A stretch of 64,000 nucleotides of DNA from Arenicola marina (Eukaryota > Annelida > Polychaeta > Arenicolidae). A program made the position numbers and the translations under genes. Below are positions 1-64,000 of this stretch, piece by piece (positions within the stretch are counted from its first letter, which is position 1; the number at the start of each line of letters is the position of its first letter). Below the pieces are notes generated by a model, which saw only the letters and a program-made list of their open reading frames with translations, ran no database searches and had not been told where the DNA came from. The DNA is taken from assembly GCA_964019135.1 (NCBI GenBank), contig OZ025260.1, positions 26,778,254-26,842,253 on the forward strand, in the 5' to 3' direction.

Positions 1-1113
1 TTTATGTTTCATTGGGTACCGCTCCACCGATATATACTAAATTTAACTAACCGCTTCTACAAAGCTGCAATAACCTAAATTTAATGCAGAGTCGTCACTG
101 TTAATGTAAACGATTTACATGGTGTGTTACATTGAGAGATTAGTTTTTACATTTAACAGCATGGTACTTAGGATTTGCTTCAAATGGAATGTGACATTTG
201 GCAAATGTACTACGTATTGCGTCACCGATTTTCCCGATTTGTGTGTAGTCCACACAGTTTAGGAATTGTGTGTAGGCTCCAAACAAGGAATGTTAGTGAC
301 AAAAATCGATCAGTGTTGCACTAATCAAATACTAAAACAACATCAGGCATGATTCTTGCGGAGAAACAACTGCTTGAAACGATTTAGGGTATCCCCGTCT
401 CCCCAACTAAAGATGCTAGTGCGATATACAAGCTCCGATTAGATTGCCCCCATTCCAACAGACCAAGACCGAGGGTAAGTTCCTTCTGCATCCCATTCAC
501 CCAAGCCTGACGCGGCAGACCCTTTCTACACAATCGCACACGCACACACTGTGTCCCCTTTCTCAATTCCAGATTACTCACGGCTCTTAGCCCCCCATTC
601 AATGACATCTCGCCTCCGGCTCCTCCACCCTTTCAGACCACGGTAACTGGACAAATATGAGGGCAACATCTCTCCTGCAGTCCCGACTAGTTATTGTCCC
701 TGACGACTCGGTTTGGTGTGACTGATAACACTGAGGTACTGGTCCCGCATGCTGGGGCAAGAGAGTGGGTATTTGTCATTACGTGGCTGAGGCGAGTAGG
801 ACAAGCTTCCGGGGAAGAGCCGTAAAGGCCAAGCGACTGGGACGCATAGCCTTCAAAGCCCCCAATGGTGAACCTGGGGGTGCCGTGAGGTTATGGAAAA
901 TACTCCAATCGAGAGAGATTTTTGTTACTTCGCTATTTTTTTTTTTTTTTGTTAAGTTACTCGGCGGCGGGTTATAAATAGGAACGGCTTGTTAGGCTCA
1001 GTTCTCGGGTATGTGGCCAATAAATCATACCCTGGGGGTTAACCCTATTTGCCTAGAGCCACGTGGGTGATAGATGGGGAGCGAAGTGCCGTGTGGACAC
1101 TTCTCAAGTGGTT

Positions 1114-1145
1114 GGGAAGAGGGAGGGGGAGGGGGAGGGAGGGAG
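1114..1145 (+). other. G-rich tract with G-quadruplex potential
   Basis: Seven or so runs of three to five G separated by single A or short spacers lie on the plus strand. The pattern fits the usual rule for G-quadruplex formation (four G runs of at least three with short loops). It is simple-sequence DNA with no sign of coding. Confidence 0.5.
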
Positions 1146-1963
1146 CGCTTCTGGGTGCGACTGATCGAAGAAGCCTCAGGGCCGGGGATGAGATGGAGGG
1201 GATAAGGGATTGGATCAGCTGCCCAGCGGTAGAGAGGGTGGGGCGGGGGGTAACGGGCGGGGGGAGGGGTCTCAATGTATGACATTGCTTAGAAGATGCA
1301 CTTAGTGGCCAGGCAAACCCTGGCATCACATTGCTTCCATTGAAGTGTATACATATATCGGGGCCAACCTTGCAATGTTATAATCATACCTGATGGAGCC
1401 AACCTCAATGTACTTTGGCTTGAATCTGAGGTTGTGGTGTATGCGAGTGTGTATTGACTTGATTTTTATCGGTGAAGGACTGTCGGGGTATATATATTGA
1501 CTTGATTTTGAATGGTTAGGTCTGTCGGGTTCTGTGCGTTGACCTTATTCAGGCTGATAATTAATTTTCATTTCAACTTTCATCATTCAGAATCACCGTT
1601 ATGCAAAGGCAAAATGATTACCAATTCGAGGGATGGGGGTTGGGGTGGGAGGCTGCAGTGGAGGGTCCTTGCCGCCATGTTCATGTTGTTTTCTCATTGA
1701 CGAGAACCAATCGACCGATAGAGCTGGTCAACATTGTCTAATGAACTGTTGATGAAATATCCGGCAATGCATATATTATCCAAAAACCGCCCGTGTGATC
1801 TCCCTTGATTGAAGTTCGGTTCGGTTGAAGGGAAACGATTATCAAAGAGATATCAAATTCGAGCATGTTTACCAGGAAGCAACTGCGACGAACCGAACCC
1901 GTTTGGAATATTGTACGAAGCCAGCGACCCATTGAGATCGATCTAGTTCGATCGGCGGGTTGG

Positions 1964-1976
<13 letters not shown>

Positions 1977-2004
<28 letters not shown>
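1977..2004. repeat. (TA)n microsatellite
   Basis: About fourteen uninterrupted TA dinucleotides. Simple repeat, likely length-variable. Confidence 0.95.
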
Positions 2005-2007
<3 letters not shown>

Positions 2008-2417
2008 TTCATTTCGCGATGGCCTTTGCTCTTTTTTTAGTGTATAAGGTTTTTTGTAGACCGATTTTATCAATCTAAAGAGGGACGTCAGGGTTAGGAG
2101 ACTCGCGGACCCGGGATGTAGGTATCCTGCACCCCCGCCCCCCCCCCCCCACCCCATTATATTAACGGCGATGCCCCACTTTATTTACACGAACGCCCTC
2201 TATTTTCTTCACCCCTCCCTGTCTCTCGAATCCCGCCACTCTCTGTTCTCCCGGTCGTATCATGATTGTTGTACCCACAGTGCACCCTTTTTCTGAATCA
2301 AATCTCCCGCCCTTGTGAAGCATTGAGAGTAAACCGATTTTATGGAACTGTTATAGTACAATTTACAATCACGGAACATGAATAGACATAAACAATAGAT
2401 TATGAAAGAGTACTCAC

Positions 2418-2535
2418 CGCATTTGAGCTTGCATTTTGTGACCGCCGCGTGCGATTGATGGACGCAGCAGAGCCATGCTAACAGCAGGGGCCACAACACC
2501 GTGTGAGGGCTGAGCCTGATATCCATGTTTGCCAT
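2418..2535 (-). CDS. First coding exon of a secreted or membrane protein (partial gene)
   Basis: Read on the minus strand from the ATG at 2535, this exon gives 39 codons plus one base. The peptide has two possible starts (MANM), a short polar N-region, a hydrophobic core (VLWPLLLAWLCCV) and a small-residue cleavage region (HQSHAA), which is the layout of a signal peptide. The mature part begins with the closely spaced cysteines of TKCKLKC. The exon ends at a consensus donor (GTGAGT, plus-strand 2412-2417), so the intron is phase 1, as is common just after signal peptides of animal extracellular proteins. Reading on past the donor gives an open frame to 2260, but it looks like intron sequence. 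The rest of the gene should lie at lower coordinates and was not found. The protein family is unknown; the cysteines are too few to assign a domain. Confidence 0.5.
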
Positions 2536-2696
2536 GATAATATAGCGGTATATTTCCGAATCAGCCGCGACGGGCCCCGGAGTATAAACAGTTGTTAGTC
2601 CATTATTGATGGTCGCCGGACTGGAGTGAGGAAAGGTCAAAAGTTGAGATCGGTGGTATTGTAAGGCGTAACCTTTCCGCGATACATGATGGCCGT

Positions 2697-2707
2697 CCCA
2701 TTTATAA
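2697..2707 (-). promoter_or_regulatory. Candidate TATA box for the signal-peptide gene
   Basis: The minus strand reads TTATAAATGG here, with the TATAAA core at plus positions 2701-2706. A start site about 30 bases downstream would fall near 2675, giving a 5' leader of roughly 140 bases before the ATG at 2535. The out-of-context ATG at 2687 would then lie upstream of the transcript start. Inferred from position and motif only. Confidence 0.4.
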
Positions 2708-5300
2708 CACACACGAGATATGCCGGTGGCGGTAAATACGGGTGTCGTGTGCGCCTTATGCCTCAGCACTGAATGGGGTTCAAGCTTTATTCTCCGCCTT
2801 TGACATGGGGCATACAGCTATTAAGCCTGGCTGTTTGCTACCGACCGGTTGGTAGGCTGTGTTGGCAACATGTACATGCGTCAAATGGACGGACGTGCGG
2901 GTGGGCGGGCGGCCGGTCGGTTTGGCTCGACCAGCTGTTTCCAGCGATGCTCGATTGAACTCGTCCCACTATGTGGCTTCACATCCGCTGCCCCAGCGCC
3001 GAGGGTCGTCCAGCATGCTTCCTCTAAAAGGGCAAGGGCTGCCGTGAAAACGTAGTCCACACGTCGAATGGCTGATGATGGCCACAACGAAAAAAAACCC
3101 CAGGTTCTTTGCCCTCTCTATGCGTGAAGCGTTGCCGCGGAGGCCTGCAGTCCTATGTCGCGTCCACCGCCTCGTCCGACGGCCAACGCAGCATGAATAC
3201 TGACCCGACACTTGTTTGATTGCGTTCACGACCAAGTTTGGCTTTCGCTTAGGCTTAGGCTTCGCAGCGGCCGGGCGGTCCGATTATTGGATATATGTAT
3301 CGCCATTGACGGCCGCAAGGGGGCGCCAGTTACATCGATCTCGCCGCGCGATGGAGCTGTCATCACTTGGATCAAGATCTGTTTCCGGCCACTAAACACG
3401 TTCGGGACCCTTCTCGTCTACCTTCTACTGCCCCCCTACACCCCTTACCCGCCTGTGTTTTTGATCACGTGACTGAAGACGGAACACCCCCCCCCCCCAC
3501 CACGTGGTCCGCCCGAGTGTCTTTCACGCGCCCTCTCCCTGACCTCCGATCAATCTCGGCAGCGCTTTGGCCACCAGGCGTCGCTGTGCAGCGAGTTCGG
3601 GGGGGGGGGGGGTGATCGCTCTAATTGAATGCCACCGTGGCCTCTGTGACTGCCACAAATGTTGTTAACGTGGCTGGCGTGGACTCCTCGGGGGAATCTC
3701 TGTCATAGCACTGAAGGCCATGGACAAGCCCCTTACTCTGTCATCGGAATCATAGATCCCTGATTGGATATGCGGCATCGCCCGGTGCTATATATTCCAA
3801 AAGAAAGCCATTTCAGATTCAATCCCCTGCTTTACAAATCCAATGCTGAAAGAATAGTGTCTTTCTTGCTCCTATCGCCCGCGCGGCGGCATTCACTGAC
3901 CGGCTCGGCAACCAATCCATTTCAACGGCCTTAACTCAAATTTAATCGACTGACCCACTGTAAAAATCCCGTTAATGGTCAGGTGGTTGTGACTGGGACA
4001 CGGCGGGCCTTCCTTACTTACACAGGCCCAGTGAAAATTTGGGCGGCGCCCAAGTCTTTGCTGCTTCCTCGTTTCCCTTGGAAGTAGAAAAGACGTCAGG
4101 TCAGCTAGCTTAACGGCCAAGGCGCCTCCTTTTTATCCCAAGGTTCTGTTGTATGCACTTCCGAGTGGGTTATCGAGCGTTGCCGTTGTTGGCAGGCGGT
4201 CCGGCCTCGGTCTGTCGGTAGGCACCGCCGCCTTGGTGCCGGGAGGGTGGAGAGAGAGAGAGGGGGGGACGGGAGGGATGGAGACGGTTAGGTAGGAAGG
4301 CAGGCGGAGGACCGTGTGAAGTGGTCGAAGCCACGTTCACTTTGCTCCGGGAGGTGGCCGCCAATTAATGCACATCCGCTGGCGGCCGCTCGCTTATTAA
4401 ACGTCCCGTCTTGGTCATGATCCGGTGGCGCCCGGCCCGCAGGGGTGAGAGGGAGCAAAGGGGGCGAGACAGAGGGACCAGAGAGAGAGAGAGAGAACGA
4501 GACAGAGGAAGAGAAAGACTGACACGGTGGGACGGGCACGTAGGGGTGGGTGTGAGAGCGGATTGGATGCTCCTGCGGACACGTAAGCAGCAAGCGGTGT
4601 TTCAGCGGCGGGTGATGAGGCAGCATCAGCATCAGCAGCAGCAGCAGCAGCAATGGCAACAGCAATGGCAGCGGTGGCGGCTGTGGCGGCGGTGGCAGCG
4701 GTTTGACGTTAGAGCGACTCGCCCTAGAGGGGATGCCTCTGGTGTGAACCGCTGGCCCGAGCGGCCGGCTGGAGTATGCGGCACTTTGAGATCGATGGTT
4801 ATCGTGAGGAGCTTCCCTCCACGCTGTGAAGTCCAGCTCATGCCGGACGGTCCCCGTTGTGTCTCCTCCGCAACCCCCCCACCCCCGCACCCCTTTTCTC
4901 TCTCCTCCGCGACCCCCCTCACTCACACCCCTTGCCCCCACCCCCTCCTCTTCAACCACCCAAAGCGTGGAGGACCACTCCCTGCATGCCACCGGTCCGC
5001 AACCAACCAACCAGCCACCACCACCACCATAAGCAGAAGCGCCACGTGGTTTGCTAAACTACCCGGATGCGCTGACCCTATACACAAAGCGAAGTGTCTC
5101 GGCGTACCGGCAGGGGGCGCCGAATGTTGTCGTCGCCTGCCTCCATTCCATCATTCCCTTATCGCTAGAGGGGGCGACATGCTTCATTAGACAGCCACGG
5201 TGGTGAGGGACCAGTCGGGAGGGAAGGTTCCAAAGGGACCCATTAGATATTGGCCATGGCAATTCCCATCGGTTAATATGCAAAGCCGGTCCCCCTTGAT
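2708..5300. other. CpG-rich region upstream of the signal-peptide gene, with simple repeats
   Basis: This stretch is GC-rich with dense CpG and lies upstream of the minus-strand exon, as expected of a promoter-proximal CpG-rich region. It also holds C and G homopolymers (3486-3501 region, 3599-3612), GA-rich runs (around 4250-4265 and 4478-4500) and a CAG tract. Long ORFs on both strands between 4288 and 5190 overlap each other and are made of low-complexity sequence, so I do not call a gene. Confidence 0.45.
4617..4656 (+). repeat. CAG/CAT trinucleotide repeat
   Basis: Tandem CAG triplets with interspersed CAT, followed by CAA and GGC-type triplets. It produces a glutamine-rich stretch in one plus-strand frame, but the surrounding frame looks random, so this is treated as a microsatellite. 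Confidence 0.8.
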
Positions 5301-6296
5301 AGGTTTAAGACCCTGGGACTGAGCGGGGATTTAAAGGTCTTTCCTTTGAAGTAAAGAAACTGCTCAGTTCGGTCTTTTCACCGCCTCACCGCCAACAGAT
5401 AATTACGCCTCTACCCACGTGTTGCCCCATGGCTCCGACCACCCAAACCACGGCTCATTTTTACCTGTTACCCTTTTTTGGTCAGCATCGCTTGCGTCAG
5501 ATCAAAAGAACCACATGGGCGCGGGGAGTGAGAGAGAGCGATAGAGACGGAGACAGAGAGAGAGGGAGAGAGGAGGCAGCGATGCTGAGAGAGGGAGTGT
5601 GGGGGGCGGGGGGGGGGAGGAGTGTGCGAAAAATCTTCGCATGTCTCGCCGCGACAGGATAAAGATTAAAGTGCCAGGACCTATGTCGACTGCGACCTAG
5701 CCGCAGCTCGCGATGCAGATATGTACTTGTATATTTACCAGACAATCCACTTAAAACCCAGGCCTGTCACATGCTGGTCTATGGTCAGCATGGTTTGCCC
5801 ATTCCTTGCCTGGTTTGCCTCGGGTTGTCCTCACCTTCCCCAGACGGTGAGGAAATTACCCTCAGACCGCCGCTGTTGAGATGATCGGTGACATTTATAA
5901 GAGGCTTTGTGCTGGGTTGAGTATGTGTTTTTGACCCTTAGTCGGGCCTAGAGGAGCTGTTGGGCTCCCTGTCTATTGGTCCCTGGGGTTGGCTGGCTTG
6001 ATTGACCCAAATATGGCCGCGATAAAGAGAGTGGGTGTATAGGGGGCAGTGGGGGCCAGGAGTGACGCCGAGGGCAGGACAGTGGGGTGGAGTGTAACTG
6101 AATGGGGCTGGGACGAGAGGCGTGCGGAGTTGGGGTGGAGATTTGAGGGGAGGAGGCCGTTGGGGTGAGGTGTGAGGCCACAATGGCTGGGTCAGGCGGA
6201 TTGGTCTTGGGAAAGATGGCATGTTGGTTACCATTTGGGGTGTGATTGTGCCGTATGGTGTCGCACATGGTAGCATGTGATATTTAATACTACCAT
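5301..6296. other. Intergenic sequence with no recognisable gene
   Basis: It contains a GA-rich purine tract at about 5525-5600 with a G run near 5606-5620, and little else. ORFs here are short and purine/pyrimidine-biased. No similarity to other parts of the window was seen. Confidence 0.5.
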
Positions 6297-6545
6297 ATCG
6301 CTGCTTGGTTGTATATTCAGAACGTTTTAACCACTTGTGGTCATATGACGTCAATGAGAAAAGGAAGTGAAGAGCGGAGCCATGTCCCATGGCGGTAACT
6401 CCCTACTCTTTGCGAAAAAGGACATGGGATCTTTATCCTGTAACCACACAGACAACGCCACAGCGGGGCGCGAACCCCGGATCCACGTGCCGTTAGGCTC
6501 TGAGTTGGCCAGAACACTCAATGCTATCGAGGCGGCCCCTTGCTG
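6297..6545 (-). mobile_element. tRNA-derived SINE copy 1
   Basis: This segment matches 28925-29155 over its length with many substitutions. On the minus strand it contains an RNA polymerase III B-box-like sequence (GGTTCGCGCCC, plus 6466-6476) followed by a GC-paired tail reading CGCTGTGG, as in the TPsiC arm and acceptor stem of a tRNA. The tRNA-like head lies at the right side and the tRNA-unrelated body runs left to the shared end CTTGGTTGTATATTCAG (plus sense). The 5' end and A box are damaged. A tRNA-derived SINE is the best reading. Confidence 0.65.
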
Positions 6546-6734
6546 CTTGGCCTGGCACAGGCGCTAATTTTGATATCGCAATGATGAGATAATGGGGTCG
6601 CCCAGCCGTGATGCCATTTGTCATGATTGCACTGGCCCAGTGATTATGTCAAATGTGGTGGTATATCCCTGATTGGTCCAGTGATGAAGTCATTTGTCAT
6701 GATTTTATCCCTGGCTGGCCCAGTAACCATGATA
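6546..6734. other. Spacer between SINE and tandem repeat
   Basis: It contains loosely repeated phrases (CTGGCCCAGT, GTCATGATT) that look like a decayed longer-period repeat leading into the 14-bp array. Confidence 0.4.
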
Positions 6735-6975
6735 TTGTCAGGATGGCGACGTCAACCACCATCGTCAAGATGGCGGCGTGTAGATGATAGTGTCAAGTTA
6801 GTGGCGTCGAGATGGGGGCGTCAAGATAATGGTGTTAAGATGGTGGCGTCAAGATAATGATGTCAAGTCGGTGGCGTCAAGATGGCGGCGTCAATGTGTC
6901 GGCGTCAAGATGTTGGGGTCAAAATCGTGTCGTCAAAATTTCGACGTCAAAACAGTGGTGTCAATATGTTGGAAT
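6735..6975 (+). repeat. 14-bp tandem repeat resembling YY1 sites
   Basis: About sixteen copies of a 14-base unit with consensus TCAAGATGGCGGCG. Two units are exact (6765-6778 and 6877-6890); the others differ at one to five positions, and one early unit is shifted by a base. The core AAGATGGCGGC equals the established YY1 consensus of animal promoters. Whether it binds anything here is unknown; see findings. Confidence 0.8.
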
Positions 6976-7039
6976 GAAAATCTCTCGCCTGGATTGTTAT
7001 GTAACTCACTGAGCTACCAGACCAAGGGCAGCTTTAGGG

Positions 7040-7249
7040 GTTTGGGGTTGATTATGGGTTGCACCCCCCCCCCCACCCCATCCCTCGCAACCCTCCTTGG
7101 GAACCTGAACATGCCCTGTTAAAGTCGGGTTCTCCGAGCACCCCCCCACCGGTCGCAAGTTTTCAGAGAGCACCGCCCCACGGTCGCAAATTTTCAGAAA
7201 GCAACCCCGCACCCCACCCCCCCTTTCCAAATTCCTAGATCCGCCCCTG
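7040..7249 (-). mobile_element. Fragment with a hAT-like terminal sequence
   Basis: On the minus strand the segment starts CAGGGGCGGATCTAGG (plus 7234-7249). The start CAGGGG is typical of hAT-superfamily inverted ends. It continues into G-rich sequence with a direct repeat of a 40-odd-base phrase containing GGTCGCAA and TTTTCAGA (around 7150-7200). The matching opposite end was not found, so this is at best a solo end of a dead element. Confidence 0.4.
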
Positions 7250-9510
7250 CAGATAACCCACCATCCATTCAATTGTGGTTCCCAGATTCCTGGCGACGGC
7301 ACTAAGCACACAGGTATACTATTTGTCAAAACATTGGGTGCGGGATATGATGACGACGGCACAAGCTCGAAATCGCTTTGTCTAGCGATATATTTCTCAC
7401 GCTGCCTAAAGATATGTGCCTGAAACACATATACGCGTCTTGGAATGTTCAAGTGTTCACATACGACGCAAAAGGGGGTAGTCGTAATAACGGCTATTGC
7501 AAATTCAGGTCGGATCACTGAGCGACGACGGGAGGAGATGACTATTATCGATAGTTATGATGTGCATATGCATGATCCAGATCGAAGTGTGAGTGAATAC
7601 ACGTGACTGGAATTTGAATCCTCATGTTCACACAAACACACACACACATACACTCGCAGGTGATACAGCTTCAAAGCTCGTGTCCACACCCGCATGGCCA
7701 GCCCTCTATACTGAACCCTGACCCATAGACCCCCGCAGGGACCGACCCCCGCCCCCACTCGCACCAGCCCATATACGCCATCTACTCCCATACCCAGCCC
7801 TTCTAACACCCGAACACCGCCCTTACCCGCCCCATGCAACCCATATATCCTCATGCCCGACCCCCATCTACTCCATTGCAGCTCATATCCCCATGCCGTA
7901 ACCCACCCCCACTGAAGCCTGCAGGTGGGGATGTAGTCCACACTATACATCCCCACCTGCAGGCCGCAGTCGGACTAACAGATGATCAACCTATCGCTGA
8001 CAACAACGCTGTGAAATACATAGGTTGGGTTACCGGGGCTAATTGGCGACTCGGGCTGATCGATCAGGGCATGGTAGACGCCCGAAAGGACAATGCCCTG
8101 GTGGCAAGGCACACAGGATCATTGCGAATACTGCAGCAGGCTTCAGATTAACGGCACCCGTCATTGGCAGCGGTACCTGTGGCCCGGAAGAGACATTTCA
8201 TATGTTAAAGACGTATGCTGTGACGTACATTCAAAAGTAAATAGATGACTAGTTGAATTTCTTGTAGCTATAGCAGCTGGCTATGTTTATTACAACTAAT
8301 AACATTTTGAGAATTAACACACGGCGTCCGTAGTCGTTCTTCCATTGATTGTCGAAGCCTCGTCTCCGAATAGCTCACGTATTACTCTTGTCTAGCATTC
8401 ATTAGCATGCTAAAATCCAGTACAAAACCCCCTCAAAAACAATGGACCATGGTGACCACCCCGCCATTACCTCCGTTCATGAGGCGTCGCTCCCTCCACC
8501 CCTCTCTCCATCCCTCGCCATACCCCTTCCACCCTCCTCCTCCCTGTCCAGTTGCCTCGGGACACCCACTCAATGGCGTTCTCGATATCGCCGGAAGGGG
8601 AGGCAAAGTCAAACAAAACGGGGCTGCCTGATGGGTGGTCATGGTGACAAATGTAAAGCCCACGGCACTCCATAAAACGTACTTTTACATCAAATACCCA
8701 TTACTCGACCCAACGCGATGACACGTGGCATAGTCACCGGGGGATGTCTGCCATCGCTGGACGTATTCCCACCTGGACTGGCTCAAACCCAGCCCCGCCT
8801 GCCAACATCCTCGCCCCCCGTCCCTCCCTCCCCTCCCCCCTCCCACCCTCCCTCCTACGTCCCTCCTCCCTCCTTCGCCCCTTCCGTCCTCCGTCCCCTT
8901 CCCCTCTCCGTTCCCCCCTCCCCCCTGTCTGCCCCTCTCTCCTCCACCCGGTCAGCCACGTCCATAGCGCGACCACCATAGTGACGTCCAGCTCCTTCAA
9001 CGAACGATATAATACACAGCGACAACCCCTTCCTGACCACCTCATAGGTTACATACTCCGATAACTAGATGCATCTTGACAAAGAAAAATAATCTTTGCT
9101 TTCTATAGTATGTTTGGTTAATCTGCACCATCACTACACCACGTGACGTACAAAGGACCCAGGGCCTGCACCCCAGCGTGTGTATTCCCTCACGCATAAT
9201 TCCACAAACAACAGGCGAGGTCCATTAAGGAGAGTTCATGAATTATGCAACGAATACACATTCGATAGCGCATATATCCGATGAAAGAGGATGCCGTGCA
9301 CTATACTCAAAGCTGCTAAGCCAGGCAGCTGATTCATGTGACAAAAGAGGCCCACTGGGGAAGAAAATAAAATTGGCTTTTTATCGAGGCATCAGACAAG
9401 TGGATCAATTAGATGGGAACCTAGTTGACTCATACGGGTTCGTTTTGTTCAAGGCAATTATGTATCAGAATATATTGAATACAATCTTTTTTGCGTCTGT
9501 GACCCGTTTA
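7250..9510. other. Intergenic sequence with low-complexity stretches, no gene recognised
   Basis: The first part has C-rich runs and CA repeats (7629-7645). A perfect hairpin lies at 7917-7964. The part at 8800-8960 is a pyrimidine-rich (CCTCCC-type) tract that opens long but meaningless frames on both strands. An unassigned 91-codon frame at 9238-9513 (plus) has no recognisable motif and runs into the repeat array. Confidence 0.5.
7917..7964. repeat. Perfect 19-bp inverted repeat
   Basis: Left arm 7917-7935 (GCCTGCAGGTGGGGATGTA) is the exact reverse complement of 7946-7964, with a 10-base loop. A stem of this length with no mismatch is far beyond chance and would extrude as a strong hairpin. 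No known element end was recognised. Confidence 0.85.
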
Positions 9511-9609
9511 TAATAGGCGCAAATAAAAATGAGTAAGGAAAAAACGATCTATGTGTAACACAATATTCTAGTTATTTAATGCATGACATTATGTCACGCA
9601 CTAAGTACA

Positions 9610-9717
9610 ATATATATTATCTTTAGATATATATATATATCTAACAGATTCATGTATATATATATATATATTATATATCTAACAGATACTTGTCTTTATA
9701 TATATATATATATTTAG
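9610..9717. repeat. AT-rich microsatellite cluster at the start of block P
   Basis: TA dinucleotide runs separated by a duplicated phrase TCTAACAGAT. The equivalent places in units 2 (30790-30846) and 3 (43428-43442) have much shorter TA runs. Confidence 0.8.
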
Positions 9718-9832
9718 AAAATACAAGGTCATATATAAAATACAAGGTGATATATCTTGATTGGAAAGAGGTATTGGGGGAAGAACGGAACATCCTTCAC
9801 GATATTCCGTTCTTTTGTCACCGTGATCAGGC

Positions 9833-9943
9833 CCAGACACTGACTTAAGCGAACAAAGCCACATTAAATGTCTTGACACCTCTGCGACCTGCCTGATCTC
9901 TCGCAGCATGAGTTACGCCGCAATCGTTAAATTCTGTTACATG
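9833..9943 (-). repeat. Partial antisense copy of block S inside block P
   Basis: About 110 bases match the end of block S in reverse orientation (shared phrase CACTGACTTAAGCGAACAAAGCC). The corresponding spots in units 2 (near 30985) and 3 (near 43590) lack it and run straight on, so it is an insertion or conversion specific to unit 1. Confidence 0.7.
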
Positions 9944-10229
9944 GTGGCGTGGGGCACAATCTACAGGCTTCACCCACTATTTTTTTTAATTTAATGATAT
10001 AGCTGAGTTCAAGGAGTGTAGGCTACTGTAACCTATTGACTACGCCACACACTTCTCCCACTCCTCTCCCCTGCTCCGCGAGTGAATGATTTATATGAAC
10101 CACTTGCTATATATACCCATGACGTTTTTGTATAGATTCGCATCAACAATAGACATATATTAATGTGGCAGACACATCAATCATGACTTGCAGTGAATAT
10201 TTGACAACCTTTTGTTGGGTATACATCCA

Positions 10230-10250
10230 ATATGTATATATATATATATT

Positions 10251-10280
<30 letters not shown>
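10230..10280. repeat. TA microsatellite, block P copy 1
   Basis: Same locus as 31276-31338 and 43901-43940 within block P; lengths and interruptions differ between units. Confidence 0.9.
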
Positions 10281-10283
<3 letters not shown>

Positions 10284-12254
10284 ATCAAGGATTGAAGCAT
10301 TAAGGATCGCTAAAACAATTGCTCTTGTTACTGGGATGATCAGGTTGACATACGTTCTGTATATCATGCAAATGAGTTGTGTTCAACGAAATGTACGCTT
10401 GCTCCCGTTCGCGAACCGTATGTAAAATTATTGCACTTGATGCAGCATTACGTATATTACAAGCTTGTCGATAGTCATTGGACAGTGTTTAGACGGCGAC
10501 TTCATATGAAAACATCAAAAGATGGCCAGGAAAGATGTGAAGGGGTATCAAAGAGAGCCAGGTCGCAGCTATTGTCGTAGAGAAACACAAGATATATAAA
10601 GACATGTATCTCATATCCCAACCGGTTGGCAATTAAGCTGCCGACTTGAAAATAAAAAACGCTCTTGGTTTTTCGTCCGCCCAACCCAGACACCATCTCT
10701 GTCGCCCCTCCGCACGTCCACCCCTCCCCATCGCTATAGGGTGCAACCACTGGTAAGAGCGTAGCCATTGGCCGTATGACCACGGGTCATGCAAATAGGG
10801 ACATGGTTTATTCATAAACCCCCCATAATCAATTACGAAATGAAATAAGCTAAAAAGATATTCGCCGGCTGATTAATTTTTGATATTCTATGCCATTCCC
10901 CTTGAATATTTAAATTTATCACTGTCATATTCCTCACTGATCATCTTTTTCTTCAAATCATCTAATGCTGCTTCAATGAATGGCTTTTTAAAAGGCTGCA
11001 TACCTTTTCAGAATTAATATTGGGAGCTTATGCCATCAAATACTGCTCCGCAAAAGTAAAAACTTGGCTACAATAACAGCAGTCGTGCGTATTCGTTCTA
11101 CGCCATCAGTCTACCACTCTGACACATGGTTCACCGGGATCAGGCCAAGAAAATCTATAAATCTGGTACCCTAGTCGGGCAAGTCTATCCATTATTTGCG
11201 ACTGCAAATGCTGTGTCTACAGTAACCCCAGTGGGGCGGGTTTCCCGAGCAGATATATCAGGCTAACAGATTATAAGAGGCGTGTTTATTCTTTGGGAGA
11301 ATGACTCCCAATCGATCAGACCCCATGTAGTGGGAAACACGAGCTGTGGTGGATTTTCTGATTGAGTCAGGATTTCGACACACGCATCAATCACCAACAA
11401 AACGTTTTTTTCATACTATTAACAACTGCCAGAGGACTGCAGTCACTTAAAAATACATTCACTAGTACGGTTGATAACTCCACCGTCTTAGCACACTACC
11501 CGCAATAAGCAAAAAGCCCAAATACATCTTAATGGTCAAAGGCCTATCTATGCGCCCCATTGACATCTATATCCGTGTTTTTCCCCACAAAACTGCAGAA
11601 TAAACAGGAAAAGACTTTTGTGAATTTAAGAACAAAGATGAATCAAAGTAAGTATTTTTACTTCCCTTTGTGAACTGTTACCCATGCCTGGTTTGCGAAT
11701 GATTATTGACATTTAAACGATTCCATTTTGAATTCGTGATCATGCAGAAATATAGGGACCGCTCACATACGGATATTATTTTTGTCTCAAAGGAACCATT
11801 AATTAGAATGAAATTATGGCTTCACTAAATGGATGTATGGAATTTCTATTATATCCTCCTGTGCCGGGCTCTGGTAGAGACCGTTACAACAGGAATGTCC
11901 CTATGAACCTGCTCAGAGCTCCATAATCTCCCCGTAGTGCCATTTCTGGAGGTGGCCCGTAAATGGTATAAAGGTTTTGTTAGTAATAAAACCATTTTCC
12001 GCACTGTAGTAGATACGGGAAAGACGTCCCGCAGGGCGCTCTTAATGTGAACCCAGAGATCCATATCAACTCCCAGTCCCTCTTTTTATACCCATAAATA
12101 AAGTTAAGAGCAGCTGCCTCTATTTGCCTGGTGCATGCATGCATGCAGTTCTTATAAATTGGCTGTTTGCGGTGCACGCATGCTTGCATGAACCTTGGCC
12201 ACATGCGGCAGAATGAGCGAGCGAACACGTTGTCCAATACCAGCTAGTGGTCAC

Positions 12255-12560
12255 AGCTGGAAGAGGAGAGGAAATATCTTTTCCGATCTCCGCGATTGGC
12301 ATCCAGGAATTTCTGGTGATTGGCTATTAGCTGTTGGCAATTTGGGGGGATCGTTATCCGTACAATTCGTGGTATAACGCGAAGACCTTTTCCCAATTTA
12401 CCGCGATCCGTTATAGCAGTCTGTGAATTCCTCGATATTCGCGATATCACTTTTATGGGGCTCTTTTTCGCGTCCGATCTTAAACAGTCCTCATATTGGT
12501 GATTCGATATTACGCTCCATAATTTATAGGGATTCGTGATCCAGAAGGGGTACCCCCCTT
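12255..12560 (+). repeat. Inverted-repeat arm, left, unit 1
   Basis: This part of block P is a diverged reverse complement of 16385-16674. Shared landmarks in order are GCGATTGGCAT, the GATCCGTTAT and AGTCTGTGAATTCC phrases, ATATTCGC, and CAGTCCTCAT. The arms start at an AGCT on their outer side and enclose S, T, U, V and W (4.4 kb in all). Confidence 0.75.
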
Positions 12561-13544
12561 AGAAGTTAATATGGATAGGTGCTACCTAATGCGAGCGTAT
12601 ATTTATTAATTCAGATATTCCGAGGGGACACATCTAGATTAATATTCACAATTAATGTCACTTCGGCTTACCATAAAGAATATCTTTGGCGGGATGACGT
12701 ATACCATGCACGTGCTTGTGGCATATCATTCGGTTGCTTATGAACTTCCATTGTGACGTCATGTTTATAACATTTTGACGTCACAACTACTCACTATGAC
12801 AGCAGCCGATGGGCGGTCACCAAGAACGCTCTGCTTGGCAACAGACATTTAGTCGGTCGCTTATAAATTAACTTTAATTTGAAGTATACATCCAGTGTTA
12901 ATATTGAATAATTTATTCGTTAATTTTGTGAGGCAGCTGATTTAATTATTAAAGACATGACATAACAGGCTTCGATCTCTCTTTGCTTGAATATATTTAT
13001 GTACAGCTGATATTTACTCCGAATCCGAAAACGTCTCATGGGGGTTGTTACGCGAAATGAAAGTCCTAAGCCTATGCTAGAAATGGACTTTGAATATGCA
13101 TGCATGTCACGTTAAGAGCTCGCTTGCTCGCGCTATTAAAGCAATATGGCTTTCAGAAGGGCGTTTCTTTTTGCGCATAAATTACTATCGCGCTGTCTTT
13201 ATGCATATAGAGTAGAACATATCTTGCCGGTTTTCGCTGTCAGGAGGAGCTTTTACACATTTATGGACATGATTCAAATTGGAAAGGTGGCCAGGCTGTA
13301 TGGGTTACATGATCTGATTTGTGTAAATCTTTAGCTATGTAAAGATTGGGTAATGTGTTACAAGTAACTTGTGACCACGTAATGTTTAATGAGTCATGCA
13401 TGCATTTATAAAAGTATTCCACAGTTATACATCAGTCTGTGTGGTGACGTCACGCTCACGTCAATGGGTTACCGCTGTCGTTTCTGGCTCATTAACACTC
13501 CCCCCAAAACGGGAAGAGTGATCATGGGGCCCACCTCTACCCCC

Positions 13545-13945
13545 AATGGCTATACCACGGGTCGTAGTTTCAGATCGATAGCAGCCTCAGCCAGATGAAG
13601 AATCTACAATCGATGAAGCTCATATTAAGGATGAGTGTCAAGATTGGTGATCCTCTATACTCGGAGCAGCTCGATCCGTCAGACATATCGCTGAGGAGAT
13701 GGCGGATTGGCCGTGATAAATAGGCGCCTCGTTCCCAGGTTCTGTAATGGCAGCCACGCCGCTTGATTAATGAGCCAATTAGAATTCTGATTACGGCGTA
13801 ACTCATGCTGCGAGAGATCAGGAATGTCGCAGAAGTGTCTAGCCACTTCATGCGGCTTTGTTCGCTTAAGTCAGTGTTTGTTTACTAGTCGTTGAGGCGA
13901 CCGGGAAACACGATGTGTGGGCGATGATCTTCATTGATGCACAGC
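13545..13945 (+). repeat. Block S, copy 1
   Basis: About 400 bases also found at 32349-32754 and 47071-47474 in the same orientation, at 29631-30030 in reverse, and partly at 9833-9943 in reverse. It starts near ATGGCTATACCAC and ends in a CACACA-rich phrase. The minus strand is open for about 90 codons in several copies, but the differences between copies are mostly amino-acid-changing, so it is unlikely to be a gene. Confidence 0.8.
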
Positions 13946-13949
13946 AAAC

Positions 13950-14157
13950 AATTAATGGGCTTTTTAATTGGCTGCTGCACATATGCTTGAGAATTCACCC
14001 ATAGTGAAAACCTATTTAAACAAAACATGTTTGATAACCCACGCCTGTTTGAGAACCAACACCTAGTTGAGAACGCACCGGAAAAATGGCATCTCAGTCC
14101 TTGTAGGGAACCGGCCCCCAGATGAGAATTAACCCACCCCCTGGAACAGCCTCCCAT
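13950..14157. repeat. Block T, degenerate minisatellite, copy 1
   Basis: Loose repeats of a roughly 20-base phrase around TTGAGAACCCA. The same kind of sequence precedes every U block: 21720-22160, 32820-33030, 39690-40160 and 47520-47740, longer in the second T of each unit. Confidence 0.7.
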
Positions 14158-14530
14158 ACTATAAGCCTACATATGGGGTTATCATATCGCCATAGCGTCC
14201 GCGTCCGTCCGGTCAGCGACAGGTACTCCTACTTCCCGAGGGTGGCGCCCTTGGCAGTCGTGAACCCGCCGAGGAGGAAGATTCACGTGTTATGACCTCG
14301 TCCGTCATTGCACGCGACATGGGAGATTGCCCGCCCCCATGACGTATACAGTTTATTCATTCGACACCGGTGAGATATCTTTCCACCATTACTTTGGCTG
14401 GCCAGCGCCGCCTAGCGAAGCAAGCGAATGGTGGCTCCATCTATTGGATCACGTAGCATCTTCTGAACGTTGGGCGACAAAACAAATCGTTCGACAATTC
14501 GATAAGTATTTTATTTTGACTTTTATCTCT
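14158..14530 (+). repeat. Block U, copy 1 (truncated)
   Basis: It shares the GCGTCCGCGTCCG phrase, the CACGTG-containing ATTCACGTGTTATG phrase and the hairpin-forming CCACCATT...AATGGTGG segment with the other U copies. It ends by joining directly to sequence that lies past the U-associated ORF in unit 2 (compare 34080-34150), so E-box, CRE, TATA box and ORF are deleted here. Confidence 0.8.
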
Positions 14531-15290
14531 GTCGAGGCGCTTCGTTTCTGCAGTTTTTAAAACTTTATGTCCTGTCTTATGGCTGGCATTATTTAGAAAT
14601 ATTCAATACATATACGTCAAAAAATACAGAGGAAATTTAATAAATTGGTAATAGTTCCGATTAAACGATGATAAGGTCTCCAAACACTAACCAATTATAT
14701 CCCATCATACTTTATTTGCTGTGAATTAATATACAGCCTTTGGTAAGAGGTTGCTAATTGGAAGACGGCCTTGGCCCTGACATGATTTCGCACAGCCTGG
14801 AGGGTGGCACCAGAGCAACACGAGACAACCCGTTCCCCATTGCCACGAAGTAGGTGGATTCCGCTGGACTAGACCGCTGGGGGCTAAGATACGGCACGGA
14901 GGGTGCCTATAACCAGCGCATCCCGGACCCAAGACACCGACGCCCGCATAGATGCCCAGCTATGAAAGCCCCACGCATTCCATATATCACTGCATTAGGC
15001 TCACATTTGCATGTAGCTCCGTTGTATCGTTGCAACACGTTGCTCACATGCCACCCTCCCCCTTTTTTTTAGTATCGTCATTGACTTTGGTTTGGTATTG
15101 GATGTCACCCTTCTCCCGCTCCCATCCCCCACCCTCCTCATCCGCCACGCTGATGGCGTATAGTGGCGCGGAAATCATTTCCAAGAGAAATATTGCAGCA
15201 CCCGTTTCTACGACAGTTAATCCACAATCATCTGATATTGTTCATGCCCAGTGCATTGGTAGGCATAATAGTAGGTCATATTTAGATCAT

Positions 15291-15315
15291 CATTCATGAA
15301 TCATGAATCATGAAT
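15291..15315 (+). repeat. 9-bp tandem repeat (ATCATGAAT)
   Basis: Nearly three copies of a 9-base unit at the start of block W. The same repeat occurs at 34838-34862; unit 3 copies lack it. Confidence 0.85.
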
Positions 15316-16027
15316 TATAGATTCGTCATCTCAAGTATCCCAGAGGGTATAATCATATCGTTCCCTGAATATCTGGTGTTATAGCTGTACTGGGGTTCGG
15401 GTCTGCTCGGGATTATATTACATGAGATAAATGTCAGCACATTGCAATTATTGGCGCCACGTACCGTTCCAAGCGCAATACAGTGGCTGGAGGAAATACG
15501 ATTGTGTTTTTTGGTTATTCCTTGTTTGGTTAGTTCTTCTATTTCTTATGGAAGTCGGAACTCTCAGTCAATACATTAGGTAGACTTCGGTCAAAGAAAT
15601 TCACGACCATTACCCAAATGTAATTACCATGCACTAAGGAATACTGTCAAGCATTGAATCTCTGCAGACAATAAATATCATTCCAGATGATGCTGTTTTG
15701 AACATATTAGCTCCATGGATGATCTCATTGCCTGTTTTTCAAAATAACCGTGATTGTTGATCAATAACTCAAAACGACTGATTACCAGTTCTCTGGATTT
15801 GTATGGGATCTAATGCTAAGGAGGTCCACAAAAAGTGACGACCATTTCTGGATATCCCTTTTATAGAATGGTGTCCTCTCCTCTCTCAATGTTAGCTCGA
15901 CGGACTGGTCACATTCCTATTTGTTCGTTTTGTATATCATAAAAAAGGCTTATGAAGCCGTTGGTTCAGATATAGCAAGGGAAATAGAGGATTAAAGATC
16001 TGTGTGGGTGCATCCATCGTTTAGGAA

Positions 16028-16246
16028 TTATCTCGCGTGTTGTACAAACATGGCCGAGTAAGCACAGATCGACTTTTGTTCGGTCATAACCGTCATACAA
16101 ATTACGCATCCATCGCTTTTCCCATAAAACCTCATGGACAGGAAGATAAAAACTACAGAGAAAATATAACACCATTTGGTACTGTCTGGTATGGTATTAG
16201 CTAATAATTCATGAGATAACAAGGGTGACGTAAAAAATGATTCCAT
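16028..16246 (-). CDS. Short ORF of block W, copy 1, hypothetical
   Basis: A 72-codon frame whose product has a hydrophobic centre (YIFSVVFIFLSM) and ends MFVQHAR. The same frame is open at 30406-30621, 35570-35794 and 43060-43260, and its last 50 or so codons are open in the W copy near 50465-50650. Length differences between copies in the centre are multiples of three (minus 21 and plus 9 bases). Against that, this copy and 35570-35794 differ at about 3 silent and 13 replacement codons, which is what unconstrained DNA would show. Either a decayed repeat-borne gene or chance. Confidence 0.15.
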   Translation of the reverse strand: MESFFTSPLLSHELLANTIPDSTKWCYIFSVVFIFLSMRFYGKSDGCVICMTVMTEQKSICAYSAMFVQHAR

Positions 16247-16384
16247 AGATCATGATTGTTCATCGCTTGGTCATTCCTGTGAGTTCCTATATAGCAGCGA
16301 GTGAACGATAGTTCATACGGAAATTAATGCTGTGTGTTTGCCCAAGTGCTATATGTACAATGCAAAATATGACAGCCTCAAACG

Positions 16385-16674
16385 AGATTTCATGGTTGCT
16401 CCCTCTGAATCGCAAATCCCCTAGAATTGAGGAAGGTAATGTCAAATCTCCATGATGAGGACTGCTCAAAGCTGGGCATCTATAAAAAAAGCTTCTAAGA
16501 CGGTATGGCGAATATCGCGGAATTCACAGACTGCCATAACGGATCGGGCTAAATAGGGAGAGGGTCTTCGCATCCCCAAACACTTGCAACAGGTAATCGC
16601 AAATCTTGAAGAATTTCTGAATGCCAATCGCATAGAGTTGAATTAGTATCCTCCCCACCCCCCTCCAACTAGCT
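16385..16674 (-). repeat. Inverted-repeat arm, right, unit 1
   Basis: Reverse complement partner of 12255-12560. The outer end lies at AGCT (16671-16674). Arms of about 300 bases; identity by eye is around 65-75 percent, lower than between tandem copies of the same arm, so the inverted pair is older than the tandem duplication. Confidence 0.7.
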
Positions 16675-18951
16675 CGCCAGTTGCGGGGCTCCACCACATA
16701 TTTCATTACAGTAGTTTTATTTCGATAACCTGACTTAATTGATTGTTTTCTACCACAAAGCCTTTTCATCATATCAGGTGTGTTACAACAAGGGGGCCTG
16801 ATAACGTGGTTGCTATTGCAAAAACTGGTAAAGAGCTGACACATGAATCGTCTCATCAAAAAACATTCGGCGATGAGAAAATCTGTGGTAACATGTGGTT
16901 AAAATTGTGGCAAATAGTAGGGAGCTTACGCAATTATATTATTCGGGAGACATTCATTGATCAGAATTTTCCCATCCACTGCTAAATTAGTCACATTGAG
17001 TTTATTGAACGATACTAATTAATCATTGGGGCGTCTTTACGGCACTCAGGATATCTTGATAGAATATGCATTCACCAGATCAATCATTCTCTTTAAAAAC
17101 ATGAGGCACATGCGGATCTCTCAGTTAACGAGCGCTATCAGATTCTGTTCATGTCTGCGCCGGGTACAGGCATGATAACTATTTCGTTTTCGTCTTCTAC
17201 TTTATCGCATCCCGTTACCTCATCCTCGCTGCCTCATACCGCTTAACATTCACGCTGGGTTAGTTAATCACACCCTTGGGGTTTAATTACAGCGAATGCG
17301 TAGTTTTGTGTGCGGAAAAGCCTTCTGGATAGCCAAGTCTTTACATATCATTGTTGAAGACACATGTAGTTAACGAAGGCGATTAGTTTACCTTTAAACG
17401 GAAAATTATTAAAGCCTGCATGGATCAAAATTTACCATGAATACAATTATTCCGAGCGATCAAGTACGCCTTAAGCCTGTTGGCAATCGAGAGGCATGCA
17501 TTTTAATTAAGTAACATTGTCTTGTACTTTGTACTTGTTTCTTTATAGATCAATCGCGATCCCTTCGCTGGGATAGACCCATAATTTTAATCAATACTGC
17601 CCCCTGGTCTTCACTTCATTCAATCTGAATTCACTTCACGAGTCGGCTCAAGTCAGCGACAATCTAAGGCAATATTAAAGAACATGTCAGCTCTAATTTG
17701 GTCTCCAGGGGCGTCTGTCCTGCCTCGAGGGTTGTTACTACCCGACCGTGCATCCTATCTTGAGGACAGAAAACATAGGCAAAATAAGTAAAATAATAGG
17801 GAATAGCCAGGGAATAGTACCCCGCACAATACCTATTTAATGACGGTTTTAACATGATGGCTTTGATGAGGCCCATGGAAGGACTAAGCTACAACAGCGC
17901 CCGGCTGATCACTCTTCGATTATCTGGCATTGTCCAGTTTCATTCCAGTGAGCGTCCATGTAATCCACGTTGACATCCCTTTCATCCCAACCGCACATAA
18001 GACTTGGAAGCGATGAAATATACCCAGACCCGTGTTTCATTCTGATGAAGTATGGGCAAAAACTAAAGAATGGTAAAACGTCGCAGATTAATACCACGTA
18101 CAATTTGCTGCATGGTAATATTGTATCCATTATATGCGAAAACAATTTGCCTGTCAATTTCAGTTTTTTTGTTATTCAAATCAACGGATGGACAGCATTC
18201 CCAATTCGTGTGAGTTAATTATAAAATTCTTGGAGGTGAGAGTTTTGTTCATAAATACCACGTCTACGACTGTTGTAAATTGCATAATGCTGTCATCTTG
18301 TAATGTCTCCGTTGGATACCATCAGTACCGTCATAACACCACATATTATACCCATAATCCATCCTTTAAAAGAAATGTTGGCGGTATAAGAAACAGTTGA
18401 TGTGCTACTGAATGCTCAATTATTTAAGCACCGTCCTTTTGTGAGTGGTACTTTTGTCGCCTATTGAGGATCAGGCCGGTAAAAGAGACTCATCGATCAT
18501 CTTGATGAGGATGAGGAAACTTATCGGCATGTCATCAAGGGAAGGCAGGACCCGAGAAACGTCAATGGTGGCTCCCTCTTATGGCGAGAAGTGTCTTGAT
18601 ATGACGCGGTTAACCAGCGTCAGTATTGCTTATGGTCACCGTGTTCATTCATGTTATGTCCGCGGTGATAATCAGACAATAATCCAGTATTCTACCACAG
18701 ACAACAAATGCGAGTCTCTAAGGACGATAACGGAATGGTGGGCGCATACTCGAGACATGTTTCCCCATTATGCGAACGAGAAAGCCGAGTTGGCATTGGA
18801 CTAATACACTTTTGGTCGACGATATGAAGGCAACAGAATCGTAATGGTGCTTGCTTGTAACGGTTATCTCACTTCCCGCAGCAGGATGTTTTCCGGGACG
18901 CCTTTGGATATACCATTAGCCAATTACTGGTGTTCGCTCGCGAGCGGCCCC

Positions 18952-19917
18952 TATAGGGCTATACAGTTCTCGCGATCGGGCAGCGAGACTTCAGTTTTGG
19001 GGACAAACAAACACACGTGCTCCATGTTGAACTATAGGCAGCTATAAGTCAATTTCTTTCGAGGTTTATTCTAAAGACTACGAGTACCATTTCACTAAAG
19101 ATGGCTATGGGAGGTAGACGTTAAAATATTTGGAGGCGATGGAGCGCAGAACTTTGGGAATATACAAGGAAAAATCCGTCTTCACTACACTCGAAAGCTA
19201 AAAATAGCGTTCTAAATTTAGCCCTGCACCCGGGCTTTCGCGAGTTCTCCAAACTGCGAGTGACGTCACAGAATTTCACGTGCCTCCGCGGTAACAAAAA
19301 TGGCGAGAGCAAGTGATCGACTTAACCATTCCGCTGTCAAAATATGCAGCGCATGGAGTAACGACACACGGACGCGTCATTAAACCACATGGTAAAGGTA
19401 AATTAAGACGAGTAGGATGTTTTCGTATCACTTTTGGATCACGAAAAGACAAAGTTCTTCATTCTTTGTAAGTTTTCTGTTTGAAGCGTGGCGCCAACGT
19501 TGTCACTCGGGGAGAATCCATGTGACGTCATAATGTCTCGTTTTCGTAGGAAATGCAAAAAAACGTTTGTTTCTCAGCCGTGTTGTCCCGTCGTAACAAA
19601 TATTAGTCATTGTGGTGGCGCAAATGAATGAAAAATATGTCGTCTATCCGTTTTGGGCAGCTATATCTCTTAAATATTCTTAATTATATCGTCATGCCTT
19701 CCGCAATGGACCCAACCCTCGGCGCCTGGCTCTTGCGCAGGTAGTCTGGTTCCCAGTCTCACTCTTTGCGTAACATACACGTCACGCCTACGTCACAGAT
19801 AGTCAGGATACCAGTGTGCGCAGAGATTCTAAACTCGTTCCGAACACGTGCTTCGTTTGTTTGTCCCCAAAATGAGTAAACCGGAAGTCTAGGCGAACGA
19901 GACTTTATAGCCCTATA
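18952..19917. mobile_element. 958-bp non-autonomous transposon with TATA target duplication
   Basis: The element runs from GGGCTATA at 18956 to TATAGCCC ending at 19913 and is flanked on both sides by TATA (18952-18955, 19914-19917). The inverted ends are imperfect and extend about 75 bases, including a shared GGGGACAAACAAAC and a nearby CACGTG. Units 2 (37934) and 3 (57680) have the empty site with a single TGTA. There is no transposase ORF. GGG termini and an AT-only target duplication suggest a PIF/Harbinger-like or related family, but the family is not certain. Confidence 0.8.
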
Positions 19918-21088
19918 CTTAGACGGGGCCAATAGCAATGACAAATGACCCAATTAAATGGCTGCTGTAAGTGTCGGGGCCGTGCCGTGCCTAACGAGAC
20001 ATTGGAGTCCCTGAAAACATGGGAACATGGCCGGCTGTCATGAAGGCAGCCATATATCAGGGAAGTCAATGGTACTATTGCTGCCGAAGATCGACCTGCG
20101 GCCATGACCTTTAGGGCTTACTGTTTTGGCTGGGGTAAAGGTCTGTTTAGATTAAAAGCCCATTCGCTGTCCCAATTGGGTCGGCCGTAGTGGCCATCGT
20201 ACGCTGAGGTAATATCTATTAGTAGAGCACTTTTTGGTATTTTGGTAAGTGAATCTCTGGAAGAAAGTTTGATCTGCAACTCAATGTCGGGAAGTAACTT
20301 TGGAGAACACACATGGCACGTACTACTGATACGCGATGGTCTGGTCTCTAGTCTTTGGATAACAGCCTACAGTCAAATGTAAACCAAATGTAAACCGATA
20401 CATTTTTGAGGGATTAACTAACCAACATGTGGTCAGGTGACTTACTAACCTTTGTGTTTTTGGATGATGTGGTGCATGGATGTACCAAGTCGGTTGGAGA
20501 GTTTATGCATAACCCTTTAACATGGATTACGACGCGACAATGGGAAGGGTCAAGGAAAGGAGGAGCCATATCTCGCCCTGGGCCCTTTGCGAAAGCAAAC
20601 CTGCAACTTCAATCTTACAGAGACGCTTGGGCTGGCCTAACATAGTACACTCGACAAGAGCCAAATACGCTAATGTACCAAGGATAGCGGTGTTACTGGC
20701 ACATACATTAAACTCATCCCTTTCAATTTCAGACAAGTTTTCTGCTATCCTGTTCCTTGCAGTTAAGCGTAGAACCAGACTGCGCTACGGAATTCTGTAC
20801 TTCTGCGAGACACACGGAGGTAAATATTGAATCGCTCAACAGCGACTCACAGACGATAATAGGATACTGGGAAAACCCGCACTGACCGTGCCATGGGCAG
20901 CTTTTATAACCCTATCATGGCTAAAGTATGCACGCCAGCGGATTTATGGGATTCTCCTCCTGGTCCAATTTGATACAATAATAGCCATATCTTTTCACAT
21001 TCAAACAGCAGCGCCTATGATGATGGAACTGCCAAGACCATGCGCAAGATACGAGGTGGAGGATCAATAATATCACAAGCTTATTTTG

Positions 21089-21294
21089 ACAATCGCTTTA
21101 ATGATATGTCAAAATAATTTAATCATATGTCGAAATCATTTAATAATTCGTCGAAATCATTTAATATCATGTCGAAATAATTTAACAATATGTCGAAATA
21201 ATTTAATAATATGTCAAAATAATTTAATAATATGTCGAAATAATTTAATAATATGTCGAAATAATTTAATAATATGTCGACTTGATTTCATAAT
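21089..21294 (+). repeat. 21-bp minisatellite
   Basis: About ten tandem units with consensus CGAAATAATTTAATAATATGT; the central units are nearly identical and the edges are decayed. It lies in a roughly 535-base insertion (21070-21605) absent from unit 2, where flanking sequence at 39570-39585 is continuous. Because 21 is a multiple of three it creates a repetitive open frame without meaning. Confidence 0.9.
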
Positions 21295-21605
21295 ATTATT
21301 ATCCAAGAAGGAACGGGCGAAACAAAGACAGAGACAAAGTGAACCGAGCAGAAGTGTACTCGCTCGCTAGGGTGGAGGACTCACAAGGGTGGGTGCTTTC
21401 TACGATAGATGGCTCGGTCGGTCGCAGGACGCTCCGCGCCTGAGGACTCGACATGTTGGCTTGGGTAAATAGTTTGCTATGGCGGAGCGCCTGCTATGGG
21501 CCATGGCACAATATGGTTGAATCAGTTGGCTGTTCGGAAATGGACGGGAAACTCTGAAGCTGAAGGTGAAGACCATCAGTATTACACTCACCAAAAATTT
21601 ATGGA

Positions 21606-22185
21606 TTTTTTAATTGGCTGCTGAAATACGCTGTACAGAGTCAGCCCAAGTGGTCGATTCTACTCCGATTGGATCATGTTGGACATAGCAACTGTGCCTA
21701 AATGAAAAATATTCAACAATTAAATTAAACACGATTTTGGTTGAGAACGCGCCCTTGGTTCAATTAACTCTTACTTGAGAATCCATCCATGGTTACAAAT
21801 TACGTCAGTTTGAGAACCCAAATCTAGTTAAAACCCCAAATCTAGTTGAAACTCCAAGTCTAATTGGGAACGCACCCGTCTTTGAGAACCTTAATTTGGT
21901 TGATAAAACCTTTCACTATTGACAACACAGCCCTGCGTGACAACCCAACCTTCGTGAACAAACCGGGCCTGGTTGACAGGCCTAGTTGACAACCCAATCC
22001 TGGTTACGAGCCCTCCCGTGCTTGGGAACTCAGCCCTGGTTGAGAACCACAACTGCGATGATAACCAACCTGAGATGAAAACCCGCCTCTGGTTGACAAC
22101 CCTAACCTAGATGAGAATTATCCCATCGCTGGCTGAGAACCGGCCCAAAGATGAAAATAACCCACCTCCTGAAACAGCCTCCCAT
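21606..22185. repeat. Block T, long degenerate minisatellite, copy 2
   Basis: Roughly twenty decayed copies of a phrase like TGGTTGAGAACCCAAC. It is colinear with 39586-40165 in unit 2. No coding sense; the minus-strand frame it opens in unit 2 is a repetitive peptide. Confidence 0.75.
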
Positions 22186-22683
22186 AAGCCTACATACAGG
22201 ATTATTATATCGCCATAGCGTCCGCTTCCGTCCCATAAGCGACAAGCGGTACTCCTACTTCCCGGTCCTGGCGCTCTTGGCATTCGTGAACCCGCTGAGG
22301 AGGAAGATTCACGTGTTATGGCCTCGTCCATCATTGCACGAGACATGTGAGATTTCATGCCTCTATGACGTATACAGTTTATTCATTAGAAACCGCTGAG
22401 ATATCATTCCACCATTACTTTGGCTAGCCAGCGCCACCTAGCGAAGCGAGCGAACGGTGGCTCCATCTATTGGATCATGTAGCATTTGTTGAACGTTGTG
22501 CGACAAAAAGCAGTTCGCACGTGCGTGAAAGATTGCATGGGACGCACTTAGTCTTTAAGTTAATGGAACGCTGGTCGTCATAGTAACCTCATGACGTCAT
22601 CAAAATGACAGGTACCAAACTGGCTCGTTTTTTTCTCGACCATTAGTTCCGGCGAGATATAAACACGCGAAGAAGCTTCCCCG
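22186..22683 (+). promoter_or_regulatory. Block U promoter-like module, copy 2, split from its ORF by a transposon
   Basis: It carries the E-box palindrome CGCACGTGCG (22516-22525), a perfect CRE TGACGTCA (22592-22599) and a TATA box in GATATAAACACG (22658-22663). In units 2 and 3 the same order leads to a short ORF starting about 120 bases after the TATA box. Here the 6.8-kb transposon inserted about 20 bases after the TATA box, and the ORF itself is gone from the far side. Promoter function is inferred from motifs. Confidence 0.4.
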
Positions 22684-22730
22684 CCCTTACGAAAAAATAC
22701 CATGAGATTACCATGGTATACCATGATAAA

Positions 22731-22945
22731 TTTACCTAGGTATTTTGAAACAGGTATACCATGGTAGAGTATCATGGTATAATACCATATTAAAAACACA
22801 TTTACCTAGGTATTTTGAAACAGGTATACCATGGTAGAGTATCATGGTATAATACCATGGTAATATACCAAGGTAAAGCACATTTACCTAGGTATTTTGA
22901 AACAGGTATACCATGGTAAATTACCATGGTATACCAAGTACCAGG
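22731..22945 (+). repeat. Subterminal tandem repeats of the transposon
   Basis: Three units starting at 22731, 22801 and 22883 begin TTTACCTAGGTATTTTGAAA and continue with TACCATGGTA palindromes; spacings are 70 and 82 bases. Repeated palindromes next to a transposon end are commonly transposase binding sites in known families; here that is inference. Confidence 0.85.
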
Positions 22946-24950
22946 GTATGCTAATTTACCATGGTACTTTACTACATGGATACCATGGTATATTGTGGTA
23001 ATAATCACCATTACATATAGCAATATATAATGCTATGATATATATATATAATGCCAGAGTCTGAAAAACACAAAGATTTACAATCCACTTTCATATATAT
23101 GTATTGCAATAAAAAGATGCAGTTTGTGAACATGTGACATACGCACATTATATACACATAATTAACTCCCTGTGACATAAATGACACAAATTCCAAAAGA
23201 TTTATACAGTATACACATTCTAACCATATAGATATATTCAGGCTGTCCAGCACACCCTGATGAAAAAGTAGGACAAAAGTAGGAATGGAAATACAGAAAA
23301 AGTAGGACAAAAGTAGGAAAATAGAAGCAAAAAGTATGACTCAAATAGCATATGTAGCAACATTATTCCGGATAAACAATTGACAAAAAGTTATTTCACT
23401 GAGAAAATGCTTTTTTAGAACATTTCTTATACGCTGCTCAGCTGTACCTGTATTTTCATTATTAGAACTTGACAGACACTAGTGTTGATTTAAAGATATC
23501 TCAGGACGCAAAAACAAAACACCTCTGACTTTTGCAATAATAGAAACGATATGCACACTTTTACAGCAATTCACGACATTTTGAAATTGCGCCTGGTGAA
23601 GCAAATACCCAAAAGTAGGTATTTTGAAGAAAAAGTAGGAAAAATAGGATGGAGACAAAAAAAGTAGGATCACTGGACAGCCTGTATATTACAAAAACAA
23701 ACTACCATTATGTGAAGAAATGTTCATTGCTTATATGCATATTGACATAAACTTAAATCAACAAATAATATCAATATACACCATATAGCAGCGTCATAGT
23801 TACATACCTTCAAATTTAAATTTTACATCTAAAAAGCGCCAGGATCTTTCCAAATTAAAACAATGCTCATTTGAATGATTCATATATTGATATTAAATAA
23901 AATATCGTTCACTTCACAGCTTATACATTTGAACGAATTGAAAAAAAATGCCATTATGGAATTTTTTCCAGTCATTATAGGCACAATAAAATCACACAGT
24001 ATATAGATGACATAAAAACCAGCTTATTATTTGATTATTACAAATAATGTCTACCTATACAGGTAGTCTAACTCATATACAGGAAACAACTGTTATAATT
24101 GAATTGATGATGTATTCTCTCTTTTTTTGTAACAGATACAAATTCCACCTCAAAATGAGATGTACTACCCTGCAGTACTTCGCATCTACTACATAACTAA
24201 TACTCAACTTTAAAACAACTACTATTCAATGCACATAACATATATAAACAATCTTTTATACAAATAAATTAATTTTAATTTGTAAAACAAGTAGATCCTT
24301 CAGTTTTTCTTATTATTATCCAGCCTTTACAACGTTGCTGATCTTCTCTCGCATTAACATGCAGATTTCTTGATCTGCAAGAAAAGATACACTTATCGTC
24401 TTAGTAAATTATCCTTCACCAATGCTGTTTAACATTGAAGGACATGGGTGCTAAAAGGTTAGAAGGCTATCTTACGAAACTTTGTAGTACATTTATTATT
24501 ACCCCAGTACATTATGCAGAAAGCCAAATAAATACCAAAGAGAATGTTATAAACAGTATAGCCTAAAAACAAGACTATACCGTAGTAAAGAGTTCCCACA
24601 TGAAACAAAAAAACAATTCCCTGATTTTTCACTGAGCCATTGGAAGTTTTCCTGGGTATCAAAAAGGTATGTGGCCTTCAACCTCCCCACACAGACACCA
24701 CTAAGTAATTGGGGGGGGAGGCATGGGGAGTACCTGGTATGTACCAGGGCCAAAGGCTATAGGGTTGAGGCACCCATAGACACATATACCAAGGAACCAA
24801 CATGTGTGAAGCCGGCCGCCCTCCCCCCCCCTCCTCCGTCCCGCCCACAACGTTTAGTATACGTTACCTATACAGTATAGTATTGATAAATACATACCTT
24901 TCATTCATATACATAAGCAAATATTTGTGAATATAAGCTAATCGCATACA
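22946..24950. other. AT-rich transposon interior, left part
   Basis: No gene recognised. It has repeated AAAGTAGGA phrases at 23270-23320 and 23610-23670, and the phrase TGTCCAG around 23247 recurs inverted near 23673. A G run at 24711-24719 and a C run at 24823-24832 occur near the right edge. Short frames encode phenylalanine/tyrosine-rich peptides typical of AT-rich non-coding DNA. Confidence 0.5.
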
Positions 24951-25320
24951 CATGCCCACATGCGCTCAGATCTGCTGACAGAACCCCCGAAGTAAATAAA
25001 CAACGTCCCCCAGGCACCGCCTATAATAGAAAGCAAGGTACCGCTCTTGGTTTGCAGCGCCACAGACAGGCCCTCGCTTCAACTGGCTCTAGCGACCCAC
25101 ACACGACATTCACAACGCATCTATCACCTCAAATCAACTCCATAGAAGTTTAACTCTTATCACATCTACTTTCTGATGCTTGATTTGTCCACAACTTAGC
25201 ACAAATCGGACATTTTCCCAACAACTTGCAAAACAACAACACACTCGGACAGATCCCTCGACCACTTTCGCCAGAAACGTGCCAATGCGCAACTCAGATT
25301 GAGCATTCCGGTGACGTCAC
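24951..25320 (+). repeat. Foldback arm, left, within the transposon
   Basis: About 370 bases that match 26635-27006 in reverse complement, roughly nine bases in ten by eye. Landmarks are CAGATCTGCTGAC on the outside and GGTGACGTCA on the inside. The loop is about 1.3 kb and contains the helicase fragment. Confidence 0.9.
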
Positions 25321-25699
25321 TGAAATCGTGTCACACATTGGGTTAGGGGGGCTATACCCCCATCTTCGCAAACAGGGGTGTGGTTCATAAAATTTAGATA
25401 TTTGTAGAGATCTCGAATTGGATTTTTGGTACAAACAGTTTAAGTGTGTTCGCCCCATTTTTTTTTAATTTGTAGGCACAAACAGTTGCCTGATGTCAAA
25501 GGTTGTTTTTGCTGCTTGGTATAGGGCCGTTGTGGACACGTGTACACTATACAAACTTACACGAAGAAGCCATAATGTAAATAAATAGTCAGTGGACTTT
25601 CCCTCTCGAACATGATAATACTAGTAACCCCCATATTCAGTGTCTTCCGGTGACCCACGACCTATATATTTTATTGGAACTCCTCTGATCACGTGTCTG

Positions 25700-26096
25700 G
25701 GTATTTAAAAAAAAATGTAAACATCAACAAGTCATGCATGGCAAATCGAATAATGGAACAAATGGAAACCGCGCTGGACCTAATCTAGGCGGCCATATTG
25801 TATGTATTACCCGCCAAGCAGGGATAGGCAAGACATTCTATTTGCGGCAAGCTGTACGTCGTCTTCAAGATCAAGGAGGAAAGACAGTGGCTGTGATGGC
25901 ATCGAGTGGCATTATTTTGGAGCGGCTAAACAGCACCTGAGTGCCCGCCGTCAGAAATTTTGGAACTGCCCGCCAAAAGTGCCCGGCGTATCTAATTATC
26001 GCAGATATAGTGATGCCGGGATATGGGACTTGGTGTAAGACGATAAAGAGTTCAGGGCTGCCAGGCACAGAATACTTGATACAGATGTAATCTTCG
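25700..26096 (+). pseudogene. PIF1-like helicase fragment (decayed)
   Basis: The frame from 25734 encodes a nucleotide-binding start typical of PIF1-type superfamily 1 helicases: a hydrophobic strand, the P-loop QAGIGKT (family form GxAGTGKS/T), a helix, then the VAVMASSGI segment that corresponds to the ASTGIAA motif. A TGA at 25938 breaks the frame; the same frame then continues to 26096 with LIIADIVM, which may be a ruined Walker B (family form LIIDEISM). Later helicase motifs are absent, so this is about a quarter of a domain. PIF1-like helicases occur as host genes and in Helitrons; no Rep domain or other Helitron sign is present. Its place in the foldback loop suggests it was captured. 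Confidence 0.5.
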
Positions 26097-26634
26097 TTTA
26101 GGAAATTTCAATGATATAATTATATTTGGGATATTCTGGGAAACTGCTGATCATGCGATTTCACCATACACGTGGAAGTATGATTGAAATATTTATATTG
26201 CTTTAATTGCTTCACTTTAGTATATACATTTATATGCAATAGTGCGGTCATATTAAATAAGCATTGGTATCATGCATACCAACTGCATGTGTAGTATAAA
26301 GTGTAACTAAATTATTTCAGTGCCACGACGCACGGCGTAACGTGTAAGAGAATACCGAGACTTGATCGAAGAAGTGGCCCCCCTTATACTCTTTACGGTG
26401 AAAGCTTTCAGATGAACTGAAATAATATCGATTATCTTATTTTAAGAACAGAAATAAGGAGGAAACTTGCAAAGACGCATACCGATACGTAATTTTTTCG
26501 AATGAAGAGATTGTACAACAGCGCTAGAAGGCAGATTTATGTGGATTTGCCTGCGTAAAATTTAAACTGTTCAAATGCCCCCGCCAGAAATAAGTCACAG
26601 CCAATCACACGCCTTCTGCACAGGCCGGAAGTAA

Positions 26635-27006
26635 AGACGTCACCGGAATGCTCGCTCTGAGTTGCGCACTGGTACGTTTCTGGCGAAAGTGGTCGAGGGA
26701 TCTGTCCGAGTGTGTTGTTGTTTTACAAGTTGTTGGGAAAATGTCCGATTTGTGCTAAGTTGTGGACATGTCAGGCATCAGAAAGTAGATGTGGTAAGAG
26801 TTAAACTTCTATGGAGTTGATTTGAGGTGATAGATGCGTTGTGAATGTCGTGTGTGGGTCGCTAGGGCCAGTTGAAGCGAGGGCCTGTCTGTGGTGCTGC
26901 AAACCAAGAGCGGTACCTTTCTTTCTATTATAGGCGGTGCCTGAGAGGGGGGCGTTGTATATTTACTTCGGGGGTTCGTCAGCAGATCTGAGCGCCTGTG
27001 CACATG
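26635..27006 (-). repeat. Foldback arm, right, within the transposon
   Basis: Reverse complement partner of 24951-25320. Just outside it lies a perfect 16-base palindrome GGCGGCAGCTGCCGCC (27074-27089), which the left side lacks. Confidence 0.9.
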
Positions 27007-27760
27007 CCGTAGGACTCTTCGCCTTTCCACAACATTTTTCAAACTTCGCGCATGCGCCTTGCTATCTCCGCTCGGCGGCAGCTGCCGCCTGGTGGCGCAC
27101 TACTCACCTGCTCACTTCGCGGGCTGTGGCAGGCTGCAAATCTCACTGGTGTTTTACGGCGGGGGGGGTGGGGACTTTTAGAAATTTATTTTACCTTGGA
27201 CCCGCTCGGTTTATTAAGCCGTTTATTACTTTTCCCGACAAACTCGGCCTATGAACGCACAGTCCCGCGACCGAATTCGGGGGTGGGGGGGGGGGAGTGG
27301 GGCTTTACTGCAACCCCCCCCCCCGGCAATTAGCACCCCCCCCTCCTCCCCGGGGATATTGCATAGCCGATAAGCCAATGTAGCTACATATTTTCGTAGT
27401 CGTATTCCCGTATTGATTGATTTCCCTAATTTAAATAATAAAATGACAGTTTTTACCATGATGTATCATGACAATTTTATTAATTCTGAGCGCGCTCAAC
27501 GGTTAACTGTTGAATATAGCGGGACCCAAAAAAAATAATTCTAAGCTCCACTGTTCAACCTGTGCTCAACTGCATAAGCCTAGTTAGTTTTCATTTAGTT
27601 TTTTAATTCTGCGTCTGATTCAACAGTTGAAAACTTTCGCTGCATAGTTAGTTTTTAGTTGAATCTCGATCAGTTAGGTCTCGAATGAAAACTCACATGT
27701 TTTCTGTGCGGGATATATAATAATGTTTAGTTATATCATGCACATTATTGTATAAGGAAT
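27007..27760. other. Transposon interior with G and C tracts
   Basis: G runs at 27162-27175 and 27278-27300 and C runs at 27313-27345 lie close together and could pair or form quadruplexes. The part 27480-27680 has repeated CAACAGTTGAA-like and TTAGTTTT phrases. No gene recognised. Confidence 0.5.
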
Positions 27761-27764
27761 ACTC

Positions 27765-28145
27765 TGCTGATACCATGGTATAATTCTGGTGGTACGATGA
27801 CTTACCATAATATTTCATGGTAATATATGATACATACATATGGTAGGGTATATATGGTTTACCATGATCTACCATGGTAGGATACGGTTTATCATTGGTA
27901 CCTCGTGGTAGGGCATAATATAGCATGGTTTAACATGAAATACCATGGTAGGAGGTGATATATGGTATGCATGCATCTACCTCCATGGTATGATATGATT
28001 TACCATGATATACCATGGTATACCATGGTACATGCATGGTAAGGTTAACTGTGATCCAGCGTTAGAATAACGTTATTCCAACGCTCGAGAGATCACAGCT
28101 AGATAGGGTATGATATACCATATGGTATACCATGGTGTTGCTTCA
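27765..28145. repeat. TACCATGGTA palindrome cluster with a cruciform
   Basis: Many perfect and near-perfect TACCATGGTA palindromes, like those at both transposon ends (22690-23000 and 29160-29490). At 28049-28098 a nested inverted repeat CTGTGATC / AGCGTT / AATAACGTTATT folds on itself with small bulges. This could mark an internal old end of the element. Confidence 0.75.
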
Positions 28146-28919
28146 TAAGGGTTATGATAGGCCTACGTTTGTTATGATTAGATGCATACAATCTAAAACG
28201 TCTGGTTTTGCTCAAGCATTATGTCATATTTGAATGATTATTAACATAAGCTTTTTGTACAAGACCAATTTATGGTATTGCCATGTGTGTTTTAAATTGT
28301 GTCGTTCCTGCAACTGATGCCATATTGAATTAATGGCCTGCAATCAAGTATTATTGCGTAATGTAACGTTTGTGTCTTGTTCTGATGTCCAACAAAATAA
28401 AAAAGTATTGAGATGATTCAAATATCGTTTGATACGTGTTGTTTGGTAGATCGGCCAAGTACATAAACTAATGTCCATTTGCGAAATAGCGATCTAGTTG
28501 CAAGCGTTTATGAGCAATACTCTCTAGCAGTAGGAACCGTCATGTATAAATGTACATCCGAATCTTCCGTTTATGACTCGTAAACCACTGAAATTGAACA
28601 ATACGGAGCAGATTACACTGTAGTACCACGAGTCCACAAACCGCTCTTGTCAGTGCGGCTGTGCTTCACTTGGTACGAAGCATTCCTTCTAGCCGCTATA
28701 GTAATTACTGCAAGTTGTGGCTGATGTACCTGCCTTTTGCCCTATTAGGGGACCACTATCATTTTATTTGTTCCTTAACTTACAGCCCGGCTATTATCGT
28801 GGTCAACTATGGGATATCGCTGTATACACTCCAAATCTACTTTAATATAGTGTGGTTATGCCAAATTACACCATTGTATATTATGATAATGTCCGTCTAC
28901 CATCATGAAATCATGAAAA
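28146..28919. other. Transposon interior, right part
   Basis: AT-rich, no recognised motif. A 121-codon frame at 28661-29026 runs into the SINE and so is not a conserved gene. Confidence 0.45.
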
Positions 28920-28924
28920 TACCA

Positions 28925-29155
28925 GGCTTGGTTGTATATTCAGGACGCTTTAACCACTTTTGGTCATATCGCATCAATGAGAGTGGAGCCAAGTCACCGG
29001 GGGGTAACCTCCTACTCTTTGCGTAAACGCACATGGGATTTTTATCCTGCGACCACAGACATGGCCACAGCGGGACTCGAACCATCGATCCGCGTGCCGT
29101 TATAGGCTCTCGATCAGGTGACCAGAACACACAATGCGAGCACTCTAACCCATTA
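28925..29155 (-). mobile_element. tRNA-derived SINE copy 2, nested in the transposon
   Basis: Minus-strand B box GGTTCGAGTCC (plus 29073-29083) is a perfect polymerase III match, followed by CCGCTGTGGCCA as in an acceptor stem. The head GGTTAGAGTGCTCG is a tRNA-like A-box region with its first bases missing. It is the same family and orientation as 6297-6545. Confidence 0.75.
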
Positions 29156-29158
29156 AAA

Positions 29159-29476
29159 ATACAATGGTAAACTATGATATATCATGATATATCATGATGT
29201 ACCATAGTGTAACCTGGTATATCATAATATGCTATAGTATATCACGCCCTTCCAAGATCATACCATGGTATATCTTTACTTCATCAGGATATTACCATGG
29301 CAAACTATGATATATTTGGTATTCCATGATATATCATAATATACCATGGTATACCGTGGTATATCATAAGATGCTATGGTATATCACGCACTTCCAACAT
29401 AATACCATAGTATATCGTTTGATCATCATGAAATTACCATGGTAAACTATGATATATCATGATATACCATGATATA
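29159..29476. repeat. Right subterminal TACCATGGTA/TATCATGATA repeats
   Basis: Palindromic phrases in at least two longer tandem units (around 29170-29280 and 29290-29410, sharing a CGC-CTTCCAA phrase). They mirror the left subterminal cluster. Confidence 0.8.
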
Positions 29477-29630
29477 TCATGGTATTTTTTCGTAAGGGCG
29501 TCTAATAAAAGATCGTCAGGAGAGCACCTTGCATCCGTGGTAACGAGATTGGAGCCTTAGCTGCCCGACACGTTCGTCCCCTTTGCGCTATATACGTATA
29601 TGGGAATGCATGTCAAGCATTGTGTAATTG

Positions 29631-30030
29631 TGTGTGCGTGTATCAATGATGATTATCGCCCACACAGCGTGTTTCCTGGTCGCCTCAACGACTAGACAAC
29701 AGACACTGACTTAAGCGAACAAAGCCACATGCAATGCCTTGACACCTCTGCGACATTCGTGATCTCTCGCGGCATGAGTTACGCCGCAATCAGAATTCTA
29801 ATTGGCTCATTAATCAAGCGGAGTGGCTGCCATTACAGAACCTGGGAACGAGGCGCCTATTTATCAAGGCCAATCCGCCATCTCGTTGGCGATATGTCTG
29901 ACGGATCGAGCTGCCCCTAGTATAGAGGATCACCAATCTTGACACATCCTTAACAGAGCTTCATCGATTGTAGATTCCTCATCTGGCTGAGGCTGCCATG
30001 GATTTGAAACTACGACCCGTGGTATAGCCA
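29631..30030 (-). repeat. Block S in reverse orientation inside block W
   Basis: A full-length antisense copy of block S. Left of it the W sequence stops at GTCAAGCATTG and right of it W resumes at TTTGGAGACAT; in other W copies these two points are adjacent or nearly so (for example 35190-35215). No terminal inverted repeats or clear target duplication were seen. Confidence 0.8.
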
Positions 30031-30405
30031 CACAATTTGGAGACATTTAATATCGTTTCACATGACGCTGTTTCAATCATCGATGGGTGATCTCATTGCC
30101 TTGATATGCTGTTTTCCCTTTCACACTAACCATGATTGTTGATCAATAACTCAAAACGACTGATTATCAGTTCCTTGCATTTGTACAGAATGTAATGCTT
30201 AGTAGTTCCACACTTGTATATCCTTTCATCGAATGGTATCCTCGCCTCCCTCAATGTTAGCTCCACCGACTGGTGATATTCTTGTTTGTTCGTTGTGTTT
30301 ATCATACAAAAAGAATATGGAGGTTCAGATATAGAAAGGGACAATAGATTATTAAAAACCTGTCTGGGTGTCAGTGAATCCATCGCCTAGGGATTATCTC
30401 GTGTG

Positions 30406-30621
30406 TTAAACATACATAGCCGCGCAAGCACAGATCGACGTTTTATCGGCCATGACCATCATGCAAACTACGCCGCGATCGCTTTTCCGATAAAAAATCA
30501 CGGACAGTAAGACAATAATAATGAAAATTGCAGAGCAAATGTGACGCGACGTGGTAATGTCACGTATGGTATCAGCTAATAATTCATGAGATAGCAAGGA
30601 TGACGTGAAAAATGATACCAT
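30406..30621 (-). CDS. Short ORF of block W, remnant copy, hypothetical
   Basis: Same reading frame as 16028-16246, with a 9-base in-frame expansion in the hydrophobic centre (IIIVLLSV) and a stop a few codons early (ends AAMYV). Most differences from the other copies change the amino acid. Confidence 0.15.
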   Translation of the reverse strand: MVSFFTSSLLSHELLADTIRDITTSRHICSAIFIIIVLLSVIFYRKSDRGVVCMMVMADKTSICACAAMYV

Positions 30622-31275
30622 ATTTCATGATTGCTCATCGCTTGGTCATTCGTATGAGTATATAACAGAGAGTATAATGATACTTGGCATAATGATGCAT
30701 AATAAGCGCAAATAAAAATAAATGAGGGAAATATGTGTAATAGAATTTTCCTGTCATTTAATACATGACATTACATCACGCACTAAGTACAATATATATT
30801 ATATGTTATATATATATATGTATAAATATATATATATATCTATATATTACAAGGTGATATATCTTCATAGGAATATACGCCCTATAAAGGTTACGTATAT
30901 TCAGTTTCAGAATACGTCCAGGCAAGTGATATTGGGGCAAGGGCGGAACATTCTTCACGACATCGCGTACTTGTCACCGGGTCCAGAGTTAAATTATTTT
31001 TTATGGTGGAGTGGGGCTCAATCTACAGTCCCACTTTTTTTTAAATCTTATTTTATAGCCGAGTTTAGGGAGTGTACGGCTACTGTAACCTATTAACTGC
31101 GCAACCCACATGTCCCACTCCTCGCTCCTCCTCCACCAGTGAATGATGTATATGAATCACATGCCATATATACCCATGAGGTTTTTGTATAGATTCGCAT
31201 CGACAATAGAATATATTAATGAGGCAGACATATCAATCATGACCAGCAGTGAATATTTGACAACCTTTTGTTGGG

Positions 31276-31285
31276 TATATATCCA

Positions 31286-31317
<32 letters not shown>

Positions 31318-31338
31318 GCATAGATATATATATATGTA
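31276..31338. repeat. TA microsatellite, block P copy 2
   Basis: Equivalent of 10230-10280 and 43901-43940 with different interruptions. Confidence 0.9.
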
Positions 31339-31546
31339 TCAAAGATTAAGGCATAAATGATCGGTAAAAAAATTGATGTTGTTACTGGGATGATCAGGTT
31401 GACATACGTTCTGTATATCATGCAAATTTGATGTGTGCAACGCATAATGTACGCTTCATCCCGTTCGCGACACGTATGTATAGTTATTGCACTTGATGCG
31501 TCATTGCGTATGTTACAAATACACAAGATTCATAAAGATATGTATC

Positions 31547-31830
31547 CAGCTAGAAGAGGGGATGAAATACCTTTTCCGATCTCCGCGATTGGTATCCAGG
31601 AATTCTTGGCTGTTGGCAATTTTGGGGGATCGTTATCAGTACAATTCCTGGTTCAACGCGAAAACCCTTTCCCGCGATTCGTTATAGCAGTCTGTGAATT
31701 CCTCCATATTTGCGATATCACTTTTATGGGGGTTTTTTTCGCGCCCGATCTTAAACAGTCCTCATCTTGGAGAATCGATATTACTCTCCATAATTTATGG
31801 GGATTCGCGACCCAGAGGGGGTATACCCCC
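31547..31830 (+). repeat. Inverted-repeat arm, left, unit 2
   Basis: Equivalent of 12255-12560, with CCAGCTAGAAGAGGGG at its outer edge. Partner at 35975-36155. Confidence 0.75.
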
Positions 31831-32348
31831 TAGCAGTTATCAAAGCTATATGGCTTGATTCGAAATTTCAGAAGAGCGTTTCTTTTTGCACATAAATTAC
31901 TATCGCGCTGTCATTATGCTTATAGAGTAAAACATATCTTGCCGGTTATCGCAGTCAGGAGATTTTACAAATATATGGACATGATTCAAATTAGAAAGGT
32001 GGCCCGACCGTATGTGTTACATTATTTGATTTGTGGAAATCTTTAGCTATCTAACACTTTGGCAATATGTTATAAGTCACTTGTGACCACGTAATACATG
32101 GTCACAAAAACAGCATATAAGCACAACATATATCAGCAGTAGATAATCGTGCAAAACCGACTGAGTATTTAATTAGTCATACATGCATTTATAAAAGTAT
32201 TCCACAGTCATGCATCAGTCTGTGTGACGTCAGGCTCATGCGATGTGGTTGGGGCTGAGCGACGTCGATGGGTTACCGCTGTCGTTTCTGGCTCATTAAC
32301 ACTCCCCCTAATGCGGGAAGAGTGATCATGGCGCCCACCTCTACCCCC

Positions 32349-32754
32349 AATGGCTATACCACAGGTCGTAGTTTCAAATCCATGGCAGCCTCAGCCAGAT
32401 GAGGAATCTACAATCGATGAAGCTCTGTTAAGGATGAGTGTCAAGATTGGTGATCCTCTATACTCAGGGCAGCTCGATCCGTCAGACATATCGCTGAGGA
32501 GATCGCGGATTGGCCTTGATAAATAGGCGCCTCGTTCCGAGGTTCTGTAATGGCAGCCACGCCGCTTGATTAATGAGTCAATTAGATTTCTGATTGCGGC
32601 GTAGCTCATGCCGCGAGAGATCAGGAATGTCGCAGAGGTGTCAATGCATTGCATGTGGCTTTGTTCACTTAAGTCAGTGTCTGTTGTCTAGTCCCTGAGG
32701 CGACCAGGAAACACGCTGTCTGGGAGATAATCATCATTGATACACGCACACACA
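32349..32754 (+). repeat. Block S, copy 2
   Basis: Direct copy of 13545-13945. Its minus strand is open for 87 codons; compared with the reverse copy at 29631-30030 nearly all differences change an amino acid. Confidence 0.85.
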
Positions 32755-33039
32755 TTTAATGGCTTTTTAACTGGCTGCTGCACACAGTCCAAACGGTCGA
32801 TTTCGCAAACAATTGAATTCCAATTTCTAAGCACGATTCTGGTTGGGAATGCACTCTCAGGTCATAACCCACTTACGCTTCAGAATTTACCCATAGTGAA
32901 AACCTATATAAAGAAACATGTTTGATAACCCACGCCTGAGAACCAACACCTAGTTGAGAACGCACCCACAAATGGCAGCTTGAAGGGAACCGGCTCCCAG
33001 ACGAGAATTAACTCACCCCCTGGAACAGCCTCTCATACC

Positions 33040-33560
33040 ATAAGCCTACATATAGGGTTATCATGTCCGCACAGCGTCCGCGTCCTTCGAGTCAGCGACA
33101 GGTGCTGCTCGGGGTTCTCCTACTTCCCGGGGATGGCGCTCTTGGCAGTCGTGAACCCGCCGAGGAGGAAGATTCACGTGTTATGGCCTCGTACATCATG
33201 GCAAGCGACATGAGAGATTGCCTGCCTCTATGACGTATACAGTTTATTCATTGGAAACCGGTGAGATATTTTCCACCATTACTTTGGCTAGCCAGCGCCG
33301 CCTAGCGAAGCGAGCGAACGGTGGCTCCATCTATTGGATCACGTAGCATTTTCTGAATGTTGTGCTGCAAAAAATATCGTTCGCACGTGCGCGAAGATTG
33401 CATGTGACGCACGTAACTTTTACGTTAATAGAACGCTGGTCGTCATAGTGACATCATGACGATGACAAGTACCAAACGGGCTCGTTTCTTCCTGACCACT
33501 AGTTCAGCCGAGATATAAACATGCGAATTAGCTTCCACGGGTAATAAAATATAGCCAGGA
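33040..33560 (+). promoter_or_regulatory. Block U promoter-like module, copy 3
   Basis: E-box palindrome CGCACGTGCG (33382-33391) and TATA box (33514-33519) are present; the CRE is broken to ATGACGATGAC near 33458. It lies about 140 bases before the ORF at 33656. Promoter function is inferred. Confidence 0.35.
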
Positions 33561-33655
33561 AAGCACCTTACATCCGTTGTAACGAGATGGGAGCCTTAGC
33601 TGTCCGACACGTTCGTCCCCTTTGTGTTAAATAGTTACGTGGAACCACGCTACCA

Positions 33656-33949
33656 TTGTGTGGCCCTATTTTTACGCAGCATGTGACGTTTGTATCCATA
33701 CCGTCCCTGAACCAAACACACCGAATAGTACTTGTCGACCTCCGCACATTGTTTATGACACCGAACTGTTCCTTCGTGGTGACGCCATTGGCGGAAATGG
33801 TAGAAGCTGTTAACCTTTTTAATACTCACACATGGAAAACACAGTGGTTTTGTAGTTTGACCGTCAATGGTCGCTGGCCGGTATTTATGACGATATCTTC
33901 ATCACATTCGTTACCAGGACATATCCGACCAGCGCTACTACAGATTTAA
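33656..33949 (+). CDS. U-associated ORF, copy 1, hypothetical
   Basis: A 97-codon frame sharing the stretch around THRIVLVDLRTLFMTPNC with the frames at 40716-40985 and 48295-48612. A deletion removed the start equivalent to theirs, including the hydrophobic N-terminal segment, so this copy looks damaged. Differences among the copies are mostly replacements. Confidence 0.2.
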   Translation: MCGPIFTQHVTFVSIPSLNQTHRIVLVDLRTLFMTPNCSFVVTPLAEMVEAVNLFNTHTWKTQWFCSLTVNGRWPVFMTISSSHSLPGHIRPALLQI

Positions 33950-34837
33950 AAAAAGCAGACGTACAAACATTGATAATTTAAAATTTATATCTATGCTCCA
34001 TAGAATGTATTTATTCCACCAGAATGCCAATAAACGATTCCACAGCAAATGTATGCATGATTTCAACTGAAAAATAAACGACAATTCGATCAGTATGTTA
34101 TTTTGACTTTTATCTCTGTCGCGGCTACTCGTTTCTTCAGTTTTTAAAACTGTATATCCTGTCGTATGGCTGGCATTCTTTAGAAATATACAAAACATAT
34201 ACGTCGAACAATACAGAGGAAATTAAATAAATAGTTCATAGTTCGGATTAAATGATGATAACGTTTCCAAACACGTTCTACTCACTTACCCATCATATTC
34301 CATCATACTTCATTTGCTGTAAATTAATATGCAGCCTTTGGTAAAAGGTTGCTCATTGGAAGACGGACTTGGCCCTTGATGTGAATTTGCGCATGATCCT
34401 GGAGGGTGGCAACAGGACAAGACGAGACAATCCGTTCTCATTACCACGAAGTAGGTGGATTTCGCTGGACTAGACCATAGGCTAAGATACGGCAAGGAGG
34501 ATGCCTATAAACTGCACAGCTCAGGCCCAAGACACCTGCCATATATCAATGCATTAGGCTCACATTTGCATGTAGCTCCATTGTATCGTTGCAACACGTT
34601 GCTCACATGCCACCCTCCCCTTTTTACTAGTATCGCTTTCTACGTTCCATCGGTATTGGATGTCACCACCCCCGCCCCCCCCCCTCATCCGCCACGCTGA
34701 TGACGCATAGTGGCGCGGAATTGACAAAAGACACATTGCAGCACCCGCTTCGACGACAGTTAATCCACAATCATCTGATATTTTTCATGCCCAGTGCATT
34801 GGTAGGCATAATAGTAGGTAATATTTAGATCATCATT

Positions 34838-34862
34838 CATGAATCATGAATCATGAATCATA
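34838..34862 (+). repeat. 9-bp tandem repeat (ATCATGAAT)
   Basis: Equivalent of 15291-15315, at the start of block W. Confidence 0.85.
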
Positions 34863-35569
34863 GATTCGTCATCTCAAGTATCCCAGAGGGTATAATCATA
34901 TCGTCCCCTGAATATCCGGTGTTATAGCTGTACTCGGGATCGGGTCTGCTCGGGATTATATTACATGAGAACACTGTCAGGTTATTGAAATCATTGGCGC
35001 CACGTACCGCTCCAAGCGGCATGCAGTGGCTGAAAGAGGCACGAATGTTTTTTTTGGTTATTCCTTGTTTGGTTAGTTCTTCCGCTTGTTATGGAAATCG
35101 GAACTTTCAGTCGATACATCAGGTATAATTCGGTCAAAGAAATTCACGACCATTACCCAAATGTAATTACCATGCACTAAGAAATGCTGTCAAGCATTGA
35201 ATCTCTGGAGACAACAAATATCATTTCAGATGACGCTGTGTTGAACCTATTAGCTCCATAGGTGATCTCATTGCCTGTTTTTCAAAATAACCGTGATTGT
35301 TGATCAATAACTCAAAACGCCTGATTACCAGTTCCTTGGATTTGTATGGGATCTAATGCTAAGGAGGTCCACAAAAAATGCCTACCATTTTTGTATATCC
35401 CTTTCATAGAACGCTGTCCTCTCCTCTCTCAATGTTAGCTCGACGGACTGGTCACATTCCTGTTTGTTGGTTGTGTATATCTAAAAAAGGCTTATGAAGC
35501 CGTTGGTTCAGATATAGCAAGGAAAATGGCTGATTAAAGATCTGTGTGGGTGCATCCATCGTTTAGGGA

Positions 35570-35794
35570 TTATCTCGCGTGGTGTACAAACATGGCCGCG
35601 TAAGCACAGATCGACTTTTGTTCGGTCATAACCGTCATACAAATTACGTATCTATCGCTTTTTCGATAAAACCTCATGGAAAGGAAGATACAAACTACAG
35701 AGCAAATATGACACCATTTGGTACCTTCTGGTATGGCATTAGCCAATAATTCATGAGATAATAAGGGTGGCGTTAAAAATGATACATATATCAT
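35570..35794 (-). CDS. Short ORF of block W, copy 2, hypothetical
   Basis: 74 codons, same frame as 16028-16246. The C-terminal 25 codons are the most similar part (VICMTVMTEQKSICAY). See 16028 for the arguments against constraint. Confidence 0.15.
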   Translation of the reverse strand: MIYVSFLTPPLLSHELLANAIPEGTKWCHICSVVCIFLSMRFYRKSDRYVICMTVMTEQKSICAYAAMFVHHAR

Positions 35795-35974
35795 GATTGC
35801 TCATCACGTGGTCATTACTATGAGTGGCTATCTAACAGCGAGTGAACGATACTTCATACGGATATTAATGCCGTGTGTCTGCACATGTGTCCTAAGTACC
35901 ATATGTACAATATTATGCTCAAGATGCTAAAAACTGGGGATCTTTAAAAAAAACAACTCTAAAGTGATATGGCG

Positions 35975-36155
35975 AATATCTCGGAATTCACAGACTGCCA
36001 TAACGGATCGGGATAAATAGGGAAAGGGTCTTCAAGTTAAAAACAGACACAGTGTGCCCAGACACTGGCAACAGGTAATCGCAAATCTTCAAGAATTTCT
36101 GAATGCCAATCGCATAGATTTAAACTGATATCCCCCGACGCCCTTCCAAATAGCT
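35975..36155 (-). repeat. Inverted-repeat arm, right, unit 2
   Basis: Partner of 31547-31830. The inner part of the arm seen in unit 1 is eroded here. Outer end at AGCT (36152-36155), so the enclosed segment is about 4.6 kb. Confidence 0.7.
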
Positions 36156-39100
36156 CGCCAGATGCGGGGTTCCACCACATATTTCATTACAGTAGTTCTA
36201 TTTCGATAACCTGACTTAATTGATTGTTTTCTACCACAACGCCTCTTCATCATATCAGGTTTGTTACAACGAGTGGGCCTGATAACGTGGCTGGTATTGC
36301 AAGAACTGGTTAGGAACTGACACATGCATCGTCTCATCAAAAAATATTCGGCGATGAGAAAAGGGTGTGGTAACATGTGGTTGATATTGTGGCAAATTGT
36401 TGCAAATAGGGAGCTTACGCAATTATATAATTCGGGAGACATTCATTGATCAGAATTTTCCCCTGCACTGCTAAATTAGTCACATTTGGTTTATTGAGAG
36501 ATACTGATTAATCATTGATGCCTCTTTACGGTACTCAGGACGTCTTGATAGAATATGCAAACACCAGAGCACTCATTCCCTTTCAAAACGTGATGCTTAT
36601 GGGGGTCTCTCAGTTACCGAGCGCTATCAAATTCTATTCATGTTTGCGCCGAATAGACATGGTCATTATTTCGTTTTTGTCTTCTACTGTCGCATCCCGT
36701 TACCTCATCCTCGCTATCTCACACCGCTTAACATTCACGCTGGGTTAGTTAATCACACCCTTGGGGGTTAATTACAGTGAATACCTAGTTTTGTATGCTG
36801 AGCAGCCTTTTGGATAGCCACGTCTTTATATGTAATTGGTGCAAACCCATGTAGTTAACGAAGGCGATTAAGTTACCTTTAAACGGAACGTTATTAAAGC
36901 CTGCATGGATCAAAATTCATCATAAATACAATTATTCAGAGCGATCCAGTACGCCTTAAGCCTGTTGGCAATCGAGGGGCATGCATTTTAATTACAAAAC
37001 ATTGTACTTATTGTAATTTGTACTTATTTTTCTTTGTGAATCAATCGCGATCCCTTCGCTGGGATAGATCCATAATTTCCACAATCCATTATACTGGCCT
37101 CTGGTGTTATCCGAATTCACTTCACGAGTCCCCTAAGGTCAGCGACAATCTAAAGCAATATTAAAGAACGTCAGCTCTAATTTTGTCCCAAGGGGCGTCC
37201 GACCTCCCTCGAGGGCTGTTACACGCCGACCGTGCATTCCATCATGACGACAGAAAACATAGGCAAAGTAAAATAATAGGGAATAGCCAGGGAATAGTAC
37301 CCTGCACACTACCTATTTAATGACGGTTTTGACATGATGGCTTTCATGAGGCCCATGAAATGACTGAGCTACAGCAGCGCCGGCTGATCACTCTTCGATT
37401 ATCTGGCATTGTCCAGTTTTATTCCAGTGAGCGTCCATGTAATCCACGTTGACATCACTTTCATCCCAACCGCACATCTGACTTGGAAGCTATGAAATAT
37501 ACCCAGACCCGTGTTTCATTCTGATGTAGTATGGGCAAAAACTAAGGAATGGTAAATCGTCGCAGATTAATATCACGTTCAATTTTGCTTCATGGTAATA
37601 TTGTATCCATTATATTCGAAAACAATTTGCCTGTCAATTTCTGATTTTTTTTTGTTATTCAAATCAACGAACGGCCAGCATTTCCAATTCGTGTGATTTA
37701 ATTATAAAATCCTTGGGGTGACACATAGTTCTCCATTATGCGAACCAGAAAGCTGAGCACAAAATCAACAGTTGGCATTGGGTTCATGCACTATGGGCCG
37801 GCGATATGAAGGCAACAGAATCGTAATTGTGCTTGCTTGTAAGGGTTATCTCACTTCCCGCCGCAGGATGTTTTCCGGGACGCCTTTGGATATACCATTA
37901 GCCAATTACTGGTGTTCGACCGCGAGCGGCCCCTGTAGTTAGACGGCGCCAATAGCCATGACAAATGACCCAATTAAATGGCTGCTGTAAGTGTCGGGGC
38001 CGTGCTGGCCTAGCGAGACATGGGAGTCCCTGAAGACATGGAAACATGGCCGGCTGTCATGAAGGCAGCCATATATTACGGAATTCATTGGACAGGTACT
38101 ATTGCCGCCGAAGATCGCCCTGCGACGATGACCTTTAGAGCCCACTGTTTTGGCTGGGGTGAAGGTCTGTTTAGATTTAAAGGCCATTCGCTGTCCCAAT
38201 TGGGTCGCCCTAGTGGTCATCGTACGCTGAGGTAATATCTATTAGTAGAGGACTTTTTCGTATTTTGGTAAGTGAATCTCTCGAAGAAATACGCAACGGA
38301 AAGGGACCCCTTGTTGCTGTGTTGTTGACCAAACAGCAACTCTAATATTGGGAGTATAGTATGTGTGTTAAAGTCATCCAGCCACTTGCAGCATGACTGG
38401 CTAATCGTCTTTAGATCTGCAACTCAATGTCGGGAAGTAATTTTAGAGAATACACATGGCACGTACTATTGATACGCTATGGTCTGGTCTCCAGTCTTTG
38501 GATAACAACATACATACAAATGTCAACCAAGTGTAAGCCAATGCGTTTTTGAGTGATTAACTAACCACTATGTGGTCAGGTGAATTACTATGACCTTTGT
38601 GGTTTTGGATGATGGGGTGCATGGATGTACCAAATCGGTATGGGAGTATCACATCGCGACAATACACGACTTCGCAATTATACGCCATCTTGGAAAAATC
38701 GAGACTGGCGCAAAGAGTTATGGGAAATATTTTGGTGTTATCTTGACTTTTTCTATGGAGATAAATACAATATTTCCACGTTATTGTCAAGGCATGTATA
38801 AAATTAATGAGCGTATCTAACTTCCATTCAGATTACGTAACTTTTCCGTCACATAGATGACACTATTTCATGTTTAAATGTCTACAAAAAACGTTGTCAG
38901 GCGATGACGCCATCTTGACATCTCGCAAAGACCAAAATAATACCCAGAAAGCATTGCACATGCAGTGGCGCCTCACGGTGGCAAAATTGGAACTACGATT
39001 AGCGAAGTGGTCTATGGAAAGGGTCTCGGAAAGTAAGAGTCTTTTTCGAGAATTATCTGGGCCCTTTGCGAAGACAAGCCTGCGACTTTAATCCTACAGA

Positions 39101-39585
39101 GACAGTGAGGCTTGGTCTGGCCTAACAGAGCACACTCGACAAGAGCCAAATACGCTAATGTACCAAGGATAGCAGTGTTACTGGTACATATATTAAACTC
39201 ATCCCTTTCAATTTCGGACCAATGGACAATTAACCTGCAAACTTTCTGCTAACATGTTCCTTGCGGTTAAGCGTAGTCCTGACCACCCAGACTGAGCTAT
39301 GTGTCTTTTATTCTGCGAGCCACACGGACGTAAATATTAACTCGCCCAACAGCGACTCACAGCCGATAATAGGATACCGGGAAAAGCCGCACTGACCGTG
39401 CCATGGGCAGCTTTCATAACCCTATCAGGGCTTACGTATGCACGCCAGCGGAATTACGGGATTCTCCGTCCTATTCCAATTAGATTAGATTCCAAATAGC
39501 CATATCTTTGCACATCTATGATGATGGAACTGCTAAGACCATGCATAAGATACGACGTCTAGGATCAATAATATCACAAATTGAT

Positions 39586-40165
39586 TGCTGAAATACTTTG
39601 TACAGAGTCAGCCCAAGTGGTCGATGCTACTCCGATTGAGTCATGTTGGACATAGCAACTGTGCTTATATGAAAAATATTCAACAACTAATTAAACACGA
39701 TTTTGGTTGAGAACGTGCCGTTGTCTCAATTAAATAGACTTGAGAATCCACCCATGGTTACAAATTACCCCAGTTTTAGAACCCAAATCGAGTTAGAAGC
39801 CCAGATCTAGTTGAAACGCCAAATCTAATTGGGAACTCAACCGTCTTTGAGAACCTTAAATTGGTTGATAAACCTTTCACTATTGACAACACAGCCCTGC
39901 GTGACAACCCAACCTTCGTGAACAAACCAGGCCTGGTTGACAGGCCTGGTTGACAACCCAACCCTGGTTGATGACCCAACTCTGGTTACGAGCCCTCCCG
40001 TTGTTAGAAACTCAGCCCTGGTTGAGAACCACACCTGCGATGATGACCAAACTGAGATGAGAACCCGCATCTGGTTGACAACCCTAACCTAGATGAGAAT
40101 TGTCTCATCGCTGGCTGAGAACCGGCCCAAAGATGAAAATTACCCCACCCCCTGAAACAGCCTCC
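39586..40165. repeat. Block T, long degenerate minisatellite, copy 4
   Basis: Colinear with 21606-22185. Contains repeated CCTGGTTGACA phrases. Confidence 0.75.
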
Positions 40166-40620
40166 CATAAGCCTACATACAGGATTATCATATCGCCACA
40201 GCGTCCGTGTCCGTCCCATGAGCGACAAGTAGTACTCCTACTTCCCGGTCCTGGCGCTCTTGGCAGTCGTGTACCCTGCTGAGGAGGAAGATTCACGTGT
40301 TATGGCCTCGTTTATTCATTAGAAACCGATGAGATATCATTCCACCATTACTTTGGCTAGCCAGCGCCGCCCAGCGAAGCGAGCAAATGGTGGCTCCATC
40401 TATTGGATCACGTAACACCCTCTGAACGTTGTGCGACAAAAAAATCGTTCGCACGTGCGCGAAGATTGGCATGAGACGTACGTAGGCTTCAAGGTAATGG
40501 AACGCTGCTCGTCATGTCAACATCATGACGTCATCAAGATGACAGGTACCAAACGGGCTCGTTTCTTCCCGACCATTAGTCCCGGCGAGATATAAACACG
40601 CGAAGAAGCTTCTCCGGCTA
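40166..40620 (+). promoter_or_regulatory. Block U promoter-like module, copy 4 (most complete)
   Basis: E-box CGCACGTGCG (40450-40459), perfect CRE TGACGTCA (40526-40533) and TATA box in GATATAAACACGCG (40591-40596), followed 120 bases later by an ATG at 40716. Spacing of CRE to TATA is about 60 bases, as in many animal promoters. The hairpin segment CCACCATT...AATGGTGG lies upstream at about 40340-40395. Confidence 0.45.
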
Positions 40621-40715
40621 ATAAAAGATTGCCACGAAAGCACCTTACATCCGTTGTAACGAGATCGGAGCCTTAGCTGTCCGGCGCGTTCGTCCCCTTT
40701 GTACTAAATAGATAC

Positions 40716-40985
40716 ATGGGACAACGCTACTATTTTGTGGCCCTACTTTTATGCAGCTTGCCATATTGGTGGCATCATCGGACGTTTGTATCCATCCAGT
40801 CCGTGGACCAAGCTCATCGAATTGTGCTTGCCAACGTCCATACATTGTTTATGACACCAAACTCTTCCTTCGCGGTGACGCTATTGGCGGACATGGTAGA
40901 CATTGTTAACCTTTTAAACGTTCAGATATGGAGAACACGGTGGTTTGTTGCTTGGTGGTCAATGGCCGTTGGCGGGTATAAATAA
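40716..40985 (+). CDS. U-associated ORF, copy 2, hypothetical
   Basis: An 89-codon frame starting MGQRYYFVALLLCSLPYWWHH, which has the look of a signal peptide or signal anchor. No known domain was recognised. It follows the module at 40166-40620. Comparison with 48295-48612 over the first 65 codons shows mostly replacement differences (for example D/N, A/T, N/D, S/C), so recent protein constraint is not supported. It could be the 5' end of a spliced gene or chance. Confidence 0.25.
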   Translation: MGQRYYFVALLLCSLPYWWHHRTFVSIQSVDQAHRIVLANVHTLFMTPNSSFAVTLLADMVDIVNLLNVQIWRTRWFVAWWSMAVGGYK

Positions 40986-43059
40986 TGTTTTCTTCGTCGC
41001 ATTCGTTACTGGGACATGTCCGCCTGAATAACTACTATAGATGCAGAAACAGTGGGATAAAACTATTTCCCGGCAGGTACAGGAAGTCTATTGCCATTGG
41101 CAAAAGCAGAGACACAGATATTGATCATTATACCTATGCCCCTTATTCCACACCAAACGTATGCATTCGGCCTTATAATGTCCATTACAGAATGACACGA
41201 TAGTTATATAATTATAATTTTTATGTATGTTTGCGGCGTCTCCTGTAATCAGTGTTTGAACATTTATGTCCTGTAATATCACTAATATTCTTCAGAAATA
41301 TACAGCATAAGTAACGTTAATAAAAAATATGCAATAACTACCGTCCCCATCGAATGATAAGAAGGAAGCGTTTTGCACAAAAACCTATATATACTCGGTT
41401 GTATTTATGGCTACACAGAGAAGTAACCACTCAAGGCATTGGAAATACGGCCGGTCACGCACAACATATAATAATTGAGCATTGTTAATAGCGCGGAAGT
41501 ACCCAAGTTACATATCGTTCTCTCATTGTTCCTTCCACTTGCTTGGTATGGAAACGTTGGGGACCCGGTATCTAAGGCGGAAAGATTATTAATCATTGTC
41601 TCGGCATGGCCAATAAAATTACTATTGTGATCCCAAAACATAATAATGTCATTCAATAAATTGTCTGTAACTATCGCAAGAAATACATATACGTATTATG
41701 AACTTAGAGTTCGGATATGCATATGATTTGAACTCGGTTGTCGATAATTTTCCACTCGGCCCTCGCACGATCTTTCCACGAGTTACCATCAGGGAATATT
41801 GCCAAGCACTTACCCATTATAACCCTCCATACTTCATTCGCCGTGAATTAATATACTGCCTTTGGTAAGAGGTTGCTAATTGGCGGACGGAATTGGCCCT
41901 TGACAGGACTTCGCACATGATTCTAGAGGGTGGCAACAGGGCAACGCGAGACAACCCGTTCTCATTACCAGGTGCATTCCGCTGGACTAGACCGCTGGGG
42001 GCTAAGATACGACACGGAGGGTGCCTATAAACTGCGCATCTCAGACCCGAGACACCAAAGCTCGCATAAATATCCAGCTATAAAACCCCACGCCTTCCAA
42101 AGATCACTGCATTAGGCTCACATATGCATGTAGCTTTGTTGTATCGTTGCAACACGTTGCTCACATGCGATCCTCTCCTTTTCTTCTAGCATCGTCTAGA
42201 CGTTGGTTCGGTATTGGATGTCACTCTCCCCCCGCCCCCACCAACCACCCCGCCTTCTCCGCCACGCTCATGACGTATTGTGGCGGGAAAATCATTTCCA
42301 AGAGACACATTGCAGCACCAACTTCGACGACAGTTTGTCTTCAATCATCTGAAGTTTTGTGTCATTCCCAGTGTATGGGTAGCCTAATAGTAGCTTAATG
42401 CGCCTAAGAAACAAGTAGCAAACCATTTAGATCCCCATCTAAAGTACCCCAGATAGTATAATCATATCGTCCAGCACCTATCCGGTGTAATAGCTGCACT
42501 GGGGTCTGGGTCTGCCCGGGATTATATTCCATGAAAACAATGTCAGCACATTGCAATTATTGGCGCCACGTACCGTCCCAAGCCAAATAGACTGGCTGGA
42601 AGAGATGTGAATGTATCTTGTTATTCCTCGTTTGGTTAATTCTTCAAAGAAATTCAAAACCATTACCCAAATGTAATTACCCTGCACTAACGAATGCTGT
42701 CAAGCATTGAATCTTTGGAGACATCAACTATCATTTCACATGACGCCGTTTTAAATCCATTAGCTCGACTGGTGATCTCATTGTCTTGATATGCTCAAAA
42801 CGACTGATTACCAGTTCATTGGATTTGTATGGCATCTAATGGTAAGCAGGTCCACACAAATACAGATCAATTTTGGATATCCCTTTCATATAATGGTGTC
42901 CTCTCCTCTCTCAATGTTAGCTCGACGGGCTGGTGACATTCCTGTTTGTTCGTTGTGTTTATCATAAAACAAGCATATGAAGCCGTTGGTTGAAATATAG
43001 AAAGGGACAATAGAAGATTAAAGACATGTCTGGGTGTCATTGCATCCATCGCCTATGGA

Positions 43060-43260
43060 TCACCCCGTGTGTTGTACAAACATGGAAGCGAAAGCCCAGA
43101 TCGGAGTTTGATCGGTCATAACCGTCATACAAATTACGTCTCGATCGCTTTTCCGATAAAACAAAGCAGAGCAAATATGACACCATTTGGTAATGTCTGG
43201 TGTGATATTAGCTAATAATTTATGAGATAACAAGAGCGACGTGAAAAATCGCTTGGTCAT
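43060..43260 (-). CDS. Short ORF of block W, copy 3, hypothetical
   Basis: 66 codons in the same frame as 16028-16246, lacking 21 bases in the hydrophobic centre, an in-frame deletion. Confidence 0.15.
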   Translation of the reverse strand: MTKRFFTSLLLSHKLLANITPDITKWCHICSALFYRKSDRDVICMTVMTDQTPIWAFASMFVQHTG

Positions 43261-43900
43261 TCCTATGAGCTATATAACATCGAGTGAACGATATTTCGCA
43301 TAATAATTAAAATAAGCACAAATAAAAAAAAATAGGGGAAAAATCATATATGTGTAACACAATATTCTTATTATTTAATGCATGACATTACATCACGCAC
43401 TAAGTACTCTATATATTACCTGCTAGATATATATATGCATATTTTACACAAGGTGATATATCTTCGTAAGAATATAAGCTCTATAAAGGTTACGTAGATG
43501 ACATTTTAGAGCGCTTCCAGGCAAGAAGCATTGGGGGAAGGGCGGAACATTCTTCACGGTATCACTTTGTTTCCTCACCGGGACCAAACCCAGTAGCGTT
43601 AGATTTTATAGAAGTTTTATATGGAGGGATGGGGCTCAAACTACAGGTAACATTCACTATTTTTTATTTTATCTTTTAGCCGAGTTCATGGGGTGTACGG
43701 CTACTGTAGCCTATTAACTACGCCACCCACCTCTCCTACTCCTCTCTCCTGCTCCACCAGTGAATGATGTACATGAATTACATGCCATATATACCCATGA
43801 CGTTTTTGCATAAATTCGCATCAACAATATATGAATGGGACAGACACATCAATCATGACTCGCAGTGGATATTTGACAACCCTTTGTTGGGTATACATCC

Positions 43901-43940
<40 letters not shown>
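43901..43940. repeat. TA microsatellite, block P copy 3
   Basis: Equivalent of 10230-10280 and 31276-31338. Confidence 0.9.
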
Positions 43941-43942
<2 letters not shown>

Positions 43943-45211
43943 ATGGATTGAAGCATTAAGGATAGCTATAAAAACGCCATAATGTTGTTGGTGTTACTGG
44001 GATGATCAGGTTGACGCTCCCGTTCGCGAACCGTACGTAAACTTAGAGCACTTGTTTCGGCATTACGTATGTTACCTATACACCCTTGTCGGTGGTCAGA
44101 CGGGCGACATCACATGAAAACATCAAAAGATCGTCAGGAAAGATGTGAAAGGGTATCAAAGACGGCCAGGTCAAAGAAATTGTCGTACAGAAACACACGG
44201 TATCTCAAGATACATATCTCATACCTCAACCGATTGTAAATTACGCTGCCGACTTGAACATAAAAACAGCTCCTCGTGTTCTGCCAACCGACGGATCCAG
44301 GTTGTTGGAGACTTTGTGTTAACTACTCTCGCCACAATGACCAACCCAGACACCATCTGTGCTTGGATAACATTCGCCCCTCCCCAAGTCCATCCCTCAT
44401 CGTTTCTTTGGGGTGCAGCTGTTGGTAAGAGCGTAGCCGTTGGCTGTGTGACCATGTGTCATGCAAATAGGGACATGGTCTATTCAGTTTTTACGGACCC
44501 GTACGAATAGCCACCATGAATTATTTAAGCAGTTAGAGCCCCCATAATCAATTTTTATGAAATGAATTAAGCCGAAAAGATATTCGATGGCTGGTTAATT
44601 TTAGATATTCTATGCCATTCCCCGTGATAATTATGTTTAAAATTTATCACTGACATTTTCCATATTGATCTTCTTTTTCTTCAAATCACCTAATGGTGCT
44701 ACAATGAATGGCTTGTTGAAATGCTGCCTACCGTTTCAGAATTAATATTGGGAGCTCATACCGTATATCACATACTGTTCAGCGAAAGTAAAAACTTGGC
44801 TACAATAAAATCGGTCGTGCGTATTCGTGCTTCGCCATCAGTCTACCACTCTGATACATGATTCACCGGGATCAGGCCAAGAAAATCTATAAATTTAATA
44901 CCCTATTCGAGCAAGTCTATCGACTATTTGCGACTACAAATGCTGTAGCTGCAGTGACCCCGGCGGAGCGGGTTTCCCGAGCAGATATATCAGAGTAACA
45001 GGTCATCTGAAGCGTGTTTATTCTTTGGGAGAATGACTCCCAATCGATCAGACCCCATGTAGTGGGAAACACGAGTTGTGGTGGATGTTCTGATTTCGAC
45101 ACACGCATCCATCACCAAGAAAACGTTTGTTTTCGTACAATTAACAACTGCCAGAGGACTGCAGTCACCTAAATATAGATTCCCTATTATCGTTGATAAC
45201 TGAACCATATT

Positions 45212-45685
45212 TTTTTTTTTTTTTTTTTTTCGTATGGAATAATTTTTTATTCAAATGTTGACAAGTAACAAGTCATTTTGACGTTTGCCACAATGCCAGA
45301 CAAACACAATTGATACACAATGCAATTCGATATGTCGCTGAACGCTGGGCTGGTGCGACATCCACAACATCACGCAACAGCGATTAGCGCCACATAATTA
45401 ACACCACGCTAAGGGTTTACAGCAAGAAGCGTTCCTTTCTGCACAACACATAAATAACGCTTCAGCGTTTTACCGTTACCCCGGCAACGTACCCCAAGCA
45501 GCTGCAGTTTATTACACCGTTTGCACTTTATCACAGGGCTTGCGTCATCAGCCCAGACACATACTATTCACCTCACACAGTCACAGTTTTACTGTTAAGT
45601 CACCAGACGTTGAATGCTTTACTCCAAACTTTACACATACATATATATATATAAACACAACAGGTCGTCAATTTAGCGAGACTTA
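45212..45685 (-). mobile_element. Retroposed sequence with poly(A) tail
   Basis: Read on the minus strand it ends in about 20 A, preceded 15-20 bases earlier by AATAAA. It is flanked by AACCATATT on both sides (45203-45211 and 45686-45694), a target duplication of at least 9 bases. The equivalent place in unit 1 (about 11475) is uninterrupted. The body has no long ORF and was not recognised; it has a small hairpin GGGCT...AGCCC. It could be a LINE 3' end, a SINE or a processed copy of a non-coding transcript. Confidence 0.75.
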
Positions 45686-46537
45686 AACCATATTAGCCAA
45701 CTGCCGGAAATAAGCGAAAAGCCCCAATGCAGCTTAATGGTTATATGTCTGTCTATGTTTCGCATAGATATATATATCCATGTGTTTTTTCCACACAAAG
45801 CTGCACCGGAGATAATTTCGGGGAATTTAAGAACAAATATGAAACAGCAACGAATCATCGTTATTTTTCGTTATTTCATCTGTGGACTTCTATCAATGCC
45901 TGGTTTCTTCTATGCGAATGATTTTCGACATTACAAGATTCCATTTTTTTGACTACACAAAAATATAGGAATCGCTCACATACGGGCATTATCTTTGTCT
46001 CGACGCCCCCACGTAGATCAAATTAGGATGTAGTTATAAGATACGAACTCTCTTTGACTCGCGAAAACAACTGTTAATTAGAATGAAATTATGGCTTCAC
46101 TAAATGGATGTATGGAATTTCCACCATATCCTCCTGGGCCGCGTCTCTGGTAGGGACCTTTACAACAAGAATGTGTCCATATGAACCTGCTAAGAGCTCC
46201 ATAACCCCCGTAGTGCCATTTCCGGAGGTGGCCAGTAAATGGTATTCAGGTTTTGTCGGTAATAAAACCAGTTTCCTCACAGTAGCAAAGAGATGGAGCT
46301 CTTAACAATAAAACCAGCTGCGTGGATGTGAACCCAGGGATCCATATCAACTCCCACTTCCTCTTGTTATTCCCATAAATAAAGTTAATAGCAGCTGCTT
46401 CTATTTTCCTGGTGCATGCATGCATGCAGTTCTTATAACTTGGCCGGTGGCGAGCATGGGTGCTTGAAAGTTGAGACATACCCACATGCAACAGAAGGAG
46501 TGAATCAACACATTGTCCAATACCTGCTATTGGTCAC

Positions 46538-46690
46538 AGCTAGAAGAGGGGAAGAAATACCTTTTTCGATCTCCGCGATTGGCCTCCAGAATTTTTTTGA
46601 GATATGCGATTAGCTGTCGGCAATGTTTGGGGTTCGTTATTCGTACATCGAAAACCCATTCCCTATTTACTGCGATACGTTATAGCAGTC
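46538..46690 (+). repeat. Inverted-repeat arm, left, unit 3
   Basis: Equivalent of 12255-12440; similarity stops at about 46690 where unrelated sequence follows. Partner at 50830-51035. Confidence 0.7.
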
Positions 46691-47070
46691 TATGACACAA
46701 TGACACAATTTCAAAAACAAGTATCCACCCACACAGTGATAATTGTCATTGGAAATCGTATTCTGGCCGTTAGTTGGTCACATGATAGATTGGGTCATAG
46801 ATTGGGTGAACGTAATATGGCCGCAAAAAACAGTATATTAGCAGAACATATATCAGCAGTATATATATGTTCATTCAAAACCAGTAATACGCTACATCCG
46901 TGGCTAGCTGATCACTTTGACCTTATTGGCCCAACAGCGTCGCACAGCATGTTTGATGTCACGCTCACGTGATATGGGGAGGACAGAGAGACGTCCATGA
47001 GTTACCGGTGTCGTTTCTGGCTCATTAACAGTCCGCGGTAAGAGTGATCATGGCGTCCACCTCTACCCCC

Positions 47071-47474
47071 AATGGCTATACCACGGGTCGTAGTTTTAGA
47101 ACCATGGCAGCCGCAGCCTGATGAGGAATCTACAATCGATGAAGCGCTGTTAAGGATGAGTGTCAAGATTGGTGATCCCCTATACTCGGGGCAGCTCGAT
47201 CCGCCAGACATATCGCCAACGAGACGGCGGATTGGCCTTGATAAATAGGCGCCTCGTTCCCAGGTTCTGTAATGGCAGCCACGCCGCTTGATTAATGAGC
47301 CAATTAGAATTCTGATTGCGGCGTAACTTATGTTGCTAGAGATCAGAAATGCCGCAGAGGTGTCAAGGCATTTCAGGTGGCTTTGTTCGCTTAAGTCAGT
47401 GTCTGTTGACTAGTCGTTGAGGTGACCAGGAACCACGCTGTGCAGGCGATGATCATCAGTGACACACGCACACA
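47071..47474 (+). repeat. Block S, copy 3
   Basis: Direct copy of 13545-13945, about nine bases in ten shared by eye. Confidence 0.85.
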
Positions 47475-47747
47475 CGATGGGCCTTTTATTGGTTGTCGCA
47501 CACAGTGCAAACAGTCGATTGTCTAATTAAGCACGATTTTGGTTCAGAGTGCACCCTCAAGTCATAACCCAATTATATTTGAGAATCCACCCATAGTGAA
47601 AACTTATTCAAAGAGCCATGTTTGAGAAACCACGCCTGCTTGAGAACACACACGTAGCTGAGAACGCACCCCAGAAATGGAAACTCAGCTCTTGTAGAGA
47701 GCCGACATCCAGTTGAGAATTAACCCACCCCCTGGAACAGCCGCCCA

Positions 47748-48190
47748 TAAGCCCAAATACAGGGTTATCACATCGCCACTGCGTTCGCGTCATTACCGTC
47801 AGCGACAGATGGTACTCGGGGTTCTTCTACTTCCCCGGGGGTGGCGAGGAAGATTTACGTGTTATGGCCTCGTTGATCATTGCACGTGACATGAGAGATT
47901 GCCTGCCTCTATGACGTATACAGTCTATTCATTAGAAACCGGTGAGATATCTTCCCCCCATTAGTAGTTTGACGAGCCAGAGCCGCCTAGCGAAGCGAGC
48001 GAAGAGTGACTCCTTCTATTGGATCACGTAGCATCTTCTAAACGTCGCGCGACAAAAAAAATGGAATGAAACGGCATGGAACGCTGGTCGTCATAGTAAC
48101 ATCATGACGTCACCAAGATGACAGGTACCAAACGGGCTCGTTTCTTCCCAACCATTAGTCCCGGCGAGATATAAACACGCGAAGAAGCTT
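47748..48190 (+). promoter_or_regulatory. Block U promoter-like module, copy 5
   Basis: CRE TGACGTCA (48105-48112) and TATA box (48170-48175) are kept; the CGCACGTGCG palindrome is deleted. An ATG follows at 48295, 120 bases after the TATA box as in unit 2. Confidence 0.4.
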
Positions 48191-48294
48191 CCCCGGCTAA
48201 TAAAAGATCGCCAGGAAAGCACCCTTACATCCGTTGTAATGAGATCGGGCCTTAGTTGTCCGACACGCTCGTCCCCTTTGTGCTAAATAGTTAC

Positions 48295-48612
48295 ATGAGA
48301 CAACGCTACTATTTTGTGGCCCTACTTTTATGCAGCATGCCTTATTGGTGGCATCATCGGACGTTTGTATTCATCCAGTCCGTGAACCAAACACATCGAG
48401 TTGTCCTTGCCGACCTGCGTACATTGTTTATGACACCAAACTGTTCCTTCGTGGTGAAGCCATTGGTGGACGCTATTAATCTTAATACACGTTCACACCT
48501 GGAAAACACAGGGGTTTTGTTTGTTGACCGTCATTGGTCGTTGGCGGGTATTTATAATTGTCTCTTTGTCGCATTCGTTACGGCGACATGTCTGCCTGCA
48601 ACGCTGCTATGA
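48295..48612 (+). CDS. U-associated ORF, copy 3, hypothetical
   Basis: 105 codons from the ATG matching the 40716 start; an in-frame ATG upstream at 48256 would add 13 codons. The N-terminus RYYFVALLLCSMPYWW is hydrophobic, signal-like. The second half has another hydrophobic stretch (GIYNCLFVAFVTATCL). No known family. Confidence 0.25.
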   Translation: MRQRYYFVALLLCSMPYWWHHRTFVFIQSVNQTHRVVLADLRTLFMTPNCSFVVKPLVDAINLNTRSHLENTGVLFVDRHWSLAGIYNCLFVAFVTATCLPATLL

Positions 48613-50829
48613 TTCAAGGATCAGTTGAATGAAACCATTCAAGGTATAGGAAATCTATTGCCATTGGCAAGAAAACAGATGCACAGACATTGATAATTAT
48701 ATCTATGCCCCCTAGTCCACAACGAATTTAGGCCTTATGATGCCCATTACAAAACAAATATTCGATAGTTGTATTATTTAGATTTTTATCTCTATATACG
48801 GCGACTCGTTTCTGCAGTTTTTGAAACTTTATGTCCTGTAATATCATTGGCATTCGTCAGAAATATACAATACACACACGCAGAAAAATACAGAGGGAAC
48901 TAAATAACTTATTTTGGTTCCGAAAAAACATGGAAGCAGGGTAGAAAATCGCACCAAAACAATAATAACTTGGCTTGTTTAGAGAGCAGAAGCACCGAAG
49001 TTGCATGCCGATCTCTTTTACCACTTACCTTGTCATTGAAACGTTGTGGATCCAAAGATGCGTCATTCGTTGAAGAATAGAATATCAGAAACGTTTACCA
49101 CTAGACACCCGAACGTTGAAACCTCCCAGATTAAAAACAATGACAGAACGTAGTAACGCGAAAGAAATACATGCTACGCATCATGAACTTAGATTTTCGG
49201 ATGTGCATTTTATTTTGACTAAATTACTCAGTTATCGGGAATTTACCACTCGGCTATCACACGATCTTTCCACGTCTTACCGTCAGGCATTGTTGCCAAA
49301 CACTTACCCATTATATCCCTCTATATTTCATTCGGCGTAAATTAATATACGGCCTTGGGTAAGAGGTTGCTAATTGGCGGACGAACTTGGCCCTTGCCAG
49401 GACTTCGCACATGATCCTAGAGGGTGGCAACAGGGCAACCACGAAACAACCCGTTCTCATTACCAGATGTATTCCACTGGACCAGACCGCTGGGGACTAA
49501 TATACGACACGGAGAGTGCCTATAAACTGCGCATCTCAGACCCAAGGCATCAACACCCGCGTAGATACCTAGCTATGAAAGCTCCACGCCTTCCATAGAT
49601 CACTGCATTAGGTTCACATGTGTATGTAGCTCTGGTGTATCGTTGCAACACGTTGCTCACATGCGACCATCTCCTTTTTTTCTACTATCCTCTTTGACGT
49701 TGGTTCGGTTTTGGATGTCACTCTTCCCCCGCTCCCCACTAACTCCCCTCCCCCCCACTCTCCTCATCCGCCACGCTGATGACGTATTGTGGCAGTGAAA
49801 TCATTTCCAAGAGACACATTGCAGCATCCACTTCGGCGACAGTTTATCCTCAATGCTCTGATGTTTTGTGTCATACCCAGTGCATGTGTAGGCTAATAGT
49901 AGCTTAATGTACCCAACAAACAAGTAACAAACCATTTAGATCCCCATCTAAAGTACCCCAGATAGTATAATCATATCGTCCAGCACCTATCCGGTGTAAT
50001 AGCTGCACTGGGGTTTCGGGTCTGCTCGGGATTATATTTCATGAAAACAATGTCAGCACATTGCAATTATTGGCGCCACGTACCGTCCCAAGCCAAATAG
50101 AGTGGCTGGAAGAGATATGAATGTATTTTGTTATTCCTCGTTTGGTTAGTTTTTTCGGTTTTACGACAGGCAATATTTCTAATGGAAGTGGGGACATTCA
50201 ATCGATACATCAGGTGGACTTCGGTCAATAAAATTCACGACCATTACCCAAATTTAATTACCCTGCACTAACGAATGCTGTCAAGCATTGAATCTCTGGA
50301 GACATCAGATATGCTTTCACATGACGCCGTGTTAAATCCATTAGCTCGATGGGTGATTTCATTGTCTTGATATGCTGTTTTTTGCGTGGAAAAATAACCG
50401 TGGTTCAAAGCCGTTGCTTCAGATATAGAAAGAAAAAAAAGATGATTAAAGATCATTCATCGCTTAGAGATTATCTCGCGTGTTGTATAAACATGGCCGC
50501 GTGAGCACAGATCGACGTCTGATCGGGCATAACCGTCATACAAATTACGCATCTATCGTTTTTCCGATAAAATATCATGGACAGGAAGATAAAAACAACG
50601 GAGCAAATGTGACACCATTTGGTACTGTCTGGTATGGTATTAGCTAATAATCATGAGATAGCAAGGGTGGCGTGAAAAAATAATACCATATATCATTCTT
50701 GCTGTTCGCTTGGTCGTTCCTGTCAGTTCCTATATAACAGCGAGTGAACCATACTTCATACGGATATTAATGCCGTATGTCTGCCCATATGTCCTAAGTG
50801 CTATATGTACAATGCGAAATATCTCCAGG

Positions 50830-51035
50830 ATGAAGACTGCTCAAAACTGGGCATCTTTATAAAAAAACTTTAAGGCAATATGGCGAATATTGCGGAATTC
50901 ACAGACTGCCATAACGGATCGGGGTAAAAAGGGTAAGGGTCGTTGCGATAAACCACAAAACGTGTGGATAACGGTCCCCAAACCACTGGCAAGAGGTAAT
51001 CGTGAATCTTCAAGAATTTCTGAATGCCAATCGTG
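50830..51035 (-). repeat. Inverted-repeat arm, right, unit 3
   Basis: Partner of 46538-46690, with the shared AGAATTTCTGAATGCCAATCG and GGAATTCACAGACTGCC phrases. It is cut at its outer end. Confidence 0.65.
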
Positions 51036-51314
51036 GAGATATCAGGTTTGTTACAACTGGGTGTGATAACGTGGCTGGTATGGCAAGGACTGGTAAGGAG
51101 TTAATACATGAATCGTATCATCAAAAAACATTCATCGATGAGAAAAGGGTGTAGTAACATGTGGTTTGGATTGTGGCTAATAATAGGGGGCTTACGCAAA
51201 AGTATTATTTTGAATTCATTTTTTATTCCACTGTAATGCCCTTATAAATCATACAAAGCAAGAATGGAAGGGAAAGGTAAGCAGTAAACTAAAAAAAAAC
51301 ATGGCATTATTCGC

Positions 51315-51761
51315 TTAGTGTTGCATAGAGTCTGATTGTGGTCTCCATTTCTTATGAAACATATCTGTACTAAAGTTCAGCTTCCTTTCTTCCGCACTAT
51401 TTTGGTGTCTATAGTAATGCTTTATATACTTTTTCACAGCCTGAAAAACTGGAACCGTGTTTGACCACTTGCAGCAATATATATATTTTTTAACAATTAA
51501 AGTCAAGTGATTAATAAGTTGGCTATGTGTTGACAAAACCACTCCAAGCATATTTGATATTAGTGTAAATAGGGTACATATGGTCTGGGCTGATGCGGCC
51601 GCGAGCCAACGTTCTAACTCCTGCCAAATGGGTCTCACATATGGGCATTCAAAGAGAAGGTGCTCAATTGTTTCTGACGAAACTGAGCTGAAAACGCTGA
51701 TCTCTGATGTAGCTAATTTAATTCTGTTTAAGAATCGATTTATTATTAAAGCTCTTTGCAA
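51315..51761 (-). pseudogene. LINE 1 ORF2 C-terminal region
   Basis: A frame of 148 codons holding the end of a LINE ORF2, including the half zinc-binding motif EHLLFEC before PIW, equivalent to the C-C-H-C reverse-transcriptase-associated zinc motif in the two plus-strand LINEs. The first cysteine pair is not clear. It is separated from the reverse transcriptase part by frameshifts. Confidence 0.75.
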
Positions 51762-52639
51762 AACTAAAAACTGGAAGCTCCAAGTCCTCTCGTCTAGAGT
51801 AGCTTTTGATGCTCTAGTATATATATCACATCATTTACTTTTATCAATTTCTACTCCTAACACCTCTAACCACTTATTTCATTTTTTTCATTATTCGTGG
51901 TATACTGCAAGGACTCCACCAAAATGTTGTAAACCTTATTACATAAGCGTGTTGACGTAGATATATAATTTTAAAAGGTTTGTGGCACATCTAGCAACTT
52001 ATGTCCCTTATTTAAACATTGGTCCCGCCATTCTTTTGGTATGGCATGCATTATTCCATAGAAGTCAACAAAGTTAATACTAATGCGATATTTATCTGTA
52101 AATTATTTCCAGCCTAATAGCGACCCTTCATTGTTCACAAGTTCTTTCATGTAAGTTACACCTTTCTCTATTAAATACTTTTTACTTCTTATTAGGTTTT
52201 ATTTTTCATAAAGTAAGTGTCCTAAAGCGGTCGTTCCAAAACATTCTCATTTGAACCATTGTACATGCTATTTTTGAGGTTTAGACACCCTCTGAAAAGG
52301 TTGCATATATTAACCAAATAACTTAGTGAATTCGTACCTAGCTCCCAAACGAGTGCACGTTCGCTGCAATTCATGCTGCAAAACAAATATTGCCACTCTC
52401 CACCATTCACAATAATGTTTCTGACCCATTACATTTTGACGGCATCTAAGAAGGATGGAATATGTGGCCGCTTTATACCTCAATTTTTTTCCTCTTGGAC
52501 TAGTTTCTTAAGGGAAACCTTGTTTGTTTTTTTTCCAGATAAAAGCCGGTATGGCATGATTCATCCGATCAATACAGTGTTGCCCTGGGTTTAGTAAGAC
52601 AGCCATGAGATGTATAAATCAGGGAAGGGCTAAAGTTTC

Positions 52640-53475
52640 AACTACGGTCGGCCTCTCACTGATATATTTCGTTTTCCGTATAAATTTACTGCACATTCAA
52701 ATGCAGTCAATTTGGGTTCATAGTTCAAACTTACAATAGTCTGAAGCTCGTTGCTAAACTTTATACCCAGTAATTGACATGCATTGACCCAAATTAAAGG
52801 CAAATCTAAAAAAAAAACCTTGGTGATTGGGCTACTGGGTCCCAATCAAAGGTCGTTCGTCTTCTCTATATTAATTTTTAATCCCGAACACACGTAAAAC
52901 AGTTTTACAAACTTCAAAGCATTTCTAAGGGACACATCTCTCCCATCTAATAGCAAAAAGTGTCGTCTGCATATTGACATATTTTATACTATTTTCCATC
53001 TATCTTGAAACGCTTAATTGTACAGTCGTTCTTAATGGCGTTGGCTAACGGGTCAATAGATAATAAAAAAGGGTATGACGACGGGGGATCTCCCTGTCCA
53101 CATCCTCGACAGAGGCGAAAGAAACTAGAAAAAACGCCATTGTTTATAACACAACGTTCAGAATTGTTATGCAGGGTATTGTACCAACGTCTAAATTTGC
53201 ATAAAATGCAATATATTTTTAACACATGATTTACGTAATTCCAACTAAGGGTGTCGAAAGCTTTTTCGAAGTCAATCAGGAGCCACATACCAGACTGTTT
53301 ATTTGCAATTGCATAGTGCATGATATCATAAATTAATCTAGTATTTTCTCCAATGTATCTTTCTTTTAGAAATCCTTTTTGTTCTGGGCTTATTAGGTGC
53401 CGAAGAACTTGTTTAATTCTGTTGGATAAAATGCCCGATAAAAATTTATAATCTGAGTTCAGCGAAGAGATTGGT
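52640..53475 (-). pseudogene. LINE 1 reverse transcriptase domain remnant
   Basis: From 53475 leftwards the frame carries the SSLNSDYKFLS, EQKGFL, LLIDFEKAFD and GCGQGDP segments of a non-LTR reverse transcriptase. A stop at about 52989 ends this frame; the catalytic YADD lies just beyond at 52962-52973, followed after a frameshift by CSGLKIN and then, at 52845-52642, the CQLLGIKF...GKRNIS thumb segment. The GDPPSS in place of GDPLSP shows decay. It is the same family as LINE 3. Confidence 0.85.
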
Positions 53476-54010
53476 CGCAAAACGATTATTCGGGGCACAT
53501 TCGTTGATCAGAATCTTCCCATTCACTGCTAAATTAGTCACATTAAGTATATTGAGAGATACTCATTCCCTTTCAAAACGTGAGGCATATGGGGATCTCT
53601 CAGTTAACGAGCGCTATCAGATTCTATTCGTGTTTTTGCGTAGTTCTAGTTTTGTAGTTTTGCTTACCTTTAAACGTTACATTATTAAAGCCTGCGTGGA
53701 TCAAAATTCACCATAAACACACTTATTCAGAGCAATTCAATACGCCTTAAACCTGTTGGCAATCGAGAGTCGTGCATTTTAATTAAATAACAATATACTT
53801 GTACTTTGCACTTTTTTTTCTTTATAAATCAATCGCGATCCTATAATTTTAATCAATACTCTCCCCTGGTGTTATCCGAATTCACTTCACGAGTCCCCCC
53901 AGGTCAGCGACAAGCGAAAGCAATATGAAAGAACATGTCAGCTCTAATTTGGTCCCCAGCGGCGTCCGACATCCCTCGAAGGTTGTTACTACCCGACCGT
54001 GGATCCCATC

Positions 54011-56160
54011 ATGAGGACAGAAATCCTCATGAGGACAAGGAACATACCAGGATTAATTCTCCTAATAGATTTTGAAAAAAGCCTTTGACTCTGTTGAATG
54101 GGCATATATTGACGAGACTCTTGCATCTTTTAATTTCGGTCATAGATTTAGGAACGCCGTGAAAACCCTTTATGGGGGAAGCTTAAGTTGCGTGATGAAT
54201 AATGGTTACACAACTGAATGGTTCCGCTTACAACGGAGTGTGAGGCAGGGGTGCCCGTTAGCGCCTTTCTTGTTTGTCTTAACAGTAGAACTCCTGGCTA
54301 TTGCGGTCCGACGAGATGACAGCATTAATCGTATTAAAGTAGACGAAAGACTAGTTAAACTATCACAGTTAGCGGATGACACCTCATCGTTCCTGGCTGA
54401 TGAAAAATCCGCAGAAAATCTTTTGAAAAAAATCAATGATTTCTCCAAAATATCAGGTTTAAAGTGCAATTTAGGGAAAACAGAAGCCATCTGGATTGGA
54501 TCTAATGCAAGCAACTGTCCCGGAACTTTAAAAGTCAAATGGTGTAAAACTCAGTGTTTCTCTACATTAGGAATAGTTTTCACTTTAGACGAATATGAGA
54601 TGGCAACTTTAAATTTAGGCTCAAAGCTTGAGTCTCTCAAAAAGTGTCTTAACCTCTGGAAAATGCGTGAATTAACTCTAATAGGTCGAATCTTAGTCTT
54701 GAAATCCCTGGTACTGTCGAAGCTAACATATATAGCAACGAACATGTATCTACCAACCCAAACAATAAATGAAATTCAGCGTGTAATAAATTCTTTCCTG
54801 TGGAAAAACTCAACACCTAAAGTTAAATTACAAGTTATGGCTCAGCCAATAAATGAAGGAGGCTTGAAAGCTCCTATCTATATTAACCAAGTTAAATCAC
54901 TCAGATTAAGTTTTATTAAGAGAATTTGCAATGATGAAAAGAAAGCATGGAAGGACTGCGCACAGACTTTCTTTCCATATATACTAATGAATGATTTATT
55001 TAACACCAGATGCGCGGTTCCTGCCTCGTTTTTAAATGATTTACCAATGTTTTATAAAGAACTTGTTCTCTTCTGGGCTGAGTTAAAGTCAAAGAAGGCC
55101 CCTGTTACAAAAAGCGAAATTTTATCCGAGTCGCTATGGTTTAATCCGTTTATTAAAATAAATGGCAATACAGTGTTTTATGAGCATTGGTACAGCAAAC
55201 GCGTCAAGACTATACATGACATCATTGGCGGTGATAATTTGCTGCTCTCAGATGACCAGTTAAGGTTGAGATATGGAGTACATTTCCACTTTTTAGAGTA
55301 CTATGGCCTGAGGTCAGCTATACCCCGCAGTTGGAAGATAACCCTCCAAGGTGGAGAAAGAATAGGCTCGATAAATCTGAATTGTGAAACAGAATACACA
55401 TGTAGAAGTATTTATTGGAAACTCACTCCGAAACCAATAACTATTATACAGCGCAATAAATGGATGGAAATGTTTAGTTTTTCAGAAAATGAATGGTCTA
55501 ATTACTGTTTATTACCTTTTAAAAATAGTTTCGAGACCAAATTACAGTCGTTTCAATTCTCTGTACTATATAGGTTTGTACCGTATAAGAGCAGGCTGCA
55601 TAAAATGGGATTGGTAGACAGCAATATCTGTGACTATTGCTCGGAAATCGACACCATAACACACAGATTTGTGCAATGCCCTGTGGTAAAACGTTTCTGG
55701 AATTGTTTTGTGCACTGGTGGGAAAATATAATTAATGACAGGATCGATCTGTCGGAAAAACGAATAATTCTAGGTGATGGGACGGACAATTATACATTAA
55801 ATAACTGCTTGCTGCTTGGAAAACATTTTATTCGTACACAGAAATGCAAGATCCAACCAATTAGCTTCCCTGGGTTTAAGGTAATCTTGCAGTACCATAT
55901 TCTTATGGAGAAACACATCCTACTAATGAGAGGGCAGTCAAATATGTTTCAAGAAAGATGGGGTGTCTTTTGTCAGCCTCCTTCATCTGAGTCCTAATTT
56001 ATCAAGCGCAAGTAAATGGTGTATGTGTCATGCTATGCTGTGTCAACTGTGTCAACTGTGCAACTACGTTCTGTAACAAAACTGTATTGGAGCAATATTG
56101 TATGACTATCATTTCAACGAAATAAAAAAAAAAAAAAAAAAAAATGAGGACAGAAATCCT
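54011..56160 (+). mobile_element. LINE 2: 5'-truncated L1/Tx1-like retrotransposon
   Basis: The insertion 54028-56143 is flanked by an exact 17-base target duplication, ATGAGGACAGAAATCCT (54011-54027 and 56144-56160). It ends in AATAAA running into a poly(A) of about 20. The empty site is at 17755-17775 and 37247-37262. The 5' end lies just before the FEKAFD segment, so only the second half of ORF2 was inserted. Exact duplications and a nearly open ORF show a fairly recent event. Confidence 0.95.
54029..55997 (+). pseudogene. LINE 2 ORF2 (reverse transcriptase, truncated, one frameshift)
   Basis: The reading enters at IPGLILLIDFEK and one extra A in the run at about 54075-54080 shifts it into the long frame 54072-55997, so the ATG at 54072 is not a real start. 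Seen in order: AFDSVEW, the RQGCPLAPFLF loop, the catalytic LADD (54369-54380; most relatives have YADD), SGLKCNLGKTEAIW, and near the end the zinc motif CDYC (55629-55640) with H and C following. The endonuclease and the first reverse transcriptase motifs were not inserted. It would copy LINE RNA at a nicked target if whole; here it is dead. Confidence 0.9.
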
Positions 56161-58299
56161 AGGCAAAGTAAAATTATAGGAAATAGCCAGGGAATAGTGC
56201 CCTGCATAATACCTATTTAATGACGGTTTTAACATGATGACTTTGAGCCCATAGAAGGACTGAGCTACAGCAGCACCCGGCTGATCACTCTTCGGCTATC
56301 TGGAATTGTCCAGTTTCATTCCAGTGAGCGTCCATGTAATCCCCGTTGACATCACTTTTATCCCAACCGCACATCTGACTTGGAAGCTATGAAATATACC
56401 CATACACGAGTTTTATTCTGATGTAGCATGGGCAAAACTAAGGCATGGTAAAACGTCGCAGATTAATATCACGTACAATTTGCTACATGGTAACATTGTA
56501 ATAATTTACGTCCAAGCTATCCATTATGTTGGAAAACAATTCGCCAGTTAATTTCTTATTTTTGTTGTTGTTCGAATCAACGAATGACCACCCTTCCCAA
56601 TTCGTGTGAGTGAATTAGAAAGTCCTTGGAGGTGAGGGTTTTGTTCATAAATAGCACGTCTACGACTGTTGTAAATTGCATAATGCTGTCATCTTGTAAT
56701 TTCTCCGTTGGATACCATCGGTACCGTTATAATACCACATATTATACCCATACTCCATCCTTTATAAGAAATGTTGGCGGTACAAACAGTTGATGTGCTA
56801 CTGAATGTTCAATTATTTAAGCTCCGTTTTTTTGTGTGTGGTACTTTTGTCGCCTATTGAGGATCTGGCCGGTACAAGAGACTCATCGATCATCTTGATA
56901 AGGAACCTTATCGGCCTGTCATCATGGGGAAAGCAGGACCCGAGGAGCGCCAGCGGTGGCTCCCTCTTGTGGCGAGAAGTGTCTTGATATAACGCGGTTA
57001 ACCAGCGTCAGTATTGCTCTTGCTCACCCTCCCCCCGCCGGCCTTCAGTGAATTATGTCACTTTCCCCCATGAAAGAGAGTGTAACGCACAGGAAACAAA
57101 TTTGAGATCAATTGTGAGATCAAGTGCCACTGCTTGTGCGTCTTCATTAGATAGTCCTGGCGAGGGTCTATATTCTGCATAATTCTGCGTAAACAGATGG
57201 TACCCGGAAAGCAGACCGGTAAATGCGCGAGGGCCATCAAACTATGAGGTTTAATGACATTGGGCAACGAGCCTTCATGCAAATAGTAATAACAGAAAGA
57301 AATATTGTAACGAACAGGGATCAAAAGCTTCTGAAACCAAACACTTGTTTTTCTGGATCTCGCGTTCATTTAGATTATTTTCGGCGTGATTATCGATCAA
57401 TAATCCATTATTCTACCGCAGACAGCTGCAAATGCGAGTCTCTAATAATAAGGACGATAACGGAATGATGGGGGGCGTACTAGAGACATGGTTCCCCATT
57501 AAGCGAACCAGAAAGCTGAGCACAAAATCAACAGTTGGTATTGGACTAATACACTATTGGCCGATATGAAGTCAACAGAATCGTAATGGGGCTTGCTGGT
57601 AACTGTTATCTCACTTCCTGCCGCAGGATGTGTTTCTGAGACGCCTTTGGATAAACCATAGTCAATTACTGGTGCTGTACTTAGCCAGGGGGGGGGGGGG
57701 CACTAGCAATGACAAATGATCCAATTCAATGGCTGCTGTAAGTGCCCGGTCCGTGCTGGCCTAACGAGACATGGGAGTTCCTGAAAACAGGGAAATACGG
57801 CCGGCTGTCAGGAAGGCAGCCATATATTACAGAATCCATTGGTGCTATTGCTGCCGAAGATCGGCCTGCGGCCATGACCTTTACGGCTCGCTGTTTTGGC
57901 TAGGATGAAGCTCTATGTAGATTGAAAGCCCATCCGCCATCCCAATTGGGTCGGCCTTAATGGCCATCGTACCCTTAGGTAATTTCTATTAGTCGAGAAC
58001 TTTGAAGTATGGGGCGTAAGTGAATCTCTGGAAGAAATAGGCAACGGAACGGGACCCCTTGATACATGTCGGGTGATTTGTTGTTGACCAATCAGAAAAT
58101 CTAATATTGGGAGCTTAGTGTGTGTGCAACATTTATTCAGCGTCTTGCGGCAGGACCGGCTGCATCGTTGTTAGATCTGCAGCTCAATGTCGGGAGTTAA
58201 TCTCCCAGACTGCACGTGGCGCGTACTATTGATACGCGATGGTCTGGTCTCAAGTCCAGCTACGGATAACGCACGATATTGAGCTTCAGTTCTAACGAG

Positions 58300-58400
58300 A
58301 GTGTAAAATAACTGTAAACCAATGTTTTCAGGCGATTTACTCACCAATATTTTCTCAGGAGATTTACTAACCATTATGTTTTCAGGTAATTTACTTCCGT
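58300..58400 (+). repeat. Short tandem repeat at the LINE 3 target
   Basis: Three decayed copies of a roughly 33-base phrase containing TTTTCAGG and ATTTACT. The LINE inserted at its right edge. Confidence 0.6.
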
Positions 58401-61400
58401 TTCTGGAAGCTCAATGTGTCACTTCTGCGAGATAAAGAATATGTGAACTGTATGAAGAAGGTTATAAAAGAAAACATTGAGCGTTACATACTCGAGGGAG
58501 AAGATATAAATGACCCGGAGGCGAAATTTGTGGTCAACGATGCACTATTCTTTAATGTACTGAAGACGGAGATAAGAGGGAAAAGTATATCTTTTGCGTC
58601 ATACAAAAAACGACAAGCACAGAAAGTGGAGATAGACTTAGAAAAGGAAATACAAGAACTTGAGAAAGAGGTAGACAGTGCAAATGTGTTAACTGATAGA
58701 GAGAAGCTACAGGAAAAAAGAGACCTGCTGAATGTACTTAGAGGTGAAAAAACAAAAGGTGCAATGGTGAGAGCCAAAGTGCGAATCTATGAAGAGGGTG
58801 AGAAGCCCAGTAAATTTTTCTGCGGGTTAGAAAAACGAAATTATGTGAGTAAACTAATAACGAAAATCGTGTCAAACGGTGAAGAAATTACAGGTGGACC
58901 GGCTATTTTGAGAGAACAAACATTATTCTATAGAAACTTATACACGTCAGTAAACAAAAGTGGCGAATCGATTGGTGCCTTCTTAGCAAGAGATGTTGTC
59001 AAGCCGCTAAGTGACGAGAGTCAAGAATACTGTGACAGTACTATAACTGTTAACGAAGTTAAACAGGTGTTAAGAAATATGAAGAATGAAAAGTCGCCAG
59101 GGTCAGACGGCTTCCCTGCTGAATTTTACAAATTTTTTTGGCAAGATATAGGCCACTTTTTGTTAAGAAGCCTGCAACACGGCATTACGCATGGAAAACT
59201 CTCAGTAACTCAGCGTCAAGGTATTATCACCTGTTTACCTAAGCCGGGACAACCAAGAGAGTTGTTGAAGAACTGGAGGCCTATTTCCTTAATAAACGCC
59301 GACTATAAGGTGTTATCCGGAGTTCTGGCAAATCGGTTAAAAAAGGTGCTCGCAGATATTATCCATACGGAACAAAAAGGGTTTCTTAAGGGTCGTTTCA
59401 TCGGAGAGCACACTAGACTGGTCTATGACGTTATCGACTACCTGAATAAGAATAACAAGCCAGGACTACTACTATTAATAGATTTCGAAAAAGCTTTTGA
59501 TACCGTAGAATGGAGCTATATCATAAAGACTATGAAGGCGTATAACATCGGAGATCGATTTGTGGAATATTTCAAAACCTTATATTGTGAAGCAGAAAGT
59601 TGCGTTATAAATAATGGACATTTGTCTCCCTTCTTCAAACTGGGCCGCGGTTGTCGCCAAGGTGACCCCCTTTCGCCATATTTGTTTATCCTTGCAGTAG
59701 AGCCACTAGCGGAAACGATACGACAAAACCCCGATATACATGGTATAGAAATTGGGTCAATCTCTGTTCTCCTTGGTCAATATGCAGATGACACCTTTCT
59801 GTTAATGAAACAGGACGAAAAGTCACTGGCTGCTGCGCTAAAAACGTTTAGGTTATTCTATCTGTGTTCAGGACTCAGAATAAATCTAGACAAAACGCAG
59901 GCGGTGTGGTTGGGTAGCATGCGAAACTCAGATAATTGTTTATGCCCAGAATACCCTATAAAATGGGTAAAGGAATTTAAACTATTGGGAATTCAATTCG
60001 GGGCGGAAACGACAAACCTGCTGGAAAATAACATCGACGAAAAACTTCACGCTATAACCAGAACATTAACATTCTATAAATCAAAGAGACTTTCTATCAT
60101 GGGAAAAGCTGCAGTGGTTGAAAGCCTGGTTGTGCCTAAATTAATTCATGTACTGTCAGTGATTCCGGCCAAGACTACCTTTCTTGACAAGATTCAAAAG
60201 TCAATAAACAATTTCATTTGGGATGGAAAGAGAGCTAAGGTATCCCACTCACAACTGGTGCAAAGATATGAAAATGGGGGTATACAACTTACAGACGTCA
60301 AGACACTGAGCGAAGCGCTACAGGTGACATGGATTAAAAGACTTGAATCCTCTGAAGGAAATTGGCAGCGTTTAGCCAAGTATCTGTTGGGTATGGAGAA
60401 TGATATTCTGCTATGGAGTTTAGATCCAAAGTCAGTGACCACACTGGCTAGAGGTATAAATAATGTATTTTGGAGAAACGTGTTGTTAGTGTGGCAAAAA
60501 TACCGAACCGCCGTAGACCCCACGGATATGTGGTTCAAATATACTTTCTGGAATTCAAGTTATGTTACAAATAAGAATGTACTTACTTATAAAAAGCCAC
60601 TGGTTAGAAAAGATTGCGTTTTGGTAATGGATCTACTGGATGAAAATGGGGCTCCGTTAACGTTTGAGGCATTTGTATCAAAGTATAATGTATCTATGAA
60701 TGTGCTCGATTTCCTCTCACTTAGATATCAAGTGTGTGAACGATGGCGCGAGGTCGGGCTTGGTATACTGCAAATACCTTCCCGCAAAACGGACGAACTT
60801 CTTGTAGAAATTCTCGAGACCTCACATTGTTGCAATTTTGTCTACTGGACCCTCATAAGCGTTGCAAAGTCGGTTCAGCAAAGACTACGCAAATGGGAGG
60901 AATCACTAGCCAAAAGTTTGGATAAGTTGGAATGGAAAAATATATATCAAATAGCCTTTCGAACTACTCTTGACAGTCGCATTAGAAGCTTCAATATAAA
61001 CTACTGCAGCGTGTACTACCTACAAATAAATTCTTAAAGTTATGTAACATTGTGCCATGTGACCTTTGCACCTTCTGTAAAGAACAAATAGAGACTGTCG
61101 AACATTTGTTTTGGGACTGCCATATGGTACAAGCATTTTGGCAAAGTCTACAAAATCGCTTAAGTTTATACATCGACATGAGTCCGTTTTTAAATAAGAT
61201 AAATGTTTTCCTAGGTAGTTACGAAGAGCACAATGGGCTTATAAATCATATCTACCTTATCGCCAAACATTGTATTTTTATCTCTAAATGTAAAAGCAGC
61301 CTACCGTCAGTTGAAATGTTTATGAACAGGTTAAAAGCAGTATAGGTGATAGAAAACGAGATAGAAAAGAGAAAATTAGAGCCGACGAGTGATCAATTTA

Positions 61401-61441
61401 TGAGCAAATGGGGCAACTTAAGAAAAATGCTACTTAAATGA
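58401..61441 (+). pseudogene. LINE 3 ORF2 (nearly intact from after the endonuclease, one frameshift, one stop)
   Basis: The frame is open from the first base after the target duplication (FWKLN), so the GTG at 58416 is no start; the endonuclease domain was lost by 5' truncation. Seen in order: a charged coiled-coil-like stretch (codons 70-110), SKFFCGLEKRN, KSPGSDGFPAEFY, NWRPISLIN, EQKGFLKGR, LLIDFEKAFD, GCRQGDPLSPY, the catalytic YADD (59781-59792), LLGIQF and a thumb. About 870 codons in, a single-base loss near 60991 shifts the frame and gives a stop at 61037; the other frame carries LQRVLPTNKFL and the zinc motif CTFC...H...C to 61345, where TAG replaces the TAT of the second copy. The original stop is at 61439-61441. 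It acts, when whole, as the reverse transcriptase of an L1/Tx1-type element. Confidence 0.92.
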
Positions 61442-61551
61442 TGAAATGGATGTGTAAACTTGCTTAACGTGCTTTTGTCACTATTATGTATGCCGTATAC
61501 ACCATTGTAATGTTTCATTGGGTTAAATCCGAAAAAAAAAAAAAAAAAAAA

Positions 61552-61957
61552 GGAATGCGGTTTTTTCGATGTCTTTCTCCTCCATCGGGATCTGATTAAA
61601 ACCATGGGCCAGATCCAAGCTGCAGAAGTATTTCGCCCCTTTCAGCGCATCTAGAGCTTCATCAATTCTTGGAAGAGGATACGCGTCGTTGTGAGTTTTG
61701 GCGTTCAACGCACGATAATCCACACACAATCGGAGCTTGCCATCTTGCTTACGTACCGAAACCACTGGGGACGCGAACGGGCTGCTCGATTCGCAGATGA
61801 TACCTTGTTCCAGAGACTTTTGCAGATATTCCCTGACTTCACCCCATTGGTGGGGAGGCACTCGTCTGTGGGGAACCTTCACTGGGATAGGATCGGTCAC
61901 AGTGATGCTGTGCTTGATTAGGTTGCAGTCACCGATGTCACTGTCGGACGTAGACAT
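61552..61957 (-). pseudogene. Ty3/gypsy pol fragment (N-terminal reverse transcriptase)
   Basis: The minus strand encodes about 135 codons of a gypsy polyprotein. Recognisable are the VPPHQWGEVREYLQ linker, the SPFASPVVSVRKQDGKLR strand, LCVDYRALN, YPLPRIDEAL and the SLDLAHGFNQIPM segment, then IEKTAF at the break. The catalytic YxDD lies further on and is missing. The frame is uninterrupted, so the piece is young. It is antisense to the surrounding LINE and its left end abuts the LINE poly(A) run exactly. Confidence 0.92.
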
Positions 61958-62240
61958 TTATCTCTAAATGTAAAAGCAGCCTACCGTCAGTTGAAATGTT
62001 TATGAACAGGTTAAAAGCAGTATATGTGATAGAAAACGAGATAGAAAAGAGAAAATTAGAGCCGACGAGTGATCAATTTATGAGCAAATGGGGCAACTTA
62101 AGAAAAATGCTACTTAAATGATGAAATGGATGTGTAAACTTGCTTAACGTGCTTTTGTCACTATTATGTATGCCGTATACACCATTGTAATGTTTCATTG
62201 GGCTAAATAAAAAAAAAAAAAAAAAAAAATTTACTTCCGT

Positions 62241-62430
62241 GAAAAATCTGCAAGCATGGCTGACTGTCTGGAAGACAGCCATGTATTACAGAATCCATCA
62301 GTACTATTGTCGCCCCAGTGGGTCACTGTAAGTTATGGTAATATTTATTAGACAAGGGGGTGGATTTGTTAGAGATCAATAGATGAAGGTCCCTGCAAGC
62401 AGGGACGGTAAGTTTAAAAGATGTGTTTGA
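62241..62430 (+). repeat. Diverged tail of block Z after LINE 3
   Basis: The phrases GAAGACAGCCATGTATTACAG and TAATATTTATTAGACAAGG match block Z at 57800-57840 and 20041-20225. This copy is more diverged and deleted than the others, and nothing similar to T or U follows closely. Confidence 0.6.
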
Positions 62431-64000
62431 ATAGTTGCACTTTCGTCGCACAGTTATGTGTATTATATTCACCTTCAATTGTATGTTGTTTTCTTAGGTT
62501 CACGTTGATCAATTATGGACCAGTTTTGAAACAATTACCAGATTTTTGAAGGGTCAAATTGGCCGCTAGGTGGGGCCACGGTGATCCCGCGTACTACCTT
62601 AACTAACAAGCTCAAGTGTTGTTCAAAGACTTGTGTAGCATGGTCGGGATCCTATATTAGGTTACGGCACGTTATATTTCGGTGCCATTTGGCGCCAGTG
62701 AACCTGCTGACAAGAACATTTCAGTGAGGCTTATTACTCCGGCGATATATAAATGACATGGAAACATATAGTTGCTTACCATGTGTACAACCACGCTATA
62801 GTCGTGGACGGTTTCCAAACGATGGCAGGATTCGGCCGGAGCGTAATGTCACATCCTTCATTGGCGTTTGTAGATACATTTCGATCAACTTCAATTTTTG
62901 CATCTGCCATGTTCGTCATATTCCATCAGTCTGTAACGACCCATTTTATGTTGCTTTGATCTCACAACCAAAACCATCGTATGGATTTGCATTAAGGATC
63001 TGTCCACCCCGATCTCTAACCGATATCTAGAGCTATTTCTCTGTTTGAGGCGTTTCTTCAGACATTATTATCATAATGCTCAATACAGATGCCGGTATAT
63101 TTAGAGGCACAATTGACATTTGATTGCTGTTTGTACCCATCCCGAGACTGGCGGGTGTAGCTGTATACACCCAGTGGGTCATCAAACCGCCAGGGACCGG
63201 CGGGAAGTGGCATAACCCATCACTGGTGTGCTGCTCCCATTGTAGACAAACTTCGCCAAGCCGTGGATTGCAGACCGCCGGTCGCTTGGCGGGGCTCAAC
63301 GACATAAAAACGTAATAGACCCCCCGAAGCTTTTAGCGCAATTTGGTGTACTTTTGAATGTCTTTTTTCCTAAATGGATATTTGTGTCGGAGTAAGACGT
63401 CTGTGACTGGATCCCAGTTGGTCGTCAACAGCTTGTGTCGGGGCGGATGGCTATGGCAGATATTAGGCTGTAAGCTAATGTACGACATTCGCCTTGTAAA
63501 GCGTTTTGTTGGAGAATAAGGCATCCGCGCAACTCTTATGCCTCACATACTTAAAATTTTCAGCCACCGCTCACTGGCCTCTCCACTGCTGTTGGTCCCT
63601 CCCTCTCTCAGTTTTTGACTCTCTTCTTCCCCATGTAGTCTTCTTTTGACTCGCTAAGCCTTTTCTCCCTTGTGGCGCCTACCTCGCTCATCACTCCTTC
63701 TTCTTTTACGGTCCTCTTTACCTCTATATGCACTGCCCCACCCCCTTTCTCACCGTCTCTCTCCCTATCTGAGGAGCTTTATCAATCATTATTTTAACTC
63801 TCTCTAACGACCACCAGGCGGTTAGCGCAGTGATTGATTAAAACCCCAGTTGAGGGTAAGGTGGATCCCTGCACGGGTTTTACAATGCCATAGGTGGCAG
63901 ACACTCGCTCTCCACATATCATCATGGGTCTCCAGCTCCGGATGTCTGCGGCTCGCATATACCCACCGCCCTGCCGGTGAGACAGGTCTTTTTACGGTGC
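62431..64000. other. Flanking sequence, no gene recognised
   Basis: A TATA-like GATATATAAATG follows a CTCCGGC phrase at 62738-62755, faintly like the U module, and a 90-codon frame follows it at 62758, but no shared ORF was seen. The part 63560-63790 is pyrimidine-rich. At 63815-63840 GGCGGTTAGCGCAGTGATT resembles a polymerase III A box, with no convincing B box. Confidence 0.4.

Follow-up and report, generated by a model that had tools for sequence, protein, structure and literature searches.

The closest described systems are chimeric insertions found in a fungus, in the mouse and in the human lineage. According to PMC2104539, Magnaporthe grisea carries a tripartite chimera (WEIRD/Mg-SINE/MGL) with a 14-bp duplication, and two tripartite chimeras (B2/U6/L1) occur in the mouse, for which double template switches were proposed; the duplications are 14-16 bp overall. 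In the human lineage LINE-1 forms chimeras with small RNAs, Alu and mRNA fragments, including 452 Alu/LINE-1 chimeras, and the catalogue of these chimeras attributes their antisense pieces to twin priming (PMC13174262). Template jumping at LINE 5' ends was described in PMC2912911. For the R2 reverse transcriptase, PMC8857657 reports that a non-templated addition, best of 1-2 bases, is needed before a jump.

Here we describe a composite insertion in the 867-Mb genome of Arenicola marina, found in a 64,000-bp stretch (C13:26778254-26842253) that will be called the window; coordinates below are window positions. An exact 13-bp repeat, AATTTACTTCCGT, is present at 58388-58400 and 62228-62240 (spacing 3840), the first copy at the 5' limit of a LINE, whose match starts at 58399, the second at the end of a second poly(A). 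Within this one duplication LINE1, CCG, A20, an antisense gypsy fragment, CA, LINE2 and A19 follow each other in this order:

58322..58395, no strand: 27-bp minisatellite, 2.7 units, at the left target edge; its last unit enters the 5' target duplication
58388..58400, no strand: 5' target-site duplication AATTTACTTCCGT (repeat listing); the join bases GT are common to the LINE (2 shared bases)
58401..61528, plus strand: LINE1, a 5'-truncated copy of a two-ORF L1-like LINE with RT and zf-RVT domains
61529..61531, plus strand: CCG, at the boundary of LINE body and poly(A)
61532..61551, plus strand: first poly(A), 20 A (direct reading)
61552..61954, minus strand: gypsy reverse-transcriptase fragment, 403 bp, antisense to the LINE
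61955..61956, plus strand: CA, two bases matching neither neighbour in the compared copies, a possible non-templated addition
61957..62208, plus strand: LINE2, 252 bases of LINE 3' end, from a further copy or RNA of the LINE1 family
62209..62227, plus strand: second poly(A), of which 19 A lie outside the target duplication (A21 at 62209-62229 if two duplication bases are included)
62228..62240, no strand: 3' target-site duplication AATTTACTTCCGT (repeat listing)

The locus is like the M. grisea and mouse chimeras in that three pieces, presumably copied from RNA templates, lie within one target duplication with a truncated LINE at the 3' side. The pieces of those chimeras are described in PMC2104539 as having the same sense, with a non-LINE RNA as the 5' piece. 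Here, by contrast, an LTR-retrotransposon fragment in antisense occupies the middle, and another LINE copy, ending in a poly(A) of its own, takes the 5' place. Tripartite LINE chimeras are already published, and this locus adds another of that sort. The human-lineage LINE-1 chimeras also have an extra RNA piece 5' of the LINE inside one duplication, and antisense pieces occur among them; in the accessible text of that catalogue (PMC13174262) the extra piece is nowhere enclosed between two LINE parts, and the word "tripartite" is absent from its main text. No LINE-gypsy-LINE order was found among the listed papers on gypsy/LINE chimeras, as judged from titles and abstract openings. PMC6500023, which concerns an engineered L1/MaLR-LTR insert in the mouse, and PMC3415434 were set aside.

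The sequence-only reading had stated that a single 13-base duplication brackets the whole composite, and the exact repeat at both outer ends bears this out. Its further statement, that the first poly(A) and the gypsy piece lack a duplication of their own, held with one qualification: the flanks of LINE1 alone, gypsy alone or LINE2 alone share at most 5 bases, but if gypsy and LINE2 are taken as a single unit, the flanks of this unit share an A-run (20 A) and nothing else. One visible duplication is therefore not proof of one event, because insertion into an A-run would produce a duplication made up of A alone.

The LINE belongs to a young, two-ORF, L1-like family. One sister copy, L016, has an ORF1 of 440 aa and an ORF2 of 1261 aa, the latter with endonuclease (PF03372), reverse transcriptase (PF00078) and zf-RVT (PF13966) domains and with human LINE-1 ORF2p (8sxt, E 4.5e-115) as its best solved relative. 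Two ORFs and an ORF2 with AP endonuclease, RT and C-terminal zinc domain are the features of the L1-like (APE-endonuclease) class, and among the sisters there are also poly(A) tails, short target duplications and frequent 5' truncation. ORF1 of L016 (732-2054) matches PF01205 (UPF0029) over residues 324-432 (E 2e-12); a literature search found no paper joining UPF0029, retrotransposon and ORF1.

The comparisons were made with 26 sisters, 20 with long flanks (L013-L032) and six with short flanks (L043-L048). This set comprises all 22 matches of at least 98% to the query spanning the gypsy/LINE2 join (join 2), the window excepted, and four short ends obtained with the query for the join of LINE1 poly(A) and gypsy (join 1); nine older copies (90-94%) from the join-2 query were left out. 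A target duplication was obtained for 19 of the 26. None was convincing in L013, L031, L046 and L047, and the short-flank copies L043, L044 and L048, for which the 5' side was not included, stand outside the duplication counts. L017 and L030 were excluded, their targets being tandem repeats, and the remaining 17 sisters form the measured set: their exact duplications are 8-21 bp long, their tails have 16-36 bases, and the 5' join has at least one A in 16 of them, the exception being L027. In L043, which is not among the 17, the A-run is only 8 long and is followed by a TA stretch. The tails of L044 and L047 consist of two A-runs, 9 and 12 bases apart, and are probably short 3' transductions, so read-through may well occur in this LINE family.

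LINE1 lacks about 2.7 kb of the 5.8-kb element at the 5' side, and with it the endonuclease part. Its ORF2 frame is broken near 60990 by a change absent from 19 sisters; the other 7 do not reach this position. The 3' ends of LINE1 and LINE2 are 98% matched over 273 aligned bases, A-run included; two sites among the 252 LINE bases, plus the CCG, set them apart. Differences that are private with respect to the sisters number 19 in 3,128 columns for LINE1 and 1 in 252 for LINE2, LINE1 having 1 in the same 252 columns; no private site is common to both 3' ends. The CCG removes from LINE1 the AATAAA that most copies have at that place and that is retained in LINE2. With up to 1 mismatch allowed, the genome contains a single LINE end of this form, and only one of the 26 sisters (L023) lacks AATAAA there. 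Splicing was considered as the source of the second join and rejected, there being no AG immediately before LINE2.

The gypsy frame is open across the whole piece, as the sequence-only reading had noted, and its translation matches PF00078 (E 3.6e-11). Of three genomic gypsy copies compared, L002 and L003 are 96.8% identical to the piece over 403 bases and continue alike as gypsy on both sides of it; L007 is 97.8% identical over 356 bases, lacks about 30 bases near one end of the piece and then continues alike. No LINE sequence was found in the 1.5-kb flanks of these three copies. At the LINE1 join, the preceding gypsy base is C in all of them.

The open frame and the near identity of the two LINE ends had been read earlier as signs of recency. 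The insertion does appear to be recent, given the few private differences of LINE1 and LINE2, but joint arrival of the parts does not follow from these differences. Nor can the join be dated from how closely the two ends agree, sisters over long stretches being only about 1-2% different (one is at 96.3%).

A single target-primed insertion by the L1-like LINE, with two template jumps, is in our judgement the best explanation, although we would grant it no more than even credence; the standing given to this and to all other readings is a matter of judgement and was not computed. The enzyme would nick the site and prime on a LINE RNA's poly(A), copying 252 bases (LINE2). It would then jump, with two extra bases, onto an RNA with antisense gypsy sequence, of which 403 bases would be copied, and a second jump, to the 3' poly(A) of a further LINE RNA, would yield 3.1 kb more (LINE1). 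The 5' end would finally be attached to the target via 2 bp of microhomology. Several features agree with such a course. The one perfect duplication lies precisely at the outer ends, with nothing but A-run repeated inside, and among the candidates scored neither inner join recurred elsewhere; tripartite chimeras with 14-16 bp duplications offer a precedent (PMC2104539). Both A-runs (20 and 19) are inside the tail range of the sisters (16-36, n=17), which counts for one event, and LINE1 starts from its 3' poly(A), in keeping with an acceptor RNA that was entered at its end. There are two extra bases at the second join and none at the first, which can be compared with the addition of 1-2 bases before R2 jumps. 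The likeness to R2 jumping would lie in a continuous cDNA made over separate templates, with 1-2 non-templated bases as a help; the enzyme studied in PMC8857657 was R2 of Bombyx mori, in vitro, and not that of an L1-like LINE. The origin of LINE1 and LINE2 from one small family would follow naturally if the enzyme holds its own RNAs.

Other features speak against two jumps. Since pieces joined by template jumping share one transcriptional sense, this reading has to postulate an antisense gypsy RNA: the piece runs antisense to the gypsy coding strand and fits only if an antisense transcript was the template. Twin priming within one event was rejected as a way around this, since it would not put a sense LINE upstream. 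The broken AATAAA, seen in its CCG form only here, is a coincidence under jumping and expected under read-through. Nothing seen at this one locus demonstrates that the three pieces came simultaneously.

The more specific reading is that two of the enzyme's own LINE RNAs were placed head-to-tail with an antisense LTR-retrotransposon RNA between them, by end-to-end, poly(A)-directed template jumping in vivo; we propose it tentatively, with doubt somewhat outweighing belief. If it is true, one nick could take up several poly(A) RNAs. If the composite is one event, it would be an in vivo case in which a LINE reverse transcriptase moved to the poly(A) end of a second RNA from its own family and picked up an LTR-retrotransposon RNA on the way, and it would extend the double-jump chimeras of fungus and mouse (PMC2104539) to another genome and to the LINE-LTR-LINE order. 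Being a single locus, it leaves the general view of LINE biology unchanged. The sisters with an available 5' side yielded no second convincing jump chimera. L020 is a candidate 5' chimera: a piece of about 142 bases (510-650) lies between its target duplication and the LINE, with the duplication within AT repeats; the piece has no match in Rfam at E up to 1.

Among the alternatives, insertion in two steps survives best, though we consider it unlikely. LINE1 would have come first, making the 13-bp duplication, and later a short LINE insertion with gypsy at its 5' end would have entered the LINE1 poly(A), its all-A duplication remaining invisible. The antisense gypsy would be owed either to twin priming, with a sense gypsy mRNA as template, or to a jump. 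This model accounts for the one visible duplication and for the A-run on both sides of the gypsy and LINE2 unit, and with twin priming, as described for LINE-1 in PMC13174262, ordinary sense gypsy RNA suffices for the antisense piece. The lengths of the A-runs are evidence against it, though not proof: the 19 A must hold both the second tail and the all-A duplication, and with the shortest duplication seen, 8 bp, at most 11 bases are left for a tail, compared with 16-36 in the sisters (n=17). Shrinkage of the tail or an insertion without duplication could rescue the model, and an A-run of only 8 does exist in L043. It also seems very unlikely to us that the same small family should by chance strike a target of 20 bases.

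Read-through of a source LINE (3' transduction) appears quite improbable. Here a LINE with a broken poly(A) signal would have been located upstream of an antisense gypsy fragment and a second LINE 3' end, and the long read-through RNA would have been retrotransposed. The CCG that removes AATAAA from LINE1 and the intact AATAAA of LINE2, which would be used as the read-through end, are what this model predicts; the tails of L044 and L047 resemble short read-through, and the gypsy piece may have any orientation. The model needs a source locus, and the assembly was searched for it with a 161-base query (join 1) and a 191-base query (join 2), skipping simple repeats and very common words. No match outside the window crossed either join by more than 4 bases among the candidates scored (40 of 51 for join 1, 40 of 52 for join 2), and none of these combined a source LINE with the same downstream sequence. 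The exact join-1 pattern occurred once; at 3 mismatches there were 7 other places, as against 12 for a reversed control. The genome search for a source locus suggested by the sequence-only reading thus found none among the candidates scored, a result that leaves room for a source missed by the scoring or absent from the assembly. Besides, an earlier insertion of LINE1 into gypsy should show an A in the gypsy sequence just before the join, as in 16 of the 17 measured sister insertions, and the base there is C in all three gypsy copies; a source made by LINE insertion into gypsy was rejected on this ground. Two same-family LINE insertions into one gypsy copy, about 400 bp apart, would also be needed, followed by loss of the locus or its absence from the assembly. 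The sequence-only reading had offered template switching and read-through as two mechanisms that fit. We favour template switching, because no source was found, the gypsy copies continue as gypsy, and the join has C where sister insertions have A; insertion of a gypsy/LINE chimera into the LINE1 poly(A), a third mechanism, had been left out of that account.

A patch made at the DNA level seems very unlikely. LINE1 would have broken in its poly(A) or 3' end and been mended with gypsy and a LINE 3' end copied from elsewhere or from the sister chromatid, by replicative template switching or end-joining. Such repair leaves one duplication and any orientation of gypsy, and, reasoning from the anatomy, LINE homology would account for the same family appearing twice. 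It would have required several choices of repair template ending at poly(A) ends, and the two 252-base ends have no private variant in common (one each, plus the CCG), which makes a late duplication unlikely, though the numbers are small. Erroneous joining of separate LINE and gypsy copies in the assembly is scarcely credible: both joins do lie between repeated sequences, but a perfect outer duplication and differing private variants of the LINE ends are not expected from a misjoin.

The surroundings of the insertion are repetitive. Paralogs of the right flank (L035, L036, L041 and L042, on C13) are uninterrupted at the corresponding site and lack the insertion. They were rejected as an empty site: the left flank resembles other repeats (L038-L040), and no single paralog has both flanks joined. 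Among 5 matches to the left flank there was no second copy of the locus. Related repeat units flank the insertion at 57799-57850 and 62258-62309 (84.6% over 52 bases), and their relatives at about 26.80-27.02 Mb of C13 form a local repeat cluster. Another LINE reverse-transcriptase ORF, to which this LINE family has no match at the DNA level, is present in the window at 54069-55994, and near it, at 51318-53507, are reverse-strand RT and zf-RVT pieces.

Some sisters have peculiarities of their own. The target duplication of L025 is about 165 bp long (about 2604-2768 and 6605-6769, 98.7% identity over 152), and that of L027 about 60 bp, both lengthened by imperfect extension; the L025 duplication greatly exceeds the usual length. 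L024 contains, at 996-1229 in LINE orientation, an extra inverted ORF2 segment of 234 bases where about 70 bases of the LINE 5' part are missing. L013 carries a MITE-like insert of 218 bases (5721-5938) with the inverted ends CTGGGCTCGCG and CGCGAGCCCAG.
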